Source: Candidatus Aegiribacteria sp. MLS_C
Lineage (GTDB): Bacteria > Fermentibacterota > Fermentibacteria > Fermentibacterales > JCC-6
Assembly: GCA_002030045.1 (NCBI GenBank)
Contig: LQBI01000031.1
Location: 62,001 to 126,000 of the forward strand
Direction of reading: 5' to 3'
DNA: 64,000 bases
Positions 1 to 64,000 of the stretch are shown in pieces. Position 1 is the first letter of the stretch, and each line of letters starts with the position of its first letter. Below the pieces are notes generated by a model that saw only the letters and a list, made by a program, of their open reading frames with translations, was not told the origin of the DNA and made no database searches. The translations under genes and the position numbers were made by a program.

Positions 1-93
1 ATCGGGGTCGTACCTGAATATTCCCCGTTCCTCCCAGTACTTCTGCCAGCGGGGTTCGGATTCCCTCGGAACGTATCGCTTAGATAACGCCAC
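1..93 (-). CDS. valS: Valyl-tRNA synthetase, N-terminal fragment (runs off the window)
   Basis: Only the first 31 codons are present, read from a GTG at 93 toward the window edge. AAAGGA lies about 7 bases upstream of the GTG. The peptide contains EPRWQKYWEERGIFRYDPD, which resembles the opening of archaeal/clostridial-type ValRS (pattern EPxWQxYWEExGIYRFDPD). The HIGH and KMSKS motifs fall outside the window, so the specificity call rests on this short stretch alone. LeuRS openings are also similar, which keeps the confidence moderate. The gene is divergent from the GGDEF-like gene at 336. Confidence 0.55.
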   Translation of the reverse strand, partial: MALSKRYVPRESEPRWQKYWEERGIFRYDPD

Positions 94-335
94 TTGCGGG
101 TCCTTTCAGTTCGTCATGAGCAAGGAACACTCCTCGGACACCATCTGCGCATGTCGGGACATTCATTGAACGGTCCATGAACTTACAGTGGACGTTCAAG
201 CCGAATCGGTGACCTGTTTCAAGGTGAGGCAGAAAAATAACCACCGGGGCCCTTCGACACAAGTGTGCGAGGTTGTTGGAGCGAGGCGGCAGGTGAATAT
301 TGCAGCCGGCAGTTCAGGCTGAAGGGAGCATTACG
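94..335. other. Divergent intergenic region
   Basis: This 242-base spacer separates the 5' ends of the probable valS (minus) and the GGDEF-like gene (plus). It holds one good plus-strand promoter candidate (273-301) and a Shine-Dalgarno GAAGGGAG just before the ATG at 336. I saw no convincing minus-strand promoter, T-box or terminator. A minus-strand ORF across 80-262 shows no recognisable protein and is not annotated. Confidence 0.5.
273..301 (+). promoter_or_regulatory. Sigma-70-type promoter for the GGDEF-like gene
   Basis: TTGTTG at 273-278, a 17-base spacer and AATATT at 296-301. The predicted start of transcription is near 308, about 28 bases before the ATG at 336. Seen by eye only. 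Confidence 0.45.
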
Positions 336-3300
336 ATGGAACCCGCGGGCGGGAACGGGGAAAGGAGTGTCCAGGAGCTGCTGGAGCATGCCGAAGGCGT
401 CCTCGGAAGCGGATCGATCTCCTTTGCTCTCGGCCTGCCCGCCGTCGATGTCGAGGCGATACTGGACGAACTGCGGCGGAAGGGGGTCGTGAGCGCCGTC
501 CCATCCTACGGGGCCGGAGGATGGGTATTCTCCGGCGAGCCGGGGGACGGTCTCCCCTCGAAGGACCTCACGGGAATCATGGGCAGGCTGGCCGAATACG
601 CGCTTTCCTCACCGGGTGCGACCCTCTCCGAGCTGATGACGGTCCTCCGCTGGAAGCGTCTTCCCGCCAGGGACCGGACCGAGCTTCTCCTCAGGGCCAT
701 GAGGGGAGCCAGGGAACTGGGAGAATTCCGACTCATCCCGGATATCTTCATGCGCATCACGGAACTGGAGGACCTGGCCGAAGGGGAGGCCCGGGAAGTG
801 CTGTGCACTTTCCTGCCCAGGAGACTGAGGGGATACAGCATCGAGAAGGCCGAGAACTTCGTGCTTGAGTGCATCCAGACCTTCCGGTCCCCTTCCGACA
901 GAGCCCTTGCGCTTACCAGGCTGGGGGAGCTCGAATCCATCCAGAACAGGGCGTCGGCGGCGGAGGAACACCTTCTGGAGGCGATGGAACTGAGCCTCCG
1001 ATCGGAATACGCCGCCTGCATGCCGGACATACTGGAGAGCCTGGCCGAGCTGCCGAGGGACTTCCGGTCCATGAACCAGCTGGCGGCCCGTATCGAGGAT
1101 GTCATCGGCTGGGCCGGTTCCCTGGACGACCAGGAGATCATAACACGGATCCAGGCCTCGGCGGCCCTCGCCCAGTCGGGTCTGAGAATGGATTCTCTCG
1201 CCGAGAGGACGATTTTCACGGCCATGTCCGGCGTCGCTTTCCTTCCCGTTCCGGTGAGGCTTGCCGCTGAATGGTGCAGGGCCAGGATCTACATCGCATC
1301 GGGACGGGGCAGGGCCGCCATGAACACCCTGCAGAGGGCCCTGATGCTGGCGGAGAGCGCCGGTGACCGGCTGACGATGCTGGAGATCCTCAATACGATC
1401 GTCTCCGAGATGAAGGAGCGTTCCGGATATACCATGAGGAACCTGATCAGTATCATGGATAACGTTTCCGGAAGGTCCGCAGGCAGTCCGAACATCTCGA
1501 TCAGGGCCTACGCCCTCGAGAATCTCACGGACATGTACATGAGAACGCTGCAGTTCCGGAAGTCCCGTCTCTCTGCAGGCGAACTCGCACAGCTCTCGGA
1601 CAGCCTTGGGATGCACAGCGCCGACTCCCTGTCGGAATGGTGCACGGCCTACATGGGTTTCCTCACCGGAAGGGACGGCGACATCGGTTCCGGCGACGGC
1701 GTGCTTCCGGGTACCTCCGGATTCCTTGCGGCGCTCCTCGAGGGCCTTGACCCGGAGGACCACGCAGCGGCCATGTCGGAAAAGCTCATGACATCTCCCG
1801 GGGAGGACATGCAGGCCTGCCTGCTGGTGCTGGCAATGGAAGCTTTCGCCAGGGGCGCGGTAAAAGCCTCTTCGGCCATCGCCGCTGCCCTGGACTCCAC
1901 TTTCAGCGGTTCGACAAGGGATCCCTACATATCATGGAAGCTCTGTGTCAGCGGGATGCTCTCCACTCGGGAGATCTACTCCGAAGACTTCTTCCATTCG
2001 GCCCAGGTCCTTTCCAGGCAGCTGGACAACCTGCTCCTGGTATGGCTGATCCTGAGGTGCAGGCTTTCACTGGACCTGGAGAGGGGGGACTTCGGATGGG
2101 GAACGCTCCTCATGCTGCTGTCGGAGCTTGACGGATACGTACTCGAGCAGCTTGAAGGCCGGGAATCCCGGTCCTTCATCGAAAGGAGCGGTGCGGGGAA
2201 GAGACGGGAGATGCTGGTATCGCTGACAGGCCGCCGGGAGTGCCCCGCCCCCGTGGAACTGAAGGGAATACTTTCGGGCATGGCATCCGGTTCCCTTGCC
2301 GAGCGCATGCTGGGAATAGGCGGAATATCGTCCAGGATATCGGGGAGGTCAGAGATAAGCGCCAGTCTGGAGATCCTCGGCAGGCTGACGGACGCCGACA
2401 GGGTGATGGCGCTCAGGGTCGTCTCCGGGGAGATCGAGGTCATCGAGGGCTACGGCACCGGAAAATGGAGAATGCCGGGCGAGGAGGCGCGGAACCTGAT
2501 ACTGGGAAAACCGGCGGTTGGCCGGTGTCTGGAGAACTACGGCGTCACGCCGTTCGGGAGCAGGCGCTGTCTGGTGGTCCCCGTAGGTGGAGCTGCTGTG
2601 GGTACCCAGAAGAGGACGCTGATCCCGGAGCGAATGGAACCCGGGAGTTATCTGCTTGTGGAGACCGAGTGCCCGATACCTGAGTACGGACCGATACCGG
2701 AATTCCTGATGGACATTATCAGAGGACAGGTCACGGCGGCGCTGAGGCTCCGGTCAAGGGAGGCGATGGCTTACATGGACAGGATGACAGGCGCCGTGAT
2801 CGGCCATTCCTGGACAGGCAGGCTGCAGGAGATGACGTCGGACCGCAGCAGGGAGAACACCGTCTCGGTACTCGCAGCGGGTGTGGACGGCCTGCAGGAG
2901 GTGAACCGGCTCTTCGGCTACCGCGTGGGGGATGGAATACTCAGGGCCGTGGTCTCGACCATCAGGGGGGTCCTCAGACCGAACGACATGCTGGGAAGGC
3001 TGACCGGGGACATCCTGGGCGTGATGCTGCCGGACACCGGGGAGGATGACGCCAGGCTGGTGGCTGACAGGATCTGCGGCGAGGTATCCGGTGTCGACCT
3101 CCGTCCCGACGGGGTCCCTGTTACCGTGAGCGTGGGAATCGCATCTGTGGAGAGCCCGCAGAAAGGGCATGACCTGGTCCTCGGCAGGGCGATGGAAGCC
3201 ATGCAGGCGGCGAAGGTGAGGGGAGGCAACAGGACGCTCCAGTGGAGCGAGGACCTGGACTCCCCGGATATGCCCGTTGTAAGGCTTTTCTGTACCGGCG

Positions 3301-3683
3301 ATCCGGGTTGGGACCATGCCGTCTTCTCAGCCGTGATGGACCTCCTGCAGCTGAGGGAGACCAGCCTCCGGGGTATCGCGGAAAAACTCAGGGACGCCCT
3401 CAGGAGCGTAATGGTCTACATCGACGACGGAGCGGGGAACGAGGGGTTCGTGGGGAGCAGGTTCCTCAGGAGTATGGTCGAGGGAACGGGAGCCGCCAGG
3501 GAGGGAATTGTGACGCAACACCAGGGCATGCTTGGCAAATACGATGCCCTGTCCGCCGGTCTGGACCGGGGAGGCCGCCTGCTGGCCGCATGGGATTCAC
3601 CGGGAGGAATATCCCCGGGCGTCAGGAACGTGTTCTCGGCCCTGGCAGGACTGTCAGGACTCCTGACCCGCCGCATGGGCTGA
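336..3683 (+). CDS. Large helical-repeat protein with degenerate GGDEF domain (probable c-di-GMP receptor)
   Basis: The product is 1,115 aa from ATG 336, chosen over an upstream TTG at 300 because GAAGGGAG sits 8 bases before it. Residues 1-65 look like a winged-helix unit. A long TPR-like helical region follows, then a GAF-like stretch at about 650-800 (tentative). The GGDEF domain lies at about 840-960. The signature site reads TGDIL (T890-L894) instead of GGDEF, and the metal/substrate segment is also altered (GVDGLQEVNR). RPND at 881-884 sits exactly five residues upstream, the spacing of the RxxD inhibitory site. In this family such proteins usually bind c-di-GMP without making it. No membrane segment or signal peptide is visible. 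The gene converges on uvrA and overlaps it by 30 bp. Cyclase inactivity is inferred from the motif. Confidence 0.8.
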   Translation: MEPAGGNGERSVQELLEHAEGVLGSGSISFALGLPAVDVEAILDELRRKGVVSAVPSYGAGGWVFSGEPGDGLPSKDLTGIMGRLAEYALSSPGATLSELMTVLRWKRLPARDRTELLLRAMRGARELGEFRLIPDIFMRITELEDLAEGEAREVLCTFLPRRLRGYSIEKAENFVLECIQTFRSPSDRALALTRLGELESIQNRASAAEEHLLEAMELSLRSEYAACMPDILESLAELPRDFRSMNQLAARIEDVIGWAGSLDDQEIITRIQASAALAQSGLRMDSLAERTIFTAMSGVAFLPVPVRLAAEWCRARIYIASGRGRAAMNTLQRALMLAESAGDRLTMLEILNTIVSEMKERSGYTMRNLISIMDNVSGRSAGSPNISIRAYALENLTDMYMRTLQFRKSRLSAGELAQLSDSLGMHSADSLSEWCTAYMGFLTGRDGDIGSGDGVLPGTSGFLAALLEGLDPEDHAAAMSEKLMTSPGEDMQACLLVLAMEAFARGAVKASSAIAAALDSTFSGSTRDPYISWKLCVSGMLSTREIYSEDFFHSAQVLSRQLDNLLLVWLILRCRLSLDLERGDFGWGTLLMLLSELDGYVLEQLEGRESRSFIERSGAGKRREMLVSLTGRRECPAPVELKGILSGMASGSLAERMLGIGGISSRISGRSEISASLEILGRLTDADRVMALRVVSGEIEVIEGYGTGKWRMPGEEARNLILGKPAVGRCLENYGVTPFGSRRCLVVPVGGAAVGTQKRTLIPERMEPGSYLLVETECPIPEYGPIPEFLMDIIRGQVTAALRLRSREAMAYMDRMTGAVIGHSWTGRLQEMTSDRSRENTVSVLAAGVDGLQEVNRLFGYRVGDGILRAVVSTIRGVLRPNDMLGRLTGDILGVMLPDTGEDDARLVADRICGEVSGVDLRPDGVPVTVSVGIASVESPQKGHDLVLGRAMEAMQAAKVRGGNRTLQWSEDLDSPDMPVVRLFCTGDPGWDHAVFSAVMDLLQLRETSLRGIAEKLRDALRSVMVYIDDGAGNEGFVGSRFLRSMVEGTGAAREGIVTQHQGMLGKYDALSAGLDRGGRLLAAWDSPGGISPGVRNVFSALAGLSGLLTRRMG

Positions 3684-6500
3684 ATCCTCGAGGAAGACCT
3701 TCTTCAGGAACCTGCCGGTGTATGAATGCTCCTGTTCCGCCAGCTGTTCCGGGGTTCCCGTTGCTATTATCCTGCCTCCCTCGTCCCCCCCGTCGGGACC
3801 CAGGTCTATGATCCACCCGGCGTTCTTTATCACGTCCATGTTGTGCTCGATGACTATAACGGTATTGCCTGCCTTGACCAGCCTGGACAGCACCAGGAGC
3901 AGCTTCTTCACATCGTGGAAATGCAGCCCGGTGGTCGGTTCGTCAAGGATGTAGACAGTATGCGAGGTACTGGGACGCGCCAGCTCGCGAGCCAGCTTTA
4001 TTCTCTGTGCCTCCCCTCCCGACAGGGTGGTGGCCGGCTGCCCCAGCTGGATGTAGCCCAGTCCCACGTCGTCGAGGACCTTTAGGATGCTGTAGATGGA
4101 CGGTATCCTCTCGAAGTGGGACATAGCCTCGTTAACTGTCAGGTCCAGCACCTCCGCTATGTCGAGTCCGCCGTAGGTTATCTTCAGGGTCTCCCGGTTG
4201 AACCTCCTGCCCCTGCAGGTCTTGCACTCGATGAATACATCCGACAGGAAGTGCATCTCTATCTTCTTGACACCGGCTCCCTTGCACTCCTCGCAGCGGC
4301 CGCCCTTCACGTTGAAGCTGAATCTCCCGGGCCTGTATCCGCGGACCTTTGCCTGAGGGGTTTCGGCGAAGAGGTTCCGAATGTGGTCGAAGACCTTGGT
4401 GTAGGTGGCGGGGTTGGACCTCGGGGTCTTCCCTATGGGGTCCTGTGATATGTTTATGACCTTGTCCACCTTGCGGACACCCTCGAGAGCGGCGTATGGA
4501 CCGGGCCTGACCTTCAGGGACCCTCCCAGAGCAGCGGACAGGGCCGGATAGAGGGTCTGGCTTACGAGGGAACTCTTGCCAGAGCCGGAGACCCCGGTCA
4601 CGCAGACGAACCTTCCCAGCGGTACCCTGAGGTCCACATCGCGCAGGTTGTGAAGCGAGGCCTTCCTGAGGACCAGTCTGTCGTCGGAGCCGGACGATAC
4701 GGGGACGGTCCTGTGAATGAACTTCCTCCCCGAGAGGTAGTCCCCGGTGAGGGAATTCTCGCAGGCCATTATATCATCCGGAGTCCCCGCAGCCACGACC
4801 ATGCCCCCCTGCACACCGGCGCCGGGGCCGAAATCCACGATGTGGTCGGCTGACAGGATGGTCTCGTGGTCGTGCTCCACAACAAGCACCGTGTTGCCCA
4901 GGTCCCTGAGTTCCTTCAGAGTGTCCAGCAGCCTGCGGTTGTCCCTCTGGTGCAGGCCTATCGTGGGTTCGTCCAGCACGTACAGGACTCCGGTGAGGCC
5001 GCTCCCTATCTGGCTGGCGAGACGTATCCTCTGCGCCTCTCCTCCGGACAGGCTGGGAGAGGCCCTGTCGAGTGTAAGGTAGTGGAGGCCGACGTTCTTC
5101 AGGAAAGCCAGCCTGCTCCGTATCTCCCTGAGGAGTTCCGATGCCACCTCCATACGCCACGGGTCCAGCTCGAGTTCATTGAAGTAATCATGCAGGTCCT
5201 GTACCGTCATGGAGTTCAGCCTGTGGATCCCCTCGCTGCCTACGGTGACCGACCTGGCCTCGCTCCTGAGCCTCGTGCCCCGGCAGGCGGAGCATGGCGA
5301 CCTGTTGAAGAATTTCTCGTAGTGTCTTCGAGACGCCTGGCTGGAGGTGCTCCTGTAGAGCCTCTCGATCCTGGGGATGACACCCTCCCACTTCGTCTCC
5401 CATACTCCGGACGAACTGTCGGATGACCACGAGACGCTTATCTTCCTGTCGCCGGACCCGTACAGTATGATGTCCTGGACCTCTTCGGGAAGGCTTTGCC
5501 AGGGAGCGCCGGTGTTGAAGTCCAGCTCCCTCGCCAGGGCCCGGACCAGGTTCCTGCCGTGTCCCGACGGCACTCCCCACGGGGCCACGGCGCCGTCCTT
5601 GATGGAGAGGGCCTTCCTTGGGACTACGAGAAGCGGGTCCACCTTCATCTCGAAACCCAGTCCCGAGCATTCGGGGCACATGCCGAGGGGATTGTTGAAG
5701 CTGAAAAGCTGGGGAGTGAGTTCCGGCATGCTGATGCCGCAGTATGCGCAGGTGCTGTGCTCGCTCATCAGGGTCTCTTCACCGGAGTCTGCATCGATGA
5801 CCGACAGGATTCCCTCGCCCTCGGACATGGCCGTCTCCACGGAGTCCATCAGCCTGCTGGCGATGCTTTCCTCGAGGACTATCCTGTCCACCACCAGGTG
5901 CACGGTGTGCTTCCTCTTCCCGTCCAGTGAGATAGTGCCGTCCAGGTCCCTGGTCTCGCCGTCCACTATTACTCGAACGTACCCCCTCTTACGTAGCGAG
6001 GGGAACAGGTCCGCGCAGGACCCCTTGCGGTTGCGGACGATGGGCGCCGTGATGAAAAGCCTGGTGCCCGCAGGCATCTCCAGTATCCTGTCCACCATCT
6101 GCTGGGGGGATTGGCTGGATACCTCCCTGCCGCACCGGGGGCAGTGGGGTATGCCTACCCTTGCGAAGAGCACTCTGAGGTAATCGGATATCTCCGTGAC
6201 CGTTCCCACAGTGGAGCGCGGGTTGTGGCTCACCGTCTTCTGCTCTATGGATATGGCGGGCGAGAGACCCTCTATGCTCTCGTACAGAGGTTTCTCCAGC
6301 TGTCCCAGGAACTGCCTGGCGTAGGCCGACAGCGACTCTACGTAGCGGCGCTGTCCCTCCGCGTACAGGGTGTCGAAGGCGAAGGAACTCTTGCCGGAAC
6401 CCGACACCCCTGTCAGGACCACCAGCCTGTTCCTTGGGAACTCCACGGTTATGTTCTTGAGGTTGTGCTCCCTGGCTCCCTTTACAATGATCCTGTCCAT
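3654..6500 (-). CDS. uvrA: Excinuclease ABC subunit A
   Basis: UvrA is the damage-sensing ATPase of nucleotide excision repair; it loads UvrB onto lesions in the cytoplasm. At 948 aa it has the normal family length. It shows two ABC modules: Walker [10 protein letters not shown] at 31-39 and again in the second half, and signatures [12 protein letters not shown] and [12 protein letters not shown]. Cys pairs of the zinc modules are present (CPRC, CAYC...CPEC, CEEC...CKTC). The start [17 protein letters not shown] is canonical. The gene stands alone, without uvrB or uvrC, and its 3' end overlaps the opposing GGDEF-like gene by 30 bp. A minus-strand -10-like TATACT at 6550-6555 precedes it, but its -35 is weak. 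I see no LexA-like box. Confidence 0.97.
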
Positions 6501-6633
6501 CCGCCGTTCTCCGTTTTTTCAGTGACGATGGAGGCAACCGCAACCATATAGTATAAGACCTCCGTACAGGGGTCGGGATGTGCCACAATAGCACGGCCGT
6601 TCCCGGCCCGGGTCGGAGCCTCCCCGGGACCCT

Positions 6634-6660
6634 TTACTTCAAGCTCCTGTACCGAAGTAA
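6634..6660. promoter_or_regulatory. Inverted repeat upstream of dnaK (candidate operator)
   Basis: TTACTTC at 6634-6640 and its exact reverse complement GAAGTAA at 6654-6660 are separated by 13 bases. The geometry (short arms, spacer near one helical turn plus) resembles an operator or mRNA hairpin, but the sequence is unlike CIRCE. Its position 150 bases before dnaK suggests regulation of the chaperone operon; this is inference. Confidence 0.35.
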
Positions 6661-6715
6661 CTTATGAATTCAATGTCTTCTGGCACGCGGATTGCTCGTT
6701 CTATGGGAGGAGCAA

Positions 6716-6757
6716 ATGAAACGGCACCGGCCGACAGAAAACGGAAACTCCGCATAA
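6716..6757 (+). CDS. Possible 13-residue leader peptide before dnaK
   Basis: An ATG at 6716 follows a strong GGAGGAG (6706-6712) and encodes MKRHRPTENGNSA, ending in TAA 51 bases before dnaK. The ribosome site is as good as that of most real genes here, which is the only support. It could be a translated leader peptide or a chance site. Confidence 0.22.
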   Translation: MKRHRPTENGNSA

Positions 6758-6808
6758 GACTTTCGGCGAATCGCGGAGACAGGGATAGTTCAGACAGGAG
6801 AGGAAGAC

Positions 6809-8740
6809 ATGGGCAAGATAATAGGGATCGACCTGGGGACCACGAACTCATGCGTGGCTGTAATGGAGGGTGGTGAGCCCACGGTAATACCCAATGCCGA
6901 AGGAAACAGGACTACTCCTTCGGTGGTTGGTTTCAACGACAAAGGAGAGAGACTTGTGGGTGTGGTGGCCCACAGGCAGGCGGTAGCCAATCCGCAGAAT
7001 ACCGTTTCCTCCATAAAGAGGTTCATGGGCCGCAAGTTCGGTGAGGTCTCCAAGGAGATGAAGAGGGTACCCTACAAGGTGGTAGAGGGCAAGAACGGCG
7101 ACGCATGGGTCGAGGTAATGGGCAAGAATTACTCACCACCGGAGATATCCGCCATGATACTCCAGAAGATGAGGCAGACGGCGGAGGACTACCTGGGCGA
7201 GAAGGTGGACAAGGCAGTGGTCACCGTGCCCGCCTACTTCAACGACAGCCAGAGACAGGCGACGAAGGACGCGGGGAAGATAGCGGGACTGCAGGTGGAG
7301 CGCATAGTGAACGAGCCCACCGCGGCGGCGCTGGCCTACGGACTGGACAAGGAATCATCGAACCGGACAATCGCCGTCTACGACCTCGGCGGAGGCACCT
7401 TCGACATATCCATACTCGAGATCGGCGACGGGGTCTTCGAGGTCAAGTCCACGAACGGCGACACACATCTGGGCGGGGACGATTTCGACCAGAGGATAAT
7501 CGACTGGATGGTGGCGGAGTTCAGGAAGAGCAAGGGCATAGACCTCTCGGGTGACCCCATGGCACTGCAGAGGCTGAAGGAGGCTGCGGAGACCGCCAAG
7601 TGCGAACTCTCCACCACCCAGAGTGCTTCCATAAACCTGCCCTTCATAACCGCGGATTCTTCCGGAGCGAAGCACCTGGACATGACCCTGAGCAGGTCCA
7701 AGCTTGAACAGATGGTGGACGACCTGGTGGACAGGACCGTAGCACCGTGCGTAACCGCCCTTAAGGATGCCGGACTGGAGCCTTCGCAGATAGACGACGT
7801 CCTCCTGGTGGGCGGCCAGACCAGGATGCCCATGGTCCAGAAGAAGGTGACGGAGATATTCGCCCGGGAGCCACACAAGGGCGTCAATCCCGACGAGGTG
7901 GTGGCAGTGGGCGCCGCGATACAGGCGGGGGTGCTCTCCGGCGACGTCAAGGATGTTCTTCTTCTCGACGTGACACCGCTGACCCTCGGCATCGAGACAC
8001 TGGGCGGCGTGGCTACTCCGATCATCGAGAAGAACACCACCATACCCACGAAGAAGAGCCAGATATTCAGCACCGCGGCGGACAACCAGCCCCAGGTGGA
8101 GATCATCGTGCTACAGGGTGAGAGGAAGATGGCGGCGGACAACCGAATAGTGGGCAGGTTCGTCCTTGACGGCATACCTCCCGCTCCCAGGGGCATGCCG
8201 CAGATCGAGGTAACCTTCGACATCGACGCCAACGGCATCCTGCACGTATCCGCCAGGGACAAGGCCACCGGCAAGGAGCAGAAGATCACCATCGAGGCTT
8301 CCAGCGGCCTGACCGAGGAGCAGATAAAGCAGATGGTGAAGGATGCCGAACTCCACGCCGAGGAGGACGCCAGGAAAAAGGAGAAGATAGAGAGAAGGAA
8401 CCATGCCGACGCCATGGTCTTCGAGATAGAGAAGCAGATGAGGGAGTACGGGGACAAGGTTTCCCCGGAGGACCGTTCCAGGCTGGAGGATGCCCTCTCG
8501 GGCATGAAGAAGGCCATGGAAGGCGAAGATGACGATGCCGTGAAGAGGGAGTACGAGAAGCTCCAGGAGACATGGAAGCAGTTCGGGGAGGCCTTCTACC
8601 GGCAGCAGCAGGCACAGCAGCAGGCCCAAGCACAGACGGAAGGCGCCGCAGGAGGTCCCGGTGGCCCCGATACGGCGGGAACCGGTCCCGGTGACGACGA
8701 CCACACGGTCGACGCCGACTACGAAGTGGTAGACGACTGA
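6809..8740 (+). CDS. dnaK: Hsp70 chaperone DnaK
   Basis: Cytoplasmic Hsp70: it binds exposed hydrophobic segments in an ATP-driven cycle with DnaJ and GrpE. The 643 aa include the phosphate-1 motif [10 protein letters not shown] near the N-terminus, [13 protein letters not shown], and the phosphate-2 motif [12 protein letters not shown]. The substrate-binding beta domain and helical lid follow, ending in a Gln/Gly-rich linker and the acidic tail DYEVVDD. AGGAGAGGAAG precedes the ATG. The TGA shares one base with the grpE ATG, so the two are translationally coupled. AGG and ATA codons are abundant even in this presumably highly expressed gene. Confidence 0.98.
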
Positions 8741-9390
8741 TGGCCGATCCAAGGAGAAACACGACCAGGAGGAAGAACGGTACATCCACCAGAAGGAGCA
8801 TACCGGAGGACCAGCCGGAGGAGAACAAGAAAGAGGAGAGCGGGACCCATTCTCATGAAGAAGTTACGGATGAGGTCCCGTCCCGGGAGCCCGAGCCCGT
8901 ACCCGGAGCCGACCCCGAGAGAGCCAGGCTCTTGGACAGGCTGATGAGGCTGCAGGCGGAGTTCGACAACTACAGGAAGAGGCAGGCCAGGGACTTCCGC
9001 CGTCTATGTTCCCAGGGCAAGAGGGAACTGATCTCCGAACTGCTGGCAGTCCTGGACAACTACCACAGGGCCGAACGGCTTGTAGAGGAAGGGGGGCATT
9101 CCGTTGAGGAGATCGCCGACGGCCTGATGAAGACCTCCGATCAGCTCGAGCGTATCCTGGCCCAGGAGGGTCTCTCGGAGATGGAGGTCAGTCCCAGGGA
9201 CCCCTTCGATCCCAATATCCACGAGGCCTTGCTGGCGGAGGACACCGAAGACCTGGACATGGACAGGGTTCTCGAGGTGTTCCAGAAGGGATACATGCTC
9301 AACGACGAAATGCTCAGGCCCGCAAGGGTCAGGGTAGGACGGGCCGGCCACCGGCGTGAAGGGACCCCCGTGGACGAAGGGGGCGAATAG
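8740..9390 (+). CDS. grpE: Nucleotide exchange factor GrpE
   Basis: GrpE releases ADP from DnaK. The protein is 216 aa. The first ~60 residues are polar and disordered (Arg/Thr- then Glu/Pro-rich). A long helix begins at about residue 60 with RLQAEFDNYRKRQARD, the conserved GrpE coiled-coil signature. The C-terminal beta domain contains DPNIHEALLAE and VLEVFQKGYMLNDEMLRPARV, which match the family. The start ATG overlaps the dnaK stop (TGATG) and has no strong ribosome site of its own, so it is probably translated by coupling. dnaJ starts six bases after its stop. Confidence 0.95.
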   Translation: MADPRRNTTRRKNGTSTRRSIPEDQPEENKKEESGTHSHEEVTDEVPSREPEPVPGADPERARLLDRLMRLQAEFDNYRKRQARDFRRLCSQGKRELISELLAVLDNYHRAERLVEEGGHSVEEIADGLMKTSDQLERILAQEGLSEMEVSPRDPFDPNIHEALLAEDTEDLDMDRVLEVFQKGYMLNDEMLRPARVRVGRAGHRREGTPVDEGGE

Positions 9391-9396
9391 CGACAA

Positions 9397-10410
9397 GTGA
9401 GCAAGGATCTCTACGCCGTACTGGGGGTGGATGAGAGCGCCTCCGGCGATGAGCTGAAGAAAGCCTACAGGAAACTGGCGAAGAAGTATCATCCCGACGC
9501 CAACCCCGGTGACACCGGGGCCGAGGAGCGCTTCAAGGAGGTCTCCGAAGCCTACGACATACTGGGTGATCAGGAGAAGAGGGCCCAGTACGACCAGATG
9601 CGCAAGGGTGGAGGCGGCTTTTCCTGGAGTTCGACGGCAGGCGGGGAGGGCGGCAGCCCCTTCGGAGGAGGAGGGCTTGCCGACATCCTCAGGTCGATGT
9701 TCGGAGGCGGGTTCGAGGGTGGCGGATCCGGCAGGAGACAGGCGTCAAGGACCACGGTCGCGGTCGAAGTGCCCTTTCGGACGGCGGCCCTCGGAGGTAC
9801 CGTCAGGACAAACCTTCAGGTACCTTCCACCTGCCCCGTGTGCATGGGTTCCGGCGGTTCCGGAAGGAAGACCTGCGAGCAGTGCGGTGGAAGAGGGATG
9901 GTGCAGCAGGGGCAGATGGTCATGCCCTGTCCCTCCTGCGGTGGTTCGGGAGAGACGTTCTCCAGCGTATGCTCAGCCTGCGGAGGATCCGGCGAGACAA
10001 TGTCGATCGAGACTGTCGAACTTAAGGTCCCGGCCGGTTCCGACGACGGCACGGTGCTCAGGCTGGCGACCCCCTCCAGGCGGACGGTGATGGTAAGACT
10101 CCGGGTGAAACCCGACAGCTTCTTTACCCGGGAGGGCCGGAACATACACTGTACAGTGAGGATATCCGCACCGCAGGCGGTCCTGGGCACCAGGCTGAAG
10201 ATCAGGACCCTTGACGGGAAGGTGATGCTCCGCATCCATCCCGGCACCCAGCCGGGGGCCATACTCAGGATACCCGGCAGGGGAGTCCCCTACAGGGGAA
10301 CGAAGGGCGACCAGCTGGTCCATGTGCGGGTTGACATTCCCTCGAATCCCTCACCGGAGGAGAAGCAGCTATGGGAGAAGCTGTCCGGGCTCCACACCCG
10401 GCGAGCTTGA
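9397..10410 (+). CDS. dnaJ: Type I co-chaperone DnaJ
   Basis: DnaJ stimulates the DnaK ATPase and hands it clients. The 337 aa (slightly short for type I) start at a GTG. The J domain spans about 1-65 with HPD at 32-34. A Gly/Phe-rich linker runs to about 115. The zinc module has all four CxxCxGxG units (CPVCMGSG, CEQCGGRG, CPSCGGSG, CSACGGSG), and the two C-terminal beta domains follow. It closes the dnaK-grpE-dnaJ operon; no hrcA is present in the window. Confidence 0.96.
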   Translation: MSKDLYAVLGVDESASGDELKKAYRKLAKKYHPDANPGDTGAEERFKEVSEAYDILGDQEKRAQYDQMRKGGGGFSWSSTAGGEGGSPFGGGGLADILRSMFGGGFEGGGSGRRQASRTTVAVEVPFRTAALGGTVRTNLQVPSTCPVCMGSGGSGRKTCEQCGGRGMVQQGQMVMPCPSCGGSGETFSSVCSACGGSGETMSIETVELKVPAGSDDGTVLRLATPSRRTVMVRLRVKPDSFFTREGRNIHCTVRISAPQAVLGTRLKIRTLDGKVMLRIHPGTQPGAILRIPGRGVPYRGTKGDQLVHVRVDIPSNPSPEEKQLWEKLSGLHTRRA

Positions 10411-10478
10411 CGGGGGGGGAGCCCGGTGTTATTCCCGACGTTGACCGTGACACCTACCCAATGAACTGAGGAGGATCC

Positions 10479-10655
10479 TTGAATTACGCCTACCTTGCGC
10501 TTCTCATTCCCGGACTGGTCATGTCGGTGGCAGGGTTCGTGATGCTGGGGAAGAAGCTGCATCCGGTGGTTACCGGTCTTGTGTTCCTGGTCGGTATCGC
10601 CGCCATGGTGCTGGGCGTCCTTCTGACCTGCGTACCGGATTTCTTCGCAGGCTGA
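10479..10655 (+). CDS. Small two-helix membrane protein
   Basis: A 58-aa ORF starting at TTG 10479, with AGGAGG at 10469-10474. It begins MNYAYLALLIPGLVMSVAGF and contains two hydrophobic helices separated by the turn LGKKLHPV, followed by a short Cys-containing tail (TCVPDFFAG). It is preceded by a strong ribosome site and lies 68 bases after dnaJ in the same direction. It ends four bases before the convergent stop of the next gene. No family is recognised. It is probably an integral inner-membrane miniprotein and may be read through from dnaJ. Confidence 0.6.
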   Translation: MNYAYLALLIPGLVMSVAGFVMLGKKLHPVVTGLVFLVGIAAMVLGVLLTCVPDFFAG

Positions 10656-10659
10656 ACGG

Positions 10660-11781
10660 TTACTCCAGCAGTCCCAGCTTCTTGAAGTTCTCGACGAACT
10701 CGGCGAGCAGTGAGTCGGCAGGGTGGACCGAGTGAGCCCTATCCGCCAGTTCCGCTGCGGCCACAAGTGCATTGTCCTGGACCATCTGCCTTATCTGCGC
10801 AATGTACTCCTGGGCGGTTACTCCGGCACTCGAGCTACCGGAAGCCTGTCCTTCGACCGCTCCCGGTTCCCAGGATTCAAGATCGGCGAGCAGAAGGTCC
10901 AGGCCCGTGGCCTGGGGTAGCGTCAGGAATGCCTGCCTGGCAAAGGAGACCGCATCGGGAACATTTCCGGACTCCAGTTTTTTCCTGGCTATCTGCACCA
11001 GGTTGGCGGACTTGATCCTGATCCTGAGAAGATCGATCCTGGCCGTTACTTCCTGACTGTCCGGAGCCAGCTGCCTGGCCTTCTTGAGATATGCTATGGC
11101 CTTCTGCTGGTGGCCGTTCTCGTATTCCATATCCGAAGCTTCGAAGAGCTTCTGGAGCCGATCCTCTGCCATTGACTGCGTCCTTTCCTCGTTCTCATCA
11201 ACGGACTGTGAACGGTGGTCCTCTACCTCCCCGTATTCCTCCCGGTCCGAAGCCCCGGCGTTAGCATGTCCCATACCCCCAGAAGCCGCAGCGTTAGCAT
11301 GTCCCATACCCCCCGAAGCCCCGGCGTTAGCACGTTCCATACCCCCAGAAGCCGCAGCGTTAGCATGTCCCATACCCCCAGAAGCCGCGGCGTTAGCACG
11401 TTCCATCCCCCCAGAAGCCGCAGCGTTAGCACGTTCCATACCCCCCGAAGCCGCCGCGTTAAGGTGTTCCTTACCCCCCGAAGCGGCCGCGTTAAGGTGT
11501 TCCATACCCCCAGAAGCCGCGGCGGAATTCGCGGCCTTTCCCTTCGGCGGTTCCGGAGCTGCGATTACGTCATCTTCGAATTCGACATCGTCGTCGTCCT
11601 CGAGGCCGGTCCTGACCTTCTTCTTGCCTATGACCTTGATGACCTGTACCAGCACGCCGTTGTTGTCGTCTATGCTGACGGCCTTTCTCATCAGCTCCAG
11701 GGCCTCGTCCCTCTTCCCCTGGTAGAGCTTCTTCTTGGCCTTCCTGACCAGGCTCGCTATAACCTTGACGTTCTTCTTCAA
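10660..11781 (-). CDS. TPR-like helical protein with an 11-residue tandem repeat insert
   Basis: The product is 373 aa from a TTG at 11781, chosen because GGAGG lies six bases upstream and the sequence before it (to 11979) has no protein character. The N-terminus (KKNVKVIASLVRKAKKKLYQ) and C-terminal half resemble TPR/helical-bundle proteins (AIAYLKKARQLAPDSQEVTARIDLL). Between them lies a Glu/Ala-rich linker with eight 11-residue units of the type AAASGGMERAN. The insert comes from a 33-bp DNA repeat and is likely a flexible spacer of variable length. No signal peptide or membrane helix is visible. It is monocistronic, divergent from metK. Function unknown. Confidence 0.75.
   Translation of the reverse strand: MKKNVKVIASLVRKAKKKLYQGKRDEALELMRKAVSIDDNNGVLVQVIKVIGKKKVRTGLEDDDDVEFEDDVIAAPEPPKGKAANSAAASGGMEHLNAAASGGKEHLNAAASGGMERANAAASGGMERANAAASGGMGHANAAASGGMERANAGASGGMGHANAAASGGMGHANAGASDREEYGEVEDHRSQSVDENEERTQSMAEDRLQKLFEASDMEYENGHQQKAIAYLKKARQLAPDSQEVTARIDLLRIRIKSANLVQIARKKLESGNVPDAVSFARQAFLTLPQATGLDLLLADLESWEPGAVEGQASGSSSAGVTAQEYIAQIRQMVQDNALVAAAELADRAHSVHPADSLLAEFVENFKKLGLLE
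11260..11523. repeat. 33-bp tandem repeat, eight copies, inside a coding region
   Basis: Eight units of exactly 33 bp run from 11260 to 11523, each starting GTTAGCAYGTYCCATACC or, in the last two copies, GTTAAGGTGTTCC. Differences between copies are nearly all in a few fixed positions, and CCCCCAGAAGCC is shared. The length is a multiple of three, so copy-number change keeps the frame. The region is open in several frames on both strands, which produces spurious ORFs. Confidence 0.95.
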
Positions 11782-11852
11782 TACAGCCTCCGGAAGTGCA
11801 GTTGCCTGAATGCCAAAGATAATACAAGAAACAGCCCTTGAGGAACCGCGAC

Positions 11853-11881
11853 AGTATATTACCGCAGGACATCCCTCACAA
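11853..11881 (-). promoter_or_regulatory. Promoter for the repeat-containing protein gene
   Basis: On the minus strand, TTGTGA (complement of 11876-11881), a 17-base spacer and TATACT (complement of 11853-11858). It lies about 70 bases upstream of the TTG start at 11781. Confidence 0.5.
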
Positions 11882-11917
11882 GAGTCCGGGGGATGAAGTG
11901 GCCTCCTTCCGGACGTA

Positions 11918-11945
11918 TTGACGCTGGTGTTATAAATTGTATCAT
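11918..11945 (+). promoter_or_regulatory. Promoter of metK
   Basis: TTGACG at 11918-11923, a 16-base spacer and TATCAT at 11940-11945. Transcription from about 11952 would give a leader of roughly 130 bases before the metK ATG at 12081, and that leader contains a terminator-like hairpin. Confidence 0.55.
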
Positions 11946-12002
11946 TAACTGCCGTGGAATGATTTGGGGTGTATTGCAACCACGTAAAAAAAAGTGCTAA
12001 AA

Positions 12003-12053
12003 AGCCGATAGCTCACCTCAGGCCGCCGGCTGGCGGCTTTCTTTTTCTCGGCT
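12003..12053 (+). terminator. Terminator-like hairpin in the metK leader (candidate attenuator)
   Basis: GCCGCC (12022-12027), loop GGCT, GGCGGC (12032-12037), then TTTCTTTTT. This is an intrinsic terminator by form. No plus-strand gene ends upstream, so the only transcript it can stop is the metK leader. AGCCGA (12003-12008) and TCGGCT (12048-12053) can pair around it, and AGCCG can compete for the GGCGGCT side. A SAM-sensing attenuator is plausible, but I recognise no known SAM riboswitch consensus. Confidence 0.5.
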
Positions 12054-12080
12054 GAAGGATGAGGAGAGGTTGTAAGCGTC

Positions 12081-13235
12081 ATGACCATGTTCACAAGCGA
12101 ATCGGTTTCCGAAGGTCATCCGGACAAGATATGCGACCAGATCTCTGATGCGGTGCTGGACGCGCATCTTCAGCAGGACCCCGGCGCCCATGTGGCGTGC
12201 GAGACACTGGTGACCACCAACTTCTGCATGCTGGCCGGAGAGGTGAAGAGCCACACCGAAGTGGATTACGAGGAGGTGGCCCGGAATATGATCCGGTTCA
12301 TAGGCTACGACATCCCGGACCTGGGTTTCCACTACCTGGAGAACACCTACAAGATAAGGATACACTCGCAGTCGCCGGATATCGACCACGGAGTGGTGGA
12401 CAACGAGGGAGCGGGGGACCAGGGACTGATGTTCGGTTTCGCCTGCAGCGAGACAGAAGCTCTCATGCCCTACCCCATACAGCTTGCCCACAGGCTGCTG
12501 GAGCGACTGAGGGAGGTCAGGAAGGCGGGAGAGCTCCCCTGGGCCAGGCCCGATGCCAAGAGCCAGGTGACCGTCGAGTACCGGGGATACCAGCCCATCG
12601 CCATAGACGAGATACTTCTCTCAGTGCATCACGATCCCGACGCCAGCGCAGCCGACATGATAGATGACGTGCGCGGCAAGGTCATCATGCCTGTCATCGA
12701 GAACTGCATGCCTTCGCTGCCCTGGACCGGGAACCTGCTTTTCAACCCCTCCGGGAGGTTCGCCATCGGCGGCCCGCACGGGGATGCCGGCCTGACGGGC
12801 AGGAAGATCATCGTGGATACCTACGGCGGCACCGGAAGGCACGGAGGCGGAGCCTTCTCCGGCAAGGACTCGACCAAGGTGGACCGCTCAGCCGCCTACA
12901 TGGCGAGGCACATCGCCAAGAACATCGTCAGCGCGGGAGTGGCTGACAGGTGCGAGATACAGCTTGCCTACGCCATCGGCAGGGCGGACCCGGTGTCGGT
13001 CATGGTGGAAACATTCGGCACCGAAAAGGTGAATGACATCTCAAGGGTGGAGAAGGCCGTCAGGGAGATCTTCCCCCTTCGTCCCTACAGGATAATCGAG
13101 TATCTTGGACTCAGGAGGCCCATCTTCTCGAAGACATCATCCTTCGGTCATTTCGGAAGGAGACCCGAGGAAGACGGTGCCTTCTCGTGGGAGAGCACCC
13201 ACAGGGCCGAGGAACTGGCCTCGATGCTCCTCTGA
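12081..13235 (+). CDS. metK: S-adenosylmethionine synthetase
   Basis: MetK makes S-adenosylmethionine from methionine and ATP. At 384 aa it is of normal length. Visible motifs are GHPDK (12-16), the signature [26 protein letters not shown], and the P-loop-like [16 protein letters not shown] near residue 255. GAGGAGAGG precedes the ATG. It begins a co-directional run (metK, EnvC-like, holB, ricT, metG) and is preceded by a promoter and an attenuator-like hairpin, so its expression is probably controlled in the leader. Confidence 0.97.
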
Positions 13236-13257
13236 GGGAGACGACGGGAGAACTCGA

Positions 13258-14373
13258 TTGACCGCATTCCTTCTGACGGCGTCACTGCTGTGCGCAGGTT
13301 CGCTGGACAGTCTCGATACTCGACTGCAGGAAACCCGGCAGGAGATAACGCGGCTGGAGGACGAGGAGGCGGCTCTGACCACGATCCTCGACGCCATTCA
13401 CGTCCACCTGATGACCTCCAGGGAGTACTACAACGAGCTGGCGCTGGAGGAGGCGAGGATCCTGCAGCAGCTGGGCCGAGTCTCCGCCGTGTTCACCGAG
13501 GAGGATTCGCTTCGGGAGGAACTGGTGGAGAGCCTCTCTTCTTACCTCGTCTACCTCTACTCCCACCGGAACCTGGGCGGTGTGGGCAGCTTCTTCGCGG
13601 AAGGCGGGTTCCGAAGGATGCTCCATCGCCAGGCATACATAGACCATCTCGCCTCGAAGGCCGCCGGGGAGGTTTACATGCTCACCCTGAGCCAGGATTC
13701 GCTGGGGAGCCACAGGGATTCTCTGGAGACCCTCCTTCTGAACGTGCAGGAACTGAGACACCGTATGGAGGAGATACAGGAGGGGATATACGAGGAAGAG
13801 GCCAGGCAGGCTTCCATGCGGAGACAGGTCATGGGGAGGATCTCCGCCGCGAGGGAGTCCCTTCAGGTCCTGGAGGACAGGAGGATAGCCCGTTCTCAGT
13901 TCGTCACCGAGCTTATAGTGAGGTCCACCTCGTCGCCTTCGCTGGAACTCCTTCCGATACCTGATTCCGACGCCTACTTCGAGCGACAGAGGGGATCGGT
14001 GGACTGGCCCGCAGAGGGCCAGATGCTAAGAAGGTTCGGCATAGAGCGCCATCCCGACTACGGGACGGAGATCACCGTGGACGGAATAACCGTGGTCACG
14101 CAGCCCTCGCAGGAAGTGTGCGCATCTGCTCCGGGCGTCGTTCTGTATGCCAGGGAGTACCTGAGCTACGGGCCGATGGTGGTGATCGACCACCAGGACG
14201 GCTACTACAGTTCCTACGGTTATCTCGGCCAGCTTTCGATCAGCCAGGGGGACATCGTGGAGGCGGGAACGCCCCTGGGACAGTCCGGTCCGGTGCCGGG
14301 AGGGCAGCCGGGGTACTACTTCGAGATAAGGAAGGGAGGGGAGCCGGTGGACCCCGAGGGCTACCTGCGATAG
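13258..14373 (+). CDS. EnvC-like factor: coiled coil plus degenerate LytM/M23 domain
   Basis: The product is 371 aa from TTG 13258, with GGGAG seven bases upstream; the longer frame upstream lies inside metK. A short signal sequence (MTAFLLTASLLCAGS) is followed by a long coiled coil (about 18-220) and a C-terminal LytM domain (about 245-371). The zinc/catalytic positions of M23 peptidases are missing: the HxH segment reads YSSYGYL and YYFEIRKGG. This is the pattern of EnvC/NlpD-type proteins, which activate N-acetylmuramyl amidases rather than cut peptidoglycan. It is probably periplasmic, acting in septum splitting. It lies 22 bases after metK and two bases before holB. Confidence 0.8.
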   Translation: MTAFLLTASLLCAGSLDSLDTRLQETRQEITRLEDEEAALTTILDAIHVHLMTSREYYNELALEEARILQQLGRVSAVFTEEDSLREELVESLSSYLVYLYSHRNLGGVGSFFAEGGFRRMLHRQAYIDHLASKAAGEVYMLTLSQDSLGSHRDSLETLLLNVQELRHRMEEIQEGIYEEEARQASMRRQVMGRISAARESLQVLEDRRIARSQFVTELIVRSTSSPSLELLPIPDSDAYFERQRGSVDWPAEGQMLRRFGIERHPDYGTEITVDGITVVTQPSQEVCASAPGVVLYAREYLSYGPMVVIDHQDGYYSSYGYLGQLSISQGDIVEAGTPLGQSGPVPGGQPGYYFEIRKGGEPVDPEGYLR

Positions 14374-14374
14374 G

Positions 14375-15475
14375 ATGGGCCTTTTTAGGAAGGTGGAAGG
14401 GCAGGAGCGGGCCGACGAGCTCATCGGAGGCGCCTACGCCGGCGGAAGGCTTGCCCATGCGTACCTCTTCGCCGGGCCCTCCGGCGTGGGAAGGTTGACC
14501 GCCGCCCAGGAGCTGGCCGCCGCATGGATGTGCAGGGAGGACGCCGGCGGGTACTGCGGAAACTGCAGGGACTGCCGGCGTATCTTCGCCTTCGAGCATC
14601 CGGACGTCATGTACACCGTGCCGGTCCTGGGTTCCACACCCCCGGAGGATATCGCGGAGCTGTTCAGGGTCAGGGCGGAGAACGGGATATCCCCGGTCAG
14701 ACTGGAGGGCAATACCAGGATAACCATCGACCAGGTAAGGGAAATGGAGGAACGGCTCTCCAGGAAGGCCTTCGAGGACAGGGGTCACTTCGAGATAGTG
14801 CTGGACGCTGACAGCATGGGCGTCGAGGCGGCCAACGCACTTCTGAAGACCCTTGAGGAGCCACCTTCGGACACGGTCATCGTTCTGATCAGTGAACGCT
14901 GGTCGGCCCTTCTTCCCACCGTGAGGTCCCGGACGCACCTGGTCAGGTTCCGAAGGCTCGATGAGGGTCTCATCGAAAGCATACTGCAGAGCAGGCTGGG
15001 CCTGGACGGTGAAAGAGCGGCCGAGCTTGCCCTATCGTCAGACGGCAGACCCGGGCTCGCACTGCTGAGGGCCATCTCCGAGGGGCCGGGGAACGCTGAT
15101 TCGGACCCGTCTGAAGTGCTGCGGCAGATAGGTGAATGCGCTTCGGCCTCTTCTGCATTATCATTGGCATCGAGGGTCTCCGGAACGCTGAGGAGGGAGG
15201 GGACCCTGGAGCTGTGCAGGGAGATGCAGTCCTATATCCACGATGTCAGGAGGCGGCTGGGCGGAATGAGGCCGGTGGGCCATACGCTGTCTTACGTAAG
15301 ACAGGATCCGATTACCGACGAGATCTGCGTCCTCGGAATGGAACTGTTCAGGAACGCTGAAATACGGATTGCCGCCAACGGTACGCCGGCCATGGTCCTG
15401 GGAGCCGCGTTCACCGGTCTCTGGGAGGGAATTCGGAAAGGGGGTGAAGGGTCACATGAACGGAGACGAAGCTGA
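14375..15475 (+). CDS. holB: DNA polymerase III delta-prime (clamp loader) subunit
   Basis: A 366-aa AAA+ protein of the clamp loader. The N-terminus MGLFRKVEGQERADELI and the segment AHAYLFAGPSGVGR match delta-prime. The zinc-type cluster YCGNCRDCRRIF and ANALLKTLEEPPSDTVIVL are also characteristic. The Walker A lysine is Arg (GPSGVGRLT) and the sensor-1 segment reads TVRSRT, consistent with delta-prime not hydrolysing ATP. The ricT gene begins inside its last 20 bases; the holB-ricT pairing is common in other bacteria and supports the call. Confidence 0.9.
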   Translation: MGLFRKVEGQERADELIGGAYAGGRLAHAYLFAGPSGVGRLTAAQELAAAWMCREDAGGYCGNCRDCRRIFAFEHPDVMYTVPVLGSTPPEDIAELFRVRAENGISPVRLEGNTRITIDQVREMEERLSRKAFEDRGHFEIVLDADSMGVEAANALLKTLEEPPSDTVIVLISERWSALLPTVRSRTHLVRFRRLDEGLIESILQSRLGLDGERAAELALSSDGRPGLALLRAISEGPGNADSDPSEVLRQIGECASASSALSLASRVSGTLRREGTLELCREMQSYIHDVRRRLGGMRPVGHTLSYVRQDPITDEICVLGMELFRNAEIRIAANGTPAMVLGAAFTGLWEGIRKGGEGSHERRRS

Positions 15476-16352
15476 CAGCGGCTATTCATACGAGAACGAG
15501 AGATCATCCGCCCTTGAGCTGTTCAGGCTTCTGTTCAGCTCGAAGCGGCTCGAGACTTACATAAACCTGACCCCGAACCCCGTCTCGGTAGGCGAGATGG
15601 TCGTGGTATCGGTGGACAGGGGCGAGGACCTTGGCGTGGTGGTGGCAAAGTACAGCCCCAGGGACCCGGTGGCTTCCATAAGCGGACATTTCCTGAGAAT
15701 GGCCACTCCAGAGGACATAAGGAACTACGAGGAGAACCGCGATTTCGAGGAGAAGATACTCAAGTTCTGCCAGAAGAGGATCTCCACCAGGGACATGGAC
15801 ATGAAACTTACAGGATGCGAGGCTCAGCTCGACAGGAGGAGGATCCGCGTCTTCTTCACCGCCGACCAGCGTAAGGACTTCAGGGGGCTGGTCAGGGACC
15901 TGGCCAGCAAGTTCCACGCCAGGATAGAGATGAGACAGATAGGCGTGAGGGACGATGCAAGGCAGAAGGACGGCGTCGGGATATGCGGCAGGAGGCTCTG
16001 CTGCTCGGCGTACCTTTCCCATTTCCGGTCCATCACTCTCAGAGCGGCAAGGGAACAGGACCTGGCCCCCAACCCGGCCAAGGTATCAGGGGTGTGCGGA
16101 AGGCTGATGTGTTGCCTGAACTATGAGACCGAGTTCTACAGGAAGGCTTCAAGGCTCTACCCCCAGCTGGGAACGAAGACAACCGTAGGCAGGCGGGAGG
16201 GAAGGGTCAGCGCCGTGGACATCTTCCGGGAGACGGTCACCCTGGAGATGGAGGACGGCGAGGAGAAGGTCATGGAGATAGAGAAGTTCCACAGGAGGAG
16301 GAGATCCCCCGACGGGATCGATGAAGCTTATGAGGATGAGCAGCAGGAATGA
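15456..16352 (+). CDS. ricT: RicT/YaaT family protein (PSP1 domain)
   Basis: The product is 298 aa from ATG 15456 (GGGTGAAGG upstream), overlapping holB by 20 bp. It shows the PSP1 C-terminal domain with RVFFTADQRKDFRGLVRDLA, followed by two Cys clusters, GICGRRLCCSAYL and GVCGRLMCCLNYE. In Bacillus the equivalent cysteines help the RicA-RicF-RicT complex bind iron-sulfur clusters, and the complex affects RNA processing by RNase Y. Whether RicA and RicF exist here cannot be seen in the window. The tail is Arg- then Glu-rich. Its stop overlaps an alternative metG start. Confidence 0.9.
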   Translation: MNGDEADSGYSYENERSSALELFRLLFSSKRLETYINLTPNPVSVGEMVVVSVDRGEDLGVVVAKYSPRDPVASISGHFLRMATPEDIRNYEENRDFEEKILKFCQKRISTRDMDMKLTGCEAQLDRRRIRVFFTADQRKDFRGLVRDLASKFHARIEMRQIGVRDDARQKDGVGICGRRLCCSAYLSHFRSITLRAAREQDLAPNPAKVSGVCGRLMCCLNYETEFYRKASRLYPQLGTKTTVGRREGRVSAVDIFRETVTLEMEDGEEKVMEIEKFHRRRRSPDGIDEAYEDEQQE

Positions 16353-16381
16353 ACGGCGGGAACGGCGGATTTGGAGATAGA

Positions 16382-18400
16382 ATGACTAGATACCTGGTAA
16401 CCAGCGCTCTGCCCTACGCCAACGGCCCCTCACATCTGGGTCACCTGGCCGGAGCCTACCTGCCGGCGGACATCTACGTCAGGTTTCTCCGAATGAGCGG
16501 CGAGGATGTCATCTACATGTGCGGGAGCGATGAGCACGGTGTGCCCATAACCATAAAGGCCGAACAGCTGGGAATAACTCCAAGGGAAGCGGTCGACATC
16601 TTCCACGAGATGATCCACCGTGACTTCCGGTCCTTCGGAATATCCTTCGACAACTTCTCCAGGACAGAGAGACCCGAGCACTACGAGTTCGCGCAGCAGG
16701 TATTCCTGGACCTCCTGGGGAAGGGCTTCATAGTGGAGAAGTCCATGAAGCAGTTCCACTGCGACAGGTGCGGAAGGTTCCTGCCCGACAGGTACGTGGG
16801 GGGCACCTGCCCGCATTGCGGCTCGACGAAGGCCAGGGGAGACCAGTGCGACGACTGCGGTACCTGGCTTGACGCCCTGGAGCTGGTGGACCCCGTATGC
16901 TCCATCTGCGGGTCCACACCGGTCCCAAGGGATACCAGGCACTGGTTCCTCAGGCTTGAGGCATTCCAGGAGTGGCTGGAGGAGTGGCTGGCGGGACATC
17001 CCGAGTGGAAGCCGAACGTGCTCAACTACTGCCGGGGATGGATGGACGAGGGGCTCCGCGAGAGGGCTATCACCAGGGATCTCGACTGGGGTATACCCGT
17101 CCCGGTGGAGGGCGCGGAGGGAAAGGTCCTCTACGTCTGGTTCGAGGCCCTGCTGGGTTACGTAAGCAGCACCAGGGAGTACTTCCGGATGAAGGGGGAA
17201 CCCGACGGGTGGAAGGACTACTGGCAGGACGGGGATACGAGGCTGGTGCAGTTCATAGGCAAGGACAACATAGTCTTCCACGCGGTGATACAGCCCGCCG
17301 TCCTCCATGGACTCGGAGGTTACGTCCTGCCCTGGAACATTCCCGCCAACGAGTACCTGAACATCAGGGGCGAGAAGTTCTCCACCAGCAGGGGAACGGC
17401 CATATGGCTGAAGGATTACCTGGCCCACTTTCCGCCCGACCCCATGAGGTACGCCCTGGCCATCAACGCGCCCGAGAACAGGGACACGGACTTCTCCTGG
17501 GACGAGTTCAGGGCACGGAACAATGAGTTGGCCGACGTCTTCGGGAACTTCATCAACAGGACCATGAAGTTCGCCCACAGGTACTTCGAGGGAAAGGTCC
17601 CGGAACCGGGACCCGCCGGGGAGGCCGAGGAGGCCCTTATGTCGCTGGCCAGGGCTACCAGGGACGAGATGGGGGAGCTGATACGGGGATTCAACCTGAA
17701 GACGGCCTGTCTGAAGGCCATGGAACTGGCCCGTGAGAGTAACAGGTACTTCGACCAGAGCCAGCCCTGGAAGACCGCGAAGACGGACCGCACCGCCTGT
17801 GCCACCAGCATCTACTACAGTCTCCAGGTCGCGAATGCCCTGAGGATACTCTTCGCTCCCTTCATTCCATTCACCTGCGAGAGGACCGGAGTCATGCTCG
17901 GCAGGGAAGAACTGCACTGGAACGGGGCCGGGGGCGAGAACCTGCGGGCCGGGCAGGCGCTTGGCAGTCCGGAGATACTCCTCCAGAAGCTGGAAGAAGG
18001 TTTCGAGCGGGTCATGTACCGGGAATCGGGGGAGGTATCACCCTCCGCTGAGACCTCCGTTCCAGAGGTCAGGGAACAGGTGTCCTACGATTCCTTCATG
18101 AGGATGGACCTTCGCGTCGGCAGGATAGCCGAGGTCCACCACATAAAGGGAGCCGACAAGCTCTACAGGCTGATGGTGGACATGGGCGACCACACCAGGC
18201 AGCTGGTGGCCGGCCTGAAGCCGTACTACTCCGCCGTGGAGCTGGAAGGCAGGAAAGTGGTCGTCCTGGTCAACCTCCAGCCGGTAAGGCTGAAGGGCGT
18301 GGAGAGCAACGGAATGGTGCTGGCCTCCGATGACGGCCGGGGACGGGTGAGACTCCTGAACCCATCGGACGACGCCCTGCCCGGTGACTGCATACACTGA
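16382..18400 (+). CDS. metG: Methionyl-tRNA synthetase with C-terminal tRNA-binding domain
   Basis: MetRS charges tRNA-Met. The product is 672 aa from ATG 16382 (GGAG at 16373-16376); an upstream ATG at 16349 would add 11 Gly/Asn-rich residues and overlap the ricT stop, and is less likely. HLGH (18-21) is the HIGH motif and KFSTS the KMSKS variant. Two zinc knuckles are visible (CDRC...CPHC...CDDC...CSIC). The last ~110 residues form an EMAP-II/Trbp-like domain (MRMDLRVGRIAEVHHIKGADKL). It is the fifth gene of the metK run. Confidence 0.97.
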   Translation: MTRYLVTSALPYANGPSHLGHLAGAYLPADIYVRFLRMSGEDVIYMCGSDEHGVPITIKAEQLGITPREAVDIFHEMIHRDFRSFGISFDNFSRTERPEHYEFAQQVFLDLLGKGFIVEKSMKQFHCDRCGRFLPDRYVGGTCPHCGSTKARGDQCDDCGTWLDALELVDPVCSICGSTPVPRDTRHWFLRLEAFQEWLEEWLAGHPEWKPNVLNYCRGWMDEGLRERAITRDLDWGIPVPVEGAEGKVLYVWFEALLGYVSSTREYFRMKGEPDGWKDYWQDGDTRLVQFIGKDNIVFHAVIQPAVLHGLGGYVLPWNIPANEYLNIRGEKFSTSRGTAIWLKDYLAHFPPDPMRYALAINAPENRDTDFSWDEFRARNNELADVFGNFINRTMKFAHRYFEGKVPEPGPAGEAEEALMSLARATRDEMGELIRGFNLKTACLKAMELARESNRYFDQSQPWKTAKTDRTACATSIYYSLQVANALRILFAPFIPFTCERTGVMLGREELHWNGAGGENLRAGQALGSPEILLQKLEEGFERVMYRESGEVSPSAETSVPEVREQVSYDSFMRMDLRVGRIAEVHHIKGADKLYRLMVDMGDHTRQLVAGLKPYYSAVELEGRKVVVLVNLQPVRLKGVESNGMVLASDDGRGRVRLLNPSDDALPGDCIH

Positions 18401-18420
18401 ATCACTCCGATAGGGGATCC

Positions 18421-19629
18421 ATGCGGATTCTCGACCTGAACAGCTCCTATTCACCCAGTGGTGGCGGCATAAGGGTATACCACGAGAGAAAGCTGGAATA
18501 CTTCGCCACCGGCAGTGACCATGAATCCGCTCTTGCGGTGCCATGCAGGGAGGACGGCCTGCTGTCGCCGGGTCCTCCCAGGATCTACGGTCTGAAGTCC
18601 GTGCCACTGCTGGATTCCGGCTACAGGATGGTGGTGGGTTCCGGAGGCATATCCTCAATACTGCAGGACTACCGGCCCGATATCGTCGAGGTGGGCAGTC
18701 CGTACCTCATGCCCAGGCTTGCCAGGATCGCCCTGGGAAACTCGGGGATCCCTGTGGTCGGCTTCTACCACACCGATTTCCCCGACAGCTACGTAGGCCC
18801 CTATGCGGAAAAGTTCCTGCCGGCTCCCCTGGCGTCGCTGCTCCACCGCCTGTCCAGGGAGCACGTCCGCAGGACGTACTCCGGGATGACAGCCGTATTC
18901 GCAGCGTCCGGCTGCATGCTGGCGAAGCTGAGGGAACTGGGAGTGAGGAATCTCTTCCATACTCCTCTTGGCGTGGATACGGAAGTGTTCTCCCCGGGTG
19001 CAGCCTCGACCGAGTTCAGGAAGGAGATGGGCGTCCCGCAGGGAGGCTCGCTGGTGCTCTACCTGGCGAGACTGCACTGGGAGAAGGGCCTGGACATGCT
19101 CCTGGAAGCATATCCGCTGTTCAGGGACCCCGCAAGGCTCAAGCTTGTCATTGGCGGACAGGGACCGCACTCCCATCTCGTGGACCGGTTCATTCGGCGT
19201 TACCCGGAGGTGGCGAGGCTCCCGTTCCTTCGAGGAAGGGAGGAAGTGGCGCGGGTCATGGCTTCCTCCGACGTGTTCCTTGCGCTGGGGAGCTACGAGA
19301 CCTTCGGGCTGGCGGGTCTGGAAGCGATCTCCTGCGGAACCGTCCCCGTTTTCCCCGACAGGGGCGGCTCGGCGGAGATGGCCCGTTCTCTGGGTCTGCT
19401 CGAACCCTACGTGTGGGACAGCCCCGGCAGCCTGGCCTCCTCGGTGAGGAAGGCGACCGGACTGTCGGGACCCGAGGTATCCGGCAGGCTCAGGGAATAT
19501 GCCCTGTCGGGCCGGAGCTGGGAGGACACATTCAGGCGAATCGAGGGTTTCTACGTAATGATACTGGAGGCGTGCCGCCGCGGCCGGCCGGAGAGCCTCG
19601 TCCCGGAAGGCGACTGGTGGGAGGCATGA
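18421..19629 (+). CDS. GT4-family glycosyltransferase
   Basis: A 402-aa GT-B glycosyltransferase. The N-terminus contains the glycine turn SPSGGGIRVYHERK, the middle shows LYLARLHWEKGLDMLLEA, and the donor-binding E-x7-E motif is present in ETFGLAGLEAISCGTVPV. The resemblance is to the mannosyltransferase-like PimB/MgtA group, but sugar and acceptor cannot be read from sequence. It follows metG by 20 bases and overlaps the next gene by ATGA, so the two form a translationally coupled pair, probably acting on an envelope glycan or glycolipid. Confidence 0.85.
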   Translation: MRILDLNSSYSPSGGGIRVYHERKLEYFATGSDHESALAVPCREDGLLSPGPPRIYGLKSVPLLDSGYRMVVGSGGISSILQDYRPDIVEVGSPYLMPRLARIALGNSGIPVVGFYHTDFPDSYVGPYAEKFLPAPLASLLHRLSREHVRRTYSGMTAVFAASGCMLAKLRELGVRNLFHTPLGVDTEVFSPGAASTEFRKEMGVPQGGSLVLYLARLHWEKGLDMLLEAYPLFRDPARLKLVIGGQGPHSHLVDRFIRRYPEVARLPFLRGREEVARVMASSDVFLALGSYETFGLAGLEAISCGTVPVFPDRGGSAEMARSLGLLEPYVWDSPGSLASSVRKATGLSGPEVSGRLREYALSGRSWEDTFRRIEGFYVMILEACRRGRPESLVPEGDWWEA

Positions 19630-20360
19630 AGCGGCTGCTTCTCTCAGTCCACGATGTGACACCGGCGTACGAACCACTTCTGAGGGTGCTGGTGGAGGGG
19701 CTGGAGGACCGGGGTCTGTCGAGGTATTCAATGCTTGTGGTCCCGGACCACCGCGGTTCCTGGCCCCTGGAGGAACACTCCGGTTTCTGCCGGTGGCTCT
19801 CTGGACTGGCCGCTGAAGGAGTGGAGATGCTCCTGCACGGAATGACCCACACGGGAAGCCCCGGGGGGACCCCGGCGGAGAGGCTCAGGGCCCTTCTTTT
19901 CACAAGGGGCGAGGGCGAGTTCCTCTCCATGGGGGAAGGGGAGTCCCTGGCACTGATGGAAAATGGAAGAAGAAGGCTCAGTGAAACCGTCGGATGCGAG
20001 GTCCGGGGTTTCGTCGCCCCGGCATGGCTCTACGGCCGCGGTTCGATTGGAGCGCTGAAACATGCGGGGTTCCTGCTGGCGGAAAGCAGGTGGAGGGTCT
20101 GGAGCCCGTCACTGGGCAGGACGCTGACACGGGTACCGGTCTGCAACTACGCCGGAGGCGGAGTACTCAGAAGGGGACTGGCCGCCCTCTGGGTCAGGGC
20201 CTGCGGAGCGGTTCTTCGGGCCTCGCCGGTGGTCAGGTTCGCCCTTCATCCTGACGATGCCTCCACCCCCCGCCGGCTGGATGCCGCCATGTCGGCACTG
20301 GACAGGCTCTCACATGGCAGGTCCGCTTCCGCGCTGGGTGACCTGCTGCCTGCGCCATAA
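19626..20360 (+). CDS. DUF2334-type polysaccharide deacetylase-like protein
   Basis: The product is 244 aa from ATG 19626, overlapping the glycosyltransferase stop by four bases; a much longer open frame upstream is an out-of-frame shadow of that gene. It shows SVHDVTP near the N-terminus (the catalytic/metal Asp-containing strand), LHGMTH in the middle and FALHPDD near the end. This order is typical of DUF2334/NodB-like proteins. No signal peptide is visible. Coupling to the glycosyltransferase suggests it modifies the same glycan. Substrate unknown. Confidence 0.75.
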   Translation: MKRLLLSVHDVTPAYEPLLRVLVEGLEDRGLSRYSMLVVPDHRGSWPLEEHSGFCRWLSGLAAEGVEMLLHGMTHTGSPGGTPAERLRALLFTRGEGEFLSMGEGESLALMENGRRRLSETVGCEVRGFVAPAWLYGRGSIGALKHAGFLLAESRWRVWSPSLGRTLTRVPVCNYAGGGVLRRGLAALWVRACGAVLRASPVVRFALHPDDASTPRRLDAAMSALDRLSHGRSASALGDLLPAP

Positions 20361-20493
20361 TGTCGCGGTGCTGTCGATCCGTGTACAGACGCGCGGTATT
20401 CCCCTGTGCCCCGTCGGGCATCATTCTTGCTTATATTCGTTATGGTCCTGTGTGGATCGCGAAGGATTCTGAAGCATACGAGAGGGAGAACGG

Positions 20494-21183
20494 ATGTATC
20501 TAGGTTTTGCGGATATGAACGCGGGTTTCCTTATAATAATCGCAGCCATGTTCCTGGGGCTCTGGGCCAGGTCCAGGGTAACGGGAACCTACAGGCGCTT
20601 CAGCCAGGTGGCCACCGGCAGGGGAGTGACCGGTGCCGGGACCGCAAGGCAGATACTGGACAACTACGGTCTTCACAACATCGATGTCCAGCAGGTCGCG
20701 GGCACCCTGACCGACCACTACGATCCGAGGAGCGGCGTCCTCCGGCTCTCTCCTGGAGTCTACGGGGGCACGTCCATAGCGGCGGTGGGAGTAGCCGCCC
20801 ACGAGGCCGGACACGCGGTCCAGGATGCCATGGGATACGGTCCCTTCCGCGCAAGGCAGAAGCTGGTCCCCGTCGCCAACCTGGGCTCGCAGATGCTGTT
20901 CCCGCTCATTATCGGAGGTCTTTTCTTCAGAATAACCGAACTCTACTACATCGGTGCAGCCCTTTACGGGGCCGCCCTCCTCTTCCAGCTGGTCACGCTC
21001 CCCGTGGAGTTCGATGCCAGCAACAGGGCAGTCTCCTACCTGAGCAGGAGCGGCAGCGTGACGACCGGAGAACTCCAGGGAGTTAGAAAGGTCCTTACGG
21101 CAGCATCCTGGACCTACGTTGCGGCGGCCCTGGCGTCCCTGGGACAGATGGTCTGGCTGCTGATGGCCGGCAGGAGAAGGTAG
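20494..21183 (+). CDS. Membrane neutral zinc metallopeptidase, YugP type
   Basis: A 229-aa membrane protein starting MYLGFADMNAGFLI. An N-terminal helix is followed by a soluble segment, and the zinc site HEAGH at 103-107 extends to HEAGHAVQD. Hydrophobic helices follow at about 128-170 and 205-225. This layout matches PF04298 (Zn_peptidase_2, YugP). The physiological substrate of the family is unknown. It begins 133 bases after the preceding gene (GAGAGGGAG upstream) and abuts the site-2 protease gene, so the two membrane proteases are probably co-expressed. Confidence 0.85.
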   Translation: MYLGFADMNAGFLIIIAAMFLGLWARSRVTGTYRRFSQVATGRGVTGAGTARQILDNYGLHNIDVQQVAGTLTDHYDPRSGVLRLSPGVYGGTSIAAVGVAAHEAGHAVQDAMGYGPFRARQKLVPVANLGSQMLFPLIIGGLFFRITELYYIGAALYGAALLFQLVTLPVEFDASNRAVSYLSRSGSVTTGELQGVRKVLTAASWTYVAAALASLGQMVWLLMAGRRR

Positions 21184-21816
21184 ATGGGAGTAGAGACCCC
21201 CTTCATAATACTCCTGGTCTTCTTCAGCGTGGTCTGCCATGAGATAGCGCACGGTTACGTGGCGCTCCGGCTCGGAGACCCCACGGCCTTGAGGATGGGA
21301 AGGCTGACCTTCAATCCCGTCCCGCACATTGATCCGGTGGGGACTATCATGCTGCCTGCGTTCTTCCTGATAACGAACAGCCCCATAATGATCGCCTGGG
21401 CCAAGCCGGTGCCGGTGAATCCCGCCTTCTTCAGGAACCCCAGGCAGGGCATGATGTGGGTGGCCGCAGCGGGACCGGCCACCAACCTCGTCCTTGCCCT
21501 GCTGATGACAGGACTGCTGCACGTTGCCGGTGACGCGCTACCGGCCTTCCTGATGCACAGCCTTGCCATGGCTGCACTTATGAACATCGTGCTCATGGTC
21601 TTCAACCTGCTTCCCATACCGCCCCTCGACGGGAGCAGGATAGTGGCCAGGTTCCTCTCCAGGCAGGCCCTTGCAAGCTACCAGAGACTGGAGAGGTTCG
21701 GACTGCTGATAGTGTTCGGTCTCCTCTGGCTCGGGGTGATAGGCGACATCCTCATGCCGGCGCTCAACTTCGCCATAAGGCACCTGGAACTCTACCCCTT
21801 CCTGCCCAGGCTGTAG
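21184..21816 (+). CDS. Site-2 protease family (M50) membrane metalloprotease
   Basis: A 210-aa polytopic protein. HEIAH at 19-23 in the first helix is the HExxH zinc motif, and NLLPIPPLDGSR near residue 140 supplies the third ligand Asp. Both are diagnostic of the minimal M50B group without a PDZ domain. It starts directly after the stop of the YugP-type gene (GGAGAAGG upstream). In this group the substrate is usually a membrane protein; none can be assigned here. Confidence 0.9.
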   Translation: MGVETPFIILLVFFSVVCHEIAHGYVALRLGDPTALRMGRLTFNPVPHIDPVGTIMLPAFFLITNSPIMIAWAKPVPVNPAFFRNPRQGMMWVAAAGPATNLVLALLMTGLLHVAGDALPAFLMHSLAMAALMNIVLMVFNLLPIPPLDGSRIVARFLSRQALASYQRLERFGLLIVFGLLWLGVIGDILMPALNFAIRHLELYPFLPRL

Positions 21817-21840
21817 TGTTCCGGTCTGGAGGTGCCATTG

Positions 21841-21853
21841 CCGGGAGTCCCGG
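21841..21853 (+). terminator. Weak hairpin after the membrane protease pair
   Basis: CCGGGAGTCCCGG is a perfect 13-base palindrome (stem CCGGG, loop AGT) beginning 24 bases after the stop, followed by ATTTGCTTATT rather than a clean T run. A nearby ATTCAT...ATGAAT repeat (21862-21880) may belong to the promoter region of the next gene. Confidence 0.3.
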
Positions 21854-21937
21854 ATTTGCTTATTCATCAACATCATGAATGATGTGTAGACTCATCAACG
21901 GCCGGCTGGTACGGCTGAGCAACGATTGGATGGAGAG

Positions 21938-23434
21938 ATGACGCTGCTGATCCTGGCCTTTCTGTCAGTACACGGGAGCATCTACGACGAGACTCCCATG
22001 ACCGTCAATCCCGACCCTGACTACAGGATGGGGACCTACGAGGAATGGATGGCGGGTCAGCCCCCCTACCTGCCGCTGGAGGCGGTCACGATCGCAGGCA
22101 CCGACGGAGGACAGTTCCTGCTTGTCTTCGAGGAGGGTCTGACCGACAGTCTCACTCCCGGTCTGCTGGACCAGTGGACCTCGGACATACAGTCCGGAGG
22201 CCTGACCACCGAGGTTGTGGAGGTGAACTACAGCGCTCCTGAGGACCTGAGGGCGTTCCTGCAGGACAGGTTCTCGCAGGGAATGGAGGGCGCCGTGCTG
22301 GTGGGGGACCTGCCCGCGGCATGGTGCGCCCTGGAGGATGCAAAGAACTACCAGAGCGGCGAGACCTTCCCCGCCGACTACTTCTACATGGACCTGGACG
22401 GAACCTGGGAGGACAACTGGATAGGCTATCCCTTCATGGGGAATCCGGGCAGCGACGGTCTGTACGATACGTTCAGCGGCAGTCTCGACCCGGAGATATA
22501 CGTGGGCAGGATAAAGGTGGACAACCTGACGGCCCTGGGGGACCCGGTGGACATACTCTGCTCCTACCTGGAGAGGAACCATCAGTGGAGGCTCAACGGA
22601 GATCCCGAACCGCTGTACGCTCTCTGTTACGTCGACGATGACTGGGTGCCCTGGGCTCCCGGATATCAGGCCTCGATGCAGTACCTCTATCCTCTCACTG
22701 AACTGGTCAGCGAGGAGTCCGCCACCAACGGCACGGACTACATAGAGAACAGGGTGCCAGGGGACTACGTATGGATAAGCCCCTTCGTCCATTCCAACCC
22801 CGGAGGGCATTACTGGTCGCCGGGCCCTACCACCTACTGGGACCAGATAGTCCCCGCCCTTCCGGAGGCCCGTTTCTACAACCTCTTCGCCTGCTCGAAC
22901 TGCAGGTTCACAACCGTGCACTGCATGGGCTCGGTGTATTCCCTCTGCACCGGCAGCGGCCTGGCCGCCGTGGGCAGCACTAAGAGCGGGTCCATGCTGC
23001 AGTTCACCCCCTTCTACAGTCCCCTGGGAACGGGCAGCTCCCTGGGAGAGGCCTACATGGACTGGTGGGACTACATAGCCGCGGGAGGACTGACACCCAG
23101 CGAGAAGTCCTGGCACCTTGGAATGGTGCTGCTCGGCGATCCGTCGCTGATGCCGGCGATGCACATACTTGGGATCGGGGAAGGCAATGAAGCGGCTGTC
23201 ACGCTGAATCCGGTTCTTTCCTCCAATCCCTGCAGGGGCAGCCTGACCGTATCCTTCCCGGGAACCTCGGGAACCGTTCAGGTCTTCGACCTGTCCGGCA
23301 GGCTGACCGCTTCGGGAGCCATGACCGGATCCTCCTGCACATTGGACCTTGCTGGAGCGACCGCAGGGTCCTACCTGGTCCGGGCTTCCTCGGAAGAGGG
23401 TACGGGGACTGCGCGAATGGTTCTCCTGCGCTGA
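21938..23434 (+). CDS. Secreted C25-like cysteine protease with T9SS-type C-terminal domain
   Basis: The product is 498 aa from ATG 21938 (a TTG four codons earlier is possible). A very short hydrophobic N-terminus (MTLLILAFLSVHGS) may be a signal peptide. The central part resembles peptidase C25 (gingipain-like): VGDLPAAWC, PADYFYMDLDG, YVGRIKVDN, then HSNPGGHYW and FACSNCRFT, where the catalytic His and Cys are expected. The last ~75 residues (SSNPCRGSLTVSFPG, VQVFDLSGRL, GSYLVRA) match the Por secretion-tail fold. That tail implies export through a type IX-like system. It is monocistronic with a terminator behind it. Confidence 0.75.
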   Translation: MTLLILAFLSVHGSIYDETPMTVNPDPDYRMGTYEEWMAGQPPYLPLEAVTIAGTDGGQFLLVFEEGLTDSLTPGLLDQWTSDIQSGGLTTEVVEVNYSAPEDLRAFLQDRFSQGMEGAVLVGDLPAAWCALEDAKNYQSGETFPADYFYMDLDGTWEDNWIGYPFMGNPGSDGLYDTFSGSLDPEIYVGRIKVDNLTALGDPVDILCSYLERNHQWRLNGDPEPLYALCYVDDDWVPWAPGYQASMQYLYPLTELVSEESATNGTDYIENRVPGDYVWISPFVHSNPGGHYWSPGPTTYWDQIVPALPEARFYNLFACSNCRFTTVHCMGSVYSLCTGSGLAAVGSTKSGSMLQFTPFYSPLGTGSSLGEAYMDWWDYIAAGGLTPSEKSWHLGMVLLGDPSLMPAMHILGIGEGNEAAVTLNPVLSSNPCRGSLTVSFPGTSGTVQVFDLSGRLTASGAMTGSSCTLDLAGATAGSYLVRASSEEGTGTARMVLLR

Positions 23435-23481
23435 CCGAAGGTTTCAAGCGGGAATGACCCCGGGTCGAGCGACGACGGAGC

Positions 23482-23508
23482 GGGGGGCGGATGCCCCCCT
23501 TTCGTCAT
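23482..23508 (+). terminator. Intrinsic terminator after the C25-like protease gene
   Basis: GGGGGGC (23482-23488), loop GGAT, GCCCCCC (23493-23499), followed by TTTCGTCATTT. The flanking GACG/CGTC can extend the stem. It lies between convergent genes and probably ends the plus-strand transcript. Confidence 0.65.
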
Positions 23509-23509
23509 T

Positions 23510-25114
23510 TCAGAGCTGTATCCAGAGGGCCGGGTCCTCCGGGAGTTGTGACAGTATATCCTCGTTGATCATCATACCGTACCTGTCTTCCAGCCTGCGC
23601 ATCACGTCCACGGTTGCCTGCTCCTCGAGCCGGCTCCTGGTCATGGTCATTATGCGGTCCTGGATCTCCTCGAAGGTGGCCTCGCGCTCAGGGAAGACCT
23701 CCAGCAGCCTGAACATGCACACCTCATTCGAGGAGTACAGCTCAAGCGGCCCCAGCCAGGACAGGGTGTCCAGGGGATCCATGAGGAAGACCTCGTCCCC
23801 GTAGAACCCGGGGATCTCCGTCACTTCAAGGGGTCTGGTCATCTGGGGGTTTTCCGGGTCAGCGGCCAGCATGGGGAAACCCTCCATGCCGGCGAGACGC
23901 TCATCCCGCTGTTCCTCGGGAAGCGACATCAGGACGGTGGCGGAATCCCTGGGCATTCTCACCGCCTGGAGCGAACGGGTCTCGGGAACGGTGAGGGGTT
24001 CCTCCATGTTCTCGAAGAAGTCCCTCATGTCAGCCTCCGTTACCGTTACACCGGACGCTATGGTATCGGTGTAGAACTCCTCGGCAGCTATCTCGAGCAG
24101 ATAGACATCCCTCTCGGCTTCGAGCGAATCAAGGACTTCGGCGTGTTCCCCGGAGATGACGGAGAAGGCGTACCCGTTGTAATGGATGAGTTCGAGGAGC
24201 GTCAGGAGCCATGCGGTATCCGCGGGATCGAAGGAGGAATACCTGCCCGAATAGTAGGACATCTCATCCTGCAGGTCCCCGACGGTGATACTCCCTGTTC
24301 CCGTTTCCATGAGGATGGTCTCCTCAGAAGGCATCTGTCCCTCCCCTGTGTGGAAGCCGGCGACCGCCTCCAGGGCCGCCGTGTCAAGCAGCAGCACCTC
24401 ATCCTCGTTCAGACTGGCCATCAGTTCATCGTATTCGCGGTTGTACTCACGGTTTGCGATGTTACTTATGATGTTCCGGCGCAGAGCCGCCGTGTCCGCC
24501 ATCAAGGCGGCCATTGAGACGGAATCCGCGGTGCCGATGGAGTCCAGCCTGATGACAAGTCCCGTCCTGGAAGTCCCGGTCATACCGTTCTCCAGCGAAT
24601 CCATGAGAACGAGCATGTCCTCCGGCAGGGATGGCATGTGGACTGGACCGTAGTTCATCTCTTCCTCCGTACCCGGGTCGATGGTGAAGTAGGCCATCAC
24701 GCCCAGCCGGTCCATGAACTCGTCCACCTGCTCCTGTGTGACCGCCTCCTCCTCCGCTTCGTACAGGATCCTGCGGAATTCGACACCGATCGTCTCCCTG
24801 AGCCAGGAGTCGGCCATGGAGACCATCTCGGGATCCGTGAGGTATCCGCCGGCCTCCAGTTCCTTCTCCAGGAGGAGTCTCCTTCCGTAGGTGACTATGA
24901 ACTCCCCTACGGTATTCTCCTTCTCGGTGAATACCTCCCGCTGGTTCGGTTCCATTGCGGTCCAGGCCTCACCCAGGTCGCCGACTGTCAGAGTGTCGGC
25001 GCCCAGGACCAGCAGCCATGTGCCGCTGTGCAGCTCGGGGCCTCCGCAGGCCGCCAGGACCAGGAGCTGCAGTGTTAGAAGAGCTGCCGCAGCAATTGCG
25101 TTCGAATGTTTCAA
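23510..25114 (-). CDS. SurA/PpiC-like lipoprotein (periplasmic folding factor)
   Basis: A 534-aa protein with an N-terminal lipobox (LVLAACGG), so it is probably anchored in a membrane facing the periplasm. Residues about 40-370 are helical and acidic, like SurA N-terminal segments, with two related blocks beginning DTLTVGDL and GSITVGDL. The C-terminal part (about 380-500) has parvulin features: RSLQAVRMPRD, EITEIPGF-type spacing, ELYSSNEVCMFRLLEVFPE. Prolyl isomerase activity is uncertain because key residues are not clearly conserved. It lies 46 bases downstream of the mutase gene on the same strand. A GGGAGG occurs rather far (17 bases) before the ATG. Confidence 0.65.
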   Translation of the reverse strand: MKHSNAIAAAALLTLQLLVLAACGGPELHSGTWLLVLGADTLTVGDLGEAWTAMEPNQREVFTEKENTVGEFIVTYGRRLLLEKELEAGGYLTDPEMVSMADSWLRETIGVEFRRILYEAEEEAVTQEQVDEFMDRLGVMAYFTIDPGTEEEMNYGPVHMPSLPEDMLVLMDSLENGMTGTSRTGLVIRLDSIGTADSVSMAALMADTAALRRNIISNIANREYNREYDELMASLNEDEVLLLDTAALEAVAGFHTGEGQMPSEETILMETGTGSITVGDLQDEMSYYSGRYSSFDPADTAWLLTLLELIHYNGYAFSVISGEHAEVLDSLEAERDVYLLEIAAEEFYTDTIASGVTVTEADMRDFFENMEEPLTVPETRSLQAVRMPRDSATVLMSLPEEQRDERLAGMEGFPMLAADPENPQMTRPLEVTEIPGFYGDEVFLMDPLDTLSWLGPLELYSSNEVCMFRLLEVFPEREATFEEIQDRIMTMTRSRLEEQATVDVMRRLEDRYGMMINEDILSQLPEDPALWIQL

Positions 25115-25160
25115 GGCTGTCGAACCTCCCTTTAATTCTGTTTTGCGGCGGTGCCGTCGC

Positions 25161-26825
25161 CTAGAGGACCGTCTGGGGAGTGTACTCCCCGAAACGATCC
25201 CTGAGAACGCCGCATATCTCTCCGAGGGTTGCGTAGGAACGCACGGCGTCCAGTATGAAGGGCATCAGGTTGGCCTCCCCGGAGGCAGCCGAGTCCAGTG
25301 CCTCCAGCCTGCTCTTCACAAGCCCGTTGTCCCTGTTCTCCCTTATTTCCTCGAGTCTGCGGTACTGGGCCTGCTCCACGGCGGGGTCCACTTTCAGGAG
25401 ACCTTCGGGCGGCGGTTCGTCGATGACGTAGCTGTTGACTCCCACTACTATCCTGTCCTTCCGCTCGATCTCCCTCTGGCAGGTGTAGGCGGATTCCTGT
25501 ATCTGCCTCTGGGGATAACCCTCCTCGATTGCGTGTACCATACCTCCCAGGGCGTCGATCTTCCCTATGTGCTCGAAGGCCTGCGCCTCTATCCTGTCCG
25601 TAAGCTCCTCGATGTAGTAGCTGCCGGCCAGCGGATCCACAGTGTCTGTGACACCCGATTCGCTGGCGATGATCTGCTGGGTCCTGAGGGCTATTCTCAC
25701 TGCATGTTCGGAGGGAAGCGCCAGAGCCTCGTCCCTGCTGTTGGTGTGCAGACTCTGTGTACCTCCCAGAACCGCCGCCAGCGTCTGTACCGCCACTCTG
25801 ACTATGTTGTTGTCAGGCTGCTGGGCTGTGAGAGTGGACCCTCCGGTTTGCGTGTGGAACCTCAGCATCATGCTCCTCGGATCCTCGGCGCCGAACCTGT
25901 CCTTCATTATTCCGGCCCACATACGCCTTGCGGCCCTGAACTTGGCGACCTCCTCCAGCAGATCGTTGTGGGCGTTGAAGAAGAAACTCAGCCGGGGAGC
26001 GAATTCATCCACGTCCAGCCCGGCCCTGACGGCGGCTTCCACATATGCGATACCGTCGGCCAGGGTGAAGGCCACTTCCTGGGAAGCCGTACAACCCGCC
26101 TCCCTGATGTGGTACCCGGAAATGCTTATGGTGTTCCATCTGGGTACGCTGGTGCTGCAGAAGCTGAATATGTCTGTGATGAGACGCATGGAGTGCTCGG
26201 GCGGGAAGATGTACGTGCCCCTGGCCATGTACTCCTTCAGGATGTCGTTCTGTATGGTTCCCCGGAGCTTCCCGGCGGGGACCGACTGCTTTTCAGCAAC
26301 CGCTATGTACATGGCAAGAAGCACCGATGCAGGCGCGTTTATGGTCATGGAGGTGGAGACCGTATCCAGGGGGATACCCTCGAAGAGGACTTCCATGTCG
26401 GCCAGGCTGTCTATGGCCACCCCCACTTTCCCCACTTCTCCGGAACAGAGGGGATGGTCCGAATCGTAGCCGATCTGTGTGGGAAGGTCGAAGGCTACGG
26501 AGAGCCCGGTCTGGCCCTGCTTCAGGAGGTACCTGTACCGCTGGTTGGACTCCTCGGCGCTTCCGAAACCCGCATACTGCCGCATGGTCCAGAACCTGCC
26601 CCTGTACATGGTGGGCTGCACTCCCCTGGTATAGGGGTAATCCCCGGGGAAGCCGAGGTCCCTAAGGTATTCGTCACCGGGGTTCTCGGGGAAGTAGACC
26701 CTTTCCACCGGGTCGCCGGAACCTGTCCTGAAGACCTCCCTTCGCTCCGGGTACTTCTCCAGTACGGGTTCCAGGACGTCCCTGCGCCATTTGGCAAGTT
26801 CCTTCTCGAATCTGTTCTCACCCAT
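25161..26825 (-). CDS. Methylmalonyl-CoA mutase large (catalytic) subunit
   Basis: Interconverts succinyl-CoA and methylmalonyl-CoA with adenosylcobalamin. The 554 aa cover only the TIM-barrel substrate domain; the DxHxxG cobalamin-binding domain is absent, so a separate small subunit must exist elsewhere. The active-site Tyr is seen in TMRQYAGFG and the CoA-carboxylate-binding Arg in [10 protein letters not shown]. These residues point to methylmalonyl- rather than isobutyryl-CoA mutase (Phe and Gln there). GYHIREAG carries the cobalamin-proximal His region. It overlaps the upstream butyrate kinase gene by eight bases, implying co-transcription in a propionate/butyrate-type pathway. Confidence 0.9.
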
Positions 26826-27918
26826 TGCCGGACCTTTCCGCCGGGTCGTACTCCCTGGCCTGCTCCTGGCCCCTGAGGACCCTCAGTGCACCAAGAGCGA
26901 GGGCTTCCATCTCCCTTTCCCCGGGATACACCATGACCTCGGCTATGAAGGAAACCCTGTCCCTGATCCAGCCTACGAAGTTCCTGTCGTAGGCGACTCC
27001 TCCGGTTATAACGATGCCATCCACCCGGCCGGAGAGAACTGTGGACAGAGCACCTATCTCCTTGGCCACCTGGTACGCCATGGCCTCATAGACCGCCCGG
27101 TAGACCCGGTTGCCCTGTTCTATCTCGCGTTCGACCTGCAGCATGTCGTTGGTGCCGAGATACGCTACGATGCCTCCGGCACCCTTTATCATCCTCTTGA
27201 TCTCGCCGTGGGTCTTTTTTCCGCTGAAACAGAGGTCCACAAGGTCTCCGACCGGGAGGCCGCCGGATCTCTCCGGAGTGAAGGGACCGTCGCCGTTCAG
27301 GGCGTTGTTGACGTCGATGATGCGACCCCTGCTATGGGCGCCCACGGAGATCCCGCCTCCGAGGTGCACGACTATGAGGTTCAGATCGTCGTAGTTCCTT
27401 CCAAGGTCCGCCGAGGCCTTCCTGGCCACGGCTTTCTGGTTGAGGGCGTGCAGGATGGATCTCCTGGGGATATCCGGGTGGCCTGAATACCTGGCTATGT
27501 CCTCCATCTCGTCAACCACCACCGGATCGACTATGAAGGCTGGACAGCCAGCCAGCCTGGCAAGCTCCTTCGCTATCGGGGCACCGAGGTTGGAAACGTG
27601 CTCCCCCTGGACACCCCTGCGCAGGTCCTCTATGAGCCATTCGCCCACGGAGTATGTGCCTCCCTCTATGGGGTAGACCACGCCTCCGCGGCCCACTATG
27701 CCGTCGAACGAAGCGATCTCGAAACCGGCCTTTTCCAGTTCCCCCAGGATCACGCTCTCCCTGAAATCGTACTGGTCGAAGATATGCTCGAAACCTGCGA
27801 GTTCCTCGCTGGAATGCGATATCTTCGTGGACCACGTCTCATTCTCGTCGTCGAAAACGGATATCTTCGTAGAGGTGGAACCCGGGTTGATGGCAAGTAT
27901 CCTGATACTATCTGACAT
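26818..27918 (-). CDS. buk: Butyrate kinase
   Basis: Makes butyrate and ATP from butyryl phosphate and ADP, the energy-yielding last step of butyrate fermentation. The 366-aa product is of family length. ASKHA-fold motifs are [10 protein letters not shown] near the N-terminus, [10 protein letters not shown] in the middle and [11 protein letters not shown] before the C-terminus. Branched-chain acyl phosphates are possible substrates. The partner phosphate butyryltransferase is at 32394, 4.5 kb away in the opposite orientation rather than adjacent as in clostridia. The mutase gene follows with an 8-bp overlap. Confidence 0.93.
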
Positions 27919-27977
27919 TCTTCTCCCATCTGAATATGCTTGTATTGATGGACCAGCATGCCTGCTCGATACGGCAT

Positions 27978-28006
27978 AAACTAATTCGAGGCAGAGGGAA
28001 TGCCAA
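27978..28006 (-). promoter_or_regulatory. Possible promoter of the buk-mutase operon
   Basis: On the minus strand, TTGGCA (complement of 28001-28006), a 17-base spacer and TAGTTT (complement of 27978-27983), about 60 bases before the buk ATG. The -10 is poor. It overlaps the 5' end of the divergent gene at 28011. Confidence 0.3.
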
Positions 28007-28010
28007 TTAT

Positions 28011-28445
28011 ATGAAAAAAGGCAACTTCGCGGTGATCGAAGCGCTGAAGGTGGTATTCAGGCAGATCGGCAGGCTGGGGGAGGGGTTCCGGATAGAGAAG
28101 GAGGAGGCCCTTTCCGGCGAAGGGGACCTGACCCTGGAGGATCTCCGCGAACGTTCGAAGACCCGTTACAGGCTGGAACTGGCTGAACTCGTGCGGGAGA
28201 CTCAGCGCCTCCGCAGGAGCATCGACCGGCTGCAGCCCGCCATGGAGGAAGCGGAGGACCTGGTCGATTCCTGCCTCAGGGCAGCTGAGGAGCTTAGAAT
28301 GCACCTTGTGTCCGCTCCCAACAGGCTGATCCGGGCGATATCGGCTGCGGACGGTTCCCTGGAGCGGGAAGATACCGTTCAGGGCAACACCCCCGATCAG
28401 GATGATGGTTCCGTTCTGGACAGTACATCCGGGACCGGGGACTGA
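28011..28445 (+). CDS. Hypothetical coiled-coil protein
   Basis: The product is 144 aa from ATG 28011 (MKKGNFAVIEALKVVFRQ); the in-frame sequence before it has no protein character. The middle (about 45-105) is heptad-like and charged (RSKTRYRLELAELVRETQRLRRSIDRL), and the C-terminus is acidic and disordered. No signal peptide or membrane helix. AGGGA lies about 11 bases upstream. It lies 70 bases before aspS and may be co-transcribed. I do not recognise a family. Confidence 0.55.
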   Translation: MKKGNFAVIEALKVVFRQIGRLGEGFRIEKEEALSGEGDLTLEDLRERSKTRYRLELAELVRETQRLRRSIDRLQPAMEEAEDLVDSCLRAAEELRMHLVSAPNRLIRAISAADGSLEREDTVQGNTPDQDDGSVLDSTSGTGD

Positions 28446-28515
28446 ACCTCGTCCCCGCGAGGTCATCACAGGCTATATTACGCAGACACCCGGCATGGAA
28501 CCTGAAAGGAATCAG

Positions 28516-29859
28516 ATGAAGGTAGTCACCGACAGTGGACTGGCAGGCCCCGTGACGGCGGAGCAGCTTGGGAGGATGTCCGGCGATTCCGTCAGGCTGC
28601 ATGGAGTAGTGCAGAGGATACGGCGCCTGGGCTGGGGAGCGTTCATCATCCTCAGGAGACACGACGGCCTAGTGCAGTGCGTGATGGGCGCAGATGGAAA
28701 CGAGGGTACGCTGGACGGCCTCGAGATCGAGCAGTCCGTGGAGGTGACGGGTACGGTCAGCGAGGCGCGGATCAAGGACGTCTCCATAAACCCGGGGAAC
28801 GTCGAGATCAAGCTGGATTCCCTGCGGGTGATCAGCTCACCGGCGGAGCAGTCGCCGGTGGACATGAGCAAGAAGATACTGGACCTGCATATCGACACCA
28901 ACCTGGACATGAGGCCGCTGAGCCTCAGGCATCCCGTGGAAAGGGCCAGGCTGAAGATCGCCGACACCCTGTCAGCCGCATTCAGGGAAGCCCTTGCCCA
29001 GCGCGGTTTCACCGAGATACACACTCCCAAGATCTGCTCTGCGGGAGCGGAGGGAGGCGCCAACATCTTCAGGGTCCAGTATTTCGACAGAGAAGCCTTC
29101 CTCGCCCAGTCTCCCCAGTTCTACAAGCAGATGGGTGTCGGGGTGTTCGAGAGGGTCTTCGAGGTCGGTCCGGTCTTCAGGGCGGAACCCCACCAGACCT
29201 CGCGCCACGTCAACGAGTATACCTCCATGGATCTCGAGATGGGGTTCATCGATTCCTTCGAGGACGTGATGGCGACGGAGATGGCTGTTCTGAGACACTG
29301 CATGGAAGCTCTCCGGGAGAGGAACGGCTACGAGCTGGAGATGCTGGAGGCACGTCTGCCCCAGGTGCCCGACGGGGTCCCCACCGTGACTCTCGAGGAA
29401 GCTCACGGCATAACCCTGGAACTCACAGGCGTGGACTGCACCGGGGAGCCGGACCTGAGCCCCGAGGAGGAGAAGGTTCTCTCTGAGCACGCGAGCGCCA
29501 GCTGGGGATCCGAGTTCCTCTTCGTGACACATTTCCCCACCGGAAAGAGGCCCTTCTACACCATGGACGACCCGGATGCTCCCGGGACGACCCTGAGCTT
29601 CGACCTTCTTCTGAGGGGACTGGAGGTCACCACCGGAGGACAGAGGATACACGACTACCAGATGCAGGTAGAGAAGATGCGGGCCTTCGGACTTGACCCT
29701 GATTCGTTCCAGGGATACCTCCAGGCCCACCGTTACGGGCTCCCCCCGCACGGAGGCCTTGCCATAGGTCTGGAAAGGCTCGCAGCCAGGGTACTCGAGG
29801 TGGAGAACATAAGACTGACGACCATGTTCCCGAGGGATGTGAAGCGTCTGACTCCGTAA
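28516..29859 (+). CDS. aspS: Aspartyl-tRNA synthetase, archaeal type
   Basis: Charges tRNA-Asp (this lineage often also charges tRNA-Asn). The product is 447 aa from ATG 28516 with AAAGGA six bases upstream; an ATG at 28495 is an alternative. An OB-fold anticodon domain (about 15-110) precedes the class II core. The core resembles archaeal/eukaryotic AspRS: EIHTPKICSAGAEGGANIF, AQSPQFYKQM (motif 2 region FRAEPHQTSRHVNEY), and motif 3 RYGLPPHGGLAIGLERL. It lacks the large GAD insertion of typical bacterial AspRS, hence the short length. If it is non-discriminating, a GatCAB amidotransferase would be needed. The stop codon lies in a tandem repeat. Confidence 0.93.
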   Translation: MKVVTDSGLAGPVTAEQLGRMSGDSVRLHGVVQRIRRLGWGAFIILRRHDGLVQCVMGADGNEGTLDGLEIEQSVEVTGTVSEARIKDVSINPGNVEIKLDSLRVISSPAEQSPVDMSKKILDLHIDTNLDMRPLSLRHPVERARLKIADTLSAAFREALAQRGFTEIHTPKICSAGAEGGANIFRVQYFDREAFLAQSPQFYKQMGVGVFERVFEVGPVFRAEPHQTSRHVNEYTSMDLEMGFIDSFEDVMATEMAVLRHCMEALRERNGYELEMLEARLPQVPDGVPTVTLEEAHGITLELTGVDCTGEPDLSPEEEKVLSEHASASWGSEFLFVTHFPTGKRPFYTMDDPDAPGTTLSFDLLLRGLEVTTGGQRIHDYQMQVEKMRAFGLDPDSFQGYLQAHRYGLPPHGGLAIGLERLAARVLEVENIRLTTMFPRDVKRLTP

Positions 29860-29930
29860 GGGTTTCGTCTGACACCGTAAGGGTTTAATCTGACCCCGTA
29901 AGGGCTTCGTCTGACCCCGCAGGGGCCGGC
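29847..29930. repeat. 21-bp tandem repeat spanning the aspS stop codon
   Basis: Four consecutive 21-base units (29847, 29868, 29889, 29910) of the form TCTGACNCCGTAAGGGYTT plus two bases. The first unit holds the last aspS codons and its TAA. Because 21 is a multiple of three, units two and three repeat the in-frame TAA; unit four has CCGCAGGGG instead. The array stops 68 bases before the convergent aldolase gene. Confidence 0.9.
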
Positions 29931-29997
29931 AAGTTGCGGATGACTTTTATCCGGGAAGGCTGCCTGGTGTCGTCAGGCCCGGCATGACGGGTCCGTC

Positions 29998-30837
29998 TCA
30001 GATGTCGATTGACGGAGGACCCGGGGGCAGTTCGTCGGATTCCTCATCGGATTCGTCCCGTTCCTCCTTTTCCCCCCGCTGAAGGCTCAGGTCCCGGTCC
30101 TTCATTCCCACGAACTTCCCGAATGCGGATCTCTCCAGAAGGAGGAGTCTCGCCGCCTTCTCCACCACCTCGACCGCGTCGCAGGCGGAATCCAGGTCAG
30201 GACCCAGGCCGAGTATGCCGTGCTTGCGCCAGATGACGCAGTCGCTCTCCCGAAAGGCGTTCGCGGTCTCCATGCCCAGTTCCCAGGTACCGGGTGCCAT
30301 GAAGTCCAGAAAACGAACACCGCGCTTCATGAGAAGGGATATCTCGGGGTGGGATCTGTTGACCGCGTCCTCCAGCATCTCCGCGGGGAGGTCGCTGGAG
30401 GAGAGAGCGAGCATATGCGTAGAATGGGTGTGTATCAGGGACGCGGTGTCCCAGCCCCTGGAAGCGGCTTCGGCAAGCACCAGGACATGTGTGCTGAACT
30501 CGCTGGTCGGCTTGAGGTCGGAGGCCAGCCTGATTACCTTGAGGCCATCGGCCGAAATCCGCACGGGGACGATCTCGGTGTCCATCCTGCTGATGAGCTT
30601 CCTGAAGCGGCTTCCGGCGGTAGTGATCATGAAGGTCCTTCCCGCCAGCTCCGGAACTGGCAGGGGCAGGTCCTCGGCGACCACCTCCGCATTCCATACG
30701 GAACCTTCTGCACCCGGCGGTATGAGGACGGAGATGTTGCCGGCGTTTGCCTCTGCCCATCCGCTCCTTGCCAGCTGCGCGGCCACGGTGCCGATCTCCT
30801 CCCTGGTCCGTTCAACCAGGTCCAGCGGAGTCTCCAT
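29998..30837 (-). CDS. Class II aldolase, rhamnulose-1-phosphate aldolase-like
   Basis: The product is 279 aa from the ATG at 30837; a longer open frame upstream lies out of frame inside the aminotransferase gene. Motifs of the class II (zinc) aldolase fold are visible: ANAGNISV (phosphate loop), LIHTHSTHMLAL (two zinc His) and VIWRKHGILGLG (third His). The length and motif order resemble RhaD. The tail is strongly acidic and unrelated to RhaD. It shares one base with the aminotransferase stop (TGATG), so the two are coupled. No rhamnose genes are nearby, so the real substrate is unknown. Confidence 0.75.
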   Translation of the reverse strand: METPLDLVERTREEIGTVAAQLARSGWAEANAGNISVLIPPGAEGSVWNAEVVAEDLPLPVPELAGRTFMITTAGSRFRKLISRMDTEIVPVRISADGLKVIRLASDLKPTSEFSTHVLVLAEAASRGWDTASLIHTHSTHMLALSSSDLPAEMLEDAVNRSHPEISLLMKRGVRFLDFMAPGTWELGMETANAFRESDCVIWRKHGILGLGPDLDSACDAVEVVEKAARLLLLERSAFGKFVGMKDRDLSLQRGEKEERDESDEESDELPPGPPSIDI

Positions 30838-32162
30838 CAGCCTTCCAGAACCGCGTCGGCGGCTTCCGAAACGATCTCCAGGCCCCTGATCGTCTCTTCT
30901 TCGGATATGTTGAGGGGCGGACGGAACCGAATGCTCCTGGTGCCGCAGGGAAGGATTATCGCCCCCCTGTTCATTATCTCTTTCAGCATCCTGTCCCTGA
31001 CAGCGGTATCCGGAAGATCGAAGGCGCACATGAGCCCTCTTCCCCGGACGTTCATCACTTTGTCCGGGTGTTTTTCCTGAAGCGCCAGGAGTCCTTTCAT
31101 GAGCGTTCTGCCGCGGCCGCGGACGTTTTCCAGGGTATTCTCCTCGACCATTATCTTGAGGTACTTGCTGCATCTGACCATGTCCACCAGGTTGCCACCC
31201 CAGGTGGAGTTTATTCGGCTGGACTCGTGGAAGACGTTGCCCTCCACGCTGTCTATGCGCTTCGTGGATGCTATTCCGCATACCTGGGCCTTCTTGCCGA
31301 AGCAGAAAATGTCCGGCTCGACCCCGAGTGACTGCCATGCCCACCATTCGCCGGTGAGACCCATGCCGGTCTGGATCTCGTCGAAAACAAGCATGAACTC
31401 GTGCCTGTCAGCCCTTTCCCTGAGCTGCTGCAGGAACTCGGGGCGAAAATGGTTGTCCCCGCCCTCGGCCTGTATCGGTTCTATCAGAAGGCACGCGATG
31501 TCATGGCCGAAGGCCTCTATTGCTCTGTCTATCTGTTCCAGGGAGCGCTTCTCAGCCGTCTTCACCGCCTCGAGGTTGTCCTCGAGAGGGAACAGGATCG
31601 AGGGGCTATCCACCCTGGGCCAGTCGAACTTCGGGAAGTACATGTACTTCCTGGGATCGGCGGTGTTGGTCAGGGAGAGTGTGTAGCCGGACCTTCCGTG
31701 GAAGGCGTTCCTGAAATGGATGACCCTGGTGCCGGTCTCGCCCCTGCCGGCGGCTATGTTCTGGCGCACCTTCCAGTCGAAGGCGGCCTTCATGGCGTTC
31801 TCAACCGCCAGCGCGCCGCCCGAGACGAAGAAGAGGTAGGGATGGCTGTCGGGAATTGCGGTATTCGCGAAGGTGGTTACGAACTCGGCCATCTCGGCGG
31901 TGTAGAAATCCGAGTTCGAAGGCTTGTTGATGGCCACGTCTGCCAGATATTCCCTGAAGTCGTCGGTGCACAGGGCAGGGTGGTTCATTCCCAGGGGGGC
32001 GGAGGCGAAGAAACTGAAAAGGTCCAGATAGTCCCTTCCGGAGAGGGCGTCCCTGATCACGGAACCCCGGCTGTTCCTGAGGTCGAGGACCATCTCGAAC
32101 CCGTCGGCAAGCATGTGGCGGGCTATTGAGGACCTTACTTCCGAAGCGGGTATGTGTTTCAT
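30837..32162 (-). CDS. lat: Class III aminotransferase, L-lysine 6-transaminase-like
   Basis: A PLP enzyme of 441 aa. The start ATG at 32162 has AGAGGTGG upstream; an in-frame start ten codons earlier is less likely. The N-terminal segment MVLDLRNSRGS...YLDLFSFFASAPLGMNHP and FHGRSGYTLSLTNTADPRKYMYFPKFDWPR match lysine epsilon-aminotransferases. FDEIQTGMGLTGEWWA and the PLP lysine in FGKKAQVCG follow. The expected reaction is transfer of the epsilon-amino group of lysine to 2-oxoglutarate. Coupling to a class II aldolase is unusual. A palindromic operator candidate lies 78 bases upstream. Confidence 0.85.
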   Translation of the reverse strand: MKHIPASEVRSSIARHMLADGFEMVLDLRNSRGSVIRDALSGRDYLDLFSFFASAPLGMNHPALCTDDFREYLADVAINKPSNSDFYTAEMAEFVTTFANTAIPDSHPYLFFVSGGALAVENAMKAAFDWKVRQNIAAGRGETGTRVIHFRNAFHGRSGYTLSLTNTADPRKYMYFPKFDWPRVDSPSILFPLEDNLEAVKTAEKRSLEQIDRAIEAFGHDIACLLIEPIQAEGGDNHFRPEFLQQLRERADRHEFMLVFDEIQTGMGLTGEWWAWQSLGVEPDIFCFGKKAQVCGIASTKRIDSVEGNVFHESSRINSTWGGNLVDMVRCSKYLKIMVEENTLENVRGRGRTLMKGLLALQEKHPDKVMNVRGRGLMCAFDLPDTAVRDRMLKEIMNRGAIILPCGTRSIRFRPPLNISEEETIRGLEIVSEAADAVLEG

Positions 32163-32239
32163 CGAACCACCTCTTTCCTGTGATGTCCGCAAGGGTGCAG
32201 GTCAAGATGCACTCTTTGAGGCCTGGAGCATAGGCTGAA

Positions 32240-32269
32240 ATGGTACATGTACTTATTGAAATGTACCAT
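32240..32269. promoter_or_regulatory. Palindromic operator candidate between lat and ptb
   Basis: ATGGTACAT at 32240-32248 and its exact reverse complement ATGTACCAT at 32261-32269, with 12 bases between. The perfect 9-bp arms sit in the divergent region, 78 bases from the lat start and about 40 bases before the ptb -35. They would suit a dimeric regulator controlling one or both genes. The regulator is not known. Confidence 0.5.
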
Positions 32270-32306
32270 CGAATCTCATCCCGGAGGCCGGATTTGTCAA
32301 CACTTC

Positions 32307-32336
32307 TTGCAGCCTCCGATGAGCTCCAGCTATATT
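32307..32336 (+). promoter_or_regulatory. Promoter of ptb
   Basis: TTGCAG at 32307-32312, an 18-base spacer and TATATT at 32331-32336. The ptb ATG is 57 bases downstream and has AGGGGGA before it. Confidence 0.5.
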
Positions 32337-32393
32337 CGTCCGTATCTTGTGATTTTGTGCGCAACACATCCAGTCTCACTCACAGGGGGATAA

Positions 32394-33320
32394 ATGGAAC
32401 CTATTAAGAATCTCGCCGAAATGAAGCGGATAGCAAGGGAACTCCCTTCCAAGAGGGTTGCGGTGGTCAGGGCGGACGAGGTCGAGACCATTTCAGCGAT
32501 AGGCACCGCTGTCGGTGAGGAGATGGTTGATGCTGTACTCATAGGCCCCGAGAAGGGGATCCGCGAATCCGCCGAGAAGGCGGGAGTGGACCTCGACGGC
32601 ATCGAGATTATACACGCCGAGGACGACGACACCGCCTCGTTCAGGGGAGTGGAGACCCTCAGGAACGGCAGGGCCGACGTCATAATGAAGGGACTGGTGG
32701 CTACCAGCTCCTTCCTGCACGCCATTCTGGACAGGGATACCGGTATACGCGGACCCGGCGTGCTCAGCCATGTGGCCGCTTTCGAAGTGCCCGGTTACCA
32801 CAAGCTGCTCCTGATAAGCGACGCGGCGATGAACATCGCTCCGGACTTCGACATGAAGGTAGCCATGCTCAGGAATGCCATCATCGTGGCCGGGGCCCTT
32901 GGGATAGAGCATCCGAAGAGCACCTACGTTTGCGCCAAGGAGGTGCCCTACGAGAAGATGCCCTGCACCATGGAGGCTGCCAGGATGAAGGAGATGGCCG
33001 ACAGGGGCGAATTCGGCGACATCATCTTCGACGCTCCCCTGGCCATGGACCTCGCCGTATCAGCCGAAGCCTGCAGGATCAAGAAGATAGACACCCCCGT
33101 CGGAGGGGACGCGGACATACTCATACTCCCCGACATTGAGGCCGCCAACATTCTCTACAAGACCCTGATATTCATCTCCGGCGGAGAGCTCGGGGCAGTG
33201 ATAATGGGGGCGAAGAATCCGGTGGTCCTCACCTCCCGCGCTGACTCTGCAGAGTCGAAGCTGTGTTCCATCGTGCTGTCAGGGGTCGTCGCCGGATACG
33301 GGAAGACAGACGGGAACTGA
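32394..33320 (+). CDS. ptb: Phosphate butyryltransferase
   Basis: Converts butyryl-CoA and phosphate to butyryl phosphate, the substrate of butyrate kinase. The 308-aa protein has the phosphate acetyl/butyryltransferase fold: GRADVIMKGLVATSSFLHAILD, GPGVLSHVAAFEVPGYHKLLLISDAAMNIAPD, and the C-terminal GGDADILILPDIEAANILYKTL. These are typical of Ptb rather than Pta. It begins a long operon: rpiB starts on its stop codon (TGATG). Together with buk it forms an ATP-yielding route from butyryl-CoA. Confidence 0.92.
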   Translation: MEPIKNLAEMKRIARELPSKRVAVVRADEVETISAIGTAVGEEMVDAVLIGPEKGIRESAEKAGVDLDGIEIIHAEDDDTASFRGVETLRNGRADVIMKGLVATSSFLHAILDRDTGIRGPGVLSHVAAFEVPGYHKLLLISDAAMNIAPDFDMKVAMLRNAIIVAGALGIEHPKSTYVCAKEVPYEKMPCTMEAARMKEMADRGEFGDIIFDAPLAMDLAVSAEACRIKKIDTPVGGDADILILPDIEAANILYKTLIFISGGELGAVIMGAKNPVVLTSRADSAESKLCSIVLSGVVAGYGKTDGN

Positions 33321-33772
33321 TGAGGATCGCCATAGCCAGCGATCACGCCGGATTCCGGCTCAAGGAGCACCTGGCGGAATGGCTCCGGGGGAGGGATGCC
33401 CTGGTCCTCGAGGACCTGGGCCCTTCGGACGACTGCTCCGTCGATTATCCTGATTTCGCCGGAGCCCTCTGCAGGAGCCTCCTCGCGGGATCCGCCGATA
33501 TCGGCATCCTGATATGCAATTCCGGCATCGGTATGAGCATCAGCGCCAACCGGTACAGGGGCATAAGGGCCGCCCTCTGTCTTTATCCGGACATGGCCTT
33601 CTGGGCCAGGCACCACAACGACGCCAACGTCCTGGTACTGGGAGGAGGCATGACGGCTCCCTTCCTGGCAAGGGAGATAGTGAAGGTCTTCCTGACCGAG
33701 GAGTTCGACGGTGGACGGCACGGGAGAAGGGTCGGCAAGATGGACTCTCTGCCCGGCGTGCAGGGATCCTGA
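33320..33772 (+). CDS. rpiB: Ribose-5-phosphate isomerase B
   Basis: Interconverts ribose 5-phosphate and ribulose 5-phosphate; the latter feeds the riboflavin genes downstream (RibB substrate). The 150-aa product starts at 33320, one base overlapping ptb. MRIAIASDHAGFRLKEHL, DYPDFA, ICNSGIGMSISANRYRGIRAAL and HHNDANVLVLGG match RpiB. The active-site loop reads CNSGIG rather than the more usual CGTGIG. The next gene begins 16 bases after its stop with GAAGGAA upstream. Confidence 0.93.
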   Translation: MRIAIASDHAGFRLKEHLAEWLRGRDALVLEDLGPSDDCSVDYPDFAGALCRSLLAGSADIGILICNSGIGMSISANRYRGIRAALCLYPDMAFWARHHNDANVLVLGGGMTAPFLAREIVKVFLTEEFDGGRHGRRVGKMDSLPGVQGS

Positions 33773-33788
33773 TCCCCCGGAGAAGGAA

Positions 33789-34853
33789 ATGATCGACGTT
33801 ATTTGCGGAGCAAGACCGAATTTCATGAAAGTCGACCCCATCGTGAGGAACCTCGACCCCGGCATCGGTGTCCGTATAGTGCACACCGGTCAGCACTACG
33901 ACCATATCATGTCCCAGAGCTTCTTCGACCAGCTCCGGCTGCCGCCTCCGGACCTTAACCTCGAGGTGGGTTCGGCCAGCATCACAGCCCAGACAGCGGC
34001 CATAATGGAACGGTACGAGGAGGTCGTCGCCGATGGAGCTCCGGTGGCCGTCGTGGTGGTGGGTGACGTCAATTCCACCCTTGCCTGCTCACTTGTCGCG
34101 GTCAGGTACGGTATTCCGGTGATCCACGTGGAGGCAGGGCTGCGAAGCTTCGACAGGCGAATGCCGGAGGAGATAAACCGAGTACTGACCGACCAGATAG
34201 CCGATCTGCTCCTGATAACCAGCGCCGAGGCCAGGGACAACCTGCTGGCCGAGGGCAAGAGCAGCAGGAGCATCAAGCTGGTGGGCAATCCCATGATAGA
34301 TACTCTGAAGAGACTCCTGCCGGAGGCCATGTCCTCCGAGGAGCCGCCGGTGGGCGAGCGCTACTGCCTGGTCACGCTTCACAGGCCCTCGAATGTGGAC
34401 GACCCGGAGAGGCTGATGAGGATACTTGAGGCACTCGGCGACCTCGAGGGTCTCAGGGTGGTGTTCCCGGCCCATCCCCGGACCCGCGCCAGCATCCTCT
34501 CCTGGAGACTGGAAGTGCCCTCCAGTGTGCTTGTAGGCGAACCCATGACCTATTTGCAGTTCCTGAGAGCACAGGCGGGTGCGGCGGGTGTGATTACCGA
34601 CTCGGGCGGGGTACAGGAAGAGACCAGCGTCCTCGGAGTGCCCTGCGTGACCGTGCGGACCAGCACCGAAAGGCCCGTAACGCTTGAACTGGGGACCAAT
34701 GTCCTTTGCCCCGTCGTATCGGAACTGAAGGATGCGGTTATCTCGCAGATGGAGAAACGAACCGGTTCTCCTCCGGAGATACCTTTGTGGGACGGGAAGG
34801 CGGGGGGCAGGATAGCCGCAGCCATAGAGGAATTCATAGGAGGTGCCAGATGA
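33789..34853 (+). CDS. wecB: UDP-N-acetylglucosamine 2-epimerase (non-hydrolysing)
   Basis: Makes UDP-ManNAc for envelope polysaccharides. The product is 354 aa from ATG 33789. Motifs: GARPNFMKVDPI at the N-terminus (usually GTRPE), HTGQHYD, HVEAGLRSFDRRMPEEINR, VTLHRPSNVD, and ITDSGGVQEETSVLGVPCVTVR with the catalytic Glu residues. Its TGA overlaps the next ATG by four bases (ATGA). No ManNAc dehydrogenase gene lies beside it, so the polysaccharide made cannot be named. Confidence 0.92.
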   Translation: MIDVICGARPNFMKVDPIVRNLDPGIGVRIVHTGQHYDHIMSQSFFDQLRLPPPDLNLEVGSASITAQTAAIMERYEEVVADGAPVAVVVVGDVNSTLACSLVAVRYGIPVIHVEAGLRSFDRRMPEEINRVLTDQIADLLLITSAEARDNLLAEGKSSRSIKLVGNPMIDTLKRLLPEAMSSEEPPVGERYCLVTLHRPSNVDDPERLMRILEALGDLEGLRVVFPAHPRTRASILSWRLEVPSSVLVGEPMTYLQFLRAQAGAAGVITDSGGVQEETSVLGVPCVTVRTSTERPVTLELGTNVLCPVVSELKDAVISQMEKRTGSPPEIPLWDGKAGGRIAAAIEEFIGGAR

Positions 34854-36280
34854 GGAGCCTGACAGCAGCTGCAGCCATCGGTCCGGTGTTCATGGTCTTC
34901 ATCGCCGCGGCATGTGGCGGTTCCGGCGACGGAGGCTTGCGCGTCTCCGCCGCGGATTCGGGCACTCAGAAATTCGCGGTTTCCATTCGGGGCGACGATG
35001 TGGGCTACATGCAGCTCGACATAGAGGAGTACGGTGAGGATTCACTCCTGATAACCCAGACCATCAGCTGGAACATGATCCTCATGGGGAACAGGCGGGA
35101 CATCGAGATGTCCATGACCGCCGTCACCGATACGACCTACGACCTGGGCAGCATGGAGATGATGATGTCCGACGGGTCCGCAGAGATCAATGTCACGGCC
35201 GTCAGGCGTGATTCCCTGCTTGTTTCCTCGATAGGCACCGCGGGCAGGGTGATAGACAACTCGACAGTGATCGAGGGGGATTACCTCCCTGTGCTGGCCG
35301 ATCTGGCATGCGCCTCCATGGATTGGACCGAGGGCCAGGAAAGGATCTTTCAGTCCTTCGATCCCGCCAGCGGAGCGGTTCTATCGGCCACCGCCCTGTG
35401 CCAGGGTTACGAGGAGATGGACCTGCTCGGCGACACAGTGGAGGCCGTAAGGCTCCAGCTGTCCCAGATGGGAACGAGCAACCTGGTCTGGGTTCACGAG
35501 GGACAGATAGTCCGTGAGTACGAAGAGGGTCTGGGAATGGAGATGACCCGTGTCCCGCCTGGACAGGGGGGGGATATAATTGCAACAACCGACCTGTACG
35601 AGGTCTTCGCTGTTTCCTCGACCCCCATAGCTGATCCCAGGTCGGTGAGGGACAGGACATTCGTCCTCGAGGGAGACATCGACTGGTCCCTGTTCCAGCT
35701 GGACATCCCTCCACTGCAGGAGGCGAGGGGCTGCACGGTGCGGGTCTCGAACACCGCACCGGACCTTCCGGCGGGGTTCCCTTCGCCGGCGGTTCCGGAC
35801 AGCCTTGCTGACTACGTTCTTCCCGAACCCATGATACAGTCCGGGGATTCAACGATCTGCGCCGGGGCCGCGGAAGTGACCGCCGGCAGCCGTGACGCAT
35901 GGGAAGCCGCACGCAGGATCTGTTCCTTCGTCGATACTGCGGTGGAGAACACCCCCACGGTTTCCCTACCCTCCGCTGTGGACGTGATGGAAAACCTCCG
36001 CGGCGACTGCAACGAGCACACCATTCTGTTCGTGGCCATGGCCAGGGCGGTCGGACTGCCTTCGAGGATATGCGCGGGAATAGTCTACCTGGACGGCTCC
36101 TTCGGCTACCATGCATGGCCCATGGTGTGGGTGGGCGACTGGGTGGCAATGGACCCGACCTTCGGTCAGTACCTGGCCGACGGGACACATGTGATCCTGG
36201 CCACGGGGGACCTCCAGTCCCAGTACGTTGTCAATTCCGTGATCGGAAGGCTCAGCGTCATCGAGCTGATGGAGGAGTGA
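34850..36280 (+). CDS. Transglutaminase-like lipoprotein
   Basis: The product is 476 aa from ATG 34850 (AGGAGGTG upstream), overlapping wecB by ATGA. The lipobox FIAAACGG indicates export and lipidation. Residues about 40-340 are beta-rich and unassigned. The transglutaminase-like domain (about 345-470) has the full triad: Cys387 in RGDCNEH, His421 in GYHAWP and Asp435 in AMDPTFG. Members of this fold act as proteases or amide-bond enzymes in the envelope. Its position between wecB and ribD suggests operon drift rather than pathway membership. Confidence 0.8.
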   Translation: MRSLTAAAAIGPVFMVFIAAACGGSGDGGLRVSAADSGTQKFAVSIRGDDVGYMQLDIEEYGEDSLLITQTISWNMILMGNRRDIEMSMTAVTDTTYDLGSMEMMMSDGSAEINVTAVRRDSLLVSSIGTAGRVIDNSTVIEGDYLPVLADLACASMDWTEGQERIFQSFDPASGAVLSATALCQGYEEMDLLGDTVEAVRLQLSQMGTSNLVWVHEGQIVREYEEGLGMEMTRVPPGQGGDIIATTDLYEVFAVSSTPIADPRSVRDRTFVLEGDIDWSLFQLDIPPLQEARGCTVRVSNTAPDLPAGFPSPAVPDSLADYVLPEPMIQSGDSTICAGAAEVTAGSRDAWEAARRICSFVDTAVENTPTVSLPSAVDVMENLRGDCNEHTILFVAMARAVGLPSRICAGIVYLDGSFGYHAWPMVWVGDWVAMDPTFGQYLADGTHVILATGDLQSQYVVNSVIGRLSVIELMEE

Positions 36281-37396
36281 ATGGCCTCAGATGCCGAGGT
36301 CCTTGCCATGAGGAAAGCCCTCAGGATGGCCTCCAAGGGCAGGGGGGCGGCATTTCCCAATCCCATGGTGGGTGCCGTTGTCCTGGACGGGAATGGAGTC
36401 GAGGTCGGTGACGGCTTCCACCGGAAATGCGGGGAACCCCATGCCGAGACCGTGGCCCTGGCCGCGGCGGGGGACAGGGCGAGGGGAGGGACCATGGTGG
36501 TCACTCTGGAGCCCTGCTGCCATCAGGGCAGGACCGGACCCTGCACCGAGAAGATAATCGGGGCGGGCATCTCCAGGGTCGTAGTGGCCATGCAGGACCC
36601 GGACCCGAGGGTGCACGGGGGCGGGATCAGAGCCCTGGAGGAGGCGGGCATCGATGTGGAGACCGGTATTCTGGCGGAAAGGGCCGCCGAACTGAACCGA
36701 TTCTACCTTCATTACGTGAGGACCGGCAGGAGCTGGGTCACCCTGAAGCTGGCCTTGAGCCTGGACGGCAGGGTGGCGGCAGCTGACGGCGGAAGCCGGT
36801 GGATCTCCTGCGAGGAGTCCAGGAAGACTGTCCATAAAAAGAGGGCATCGGTGTCGGCGGTCATGACCGGGGCCGGTACCGTCCGCCGTGACGACCCCCG
36901 GCTCACCGCCAGGGATCTCCCTTTCCCGCTCTGCGAACAGCCGGCAAGGGTAGTGGTGACCGGTTCCGGAGACCTGGGTGATCCGAAGAGATTCCTGTCC
37001 GCTCCGGGAAGGATAATAATAGCCCTGCCCCGGGGAGCGGGCGATCTTCCTGAGATCATTCGTGGAAGGAGTGACCTGGAGATCTGGGAGCTTCCGAAGG
37101 ACAGCCGCGGCGGCGTCGACCTGAGGGAACTCCTGGCCAGGACCGCTTCACGCGGGATGGGGGAAGTGCTCTGCGAATCGGGTCCCGGTCTCGCTGCGAA
37201 CCTGATGATCGAGGGACTGGTGGATTCGGTCATGTTCTTCACGGCACCGATCCTCATGGGTAACGGTGGAGTACCCGCCATCGGGGACCTTGGAGTCCGG
37301 AGCATGGATGGTGCAATAAGGCTTCGCGGCGTGAGGCGACGAAGGATCGGAACGGATCAGCTGACGGAGGGGGAGATTGTTCACGGGTCTGATTGA
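36281..37396 (+). CDS. ribD: Riboflavin biosynthesis deaminase/reductase
   Basis: Bifunctional: deaminates 2,5-diamino-6-ribosylamino-pyrimidinone phosphate and reduces the ribosyl side chain. The 371 aa begin immediately after the preceding stop. The deaminase zinc site is PHAETVAL with TLEPCCHQGRTGPC (about 50-85), and the reductase domain begins near 145 (WVTLKLALSLDGRVAAADGGSRWIS). The ribE gene starts inside its last 20 bases. It is the first of four contiguous riboflavin genes, with no FMN riboswitch in front. Confidence 0.96.
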   Translation: MASDAEVLAMRKALRMASKGRGAAFPNPMVGAVVLDGNGVEVGDGFHRKCGEPHAETVALAAAGDRARGGTMVVTLEPCCHQGRTGPCTEKIIGAGISRVVVAMQDPDPRVHGGGIRALEEAGIDVETGILAERAAELNRFYLHYVRTGRSWVTLKLALSLDGRVAAADGGSRWISCEESRKTVHKKRASVSAVMTGAGTVRRDDPRLTARDLPFPLCEQPARVVVTGSGDLGDPKRFLSAPGRIIIALPRGAGDLPEIIRGRSDLEIWELPKDSRGGVDLRELLARTASRGMGEVLCESGPGLAANLMIEGLVDSVMFFTAPILMGNGGVPAIGDLGVRSMDGAIRLRGVRRRRIGTDQLTEGEIVHGSD

Positions 37397-37988
37397 GGGT
37401 ACGGGTACGGTGAGATCCCGGTCGGGAAGCTCACTGACGGTTTCCTCGCCTCTGTCCGGGGAGGTCGTGCCCGGAGACAGCTTTGCTGTGGACGGTTCCT
37501 GCCTTACGGTGACGGGTTCGGCGGCGGGTTCGATGAGTTTTCAATGTTCCGGAGAGACTCTTTCAAGGACGGTGATCCAGTGGTACACCACAGGGGTCAG
37601 GGTCAACCTGGAGAGGCCGCTGCTCCCCTCGGACAGGCTTCACGGCCACCTGGTGACGGGCCATGTGGACGAGACGGCCCGTTTACTGCGCGTTCAGAGA
37701 TCCGGCGGCGGCATGACGGCATGGATCTCCTATTCCCCGGAGTCATCAGTGCTTCTCGTCCCCAGGGGATCAGTGGCCGTGAGCGGAGTGAGCCTTACGG
37801 TAGCGTCACTGGAACCCGGCATGTTCTCCGTTGCGCTGATACCGGAGACCCTTGCGAGGACAACTGCGGACGGATGGCGTCCGGGCACCAGGGTGAACCT
37901 GGAGTTCGACCTGATAGGCAAATACGTGCGGAGGCAGGCTGAAGCCGCCTCTGCTGCTGCAGGATTGAGGGATCATCTTGAAGGGTAA
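37377..37988 (+). CDS. ribE: Riboflavin synthase alpha chain
   Basis: Dismutates two lumazine molecules to riboflavin. The 203 aa start at TTG 37377 (GGAGGGGGAG upstream); the canonical opening [12 protein letters not shown] fixes the start. Two lumazine-binding repeats are visible, each with its own core: SCLTVTG...[11 protein letters not shown] and SGVSLTVA...[13 protein letters not shown]. It overlaps ribD by 20 bases and ribBA by 11 bases, so expression of the three is tightly coupled. Confidence 0.95.
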
Positions 37989-39216
37989 TGAGAACGGAGC
38001 GATCGCGGGGGCTCCCGAGGCCATCGAGGCCATAGCCGCCGGCAGGATGGTGGTCGTGGTGGACGACGAGAACAGAGAGAACGAGGGTGACCTGGTGATA
38101 GCAGCCCAGATGTGCGATGCCGGAGCAGTCAACTTCATGGCCATGGAGGCCAGGGGACTGATATGCCTTTCGATGGAGAGGGAAGACCTGGAGCGGCTGG
38201 GTATCCACGAGATGGTACCCCGGAACACTTCCCTCCATGATACCGCCTTCATGGTGAGCATCGACGCAAAGGAGGGCGTATCAACAGGAATCTCGGCCCA
38301 CGACAGGGCCAGGACCATCGCAGTCGCCATCGATCCCTCCTCCAGGGTCGACGACCTCGCCCGACCCGGACACATCTTCCCGCTGGCCGCCAGGCCCGGA
38401 GGTGTCCTTTCGAGGACGGGCCACACGGAGGCGGCGGTGGACCTGGCCAGACTGGCCGGGCTCGTGCCCGCCGGAGTGATCTGCGAGATAATGAACAGGG
38501 ACGGTACCATGGCCAGGCTCCCCGAGCTCAGGGAATTCTGCCGGGAGCACGGGCTGGTGCTGACCACGGTTGAGGAACTGGTCCGCTACAGGCGCAGGAC
38601 CGAGAAACTGGTGCGAGAGGTTGCTGCTTCAGTTCTGCCCACGGACTACGGGACCTTCCAGCTGAGGATATTCGAGAGCATAACCGACGGAGAGGTCCAT
38701 GTGGCGCTGGTGAAGGGTGAGGTGGCTGGAATGGAGAACGTGCTTGTCAGGGTGCATTCCCAGTGCCTGACAGGCGACGTGTTCGCCTCCAGGAGGTGCG
38801 ACTGCGGAAGCCAGCTGCACGCCGCGCTGAGGAGGATAGAGTACGAGGGGATGGGAGTGGTACTTTACATGGCCCAGGAGGGTCGCGGGATCGGACTGGC
38901 CAACAAGATAAAGGCATACCATCTCCAGGACCATGGTCTGGACACCGTGGAGGCCAACGAGCGTCTGGGATTCGCCCCCGATCTCAGGGACTACGGTACC
39001 GGTGCGCAGATCCTGTCCGAGCTGGGCCTGTCCACCATAAGGCTCATGACGAACAACCCGAGGAAAATAGTCGGCCTGAGGGGCTATGGGCTCGAGATCA
39101 CGGAGAGGGTGGGTATCGAGGTGAAACCCACCAACGAGAACATCAGGTACCTGAGAACAAAGAAGAATAAGCTGGGACACCTGCTGGAGGAGGTCGACGA
39201 TGACCTGGATACATGA
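37978..39216 (+). CDS. ribBA: Bifunctional DHBP synthase / GTP cyclohydrolase II
   Basis: Supplies both precursors of riboflavin: 3,4-dihydroxy-2-butanone 4-phosphate from ribulose 5-phosphate, and the pyrimidine from GTP. The 412 aa start at TTG 37978 (AGGGA six bases upstream). The RibB half shows [19 protein letters not shown], and the RibA half (from about 215) shows the zinc cysteines [15 protein letters not shown] and [14 protein letters not shown]. Both halves look intact. The ribH gene begins inside its 3' end. Confidence 0.96.
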
Positions 39217-39721
39217 GGGGAAGCTTGACGGCGAAGGTATCAGACCGGCCATAATCGTATCCCGTTTCAACAGTTTCATTACCGGCAAACTGCTGGAGGG
39301 CGCCCTTGACTGCCTGGAGAGACACAACGTGGACACTGACGACATCGACGTATTCTGGGTTCCCGGCGCCTGGGAGATCCCGGCTCTCGCATTGAGGGTA
39401 GCGGACACAGGGCTGTTCGACTGCGTTATCTGTCTTGGAGCAGTCATAAGGGGCGAGACCCCTCACTTCGAGTACGTGTCCGCGGAGAGTGCCAAGGGAG
39501 TGGCCCAGGCCGCCATGCTCACGGACGTTCCGGTGGTCTACGGGATAGTCACCGCCGATACTGTGGAACAGGCAGTGGACCGGGCAGGCACAAAGTCCGG
39601 CAACAGGGGGTTCGACGCAGCCATGACGGCGCTGGAGATGACGGCCCTCTACGACCATCTCGCCGACCTCGAGTCCTCCAGGGAGGAAGCACCCGGGGAA
39701 GAAGGGGAAGACAAGGACTGA
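39200..39721 (+). CDS. ribH: 6,7-dimethyl-8-ribityllumazine synthase
   Basis: Condenses the RibD and RibB products to the lumazine used by riboflavin synthase, usually as an icosahedral or pentameric shell. The 173 aa contain [32 protein letters not shown] and the catalytic segment [17 protein letters not shown]. The acidic tail ([13 protein letters not shown]) is longer than usual. It overlaps ribBA by 17 bases, and nusB begins directly after its stop, a common ribH-nusB order in bacteria. Confidence 0.96.
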
Positions 39722-40162
39722 ATGGGAGTCAGGAACAGATGCCGCAAAGCCCTTCTGCAGGCCAGGTTTGCCGCTGAGATAAACGGCAGGCCGATCCTGG
39801 TGAACCTGGAGTTCATACGGAGTATGCTCGAGGATCCGGAACTTGGCGTGGGCGCGCCCCTGGACGAGGAGGACTGGACCTGGATTGCGACGCTGGCCGA
39901 GGCCATCCAGGAGAATCTGGCGGAGATAAGGGAAAGGATCGGCGGATCCCTGGAGAACTGGACTCTGGACAGGCTCAGTATCGTCACCAGGCTGATACTC
40001 GAGCAGGCCATGGGAGAGATGTTCTACTGCAGTTCCCGAACGCCTGCGCCGGTGGTAATAGACGAGTCGCTTGAACTTGCCCGAATGTTCGAGGAGGATG
40101 AAGCGGCGGGGCTGATAAACGGAGTCCTTGACGCCATATCCGGAGACGGCGGGAAGGGCTGA
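39722..40162 (+). CDS. nusB: Transcription antitermination factor NusB
   Basis: Binds BoxA RNA with NusE (S10) for rRNA antitermination. The 146-aa all-helical protein begins MGVRNRCRKALLQARFAAE, with ENWTLDRLSIVTRLILEQAMGEM and VVIDESLELARMFEEDEAAGLINGVLDAI matching the conserved C-terminal half of NusB. It starts right after the ribH stop. The N-terminal half is less conserved than usual. Confidence 0.88.
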   Translation: MGVRNRCRKALLQARFAAEINGRPILVNLEFIRSMLEDPELGVGAPLDEEDWTWIATLAEAIQENLAEIRERIGGSLENWTLDRLSIVTRLILEQAMGEMFYCSSRTPAPVVIDESLELARMFEEDEAAGLINGVLDAISGDGGKG

Positions 40163-40180
40163 GGATCTGGAGATGATGAA

Positions 40181-40891
40181 ATGCTTCTAAGGGTGATCTC
40201 CGATGTCCACTCGAATCTCCCGGCCCTGAAAGCCGTCCTGGAAGACCCTCCCGGAGCCGGCGCTGACAGCACGCTCTGCCTCGGCGATGTTGTGGGTTAC
40301 GGAGCGGACCCTTCCAAATGCATCAGCCTGGTCAGGAAGCAATGCCGACTGGTCGTCAGGGGGAACCACGACGCCGGGGCTGCCGGCCAGGTGTCCCTGG
40401 ACAGGTTCAACTGGGAGGGGGCGACCGCCATAAGGTGGACCAGGGATGTCCTGAGCGGCGAAGAGATCAGATGGCTGTCCATGCTTCCCCATTTCCATGA
40501 GCTTCAGGAGTTCTTCCTGTGCCACAGCTATCCTGCAGACCCGGAGAGCTGGACCTACGTCCTCAGACGCAACCAGGCACTTGCCTCCATCGAGGCGAGG
40601 AAGGGCCAGGTCTCACTGATAGGGCATACCCACCTGCCCGGGGTATGGTCCGAGGACGGTCAGTACAGCGAGATCGATTCCGGTGACCTGGAGAGCGTGA
40701 GGCTGATCAACGTGGGCAGCGTGGGTCAGCCGAGGGACCGGGACCCCCGTGCCGCGTACCTTCTTATAGACACGGAGAAGAGAACCTGGGAGCACCGGCG
40801 GGTGGAGTATCCGATTGACGAAGCCGCGGCACGAATCAGGGAGGAATCCCTCCCGGAAGTTCTTTGGCAGCGCCTCTACAGGGGTACGTGA
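40181..40891 (+). CDS. Calcineurin-like metallophosphoesterase (YfcE/MJ0936 type)
   Basis: A 236-aa cytoplasmic phosphoesterase. Dimetal motifs occur in order: SDVHSN, GDVVGYG, GNHDAG, CHSYP and GHTHLP. The tail NVGSVGQPRDRDPRAAYLLID is typical of the family. GGAG precedes the ATG by several bases. It is the last gene of the run starting at ptb and ends 42 bases before a convergent gene; no terminator was seen in that gap. Substrate unknown (phosphodiesterases and phosphatases both occur in the family). Confidence 0.88.
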   Translation: MLLRVISDVHSNLPALKAVLEDPPGAGADSTLCLGDVVGYGADPSKCISLVRKQCRLVVRGNHDAGAAGQVSLDRFNWEGATAIRWTRDVLSGEEIRWLSMLPHFHELQEFFLCHSYPADPESWTYVLRRNQALASIEARKGQVSLIGHTHLPGVWSEDGQYSEIDSGDLESVRLINVGSVGQPRDRDPRAAYLLIDTEKRTWEHRRVEYPIDEAAARIREESLPEVLWQRLYRGT

Positions 40892-40933
40892 CCGGGACAT
40901 TTGCGCGGTTTCCTGCTCGTATCTGACCGAAGG

Positions 40934-42046
40934 CTAAGCCATGACACCCTCGGCGGTCTCCTCCATCACCTGGAGCATCCTGCGGGCCGTGGAGTCCCAG
41001 TCGAAGTTCCCCGCCCATTCCTTGCCCTTCGCGCCGAGGTCCGACCTCAGCTCCGAGTCGGATGCGATGCGACCCATGGCTTCCGCCAGTGCTTCAAGGT
41101 CTCCATGGGGGACCAGGATACCGGTCTCGCCGTTCCTCACCGAGTCCCTGAGCCCTTCGCTGTCACTTGCGATCACCGGTGTTCCGCAGGCGTTCGCCTC
41201 TATGACCGTGAGGCCCCACCCCTCCTTTTCCGAGGGAAATACCGCCGCCCATGCCCTCCGTAACCAGTGGAGCTTCCTTTCCTGTGATACGAAGCCCTCG
41301 AAAGTGACGGAGTCTTCAAGTCCCTGTTTCGAGGCAAGCTTCCTTAGCTCGTGATCGTAGTCGCCCGATCCCAGGACTGTGAGCCTGCAGTCCCTGCCGG
41401 CCTCACGGAGCAGCCGGAGGGCGGATATTATGAGATGCACGCCCTTGTACCTCTTCAGCCTTCCCACGTACAGGAAGGTGCCCTGCTCGGGTTCGGGAGG
41501 ACCCGGGCTGTAGAAACCGGTGTCTATTCCGCAGGGGATCACTGAGATTCTTCCCGCCGGTATTCCTCTGCTTATCAGGTCGGTCCTGGTGGAGTCCGAT
41601 ATTGCCACGAAGGTCGAATCCCTGTAGGCGCTGGGGATGAAGGACTCCATGAAGTTGACGTACAGGGCCAGAGGGAAGGCCACTTCCCTGTATGCCGTCG
41701 TACCGAACAGGTGAGGCACTACGGTGAGGACAGGTACGGGCGACCAGCGGGGGCTGTAGAAGGGGATCTTGCAGAGGTCCTCCAGAACGAGGTCGAAATT
41801 GGTCCCGATGTCCAGGGACAAGGCGAATCTCCTGACGGAGAAGTTGAAGGTATTGCGTCTTCCATGCCGGAGTATCCTCACACCGTCGATCATCTCCTCG
41901 GGCGGCAGCCCCTTCACCGCCTGGGATACCTGGGTCACGGTGTGGCCGGCAGACACAGCACGTTTCAGTATCTCGTGCAGATGGACCTCGGCGCCTCCGG
42001 CCTCCGGGTTCCGGGGATCCCTCCAGTTGAGGGCCATTATGCGCAC
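40934..42046 (-). CDS. GT4-family glycosyltransferase
   Basis: The product is 370 aa from the GTG at 42046 (GGAGGGG six bases upstream); an ATG three codons later is possible. The N-terminus NWRDPRNPEAGGAEVHLHEI has the acceptor-side glycine loop. LYVGRLKRYKGVHLIISALRLL and EGWGLTVIEANACGTPVIASD (E-x7-E) form the donor site. It starts one base after the stop of the methyltransferase gene. The two probably act on the same surface glycan; sugar and acceptor are not assignable. Confidence 0.88.
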   Translation of the reverse strand: MRIMALNWRDPRNPEAGGAEVHLHEILKRAVSAGHTVTQVSQAVKGLPPEEMIDGVRILRHGRRNTFNFSVRRFALSLDIGTNFDLVLEDLCKIPFYSPRWSPVPVLTVVPHLFGTTAYREVAFPLALYVNFMESFIPSAYRDSTFVAISDSTRTDLISRGIPAGRISVIPCGIDTGFYSPGPPEPEQGTFLYVGRLKRYKGVHLIISALRLLREAGRDCRLTVLGSGDYDHELRKLASKQGLEDSVTFEGFVSQERKLHWLRRAWAAVFPSEKEGWGLTVIEANACGTPVIASDSEGLRDSVRNGETGILVPHGDLEALAEAMGRIASDSELRSDLGAKGKEWAGNFDWDSTARRMLQVMEETAEGVMA

Positions 42047-42047
42047 T

Positions 42048-42830
42048 TCAGCCCCTCCGCTGCTTCTCGGCAAAAATACCGATGACGCACCCGGTCATTC
42101 TTCCGACGGGAGAGGACTCCACCTTCTCCCTGATCCTTCTTCTGAGATCGTGAACGGGTGGAACGAGGACGGGCCTGAGGGGAAGACATATACCGAGCTT
42201 CATCATTATCTCCCTGAAAACCCTGTAGGCCAGTGACGGGGAGAAGAACCGCCCGTAGGCGGCGCGGGGTTCGAGTCCCGCATCCTTCAGAAGCCGTCTC
42301 AGGCTTCCGGCGGTGAACTGAGTCTCCCAGCCGGCGAACCAGGCGTTTAACGCGATCAGTACCTTTTTCATTGCGGTGTATACGTGGAAGGTCTGGGGAA
42401 CGTCCACGAGGACCGTTCCTCCGGGCCTCGTTACTCTGGAGTTCTCCCTAAGCAGCAGTATCGGCTCCCTGAAATGTTCCAGAACACCCTGGTGGAAGAC
42501 CAGGTCGAAGACCCCGTCCCTGAAGGGCAGGGCGAGTGCGTCACCGCACACGAGCATGAGTTCAGCCCCGGACCTGTCCGCGGCCTCCCTGGCCAGCCTG
42601 AGGGCTTCGTGGGAATAATCCAGTGCGACGACCCGGGCTCCCTGCAGGGAAAGGGTAGCGCTGTCCCTGGCGGTGGCCGCCCCCACTTCCATTATCAGGA
42701 GTCCGGACACATCCATCCGCCTGCCCACCTCGAGGGGGATACGGCCGTCGTTGTCGTATATCTCGTCAAGGTCACGGTCACGACGCCAGAAGTCGTCCCA
42801 GTGACTCCTTTCGGAAGTCCTGCTGCTCAT
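42048..42830 (-). CDS. Class I SAM-dependent methyltransferase
   Basis: A 260-aa Rossmann-fold methyltransferase. Motif I is atypical (IMEVGAATARDSATL). Motif II ends in VVALDYS and is followed by CGDALALPFRDGVFDLVFHQGVLEHF (motif IV/post). The C-terminal 100 residues are hydrophobic and basic, which may form a membrane-associated cap. It is coupled to the glycosyltransferase gene, so a lipid, glycan or quinone-like substrate is possible. The ribosome site is weak. Confidence 0.8.
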   Translation of the reverse strand: MSSRTSERSHWDDFWRRDRDLDEIYDNDGRIPLEVGRRMDVSGLLIMEVGAATARDSATLSLQGARVVALDYSHEALRLAREAADRSGAELMLVCGDALALPFRDGVFDLVFHQGVLEHFREPILLLRENSRVTRPGGTVLVDVPQTFHVYTAMKKVLIALNAWFAGWETQFTAGSLRRLLKDAGLEPRAAYGRFFSPSLAYRVFREIMMKLGICLPLRPVLVPPVHDLRRRIREKVESSPVGRMTGCVIGIFAEKQRRG

Positions 42831-42868
42831 ACAGCTAACCTACTAAGACAACCCGTATTTAACTAGAA

Positions 42869-42910
42869 GAATGTCCCATTCTGGTGCCGGGCCCGAAAAA
42901 TGGGACATTC
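42869..42910. repeat. Perfect 12-bp inverted repeat (REP-like hairpin)
   Basis: GAATGTCCCATT (42869-42880) and AATGGGACATTC (42899-42910) flank an 18-base G+C-rich loop. It lies between the end of the FG-GAP gene and the start of the methyltransferase gene, both on the minus strand, so it could also act as a terminator. GGGACATTC-type palindromes are typical of REP-like elements. Confidence 0.7.
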
Positions 42911-42922
42911 CTGTTCTTCGCA

Positions 42923-44086
42923 CTAGATCTTGAGGAGTTTCAGCGTTTCCGAACCGTTCTCATCGGATGCCACCACGAGGTAGCAGCCGCATGCAAGACC
43001 GGATCCGTCAATGGTCATCGAACCGGTCAGGGGTTGTTCCATCATGACCCTGCCGGACATGTCGTAGAGGATCATCGTACCGCTCTCGAAGCCGGAAGAT
43101 GAGATTACCACGGTGGAGTTGAAGGGGTTCCGGTCCGCAGCCAGTGACCTGGCTGTCGAGGTTCCGCCTTCGCCGGAAACCCCGTTGTAAGTCTGGATGT
43201 ATACCTGGACAAAACCGTTGTAGTTGCTGGCCAGAACGTCTGGAAGGCCATCCTCGTTCCAGTCGTCGATACAGAACCTGGCTCCGTAGTATCCCGTATT
43301 GATGATGGCCTCGTTCCCAGAGAAGGCCGGGTTGGCGTTGGTGCCGGTGTTCTCGTAGTAGTAGATGCTGTAATCATTCGCACCGCAGAGCAGGTCCTTC
43401 CTGCCGTCCATGTTCATGTCAAAGACCTGAGGGCAGTTCCTGTAGTGGCTGATGTTGGTGCCGCTGCTCTGAAGAAGCGAATAGGAGTTGTAGACTGGGT
43501 CCGTGTCTATCGTGTCGTTGATGTATAATCTGACGGTGCCGTCCTGGGTCCCCAGCAGCAGGTCACGGTTCCCGTCCTCGTCCCAGTCGACGCAGACCGG
43601 TGCCGAATTGTAGCCCACGTCTATCGTTACACCGCCGCAAACGAGGTCGGCCTCCTTCGTCAGTGTGATGGGTGATTCCGATGTCCGGCGGTAGTAGTGG
43701 GTGTAGCCATTTCGGTCCCCTACTACTATGTCGAGCATACCGTCGTCGTTGTAGTCCACAACCTGTGGATTCGTTGAACCTGTGCATCAACCGTACGCCA
43801 TGGTGATGATCACACCATCAGCGTAGAGGTAGGAGAACGAATTGAAAACCGGAGAGGCATTGGTCCCTTCGTTCTTGTAGAACCTGATATAACCGCTTGC
43901 GAACTGACCCAGGATGAGGTCCTTGAGCCCGTCACCATCCCAGTCTGCGACACAGGGAGAGCCATAGTAACCGACGTCTATGACCGTTCCGCTGCACTGT
44001 AGATTGTAGGGCGACTCAAAACTGAAGGACTGGGATAGGACCAGGGTCGGGAACAGCAATAGCGCGAAAAACAGAACCTTGTACAT
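42923..44086 (-). pseudogene. Secreted FG-GAP/VCBS-repeat protein interrupted by an in-frame TGA
   Basis: Read through, this is 387 codons. The start at 44086 has AAGGGGGGA upstream, and a signal peptide (MYKVLFFALLLFPTLVLSQS) opens the protein. Five beta-propeller-type blade repeats follow, with Ca-binding-like loops such as DWDGDGLKDLILG, DYNDDGMLDIVVGD, DWDEDGNRDLLLG, DMNMDGRKDLLCG and DWNEDGLPDVLAS. A T9SS-type tail (NPFNSTVVISSSG, MILYDMSGRVM, GCYLVVASDENGS) ends it. The frame is broken only by TGA at 43787-43789; the codons on both sides are in the same frame and the blade continues after it. It may be a recent nonsense mutation, sequencing error or recoding. Confidence 0.75.
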
Positions 44087-44157
44087 GGAATCCCCCCTTC
44101 ATGTAGATCGATACTGAATAATACATAGTGCTTTTCCAGAAACGCAAGTCCATAAGA

Positions 44158-44183
44158 AAAGGGGCGGTTCCCACCGCCCCTTT
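44158..44183 (-). terminator. Intrinsic terminator for the gene at 44206-45504
   Basis: On the minus strand, GGGGCGGT, loop GGGA, ACCGCCCC, then TTTTCTTATG. The stem is 8 bp of G+C plus A-T pairs, and it begins 23 bases after the stop. The opposite strand also has TTTCCGCTTTTC, so it may be bidirectional. Confidence 0.8.
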
Positions 44184-44205
44184 CCGCTTTTCGGAGACCG
44201 CAGTC

Positions 44206-45504
44206 TCAGTCTATCAGGTCCCGTCTGCCTATCCAGCCGAGGTAACCGTCGCGGACGAAGCGCCAGTACCTGTTGAGTCTCCTGGGGACCGAACCCCTGT
44301 CCCAGTCGGTGGGCCTGAATACGTTGGGGTCCGGCACCACGAGGGAGCCGACATAGGAACCCTCGCTGTAGACCTTGTCGATCTCGGCTGCGATGGTGTC
44401 TATGTCCTCCTCGGAGGCGACGCCGTTGGAAGTTGCCTTGTAGAATTGAACGGTGACCCGTATGGGGAAGCTGGGGTCCCTTTCGATCTCGAGATTGTCT
44501 ATCTCGGTGAAAGGCCCTTCCAGCTCACCGTGGCCTATGACCGCGGCCTCGACATCTGATGACCTGGACTGGGCTGCTCCTGTGGCGACCATTGAGGCAT
44601 CCTCGCAGCAGCAGACCTCATCGAACCATGTGCTCTGGGGATTGCTCTGCTTCAGCGGTATCTGTATCAGAAGGACCATGTTCAGGTTGCTCTCATCTGA
44701 TATGTCCGAGGGATCACCGCCCTGCTGGGCGTACTGGGTCCTGAAGTCCGATATCCTCTGGCCCGTAAGGCTGGCACGCTGGCCGTTCTCGTTGAAGAAG
44801 AGCCTCTGTCCCCAGCTCCAGGAGCCGGGAACGGCGTCCCTAGTGTTGTCTATAACCGTGACGCTTGTTCCTTCGCGGGTCACCAGGATGGTGAGCACCG
44901 CAGGGTCGCCCTCGTAGGACTGGTAGTTGTAGAGCACCGGGTTGAAGGTGGCGTTCCCGCTCTGAGGTATCGGCAGGAAGACCGCCTGCGCACTCACCAG
45001 CACCACGCTGTCCCTGGGAGCCAGAAGACTGTGCTCGTCGGCCTCCCATGATTCCGGATCGTGAAGGTAGAACCTGATGTTATCAACGAAATCCGTGAGA
45101 GATACGGGAGCCAGGTCCTCACCTATCTCGTTCCCGACCAGCAGGTAGAAATCGTCGGGGTCCATGTCGGCCGAGAGGTCATGGAAGTTCGGGTACCTTA
45201 TTACCGGCATGCATGTCAGGGTTGGGTATTCAGCCCCGTCATCGTAGCTGTGGACCTGAATGGTCATGTCGGAGATGTTGGGCCCCCAGCAGGAGCCGTA
45301 GTACCGTCCGGTGTCCTCCCATGTGACGTTGACCACGTCCAGGCCGTGTTCGGAGGCCATCTGTGTGACCTTGCTGTCCCAGACCATTTCGGCCACCCGG
45401 TTGACCACCTCCCGGTAATCATCGTTGGCAGACCTACCCGGGCAGAAGTAGGCGGCGAATGAGACCGATACGATCATCATTGTTGCCATCGTGTTCATCA
45501 GCAT
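44206..45504 (-). CDS. Exported protein of unknown function
   Basis: A 432-aa protein with a signal-like N-terminus (MLMNTMATMMIVSVSFAAYF) followed by CPGRSANDDYREVV. GGAGG precedes the ATG by about eight bases. The rest looks globular and acidic, with TCMPVIRYPNFHDLS, a putative helical pair, and an unusual CCC within WFDEVCCCEDASMV near residue 300. The C-terminus is basic (RRLNRYWRFVRDGYLGWIGRR). No family is recognised. It is monocistronic with its own terminator. It sits among secreted proteins and repeat elements, suggesting a lineage-specific gene. Confidence 0.6.
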   Translation of the reverse strand: MLMNTMATMMIVSVSFAAYFCPGRSANDDYREVVNRVAEMVWDSKVTQMASEHGLDVVNVTWEDTGRYYGSCWGPNISDMTIQVHSYDDGAEYPTLTCMPVIRYPNFHDLSADMDPDDFYLLVGNEIGEDLAPVSLTDFVDNIRFYLHDPESWEADEHSLLAPRDSVVLVSAQAVFLPIPQSGNATFNPVLYNYQSYEGDPAVLTILVTREGTSVTVIDNTRDAVPGSWSWGQRLFFNENGQRASLTGQRISDFRTQYAQQGGDPSDISDESNLNMVLLIQIPLKQSNPQSTWFDEVCCCEDASMVATGAAQSRSSDVEAAVIGHGELEGPFTEIDNLEIERDPSFPIRVTVQFYKATSNGVASEEDIDTIAAEIDKVYSEGSYVGSLVVPDPNVFRPTDWDRGSVPRRLNRYWRFVRDGYLGWIGRRDLID

Positions 45505-45587
45505 TTCAATACCTCCAGGTTGACTGACTTATCGGAACCTTTCTTCACTGCTGTTACACGCCCCCCTGAATCTTATTCCATAGATCC

Positions 45588-45612
45588 GGAGACGGACCTT
45601 AATTCATCAGGG
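45588..45612. repeat. Degenerate copy of the 82-bp element's arm
   Basis: GGAGACGGACCTTAATTCAT and the following bases resemble the arm at 46549-46578 (AGGGACGGACCTAATTTCAT) with a few mismatches. It lies in the spacer between two minus-strand genes. It has no partner arm beside it. Confidence 0.45.
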
Positions 45613-45664
45613 AATTGACTCGAGCAGTGCGAAAGGGCTTACCGTTGAAAGAGAATGCCGGTGA

Positions 45665-45694
45665 AAAAGGAAGCGGCGGGAAGGATCCCGCCGC
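45665..45694 (-). terminator. Intrinsic terminator for the lipoprotein gene
   Basis: On the minus strand, GCGGCGGG, loop ATCCTT, CCCGCCGC, then TTCCTTTTT. It begins 27 bases after the stop at 45721. Confidence 0.8.
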
Positions 45695-45720
45695 GTTACT
45701 TTATGAACTTGAGTCAGACC

Positions 45721-46488
45721 TTAGAGTACGTTGAAGAGCCTGAGAAAGTCTATCAGCTGGTACTCGTAGGACAAGAGGTCGGCGCCGTCCGTAAAGACGC
45801 TGTCTATGTTGAGTTCGGCGTAGTGGTCATTGCTGAGCTGGACGAATACCCAGTCGAAGTCGGTTACCTGCACGGAGTCAACCCATTCGGTGGATCCCGG
45901 TTCGGGTGCGAGCCTGCCGTGAGCACCCCTTGGGCAGAGCTTGGTGTCATTGCCACCGGGGTAGTTCACCGGGTCGAAGTTTCCGGAGAACAGGTAGAGC
46001 ATGTTGCCCACGGTATCAATGTAGACATCCTGGGCGAAGTCCATGGAGTCGGCGCAGCCAAGTCCCCAGCCGGTGCCGTTATCGTAGAATACGAGTCCGT
46101 TCGACTCGGTGCCCACGCGCATCTCCCTCTCGTTCAGTGCGGACTCGGCCCTGGTGTCCACCCTGTTGGAGAAGCCGGCGGAGTAGTTGAGCCCTTCGGA
46201 AGCCTTCACCTGATAGTATCCGGTGGTAGTAGCTATGTGAGCGTAGGTCGTATCCTCCGAGATGAATTCGGACCATGAACCCGGCATCGTGGTGGCGAAG
46301 TAGATGTGGTAACCATCGACCGTTACATCGACAGCATCCCAGAATAGCACTACCGTATCACCCCTGGATGCGTTCTCGTCGATCTGGAGGTTCTGCACGT
46401 CCGGAAGGGTCCCGGACGGCGTTGAAGGCTCGCTGGAACATGCGATGAGAAGGGCAAGGGCGGCTGAGACTACAAGGCACTTCTTCAT
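45721..46488 (-). CDS. Lipoprotein with a fibronectin-III-like domain
   Basis: A 255-aa protein with a lipobox (LALLIACSS), so probably membrane-anchored and exported. Residues about 30-115 resemble an FN3 module (VQNLQIDENASRGDTVVLFWDAVDVTVDGYHIYFA). The C-terminal half has isolated Cys residues and no recognised family. Its upstream region contains the 82-bp inverted repeat, whose outward TTGATG could serve as a -35 (see repeat entry). It is followed by a strong terminator and is monocistronic. Confidence 0.7.
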   Translation of the reverse strand: MKKCLVVSAALALLIACSSEPSTPSGTLPDVQNLQIDENASRGDTVVLFWDAVDVTVDGYHIYFATTMPGSWSEFISEDTTYAHIATTTGYYQVKASEGLNYSAGFSNRVDTRAESALNEREMRVGTESNGLVFYDNGTGWGLGCADSMDFAQDVYIDTVGNMLYLFSGNFDPVNYPGGNDTKLCPRGAHGRLAPEPGSTEWVDSVQVTDFDWVFVQLSNDHYAELNIDSVFTDGADLLSYEYQLIDFLRLFNVL

Positions 46489-46548
46489 ACGGTCTCCGTT
46501 CGATCAGTGATCCCATGTTTTCAACAACACAACAATATAACATAACAT

Positions 46549-46630
46549 AGGGACGGACCTAATTTCATCAAGTTATTTCTGTATATGATTGATCGATGTC
46601 AAATAACTTGATGAAATTAGGTCCGTCCCT
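46549..46630. mobile_element. 82-bp MITE/REP-like element: perfect 30-bp inverted arms
   Basis: The left arm (46549-46578, beginning AGGGACGGACCTAATTTCAT) and right arm (46601-46630, ending ATTAGGTCCGTCCCT) are exact reverse complements over 30 bases, with a 22-base A+T-rich centre. It carries no ORF. Similar AGGGACRGACC palindromes are known around REP-associated (Y1/IS200-like) transposases. It lies in the divergent region between the lipoprotein and polymerase genes. Each arm has an outward-reading TTGATG that could work as a -35. Confidence 0.75.
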
Positions 46631-46652
46631 GAACTAGGTCCGTCCCTGAATG
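46619..46652. repeat. 17-bp direct duplication at the edge of the 82-bp element
   Basis: AGGTCCGTCCCTGAA occurs at 46619-46633 and again at 46636-46650, a 17-base period. It duplicates the tip of the right arm, suggesting repeat slippage or a nested partial insertion. Confidence 0.8.
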
Positions 46653-46655
46653 GTA

Positions 46656-46684
46656 TTGATTTTGTGTGAACAAATGTTTACATA
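46656..46684 (+). promoter_or_regulatory. Promoter of the polymerase gene with LexA-box-like palindrome
   Basis: TTGATT (46656-46661), a 17-base spacer and TACATA (46679-46684), predicting initiation at or next to the ATG at 46691. The spacer holds TGTGAACAAATGTTTACA (46665-46682). Its core GAAC-N4-GTT matches the Gram-positive-type LexA consensus CGAACRNRYGTTYC at 12 of 14 positions. A repressor bound there would block both -35 and -10. Confidence 0.6.
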
Positions 46685-46690
46685 TATGGC

Positions 46691-49567
46691 ATGGAATACA
46701 TGATCGGTCCTCTGCGCAGCTGGTACTCCTTCCGGAGGGGAGTGGCATCACCGTCGGACCTGTCGTCGTCGTCGGCATCCAGGGGGTTCTCCTGCGGTCT
46801 GCTGGCCGATCTCGACGTCATGTGCGGTCAGCTGGAGTTCGCCGGAGCCTGCAGGAAGGAGGGGATCGCCGGTGCAGCCGGGGTCGATCTTGAGGTTTCG
46901 GGAACCAGGGCCGTATTCGCCGCCGGGGAAGGAGGCTGGGGACAGCTCTGCACCCTCGTCACCTCGACACTGCTACCGGAGCGTATAGGTACCGGGGAGG
47001 CAATGGCCTCCACCGACCGCCTGACGGCCATAGTAGGGACTCCGTACGCCGCTATGGAACTGCGTGAAGCCCGGGGTTTCGAAGGTGAGGTGCTGGTGGG
47101 CGTCCTTCCGGAGGAACTGTCCGGAGTCTCTCCCGCTATGGCTGAGAGGGATATCGTAGAGACCGGCTGCAGTCCGGTGGCGGTGTGGCCGGTGATGTTC
47201 ACCGGAGGGGAGCAGATAAGGACCCATAGAGTGCTTCGAAGGGGCTACCTGGCCATCGAGAAGAGGAGGCCGCTGCAGTCCGATTACGCGACGGAACACA
47301 GCATCATGCCTGATGCGGAAGCTTTCGGAAGGAGCTTCCTCGGGGCGGAGAGGGCCATCTCGGGGAACATGGCGCTGGCGGAAAGACTGGGTACGCTCCC
47401 GAGCACGGGGAACCGCCGACGGAAGAGGGTCCCGGAGGAAGAAGGGAAGCTTGCGGAGATCGCCGCCTCGAGGATCGGTACCGTCTATCAGGGAAGCGCG
47501 GCGGCGAATCACAGGATGGAGAAGGAGCTTGCGGCCATACTGGAGAACGGTCTCGCCGGGTACTTCCTGAGGTTCTTCGAGATAGTCGAGTACTGCAGGG
47601 AGCGGGGCATAGCCGTATCCGCGCGCGGTTCGGCGGCGGGCAGCATAGTGGCCTATCTACTGGGCATTTCCATCATCTGCCCCATCAAGCACGACCTGTC
47701 ATTCTCCAGGTTCTTCAACGTGCTCAGGTCGAGCCCTCCGGACATAGACCTGGACATAGACAGCTCGAGGAGAGAGCAGGTGCTTGACTGGTTCCTGAAG
47801 AGGTCCGGCAGGAGCGGGGCAGCCGTCTCGCAGACCGTCGCCCACAGGTCCAGGTCGGCGTTCAGGGTCGCGGCGTCGGGACTGGGGATCGGCAGTTCCG
47901 AGATGGATACACTCACGAAACTCCTCAGGTACCGTGACAACGGTGCCTGGAGGAGGCCGGAGGCACGGCTGGCGCTGGAGAGATCCCTTCTGCTGAGGGG
48001 ACTGCCTTCGCATCTGGCCCCCCATCCCTGCGGAGTCGTGTGGACCCATGACCCCGTGGACACCTTTGTGCCGCTTCATCCAAGCGCCATGGGATGCCAC
48101 ATCACCCATTTCGACAAGGACGGGGTGGAGGAGATGGGGCTCCTCAAGATGGACCTGCTCGGCCAGAGGGGTCTCACAGCGGTCTCCATGACCTGCTCGG
48201 TACTCGGACGGGAGCCCATGGAGGTGTTCCGAAGAGGAGGACGAATACTCGGGGGAGCCATGGAACTGCTGGACTCCGGCAGGACGATAGGAGTGGTGCA
48301 CGTGGAGTCCCCCGCCATGAGGGGGCTGCTCAAAGAGATGCGGATACGCACGATGGAGGACGTGGGACGGGCTCTGGCCCTGGTCAGGCCCGGTGCCGCC
48401 GCTGGAGGCGGAAGACGGAACTACATGGAGTGCCTCCACTCCGGGAGGATTCAGCAGGGCTGTCTTCCGGAACTCCGTCAGGTGCTTCGGGAGAACATGG
48501 GGGTCATGCTCTACCAGGAGGACGTGTCCAGGGCCGCCGAGGTGCTCCTGGGACTGGACGAGGCATCTTCCGACCTGCTGAGGAGACAGCTGAAGAAGGG
48601 CAGCATACACGAGGAGCAGGTGATATCCATCTGCAGGAGGAGATGTATGGGGCCCCGGAAGGCAGCGGCGGTATGGGAGGTTCTTTCGGGGTACGCAGGC
48701 TACGGTTTCTGCAAGGCCCACGCCTTCACCTACGCCGCGGTTGCATGCGGAGCGGCGGCCCTCAAGGTAGAGAGTCCGGCCCTCTACATGGCCTCGGTGA
48801 TGGCGGCGGGCGGCGGGTTCTACCCGTCCAGGGTCTACCTCGAGGAGGCGCGTCGAATGGGAGTAGAGTTCTCTCCTCCGGGGGTCAACACCGGCCGCTG
48901 GCTTACCTGCGAGATGGAGGGTCGTATAGTTCCAGGCTTCCACCATCTGAAAGGGATGGGGGCCGTTGAGTACGAGAGGCTGGAGGCCGGAAGGCCCTAC
49001 CGTTATCCCTCGGAGGTCCTCTCCGCCGGATGCGGAATGTCCCTCTGCAGGAACATGGCGGCAGCCGGCTGCTTCGGTGAGCTTGGCTTCTCCCCGCCGG
49101 AAGCTCTCATGCAACTGGAGGCTGGGGACGGGGGTTTCTTTCCCGGCATACCCCAGGGCACACCGCCACTGCCCGACTACAGCCGGGAGACCAGGCTGGC
49201 GATGGAGCTGGGACTGCTGGGCCTGCCCCTCTCGCAGAACCCTCTCGAGCTCCTGCAGCCTCCTCCAGGCACGGTGCCTCTGAAGGATGTCCCCGTGTCC
49301 GGCACCTTCGGAATGTGGGGCAGGTCTGTGACGACCAGAAGGCTGGAGGGTGGTTCCGGGTTCCTGATGATGGAGGACGCCACCGGAGTTGCGGATGTGT
49401 TCCTTCCCTCACCGCTCTTCGGCAGGGCGGAGTCCATTCTTGTCCGTCCGGAAGCTACCATTATAGTAAGGGGTAGGCTGGAGAGAGGGAGCAGGATCCG
49501 CGGCTTGTACGTCGAGACAGGTCCGCTGTGTCTGGGACCTCTCGAACCCGAGCCTCCCGAAGAATAG
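46691..49567 (+). CDS. DnaE2/ImuC-like error-prone DNA polymerase
   Basis: A 958-aa family C DNA polymerase alpha subunit. All three catalytic aspartates are present: Asp351 and Asp353 in PPDIDLDID, and Asp488 in LLKMDLLGQRG. The N-terminal PHP domain is degenerate: the usual HxHSxYS metal motif reads LRSWYSF, so proofreading-type activity is unlikely. An OB-fold follows near residue 870 (VSGTFGMWGRSVTT). The size and lost PHP site fit the translesion group DnaE2/ImuC. No ImuA or ImuB gene is nearby. The ATG has no Shine-Dalgarno but sits exactly where transcription is predicted to start, suggesting a leaderless mRNA. SOS control is suggested by the LexA-like box. Confidence 0.85.
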   Translation: MEYMIGPLRSWYSFRRGVASPSDLSSSSASRGFSCGLLADLDVMCGQLEFAGACRKEGIAGAAGVDLEVSGTRAVFAAGEGGWGQLCTLVTSTLLPERIGTGEAMASTDRLTAIVGTPYAAMELREARGFEGEVLVGVLPEELSGVSPAMAERDIVETGCSPVAVWPVMFTGGEQIRTHRVLRRGYLAIEKRRPLQSDYATEHSIMPDAEAFGRSFLGAERAISGNMALAERLGTLPSTGNRRRKRVPEEEGKLAEIAASRIGTVYQGSAAANHRMEKELAAILENGLAGYFLRFFEIVEYCRERGIAVSARGSAAGSIVAYLLGISIICPIKHDLSFSRFFNVLRSSPPDIDLDIDSSRREQVLDWFLKRSGRSGAAVSQTVAHRSRSAFRVAASGLGIGSSEMDTLTKLLRYRDNGAWRRPEARLALERSLLLRGLPSHLAPHPCGVVWTHDPVDTFVPLHPSAMGCHITHFDKDGVEEMGLLKMDLLGQRGLTAVSMTCSVLGREPMEVFRRGGRILGGAMELLDSGRTIGVVHVESPAMRGLLKEMRIRTMEDVGRALALVRPGAAAGGGRRNYMECLHSGRIQQGCLPELRQVLRENMGVMLYQEDVSRAAEVLLGLDEASSDLLRRQLKKGSIHEEQVISICRRRCMGPRKAAAVWEVLSGYAGYGFCKAHAFTYAAVACGAAALKVESPALYMASVMAAGGGFYPSRVYLEEARRMGVEFSPPGVNTGRWLTCEMEGRIVPGFHHLKGMGAVEYERLEAGRPYRYPSEVLSAGCGMSLCRNMAAAGCFGELGFSPPEALMQLEAGDGGFFPGIPQGTPPLPDYSRETRLAMELGLLGLPLSQNPLELLQPPPGTVPLKDVPVSGTFGMWGRSVTTRRLEGGSGFLMMEDATGVADVFLPSPLFGRAESILVRPEATIIVRGRLERGSRIRGLYVETGPLCLGPLEPEPPEE

Positions 49568-49596
49568 GACTGGATATCTGCTGGAAGGGATCGAAG

Positions 49597-51975
49597 ATGG
49601 CCGTGAACCCGCTGAAGCCGGATGAGCTGAGATGGACATGCCCCAAGGAGGCGCTGGACTTCGAGACCACCTCCGACATAAAACCCACCGGCGAGATAGT
49701 CGGCCAGGAGAGAGCGATCCAGGCCCTGAAGCTCGGTCTGGAGATACCCTCGATAGGCTACAACATGTTCGTCACAGGAGTCTCCGGAACAGGGCGCGAG
49801 ACCACCATAAAGAGAATACTGGAAGGCATGGACACAACCACCAATGACCTCCGGGACATCATGTACGTCAGGAACATGGAGGACCCCGGGGTCCCGGTGG
49901 TACTCACCTTCCCGGCAGGCGAGGGATCCCGGTTCGCCGAGGCGCTGGAGGAGTGCGTGCAGCTGCTCAAGAGCAACATACCGGCGGTACTGAGCAGCGA
50001 GAAGGCCGAGATGGAGTCCCGTTCTCTGAAGACCGTTTACGGCAACCGGAAGAAGGAGGTCATGGAGGGGATAAAGGAGAAGGCCTCCGAAGAGGGCTTC
50101 ACCATCGTCAACGTCCCTGTGCCCCCCGGCGAGTTCAGGCCCGATGTCCTTCCCGTGATAAACGACGAACCCGTAACCTTCGACACTCTTGCTGGAATGA
50201 AGGACGAGGGCAAGCTTACTCAGGAGGATATGGACCGTTACACGGCCAAGCACGAGGAACTGTTCAGGGAACTGACGGAGGCCTTCAGGAAGACCCGTGA
50301 CCTGGAGATCGAGTTCAACACCAGGATCGAGAAGATGTCCAGTAGGCTGGTACAGCCCACCATTACCGGAATAATCGCCATACTCAGGGAGATCGGCGAC
50401 GACAAGGCCGACAGCTGGGCCGATTCGCTGGTGGAGATAATACTGGAGAACCTGAGCGATTTTGCCGGGGGCTCCGACAGCGGAGATCCCTACGTGCTCT
50501 TTACTCCGAACCTGATCGTGGACAACTCAGGGAACGACAAGCGGCCCGTGATAATAGAGGAATTCCCCGATTCCATAAGCCTCTTCGGAAACATCGACAG
50601 GGTAATGGTGGACAACAAACCCTACAGCGACCACACGATGATACGCCCCGGGGCGATTCACATGGCCGACGGCGGCTACCTCATCATGAACGCCCTGGAC
50701 CTGGTGCGTGAACCCTCGCTCTGGCAGAGACTTATTCAGACTCTGAGGAACCAGACCACCGTCATCAGGTGCCATGATCCCCTGGGAATGCATCCCATCC
50801 ACCTGCATCCCGAACCCCTGGAAACCAACGTCAAGGTAATACTCATAGGCTCCTCCTACCTCTACCAGCTGCTGGCCTCCTACGAGCCGGAGTTCGGGCT
50901 GCTCTTCCGAATAAGGGCCGCCTTCGACATCACTATGGAGGCATCGGTGCCTAACGTAAGGGACTTCGCCAACGTGGTGGCCGGCATAATAAAGTCGGAA
51001 GGCCTGCTGCCCATGGATCCGGGAGCTGTGGCAGCCGTAGTCGAGGAGAGCGCAAGGATAGCCGGAATAGACAGGAGGATATCCCTGGAGTTCAACCGGG
51101 TAACGGACTACCTCCGCCAGTCCTCCTACTTCGCAAGGGGCAGCGGAGAGGAGGTGGTCAGGTCCGACCACGTCAAGGAGGCCATCAGGCAGAAGACCTT
51201 CCGCCTGAACATGGGCGAGAGCTACGCTACCAGGGACATTATGAAAGGCACGGTGAAGATCGATACCGAAGGTCTGAAGGTCGGACAGGTGAACGGGCTG
51301 GCGGTCTACCAGGGAGTGGACTACGCCTTCGGGCTCCCCGTGAGGATAACCACCAGGGTCTCTGCAGGAAGGAAGGGACTGATCAACGTCGAGCGCGAGT
51401 CCGACATGTCGGGCACCACACATACCAAGGGCATGCTGATAATTTCCGGTTTCCTGCAGGGCAAGTTCGCACGGGAGTATCCTCTTTCCCTTTCGGCCAG
51501 CGTCGTCTTCGAGCAGAGCTACGGGGGCATCGAGGGGGACAGCGCCTCCTCCACCGAGCTCTACGTTCTGCTCAGCGCCCTTTCAGAGATACCCATCAGG
51601 CAGGACATAGCCGTGACGGGGTCGGTCAACCAGTTCGGGGAGATACAGGCCATAGGGGGCGTCAACGAGAAGATCGAGGGTTTCCACAGGGTGTGCTGCG
51701 GCAGGGGCCTTACCGGGACCCAGGGCGTCATGATCCCGTCGGCCAACGTGAAGGACCTTCACCTGAGGGACGAGGTAGTGGAATCCGTAAGGGAAGGAAG
51801 TTTCCACATCTGGTCCGTGGAAACCATCGAAGAGGGGGCTGAACTCCTGATGGGAATCAGCACAGGGGAGCTGATGCCCGACGGCATGTATCCGGCGGAC
51901 ACCATCTACGGGAAGGTGGACAGAAGACTGAGACAGATGGCGGAGACGCTGAGGTCCTTCAACTACCGCGACTAG
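49597..51975 (+). CDS. Lon-like ATP-dependent protease (AAA_32 type)
   Basis: The product is 792 aa from ATG 49597 (GGAAGGGA upstream). The N-terminal AAA region includes GVSGTGRETT, where Arg replaces the Walker A lysine, as is usual in this subfamily. A long helical insertion follows, then IRPGAIHMADGGYLIMNALDL and RLIQTLRNQTTVIR. The Lon protease domain has catalytic Ser649 in EGDSASS and Lys692 in NEKIEGF, 43 residues apart as in E. coli Lon (679/722). It probably degrades specific proteins in the cytoplasm. It lies 29 bases after the polymerase gene and may share its SOS-type promoter. Confidence 0.9.
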   Translation: MAVNPLKPDELRWTCPKEALDFETTSDIKPTGEIVGQERAIQALKLGLEIPSIGYNMFVTGVSGTGRETTIKRILEGMDTTTNDLRDIMYVRNMEDPGVPVVLTFPAGEGSRFAEALEECVQLLKSNIPAVLSSEKAEMESRSLKTVYGNRKKEVMEGIKEKASEEGFTIVNVPVPPGEFRPDVLPVINDEPVTFDTLAGMKDEGKLTQEDMDRYTAKHEELFRELTEAFRKTRDLEIEFNTRIEKMSSRLVQPTITGIIAILREIGDDKADSWADSLVEIILENLSDFAGGSDSGDPYVLFTPNLIVDNSGNDKRPVIIEEFPDSISLFGNIDRVMVDNKPYSDHTMIRPGAIHMADGGYLIMNALDLVREPSLWQRLIQTLRNQTTVIRCHDPLGMHPIHLHPEPLETNVKVILIGSSYLYQLLASYEPEFGLLFRIRAAFDITMEASVPNVRDFANVVAGIIKSEGLLPMDPGAVAAVVEESARIAGIDRRISLEFNRVTDYLRQSSYFARGSGEEVVRSDHVKEAIRQKTFRLNMGESYATRDIMKGTVKIDTEGLKVGQVNGLAVYQGVDYAFGLPVRITTRVSAGRKGLINVERESDMSGTTHTKGMLIISGFLQGKFAREYPLSLSASVVFEQSYGGIEGDSASSTELYVLLSALSEIPIRQDIAVTGSVNQFGEIQAIGGVNEKIEGFHRVCCGRGLTGTQGVMIPSANVKDLHLRDEVVESVREGSFHIWSVETIEEGAELLMGISTGELMPDGMYPADTIYGKVDRRLRQMAETLRSFNYRD

Positions 51976-51987
51976 GTGACCGCCCGC

Positions 51988-52988
51988 CTAGTACCGGACC
52001 CTTCCGTAGGTCAGCAGGAGGTGGTCCGGCCCGTCCGGGGGGCTGCCGTCTTCCTCCATCGACCTCACCAGCAGGTAGACCCTGCCCTCCTCGTCGACCT
52101 CCATCAGGACAGGCGTGTTCTCCAGGGGCATGGTGTACACCGTACTCCAGAGAAACTCACCTTCAGGGTCGAACTCCATCAGGAATATGTCGGTATCCCC
52201 GGGAGGCATGAAGAAGCCGTCATCCCTCTCGTAGCCCGTGTAACCGGTCACGTGGACGGAGCCCTCCCCGTCGATGGCCGGCAGTTTTCCGTTCGCATGG
52301 AAACGCAGCCCGTCCAGGTACTCTCAGTAACGGTCCCCCCCCCGGCGTCGAAACCCGTCAGGAACATGTAGAGGCTCATGCCGAGACTGTCGGTGACCCC
52401 GGTGAGAAGGACCCCTCCGTCAGGGGTCTCGGCCATGTCACCGAGGCCTGTCACGGGTCCGCCCTGAAGACGGAAAGCTGTGGCCATGATGACGCTGCCC
52501 GACGCATCCGGCCGGTAAAGCTTCCACCGGTCGCTTCCGGGAGGAGGTTCCCGGGCGGCCAGGCAGCCGCAGTTCACAGACGGCACGACGAAGGGGCCTG
52601 CGTCCCCGTAATAGTATGCGGAATCCAGCAGAACGGTCCACAGATTGTCTCCCTCGGGACCGAACCTGGAGACACCGGTCAGGATCATGCACTCGGAAGG
52701 GTGCTCTCCGGACAGGGAGACTCCCCCGTATTCTGAAAACGTCCCCGGCGGGACCGGTAGAGGCGTCACCACGGACGGTCGCACCGTGCAGCCGGTGTCC
52801 ATCGGGACCAGACACCTGAGCGGTCCGTCGACCCCATCCTTAACGAGTTCTATCACCGCTGACGATCCGGCCGTGTCCGTTACCATGGACAGGGGACGCC
52901 ATCCCTCGGAGTTCAGGTCACCGGCCACGGTCCAGTCCGCGGGCGGGACCGCGGCATTCATGGCAAGCACAATGATGACGAAGCTCAT
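51988..52988 (-). pseudogene. Secreted beta-propeller-like protein broken by a frameshift
   Basis: The first part (52988 to 52248, 246 codons) starts with MSFVIIVLAMNAAV (GAGGAGGAAC upstream) and is exported. The second part (to 51988) lies in a different frame and continues naturally as YLDGLRFHANGKLPAIDGEG...VTGYTGYERDD. One missing base near 52320/52321 (GAGAG/TACCTG on the minus strand) restores a single protein of about 333 residues with repeated ITGV/LTGV strands. Such proteins resemble secreted SBBP-type propellers. It may be a pseudogene or an assembly error. Confidence 0.65.
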
Positions 52989-53089
52989 GGTTCCTCCTCT
53001 GCGCGCATGAAAACCCCGCTGTAAGATATTCCCTTTCAATGAGTTTCAGTTGATCGATCCTGAACTGGAGAAGAAGTACCGCGACACAG

Positions 53090-53101
53090 TATATTCAACT
53101 A
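53090..53101 (+). promoter_or_regulatory. -10 box directly before the pyruvyl transferase start
   Basis: TATATT at 53090-53095 precedes the ATG at 53102 by the same 12-base offset as the -10 of the polymerase gene, and no Shine-Dalgarno is present. This suggests a leaderless transcript. No good -35 was found. Confidence 0.4.
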
Positions 53102-54265
53102 ATGACGAAGGTATTCAGCGCATCATGGGGACAGCTCGAGAAGGCCGGCTCAAACGTCGGCGACGAAGCCATCTTTGCTTCACAGGCCAGGGACCTGTCG
53201 ACTCTGGAGGACGTAAGACTGGGTGTGATGTCCGCCGATCCACAGAGGACCAGGGTTCTGTACGGTGCGGAACCTTTCGACGTCTCACGCGGAAGGCTCC
53301 GGGCCATGGCCAGAGGAGTGAGGTGGGCCGACGTCGTCATTGTGGGTGGCGGAGAACTGGCACAGGACAGGTCATCGCTCCTGTACACACCCTTCAATCT
53401 TCATCCCATCAGGCTTGCCAGGAAGTACAGGAAACCCGCCTTTGCCTGGTCGGTGGGAATAGGACAGGGCGCGGAGCTGGCAAGATGGACCCCGGGGCAG
53501 CTCAGGAAATGGCTCGGTTACTGCTGCGGAGTGACGGTACGGGACAGGCCCTCCTACGAGACCCTGATGTCACTGGGACTGGATCCGGAAAGGGTCAAGC
53601 TGGCATCGGACTCCACCTTCACCCTGGCGGGAGACTTCGCCGGTACCCATGGCTCGCCGGAGATACTGGGAGTCGCCCTTAGGGATGTCTCCAACAGACG
53701 TGGGAAACTGCTTCCTCTGGAGGTCCGGCGCCGACTCGGGCTCTACCGCGAACCGGATCGGACGGAGGAGAGACGGGTATGGGCCGGTCTGCTGGACAGG
53801 CATATCGAGACCCGTGGAGGCGAGATCCGCTTCTTCCCGTTCCATACCGGAAGCCTTTCGAATTCGGACGACAGCGAGTGCATATCGGTGATGTCAATGA
53901 TGGAGCACAGCGACCAGGCTTCTGTCGTGATGCCCGGGGACCTCAGGTCATTCCTGAACTCCATCTCAGAGTGCAGGGTCATGATAACCGTCCCGCTCCA
54001 CGGATCCATATTATCCCTGGTCACGGGCACCGTTCCAATCGCAGTCCCCTACGCCTCCAAGGGTTACAGGTTCATGGAGGAGGCAGGTCTTGGCGGTCTC
54101 ACCGTGAACACCGGTATCCAGGGCTGGCAGGAGGCCCTCTGGGAACTGCTGGATAGGACCTGGGAGGCGTCGAGGGACATCCTGCAGGATATCGCGGAGA
54201 CTCGAAGCCGGCTTGCAGAGATGAGCACGGCGACCCTGGAGCTCTTCCGCAGGACATGCATCTGA
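53102..54265 (+). CDS. Polysaccharide pyruvyl transferase family protein
   Basis: A 387-aa member of PF04230 (CsaB/WcaK-like), which adds pyruvate ketals to envelope glycans in characterised cases. Visible features are the N-terminal NVGDEAIFASQARDL, VVIVGGGELAQD, AWSVGIGQG near 120, VTVRDRPSYETL, and the C-terminal VPLHGSILSLVTGTVPIAVPY with the conserved His. No signal peptide; cytoplasmic. It heads a run (nfo, sbcD-like, sbcC-like) that has nothing to do with glycans, so co-transcription may be incidental. Confidence 0.85.
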   Translation: MTKVFSASWGQLEKAGSNVGDEAIFASQARDLSTLEDVRLGVMSADPQRTRVLYGAEPFDVSRGRLRAMARGVRWADVVIVGGGELAQDRSSLLYTPFNLHPIRLARKYRKPAFAWSVGIGQGAELARWTPGQLRKWLGYCCGVTVRDRPSYETLMSLGLDPERVKLASDSTFTLAGDFAGTHGSPEILGVALRDVSNRRGKLLPLEVRRRLGLYREPDRTEERRVWAGLLDRHIETRGGEIRFFPFHTGSLSNSDDSECISVMSMMEHSDQASVVMPGDLRSFLNSISECRVMITVPLHGSILSLVTGTVPIAVPYASKGYRFMEEAGLGGLTVNTGIQGWQEALWELLDRTWEASRDILQDIAETRSRLAEMSTATLELFRRTCI

Positions 54266-54269
54266 CAGG

Positions 54270-55106
54270 ATGATGCTACCGGGTATTCACGCCTCCGTCA
54301 GCGGAGGGCTCAATCGGGCCCTGGAAGTCCTGGGGTCATCGGGTCTGCCCTGCGGCCAGATATTCACCTCGAACCAGAGGCGCTGGAAGGGCCGCGAGGT
54401 GAAGGAACGCGAGAAGGAGGAGTTTTCGCGGACCCCCATCAGTGTCATATCCCACACATCCTACCTGATCAATCTCGCCTCGTTCAGAAACGAGGTCAGG
54501 GAACGATCCTTCCTCGCCCTGAGCGAGGAACTCCTGAGAATGCACCAGCTGGGCATACACTGGACCGTCCTTCATCCCGGCGCACACCTGGGTGAAGGGG
54601 ATGCCACGGGAATAAGGGCCGTGGCCGCTGCGGTGAGAAGCATCCTGCAGGATGCACCGCCCGACACCGGAGTGCTATACGAGAACACCGCGGGCCAGGG
54701 TACGGTGGTGGGACGTTCCTTCGAGCAGCTGTCGGACCTCATGGACGGGACGGGCATTCCCGGGAGGACCGGGATATGCCTGGACACCTGCCACGCATTC
54801 GCGGCGGGTTACGACCTGTCCACCAGGAACGGAGTGGACATGGTGATGGAGGAGTTCGACTCCGTCGTAGGGTCCTCCCGTATAAGGGCCTTCCACATGA
54901 ACGACTGCCTTGGGACATGCGGGAGTCACCTTGACCGCCATGCCAGGCTCGGCGGTGGTTTGCTGGGACTGGACCCCCTCCGGTACCTTGCCTCTTTGGA
55001 GGATTTCGACGGTATCCCCGGAATAGTCGAGACCCCCGGTACCGACGGGGACAGGGTCGCCGACGCCCTTGCACTCACTGCCGGCGAGGGAGTGTCCAGG
55101 GGGTGA
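54270..55106 (+). CDS. nfo: Deoxyribonuclease IV (AP endonuclease)
   Basis: Endonuclease IV cuts at abasic sites in base excision repair. The 278 aa show IHASVSGGLNRALE, SFTSN-like IFTSNQRRWKGR, HPGAHLG, LYENTAGQG, GICLDTCHAFAAGYDL, FHMNDCLGTCGSHLDRHARLGGG and PGIVETPG, which include the trinuclear zinc ligands in order. It begins four bases after the pyruvyl transferase stop; an ATG one codon later is equally possible. It is 222 bases upstream of the SbcD-like gene. Confidence 0.93.
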   Translation: MMLPGIHASVSGGLNRALEVLGSSGLPCGQIFTSNQRRWKGREVKEREKEEFSRTPISVISHTSYLINLASFRNEVRERSFLALSEELLRMHQLGIHWTVLHPGAHLGEGDATGIRAVAAAVRSILQDAPPDTGVLYENTAGQGTVVGRSFEQLSDLMDGTGIPGRTGICLDTCHAFAAGYDLSTRNGVDMVMEEFDSVVGSSRIRAFHMNDCLGTCGSHLDRHARLGGGLLGLDPLRYLASLEDFDGIPGIVETPGTDGDRVADALALTAGEGVSRG

Positions 55107-55328
55107 CGCCTCCACCCGGTCCCGCTGCAAGGATCGGGACACGACTGCTGCCTGGAAACTGCCTGCAGTATCCGATCGATGCTGAAGAGGCAGATTGAGG
55201 AGAACCATCGCTGCTTTCCTGTGCATCGTGTTCATGTTATTATTCATCGTCGAACATCAGACAGGCAGGAAGGCAGGTCGATTGCTCCACCGCGACATCA
55301 GGGTCACGACCGGACCGGGGGGTCAGTC

Positions 55329-56381
55329 GTGAAGGTCGCGGTAACGGCGGATGTCCATCTGGGAAGGGAAGGAGAGCATCCCGAGAGGCTGGAGGCCCTG
55401 GGCTGCATCCTCGATACCGCCGAAAGCAGGGGAATCCCGATCCTGGTCATCGCCGGCGATCTCTTCGACCAGAATTCCACCGGCTACTCGGGCTTCGAGC
55501 AGCTGTGCCGGCGACACCCCGGCATACAGGTGCATCTCATACCCGGCAACCATGATCCGGACATATCCGGAAAGACCGTCGTAGGCGACAACATAACGGT
55601 CCACCGTCAGGTCACATCGGTCGACCTGGACGGTGTCTCAATGGTCTTCGTGCCCTATTGCGAGAACTCCGGCATGTGTGATAGCCTGGGGAACCTGAAT
55701 ACGGGCGGGCGCTGGGTCCTGGTCGGCCACGGCGATTACCTGGGGGGGCTGAAGGAGCGCAATCCCTACGAGAAGGGGACCTACATGCCCCTGTACAGGA
55801 AGGACCTTGAGCTGCTCAAACCCTGGCGGGTCTTCCTGGGCCACATTCACAAGCCCCTGAAGGACTCCTCCGTCTACTATCCCGGATCCCCCTGCGGGCT
55901 GGACATAAACGAAACGGGCAGGAGGAGCTTCCTTCTCTTCGACACCTCTACCGGGAAGGTGGATAGGGAGACCGTTGATACAGCGGTGATCTACTTCAGG
56001 GAGAGTTTCCTGGTCATTCCCGACGAACTGGAACTGGACAGGCTCAGGAAACAGGCCGAAGCCAGGACAGCCGCATGGGGGCTGACAGCCGGTGAAAGGC
56101 CGAAGGCCAGGGTAAGGGTGGAGGCCAGGGGGTTCTCATCGGACAGGGAAGCCGTGATGGAATGCCTACGGGAATCATTCTCCGACTACACCTTCCATTC
56201 CGGCGAACTCCCGGACATATCCGGCCTCCGCATCGCCGGGGACGGAAGACGGACCACCATTGCACGCAGGGCCATCGAACTCATAGAAGACCTGGACTGG
56301 GAATACGGAGGCGAGCAGCCTGACAAGGAGCAGGTCATGGAAGCGGCCCTTGGAATAATCTTCGGGGACGGGGCCGGATGA
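55329..56381 (+). CDS. SbcD/YhaO-like DNA repair exonuclease
   Basis: The product is 350 aa from GTG 55329 (GGGGGGT upstream); the open frame before it has no protein character. Mre11/SbcD phosphoesterase motifs appear in order: TADVHLG, AGDLFDQ, PGNHDPD, VGHGDYL and LGHIHKP. A C-terminal domain (about 250-350) with DRLRKQAEAR is likely the capping part. It overlaps the SbcC-like gene by ATGA, the usual arrangement of Mre11-Rad50-type pairs. It resembles the shorter YhaO form more than classical SbcD. Confidence 0.85.
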   Translation: MKVAVTADVHLGREGEHPERLEALGCILDTAESRGIPILVIAGDLFDQNSTGYSGFEQLCRRHPGIQVHLIPGNHDPDISGKTVVGDNITVHRQVTSVDLDGVSMVFVPYCENSGMCDSLGNLNTGGRWVLVGHGDYLGGLKERNPYEKGTYMPLYRKDLELLKPWRVFLGHIHKPLKDSSVYYPGSPCGLDINETGRRSFLLFDTSTGKVDRETVDTAVIYFRESFLVIPDELELDRLRKQAEARTAAWGLTAGERPKARVRVEARGFSSDREAVMECLRESFSDYTFHSGELPDISGLRIAGDGRRTTIARRAIELIEDLDWEYGGEQPDKEQVMEAALGIIFGDGAG

Positions 56382-58510
56382 TGCCCGTCAGGATCCGGAG
56401 CATGAGGATCATGAGGGAGGGCCCTCTCCAGAAGGACCTTGACCTTGAACCGGCGGACCTGAACCTGATATACGGCAGGAACGAGACGGGCAAGACATAC
56501 GTCGTCGAGGCCATGATATCGCTGCTCTTCCGGACCGGCAGGGATTCCCGCTGGTCCAGCAGGTCAACCAAGTCCAGGCCGGCGACCGTGAGGGAGTGGG
56601 AACCCAGAGGGGAGATCGAGGTGACCGGGCTCGGGGATGGAGCCACGGTCTTCACGGCAGGCAGTCCAAGGATCGAGGACCTGGCGGAGAGGGGCGACGG
56701 AATGCCATCGGACCTCTCCAGGCTGCTGGTGGTCAGGGCCGGCGACACCAGGCTCTCCGATGCCAGGGACGGAGTCGGTGACGAAGTCCTGAGGACCTAC
56801 CTCTCGGGAAAGAGCGTTCTGGACGAGGTGGAAGCGAACATCGGTCAGGAGACGGTGAAGAACGCCGTCATAACCGATGGCCGCATAGAGGCCGATAACA
56901 AGGGTCTTTACCGGGACAGACTCACCCTCGAGAGGGAGCTACGATACCTGGACGAGCTGCGCATGGTGGTGGACGAGAACGCCTCCCTGGTCCGGCTCAA
57001 TTCCCTGGAGAGAATGAAGGGCGAGCTGGAGGAACGGCTGAGGGACCTGGAGGACGCAAGGAGACACCAGGCCTTCCTGCTCCGGGAGGAACGGTCCAGG
57101 CTCCTTCTGGACCTCGAAGAACTGCCATCAGAGGAGCAGATCATCCAGCTGGGTACCGACATCAGTCTCTACCGATCCAGGAACAGGGACCTCCAGCGGC
57201 TGAGTGCGGAAATCAAGGAAGCCTCCTCCACCGGCGGTGAACTGGAATGGCTGGAGCAGGCAAGGGAGGAGTACCTATCCGGTACAGAGTCAGAAGGCAG
57301 GGAGCTGATTCCCGCTTCCGCCTGCAGGTACCTCGCACTTCTCTTCCTCCTTATGGCGGGTGCCGGAGCATTCTTCGGCAGGGCTCTCACCCTTGCCGGA
57401 ACCCTGCTTGCAGCCGCATGCCTGGTTTACCTCCTTTGGAGCCGCGGAAAGCGCCCTTCCCCGGCGGAGACTGAAATTAGGAGGGCTATCGAGAGGGAGT
57501 TCCAAAGGAGGTTCGGCAGGGAGCTGACCGATACCGCTACCCTGAAGATGGTCCTCAGGGAACTGGAGAGCGAGAGGATACGATCCGCCACCGCCGTCGA
57601 GAACAGGGACAGGACTGCGGAGGAGGTCGAGGGGGTCGGGAAGCGCGTTGAGGGGAACATCTACATTCTTGCAGGCAGGGAAGTCCCTCCCGATGAATGG
57701 GACGTGGTCCTGGACGGGTTCAGGGCATCGAGGAAGAAACTGCAGGAGGAGCTGGCCTCGGTCGACGGGGTCATAGCCACTCTGGGAGTACCGCTTGAGG
57801 AGAGCTTCCCGCAGCCTTCCACAGCTGAATGGGACCAGAGGGCCTACATCGATGTCAGGGAACGTCTGGCGGCTGTAAACGGTGAACTGGACAGGGAGAG
57901 GAAGGGCCTCGAGGAACTCAAGGTGGACATATCGGTTGCGACCGGCCTGAATTCCAGGGATATTCGCGAGCTTATAACGGCGCTGGAGGACAGGAGACGT
58001 CAACTCGCGGAGGAACACCGCCTGGTCACCGCCAGGATCCTTGCCGGGAACACCGTCTACAGGACCATATGCCAGTACAGGGAACAGGAGAACGCAAGAC
58101 TCGGCCAGGCCCTGGAATCCCCCGAGATAGTAAACCCGCTGCGCATGATGACCGGAAGGTACAACGGCATCAGGATGACAGACGACGGTGACCTGTACCT
58201 GAAGACCGACGGAAGGGGCGAGTATCCCCTGCACCATCTCAGCACCGGCGCCGCCGAGCAGGTCTACATGGCCCTCAGGACCGGTTTCGCCAGCCTGTCC
58301 TTCGGAGAGCCGGCCTTCCTGCTGCTTGACGACGCATTCCAGCATTCCGACTGGGACAGGAGGAAGAACCTGGTGGACCAGGTCACGTCAATGGTGGAGG
58401 ATGGGTGGCAGGTGTTCTACTTCACCATGGATGAGCACCTGAGGAAACTATTCGACGGGAGGGGAATGGAGATGGGCAGCGGCCGCTACCGTTACCTCAG
58501 CCTTGATTAG
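56378..58510 (+). CDS. SbcC/YhaN-like ATPase with membrane-spanning coiled coil
   Basis: A 710-aa SMC/Rad50-type ATPase. Walker A is GRNETGKTY (about 33-41), the signature LSTGAAEQVYMALR and the Walker B FLLLDDAFQHSD are at about 610-660. Between them are coiled coils, interrupted near 315-350 by two hydrophobic helices (YLALLFLLMAGAGAFFG and LAGTLLAAACLVYLLW). This membrane hairpin at the coiled-coil tip is the hallmark of YhaN, the partner of YhaO in Bacillus. Such pairs are thought to act in DNA double-strand-break processing near the membrane. The gene tail is duplicated downstream. Confidence 0.82.
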   Translation: MMPVRIRSMRIMREGPLQKDLDLEPADLNLIYGRNETGKTYVVEAMISLLFRTGRDSRWSSRSTKSRPATVREWEPRGEIEVTGLGDGATVFTAGSPRIEDLAERGDGMPSDLSRLLVVRAGDTRLSDARDGVGDEVLRTYLSGKSVLDEVEANIGQETVKNAVITDGRIEADNKGLYRDRLTLERELRYLDELRMVVDENASLVRLNSLERMKGELEERLRDLEDARRHQAFLLREERSRLLLDLEELPSEEQIIQLGTDISLYRSRNRDLQRLSAEIKEASSTGGELEWLEQAREEYLSGTESEGRELIPASACRYLALLFLLMAGAGAFFGRALTLAGTLLAAACLVYLLWSRGKRPSPAETEIRRAIEREFQRRFGRELTDTATLKMVLRELESERIRSATAVENRDRTAEEVEGVGKRVEGNIYILAGREVPPDEWDVVLDGFRASRKKLQEELASVDGVIATLGVPLEESFPQPSTAEWDQRAYIDVRERLAAVNGELDRERKGLEELKVDISVATGLNSRDIRELITALEDRRRQLAEEHRLVTARILAGNTVYRTICQYREQENARLGQALESPEIVNPLRMMTGRYNGIRMTDDGDLYLKTDGRGEYPLHHLSTGAAEQVYMALRTGFASLSFGEPAFLLLDDAFQHSDWDRRKNLVDQVTSMVEDGWQVFYFTMDEHLRKLFDGRGMEMGSGRYRYLSLD

Positions 58511-58549
58511 ACCGGTAACCGGAAGCGGCCGCTACCGTTACCTCAGCCT
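58478..58549. repeat. 26-bp direct repeat copying the sbcC-like gene's 3' end
   Basis: The 26 bases at 58478-58503, AGCGGCCGCTACCGTTACCT and six more, encode the penultimate codons (SGRYRYLSL) and recur exactly at 58524-58549, after the stop. The sequence before the second copy (GGTAACCGG) pairs with its end, giving an imperfect hairpin at about 58515-58543, without a T run. Confidence 0.9.
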
Positions 58550-58602
58550 GGGTACACCCGCCGGCCGGGAGGGGGATCCGACCATGAGCAAAGGGTGGTG
58601 CA

Positions 58603-61428
58603 ATGCTGCTGGAGTACCTGCCTGAAGATGCCGGCTCCGTGCCGGCGCCGGCCGGGGACACTTCCACCGGGACGGTAATCCTCAGGGGCAGCGGGTGCAG
58701 GGTGGTCTTCTCGTCTGCGGATGACGGGGACGATGTGATCATAGAGAGGGACGACGGCACACGGCACAGGGTGGATCTCCCCTCCAGGCTTCCGTACAGG
58801 CACTTGTCGGACATCAGTCCCTCTGGATATCTCCTTGTCGTGGTGTCCCGCACCAGGGCCAGGGCGGTGGAGCTTCCATCAGGAAGGACCAGGATCATCC
58901 TGGAGGGTCCCTGGATGACCGGTACGGCCTGCCTGGCCGAGGGGTTCGTTGCCGTACTCACACGGGAAGGCAGATTCACCCTCGACATGAGGGATCCCGA
59001 CGTGGCAGCGCTATCCAGCCTGCGGGGGGTGGATCCGTCCTCGGGCACGGTTACCTTTGGATGCTCGGCGATGATCCACCTGCTGGACGCGAATGGTCCC
59101 GGAAGGCTGGTGCACAGCTTCGAGTGCCGGGCGGACCACATCTCCTCCGTCCTCGAGGGAAGGGTGGCGGTCCTGAGGAGGTCGCCTCCCGATGCGGATT
59201 CCTGGGGAACGCTGTTCCTGGGGTTCGCCGAAGGTTTGTTCTCGGTCCTGGGCAAGCACCCGGAAGACCTGGGCCGTATCCTCGAGGCGGGCGGTCTGGT
59301 CCGCGGCGAGAAAGGTGTCGGGGTAAGAGGCCTGAGGAAGGCCCTGGAAACCATGGAGCCCTTCAGGATAAGGAAGATAGTGGAGGGGATGGGGCCGGAT
59401 CCGGCAGCGGACCCGCCTCCGGTGGAGATAGTATCAAGGAAGGGCAGGATCAGGCTGGCACTGACCCGCGGGGAGGAGTCAGCGGTGCCGCTTCCGGAAG
59501 GGGCAAGGGAAGCCCTGGGTCTGGGTGTAGACGACTGGATAGCCGACTCCTCCCCGACGGGCACATTCCCGGTGATGAGATACCTCGACGGTATGTACAG
59601 GGTGTCCCTCGCATGCACGGTGGACGGCGGCGTGGCGGAGATCAGGCCGGACAGGGAACTGTCCTGCCATACCATGTGCTACGGGTTCTCTCCCGACGGG
59701 AACCGGGTGCTGCTATCCATGTACGGAGGCAGCTACCTGGTGGACACCCGAACCGGCGTAGTGGAGGTGGCGGCTCCCCAGTTCAGGGAGCCACTTGCCG
59801 CGGAGATACTGGACGATGATTCCTTCGCCGTACTCAGCAGGCTGGAGGCCGACTGCAGCCAGCTGGACATCTGGATGAGGCGGGAAGACTGCTTCCGACC
59901 CGTTTCATCGCTGTCCGCGGGACTTCTGGACATGCTGTTCCACCTCCACGGCACGGGTTTGATAATGCTCACCTTCAGGCACATGCCCCCGGAGGACTCG
60001 GTAACCGTGGTCCTCCGCATCGACCCTGAGCGGGGGTCTGTTCCGGTGGACCTGCTGGATCTCAGGACAGGGGAAGCATGGAGCAACGGAGGCCGCTGCT
60101 TCCTGACGGGCGCCGACGGATCCCGCTACGAGATGTTCCTCCTGGGGGAGGGGGAAGAGCGTCCACCCCTCTCGCTCTCCTTCATCCGGCGGCAGGAAGA
60201 GCGGCCCTCCTCGGTGATGGTCTTCCGCTCCGGGGAGGACGGGCACAGGTACGGCTACATCGACTGCGAGGGCCGATGGGTCATGGAGCCCAGGTTCCTG
60301 GAAGCCGCCGGTTTCGCCGGCGGTCTGGCCGCAGCCGCCATGCCCCCCCACGGGTTCAGGGGCCTGGTCGATGCCTCCGGAAGGACGGTCATGCCCTTCC
60401 ACTCCTCCTGGGTGGGAGAGCCCGCGGAAGGGTACAGGAGGGTGGCCATGGGCGGATACCCATCCTCAGGCGAACCGGCGGACTCACTCTTCGGCGTCTT
60501 CGGTCCCGTGGAGGGCTGGGTGCTGGAACCCGTTTACCCTGCTGCGGGGGAATTCAGACAGGGCAGGATTAGGGTCCGCTACATGGACGGTGACGAGAAC
60601 TGGGCCCGTGCCGACGGCACAAGGCTGACCGGTGAAAGCTACTCGGAATGCGGCGATTTCTCCGAGGGCCTGGCCAGGTTCCGGAAAGGAGGCAGGTGCG
60701 GTTTTGCTGACCTGGAGGGCCGGATGGTGATACCTCCCAGGTTCGAGGAGGCGATGGACTTCAGCTGCGGCCTTGCCGGCGTGAGGCTGCAGGGACCCCT
60801 GTGGAGGTGTGTGGACACCGGGGGGAGCGTTGTTGTCACCAGGGGTTACGACGAGTTCTTCCCCCACTCGGAAGGGGTGGCCTGCGTCCGAACGGGCAAT
60901 TGCTGGGGATACGTCGATACGCGGGGGGAAGAACCCTTCGGAATGTGCTTCCAGAGGACCTTCAACTTTGCCGGAGGAATGGGAGTGGCGGTCATGGAGG
61001 GAAGATGGCACTTCCTGACGGTCTCGGGCGTGATCACTCCGGGATGGGATGCCGCATACGCTCCTTTCGAAGGGATCGGCGTTTACAGGCAGGACGGTCT
61101 CTTCGGCTACGCGGACCGCAGCGGCGAGGTTGTGACGGGTCCCGTCTACACTGCGGCCCGGAACTTCAATCAGGGGCTGGCCGCCGTGATGTCAGGCGGC
61201 AGATGGGGCTACATCGACCGGCACGGCCAGTGGGCCGTGGAACCGCGATTCTCCGGAGCCGGGGATTTCTCCGAGGGACTGGCGCCGGTGACGGAGACGG
61301 CCGGGGGACCATGGGGCTATATAGACCGCGAGGGGCAGATGAGGATACACCCGTACTTCTCGGAGGCCGGCTCCTTCGGCGGCGGACTTGCGGCGGCGGC
61401 TGCTTCCCTGAAAGGTGATGACCGTTGA
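58603..61428 (+). CDS. Giant WG-repeat protein with N-terminal propeller-like region
   Basis: A 941-aa protein without signal peptide or membrane helix. Residues about 1-540 contain short beta repeats (SPSGYLLVVVS, SPDGNRVLLSM) like a beta-propeller. From about 545 come at least eight WG/KWG repeats, e.g. YGYIDCEGRWVMEPRF, CGFADLEGRMVIPPRF, WGYIDRHGQWAVEPRF, WGYIDREGQMRIHPYF, each followed by a GLAAV-type end. WG repeats usually form beta-sheet scaffolds for protein binding. AAAGGGTGGTG precedes the ATG. It follows the YhaN-like gene by 92 bases. Function unknown. Confidence 0.85.
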   Translation: MLLEYLPEDAGSVPAPAGDTSTGTVILRGSGCRVVFSSADDGDDVIIERDDGTRHRVDLPSRLPYRHLSDISPSGYLLVVVSRTRARAVELPSGRTRIILEGPWMTGTACLAEGFVAVLTREGRFTLDMRDPDVAALSSLRGVDPSSGTVTFGCSAMIHLLDANGPGRLVHSFECRADHISSVLEGRVAVLRRSPPDADSWGTLFLGFAEGLFSVLGKHPEDLGRILEAGGLVRGEKGVGVRGLRKALETMEPFRIRKIVEGMGPDPAADPPPVEIVSRKGRIRLALTRGEESAVPLPEGAREALGLGVDDWIADSSPTGTFPVMRYLDGMYRVSLACTVDGGVAEIRPDRELSCHTMCYGFSPDGNRVLLSMYGGSYLVDTRTGVVEVAAPQFREPLAAEILDDDSFAVLSRLEADCSQLDIWMRREDCFRPVSSLSAGLLDMLFHLHGTGLIMLTFRHMPPEDSVTVVLRIDPERGSVPVDLLDLRTGEAWSNGGRCFLTGADGSRYEMFLLGEGEERPPLSLSFIRRQEERPSSVMVFRSGEDGHRYGYIDCEGRWVMEPRFLEAAGFAGGLAAAAMPPHGFRGLVDASGRTVMPFHSSWVGEPAEGYRRVAMGGYPSSGEPADSLFGVFGPVEGWVLEPVYPAAGEFRQGRIRVRYMDGDENWARADGTRLTGESYSECGDFSEGLARFRKGGRCGFADLEGRMVIPPRFEEAMDFSCGLAGVRLQGPLWRCVDTGGSVVVTRGYDEFFPHSEGVACVRTGNCWGYVDTRGEEPFGMCFQRTFNFAGGMGVAVMEGRWHFLTVSGVITPGWDAAYAPFEGIGVYRQDGLFGYADRSGEVVTGPVYTAARNFNQGLAAVMSGGRWGYIDRHGQWAVEPRFSGAGDFSEGLAPVTETAGGPWGYIDREGQMRIHPYFSEAGSFGGGLAAAAASLKGDDR

Positions 61429-61844
61429 GAATGACTGTTCTGACGTGCGCCATGCTGACGGCAGCCGCCCTGGCCGGGGTGGCGGCGGGTTCCGTCCATC
61501 CGGCAGATGCCCTGGAGATACACGGACTACTGCTGGAGCACACGGGCGAGGATCCTCTCGTGACGCTGGCCGGACCGGACTCCGCCATAGTCCTGTTCGT
61601 CGTCATGGGAGGGGAATGGATGGATGACGGTGTCCAGTGGGGGCAGCTGCTGACAGCAGCATCGGTCGCGGTCCGCATGGACACCGGGAGGGAATGGCGG
61701 CTGAGGGACGTAGCGGTCTCCTTTGGGGACGCGTGGTGCAGGATGTCCTCAGAGCACGCCGGGTCAATCGCCTCGGCGGGACCCGACGCAGCGCTCCGTC
61801 CGGAAGTCTGCCGCTCCCTGGTCGAGGTCAGGATACTGGAATAG
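61425..61844 (+). CDS. Small exported protein, unknown function
   Basis: The product is 139 aa from TTG 61425 (AAAGGTG seven bases upstream); ATG 61431 is an alternative two codons later. A signal peptide (MRMTVLTCAMLTAAALAGVAAGS) is clear. The mature part is acidic and beta-like with two Cys (DAWCRM, PEVCRS). No family recognised. It shares four bases with the WG-repeat gene, so the two are coupled. It ends 11 bases before the convergent DUF1028 gene. Confidence 0.6.
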   Translation: MRMTVLTCAMLTAAALAGVAAGSVHPADALEIHGLLLEHTGEDPLVTLAGPDSAIVLFVVMGGEWMDDGVQWGQLLTAASVAVRMDTGREWRLRDVAVSFGDAWCRMSSEHAGSIASAGPDAALRPEVCRSLVEVRILE

Positions 61845-61855
61845 CCGGGAGCGCT

Positions 61856-62908
61856 CTACCTCGTGGTTTCGTCGAGGGCACCGGTGAACTTGTCCAGCTG
61901 TTCCAGGAAGAAGGCGTTCCCCGGGTCCAGCTCCAGCGCCTTTGTTTCCCATTCAACCGCCGTGGCCGGATCGCCCGATGCGTAGTAGGACTCCGCGACC
62001 GTGTCCATGATGTTCGGATCCTCAGGAGCCAGCTCGCTTGCCATAAGTGCTATCTCAACCGCCCGTTCAGGATGGAGCTTCCTGATGGCCAGCTCCCACG
62101 CGAGACCGTTGAGGTCCTGGGCGTCCGGCTCTCCGGAGGCCAGGTAGTCCTCCATGATGTCAAGGGCGTAATCAGCCTCCGGGTATCCCGCGTCTATGTA
62201 CACCGGGAACACGAACCACATGCACCACTTGGAGTATATCCTCCCCAGGTCGCCGATGGGGTCCCGGGCGTCGGCGACCCTTATGTCAACGAGCAGGTCG
62301 CTGCTTCCCTGGTAGCCGCCGTCCCGGCGGTAGACCACCAGGGCCGCAGACTGCCTTCCCCTGCTGTCGCCGCCGGCCGCATCGCCCGCCGCCAGGGCCG
62401 CAAGGAGCCTGTCCCCCAGCGGTCCCTGATCGCTCAGGAAGGCGTCCTCCATCTCCTGCACAACTTCGGGGCCGGTCAGGATGTTGCCCTGTATGGCGTA
62501 GCCGGGACCGGTAACGCTCCCGGCCCAGTCGATGGTACCGCTTCCGGTGAAGGAGGCGGAGCCGCCCCTTGCATCGACTATCCCCAGCTGCCTCACAGAG
62601 CTGTCCGGATCCGAGGAGATCAGGCTGTCCAGGGTCTCCTGTGCGGAGGTACCGGTCATGAGCAGCCCGACTCCCAGAGGTCCGAACATCGCATTGGTCT
62701 GCGCCTGGGTGGCGACGGCACCCGCCCCGGGTTCTCCCCAGGGTACTATGTAGCCCACGTCCAGCACCTTCGACGCCACTCCCACTCCCAGCTCACCGGT
62801 AAGGGTGTCGATGGCCACGATGGAGAAGGTGGAAGTGTAGATCTCCCCGGGAAAGCCTTCGCACGCCGGCGGGAAGGCCAGCACCAGAACAGGCAGAAAA
62901 TGGATCAT
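61856..62908 (-). CDS. Secreted DUF1028 protein with C-terminal TPR region
   Basis: The product is 350 aa, taken from ATG 62908; a GTG three codons upstream has its ribosome site too close. The signal peptide is MIHFLPVLVLAFPPACEG. DUF1028 features are TFSIVAIDTLTGELGVGVASK, GAGAVATQAQTNAMFGPLG and GYAIQGNILTGPEVV, an Ntn-hydrolase-like fold of unknown substrate. From about 240 on, TPR-like helices follow (RAVEIALMASELAPEDPNIM, AVEWETKALELDPGN). It is convergent to the preceding gene. The pairing of a DUF1028 domain with TPRs in an exported protein is unusual. Confidence 0.8.
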   Translation of the reverse strand: MIHFLPVLVLAFPPACEGFPGEIYTSTFSIVAIDTLTGELGVGVASKVLDVGYIVPWGEPGAGAVATQAQTNAMFGPLGVGLLMTGTSAQETLDSLISSDPDSSVRQLGIVDARGGSASFTGSGTIDWAGSVTGPGYAIQGNILTGPEVVQEMEDAFLSDQGPLGDRLLAALAAGDAAGGDSRGRQSAALVVYRRDGGYQGSSDLLVDIRVADARDPIGDLGRIYSKWCMWFVFPVYIDAGYPEADYALDIMEDYLASGEPDAQDLNGLAWELAIRKLHPERAVEIALMASELAPEDPNIMDTVAESYYASGDPATAVEWETKALELDPGNAFFLEQLDKFTGALDETTR

Positions 62909-62924
62909 CGGGAACACGCTCCCT

Positions 62925-63092
62925 TCAAAGTCCTGCCACGGCCAGCCTCCCGGCCATCCTCCGGCTGAGCAGCACCATCAGGACGGCAAGAAGAGGGGAG
63001 ACCGTCATGGAAATGCCAAGCTGGAGTATTATAATGACGAACCATTCCTTATCCAGATTGACCTCTGGAACCCCGTCATTCCACAGTCTCAA
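62925..63092 (-). CDS. Possible small membrane protein upstream of the DUF1028 gene
   Basis: A 55-codon minus-strand frame from TTG 63092 (or 63098) gives MRLWNDGVPEVNLDKEWF, then a hydrophobic hairpin-like stretch (VIIILQLGISMTVSPLLAVLMVLL) and a basic tail (SRRMAGRLAVAGL). It ends 16 bases before the DUF1028 start. The order (charged, hydrophobic, basic) fits a one- or two-helix membrane protein, but the ribosome site is weak. If it is not real, 62909-63276 holds no recognised gene. Confidence 0.35.
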   Translation of the reverse strand: MRLWNDGVPEVNLDKEWFVIIILQLGISMTVSPLLAVLMVLLSRRMAGRLAVAGL

Positions 63093-63276
63093 CCGCAATT
63101 CCGGCTACGGGAAATGAATACATCGAACCGAAGCTTGTGTCCGAGGTGAGCCGATGAACAATCCCCGAAACAGGGACCTGGTATTTCGGAATGCTATTCT
63201 TCGGCCCGACCGAAGGGAGGGACTGCCTGATCGGATCTGAACAGGGGGTCAGTGTCGTGCCCCGGGGTTCGGATCG

Positions 63277-63651
63277 TCAGCAGCCTCCGCATTTCACGGC
63301 CATTATGACCACAACCGCAACCACCCCCAGGACGAGGAGCCAGAGTATTCCCATGAAGGAGCCGCAGCATCCGCAGCCGGTGCTGTTGATTGCCTGCTGG
63401 ATACCCTGCTGACCTTCCTCGGAAGGGGATCCCTCGAAAACACCGTCCTCCGAATCCCTCAGCTTGGGACCCGGATCATGGGAGGGTTTGGAGAAGAGAC
63501 CCGACTTGCCGCCGGGCCTCCTCTTCGATCCGCCCACCGAGAAGAAGGGTTTCTTGCTGCTCCGACCGGTACCGGAGGAACCGGATTTGAAACCGGAGAA
63601 GGAGAAACCCTTGCTGGAGCCCTTCGACGATCCCGACCTTGTCTTCTTCAA
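63277..63651 (-). CDS. Ser/Gly/Lys-rich protein with a Cys-flanked membrane helix
   Basis: A 124-aa protein from TTG 63651 (GGAGGT six bases upstream). Residues 1-65 are low complexity (SGSSKGSSKGFSFSGFKSG), basic and disordered. A helix near 100-118 (ILWLLVLGVVAVVVIMAV) is preceded by GCGCCGS and followed by KCGGC, so cysteines cluster on both sides. No family is recognised. The cysteines could bind metal or be modified. It ends 185 bases downstream of the small membrane ORF. Confidence 0.55.
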   Translation of the reverse strand: MKKTRSGSSKGSSKGFSFSGFKSGSSGTGRSSKKPFFSVGGSKRRPGGKSGLFSKPSHDPGPKLRDSEDGVFEGSPSEEGQQGIQQAINSTGCGCCGSFMGILWLLVLGVVAVVVIMAVKCGGC

Positions 63652-64000
63652 TCCTGGACCTCCATCGTTAGCTTCGGCATCAGAATGGATACTAGACTTG
63701 ACCCTTTTGGGTCCAGACCGGGAACTAATCCTGTCCCCGTGCGATATTCCAGTTGCAGACCCGATGGATCGAAATCCTTCAGGACCAGAACCCGGTCTGC
63801 AGAACGGCTGGCGGGCCGTTAACCCAATGGCAACTCGCCATGAGGGTCGGGGCGGTTTCGGTGCAACCCCGGAATTCCCCTCCCCGCCCGGACCATTACG
63901 GTCCGCCGGCCATGATCATCTTCAACACACGGTACATATACGGGAACAAATTCCCTTGACCGGAGTTAGATATATGACGCGAGAAACCTCACCGGGGAAG
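63652..64000. other. Terminal 349 bases without a recognised gene
   Basis: The stretch contains only short unsupported ORFs (one plus-strand at 63753-63959), a 5-bp GACCC-TTTT-GGGTC hairpin at 63700-63713, and a TTGACC (63956) followed by GATATATG that may belong to a promoter for a gene beyond the window. No tRNA, rRNA or repeat was recognised. Confidence 0.4.

Follow-up and report, generated by a model that had tools for sequence, protein, structure and literature searches.

The window analysed here, a 64,000-nucleotide stretch of the genome of Candidatus Aegiribacteria sp. MLS_C, contains an 82-bp hairpin element that is, with a probability of about 0.9, a non-autonomous miniature transposon (a dimer of terminal inverted repeats (TIRs), or REPIN-like MITE), spread in trans by a Y1 HUH transposase of the TIRYT type (RAYT subclass 2.1), the gene for which lies on contig C35 of this genome. 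The initial annotation, made from the letters of the window, had proposed a MITE of a REP-associated transposase encoded elsewhere, and this proposal is supported by 20 arm copies in the genome, by a pair of arms around a Y1/RAYT-class gene on C35, and by seven congeners in which the site is empty. We infer that the C35 protein moves the element, and another of the genome's Y1 genes could contribute. What is new here is the species-specific arm; the kind of element is itself already known, but little studied.

The basic structure is as first described: perfect inverted arms of 30 nt (46549-46578 and 46601-46630, 100% complementary) lie 22 nt apart, and no gene was found inside the 82 bp. Twenty-seven of these nucleotides, ending at GTTA, make up the family-conserved arm, the last 3 bp of the window arms being particular to the window copy. 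In these terms the element consists of a left 27-nt arm, the TIR or REP unit (AGGGACGGACCTAATTTCATCAAGTTA, 46549-46575, plus strand), a loop private to this copy (46576-46603), of which the outer 3 bp pair on each side, and a right, inverted arm (46604-46630, minus strand). The right tip is indeed duplicated, with the 15-mer AGGTCCGTCCCTGAA at 46619-46633 and again at 46636-46650, a spacing of 17 bp; the echo (46631-46651, minus strand) is a second copy of TAGGTCCGTCCCTGAA(C/T), and the 17-bp tandem units occupy 46618-46634 and 46635-46651. As noted at the outset, the setting is divergent: one ORF reads away from the element on the minus strand, starting at 46488, and a dnaE-like ORF does so on the plus strand, starting at 46691.

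A pattern search of the genome (2.98 Mb, 35 contigs), by which all copies were counted, located the 27-nt arm (AGGGACGGACCTRAWWTCATCAAGTTA) 20 times at 9 places with 0-2 mismatches, the two window arms among them; the reversed arm, used as a control, gave 0 matches in the same search. The element is thus neither single-copy nor lacking a transposase association, findings that would have spoken against its identification as a MITE. The arms stand mostly in facing pairs whose loops are unrelated between places, both pairs and tandem groups being present. Most of the other copies sit between convergent ORFs, facing the 3' end of each, and the window copy is unusual in the genome for its place between divergent genes. 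Arm pairs at convergent ORFs occur on C1, C2, C5, C30 and C35 (L017, L001, L004, L006 and L014, respectively), and at some arm pairs an ORF runs into the arm and takes its stop codon from the arm's ACC-TAA/TGA. Inspected for target-site duplications, the listed copies show no paired direct repeats beyond their arms, and GTAG is absent from both strands of the 27-nt arm. A DDE-type MITE is rejected, no target duplications being visible in those copies and the matching arms flanking a Y1 gene, as is a classic REPIN built of GTAG REPs, there being no GTAG at the foot of the palindrome. The exact 30-nt arm had no match across the genome-contig collection, as expected of an arm that is species-specific.

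Copies beside a Y1/IS200-like gene were looked for and found on C35, where a single intact ORF of 372 aa lies between arms at 33635 and 34830. Its product matches Y1_Tnp (PF01797) with E 1e-11 and, more weakly and below the curated cut-off, a C-terminal Bac_DnaA_C HTH (E 4e-5); the match to the NCBI model for REP-associated tyrosine transposases, REP_Tyr_transpos (E 5e-17), likewise lies below the cut-off of that model. Homologues of this transposase share its HUH motif (PNHIH) and its Tyr/Asn pair (YIHLN). Genes of the C35 type are present in single copy; the genome has four other Y1 genes, and arms of the AGGGACGG type flank the C35 gene only. A PDB sequence search with the protein gave no match at E 0.001, and a protein scan of the genome-contig collection yielded nothing but distant Y1 proteins, drawn from many phyla. 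Judged by its sequence, the C35 transposase apparently groups with the TIR-flanked TIRYTs and not with classic GTAG-REP RAYTs, and its predicted HUH motif, catalytic Tyr and C-terminal HTH fit TnpA_REP subclass 2.1.

Systems of this general design have been described before. TIRtrons are TIRYT genes flanked by terminal inverted repeats, further copies of which occur elsewhere in the genome, single, dimeric or grouped; the same work reports REPs at the facing 3' ends of convergent ORFs and gives a tip, GGGGWSAS, for some TIRs only (Di Nocera et al. 2013, PMC3733652). Common to TIRtrons and the present system are a Y1 gene within long terminal inverted repeats, additional TIR copies and a G-rich tip. 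The arm differs in being particular to the window species, and its tip, AGGGACGG, agrees with GGGGWSAS at 6 of 8 positions, the tip of the related element L127 (GGGGTCAG) at all 8; the present analysis adds to the TIRtron work empty sites, repeated instances of the tip echo and, inside one genus, arms that track their transposase. TnpA_REP subclass 2.1 (RAYT group 1), defined by an HUH-Y core and a C-terminal HTH, was left with its link to TIRs to be confirmed (PMC6006769); the C35 protein has in common with it the HUH-Y core, the HTH (Bac_DnaA_C) and the lack of a nearby GTAG REP, and differs in that arm families here accompany the protein across a genus. In the REPINs of Pseudomonas, two inverted units form a hairpin that a RAYT is believed to mobilise in trans (PMC3116915). 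The window family shares this hairpin design of paired inverted units, but it has no GTAG, is less numerous (20 arms), has arms that are long and perfect, and its transposase is apparently of another subclass.

Empty sites were likewise sought, and found, in relatives. Seven genomes of the same genus keep both neighbour genes, with a shorter gap from which the element is missing; the insertion junction cannot be fixed exactly, the intergenic flank being too diverged in every relative found. Congener homologues of the C35 protein are about 45% identical to it and are flanked by inverted arms of their own, which are unlike the arm of the window genome and often perfect over 22-34 nt; AGGGGACGTACCACACTTCTTCAACTTA is the arm of one congener. 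The perfection of the window arms, initially read as a sign of recent insertion or strong structural selection, is not unusual, arms around related transposases often being perfect too. The loops of facing arms (L150-L162 and other congener loci) have lengths that group near 11, 28-30 and 41 nt.

Congeners also carry small arm-copy families of their own, absent from the window genome. Of 18 congeners, 16 carry a sister arm, GGGACGTACCACANTTC, in as many as 22 copies, against 0 copies in the window genome, and AGGGACGGACCT occurs in relatives only at background level (16 of 60 genomes including that of the window, mostly as single matches, about as often as the reversed control), so that arm families and transposases go together by lineage. 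Arm similarity tracks protein similarity (Mantel r 0.92, n=17, a value reached in 0 of 5000 permutations), a correlation that takes in near-identical congeners, which weigh heavily in it. It is possible, if unlikely, that this extends to a rule, with TIRYT 2.1 transposases running small populations of miniature elements particular to the lineage, the arms evolving together with the enzyme, and with the enzyme itself making the repeated tips at the element ends. The 2.1 class of RAYT-like proteins, putative movers of DNA, is large and mostly unstudied; in this genus, variants of transposase and arm occur in natural pairs alongside empty sites, which opens specificity and mobility to direct test.

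The relation between miniature and transposase-bearing elements shows in two small congener elements, L160 and L161, which retain versions of both of the differing subterminal sequences of the transposase-bearing elements (CTGGAC...ATATC at one end and a sequence like TGGG...ATTATA at the other) and thus look the way internal deletion derivatives should. The loop of the window element carries, at 46590-46599, the 10-mer TGATCGATGT, which recurs in the left subterminal sequence of the C35 element at an equal distance from the arm; 7 of 200000 shuffles reached a run of 10 nt. The shared 10-mer is suggestive, though not proof, of a partial descent of the window element from a transposase-bearing one. 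In the mechanism that we propose, the C35 transposase would bind the arms as single-stranded DNA, as a hairpin or as paired ends, and cleave at the AGGGACGG tip, the element then passing through a single-stranded intermediate as it is moved or copied. The tip echo of 17 bp would be a later tandem duplication, produced at the foot of the hairpin by replication slippage or mis-processing. Against movement by the C35 protein stand the single copy of its gene type and the description of some members of this transposase class as domesticated.

Such echoes recur. The C35 element bears, at its right end, a perfect 20-bp tandem tip unit; the Y1 gene on C33 (46295-47257 in genome G000, L038) has different arms, and each of its ends holds the tip ACGGGGTCG in three tandem copies; among 132 arms examined, 6 showed an echo, compared with 1 for the reversed-tip control; and whole-arm tandem duplications recur as well. 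These observations would all suit an origin in which the transposase makes the echo, through a mis-processed or repeated insertion at the element end and not through ordinary slippage. This origin, which is compatible with the main explanation, seems to us somewhat unlikely: slippage at a hairpin foot also yields perfect tandem units that include flanking bases, and in the orthologous pair L159/L162 the echo is found in one genome only, so that an echo need not date from insertion. The tip echo is a recurrent tandem duplication at element ends, probably secondary, and its simplest reading is a tandem duplication at the hairpin foot, via slippage or faulty end processing.

A very different account would have the hairpin kept by selection, as an attenuator, a stabiliser of mRNA 3' ends or a protein-binding site, its recurrence reflecting that role. 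The single-strand fold of the window element is strong (-52.5 kcal/mol vs a shuffle mean of -24.8, z -7.9), and a two-way stem could terminate or stabilise transcripts at the convergent 3' ends where most other copies lie. We nevertheless regard this account as very unlikely, the locus being empty in seven congeners, the loops unrelated among copies, and the window copy placed between divergent genes. Conservation as a structured RNA, considered from the start as a finding that would refute a mobile element, thus receives no support from the empty loci or from Rfam, which gave no credible family; its sub-threshold matches, only to eukaryotic miRNA hairpins, fall far below the cut-off and are dismissed as hairpin look-alikes. 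No intrinsic terminator was called at the window element.

That the element supplies outward promoters to both neighbours, as the initial annotation had suggested, is most improbable: TTGATG does face outward in both arms (46608-46613 on the plus strand, 46566-46571 on the minus strand), but no sigma-70-type promoter uses it as a -35 box on either strand, and the dnaE-type gene has its conserved operator region downstream of the insertion.

Read as a miniature transposon, the window hairpin is explained as an ordinary mobile element beside a polymerase gene that is possibly SOS-regulated. The ORF starting at 46691 encodes a product resembling DNA polymerase III alpha or an error-prone polymerase, and just before this gene the congeners conserve a palindrome of the approximate form GTRAACAnnTGTTTAC. 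The 16-bp palindrome is intact in the window at 46666-46681, outside the element (GTGAACAAATGTTTAC; GTAAACATTTGTTTAC in congener G015), and is conserved in the seven congeners that lack the element. We take it to resemble a LexA box of the Gram-positive type, and this LexA-like candidate operator suggests SOS control of the error-prone polymerase gene. On the other side of the element, the minus-strand ORFs at 45721-46488 and 44206-45504 have no Pfam match; the DNA of the former is conserved in congeners, and its protein, with a Cys near the N terminus, looks like a secreted lipoprotein.
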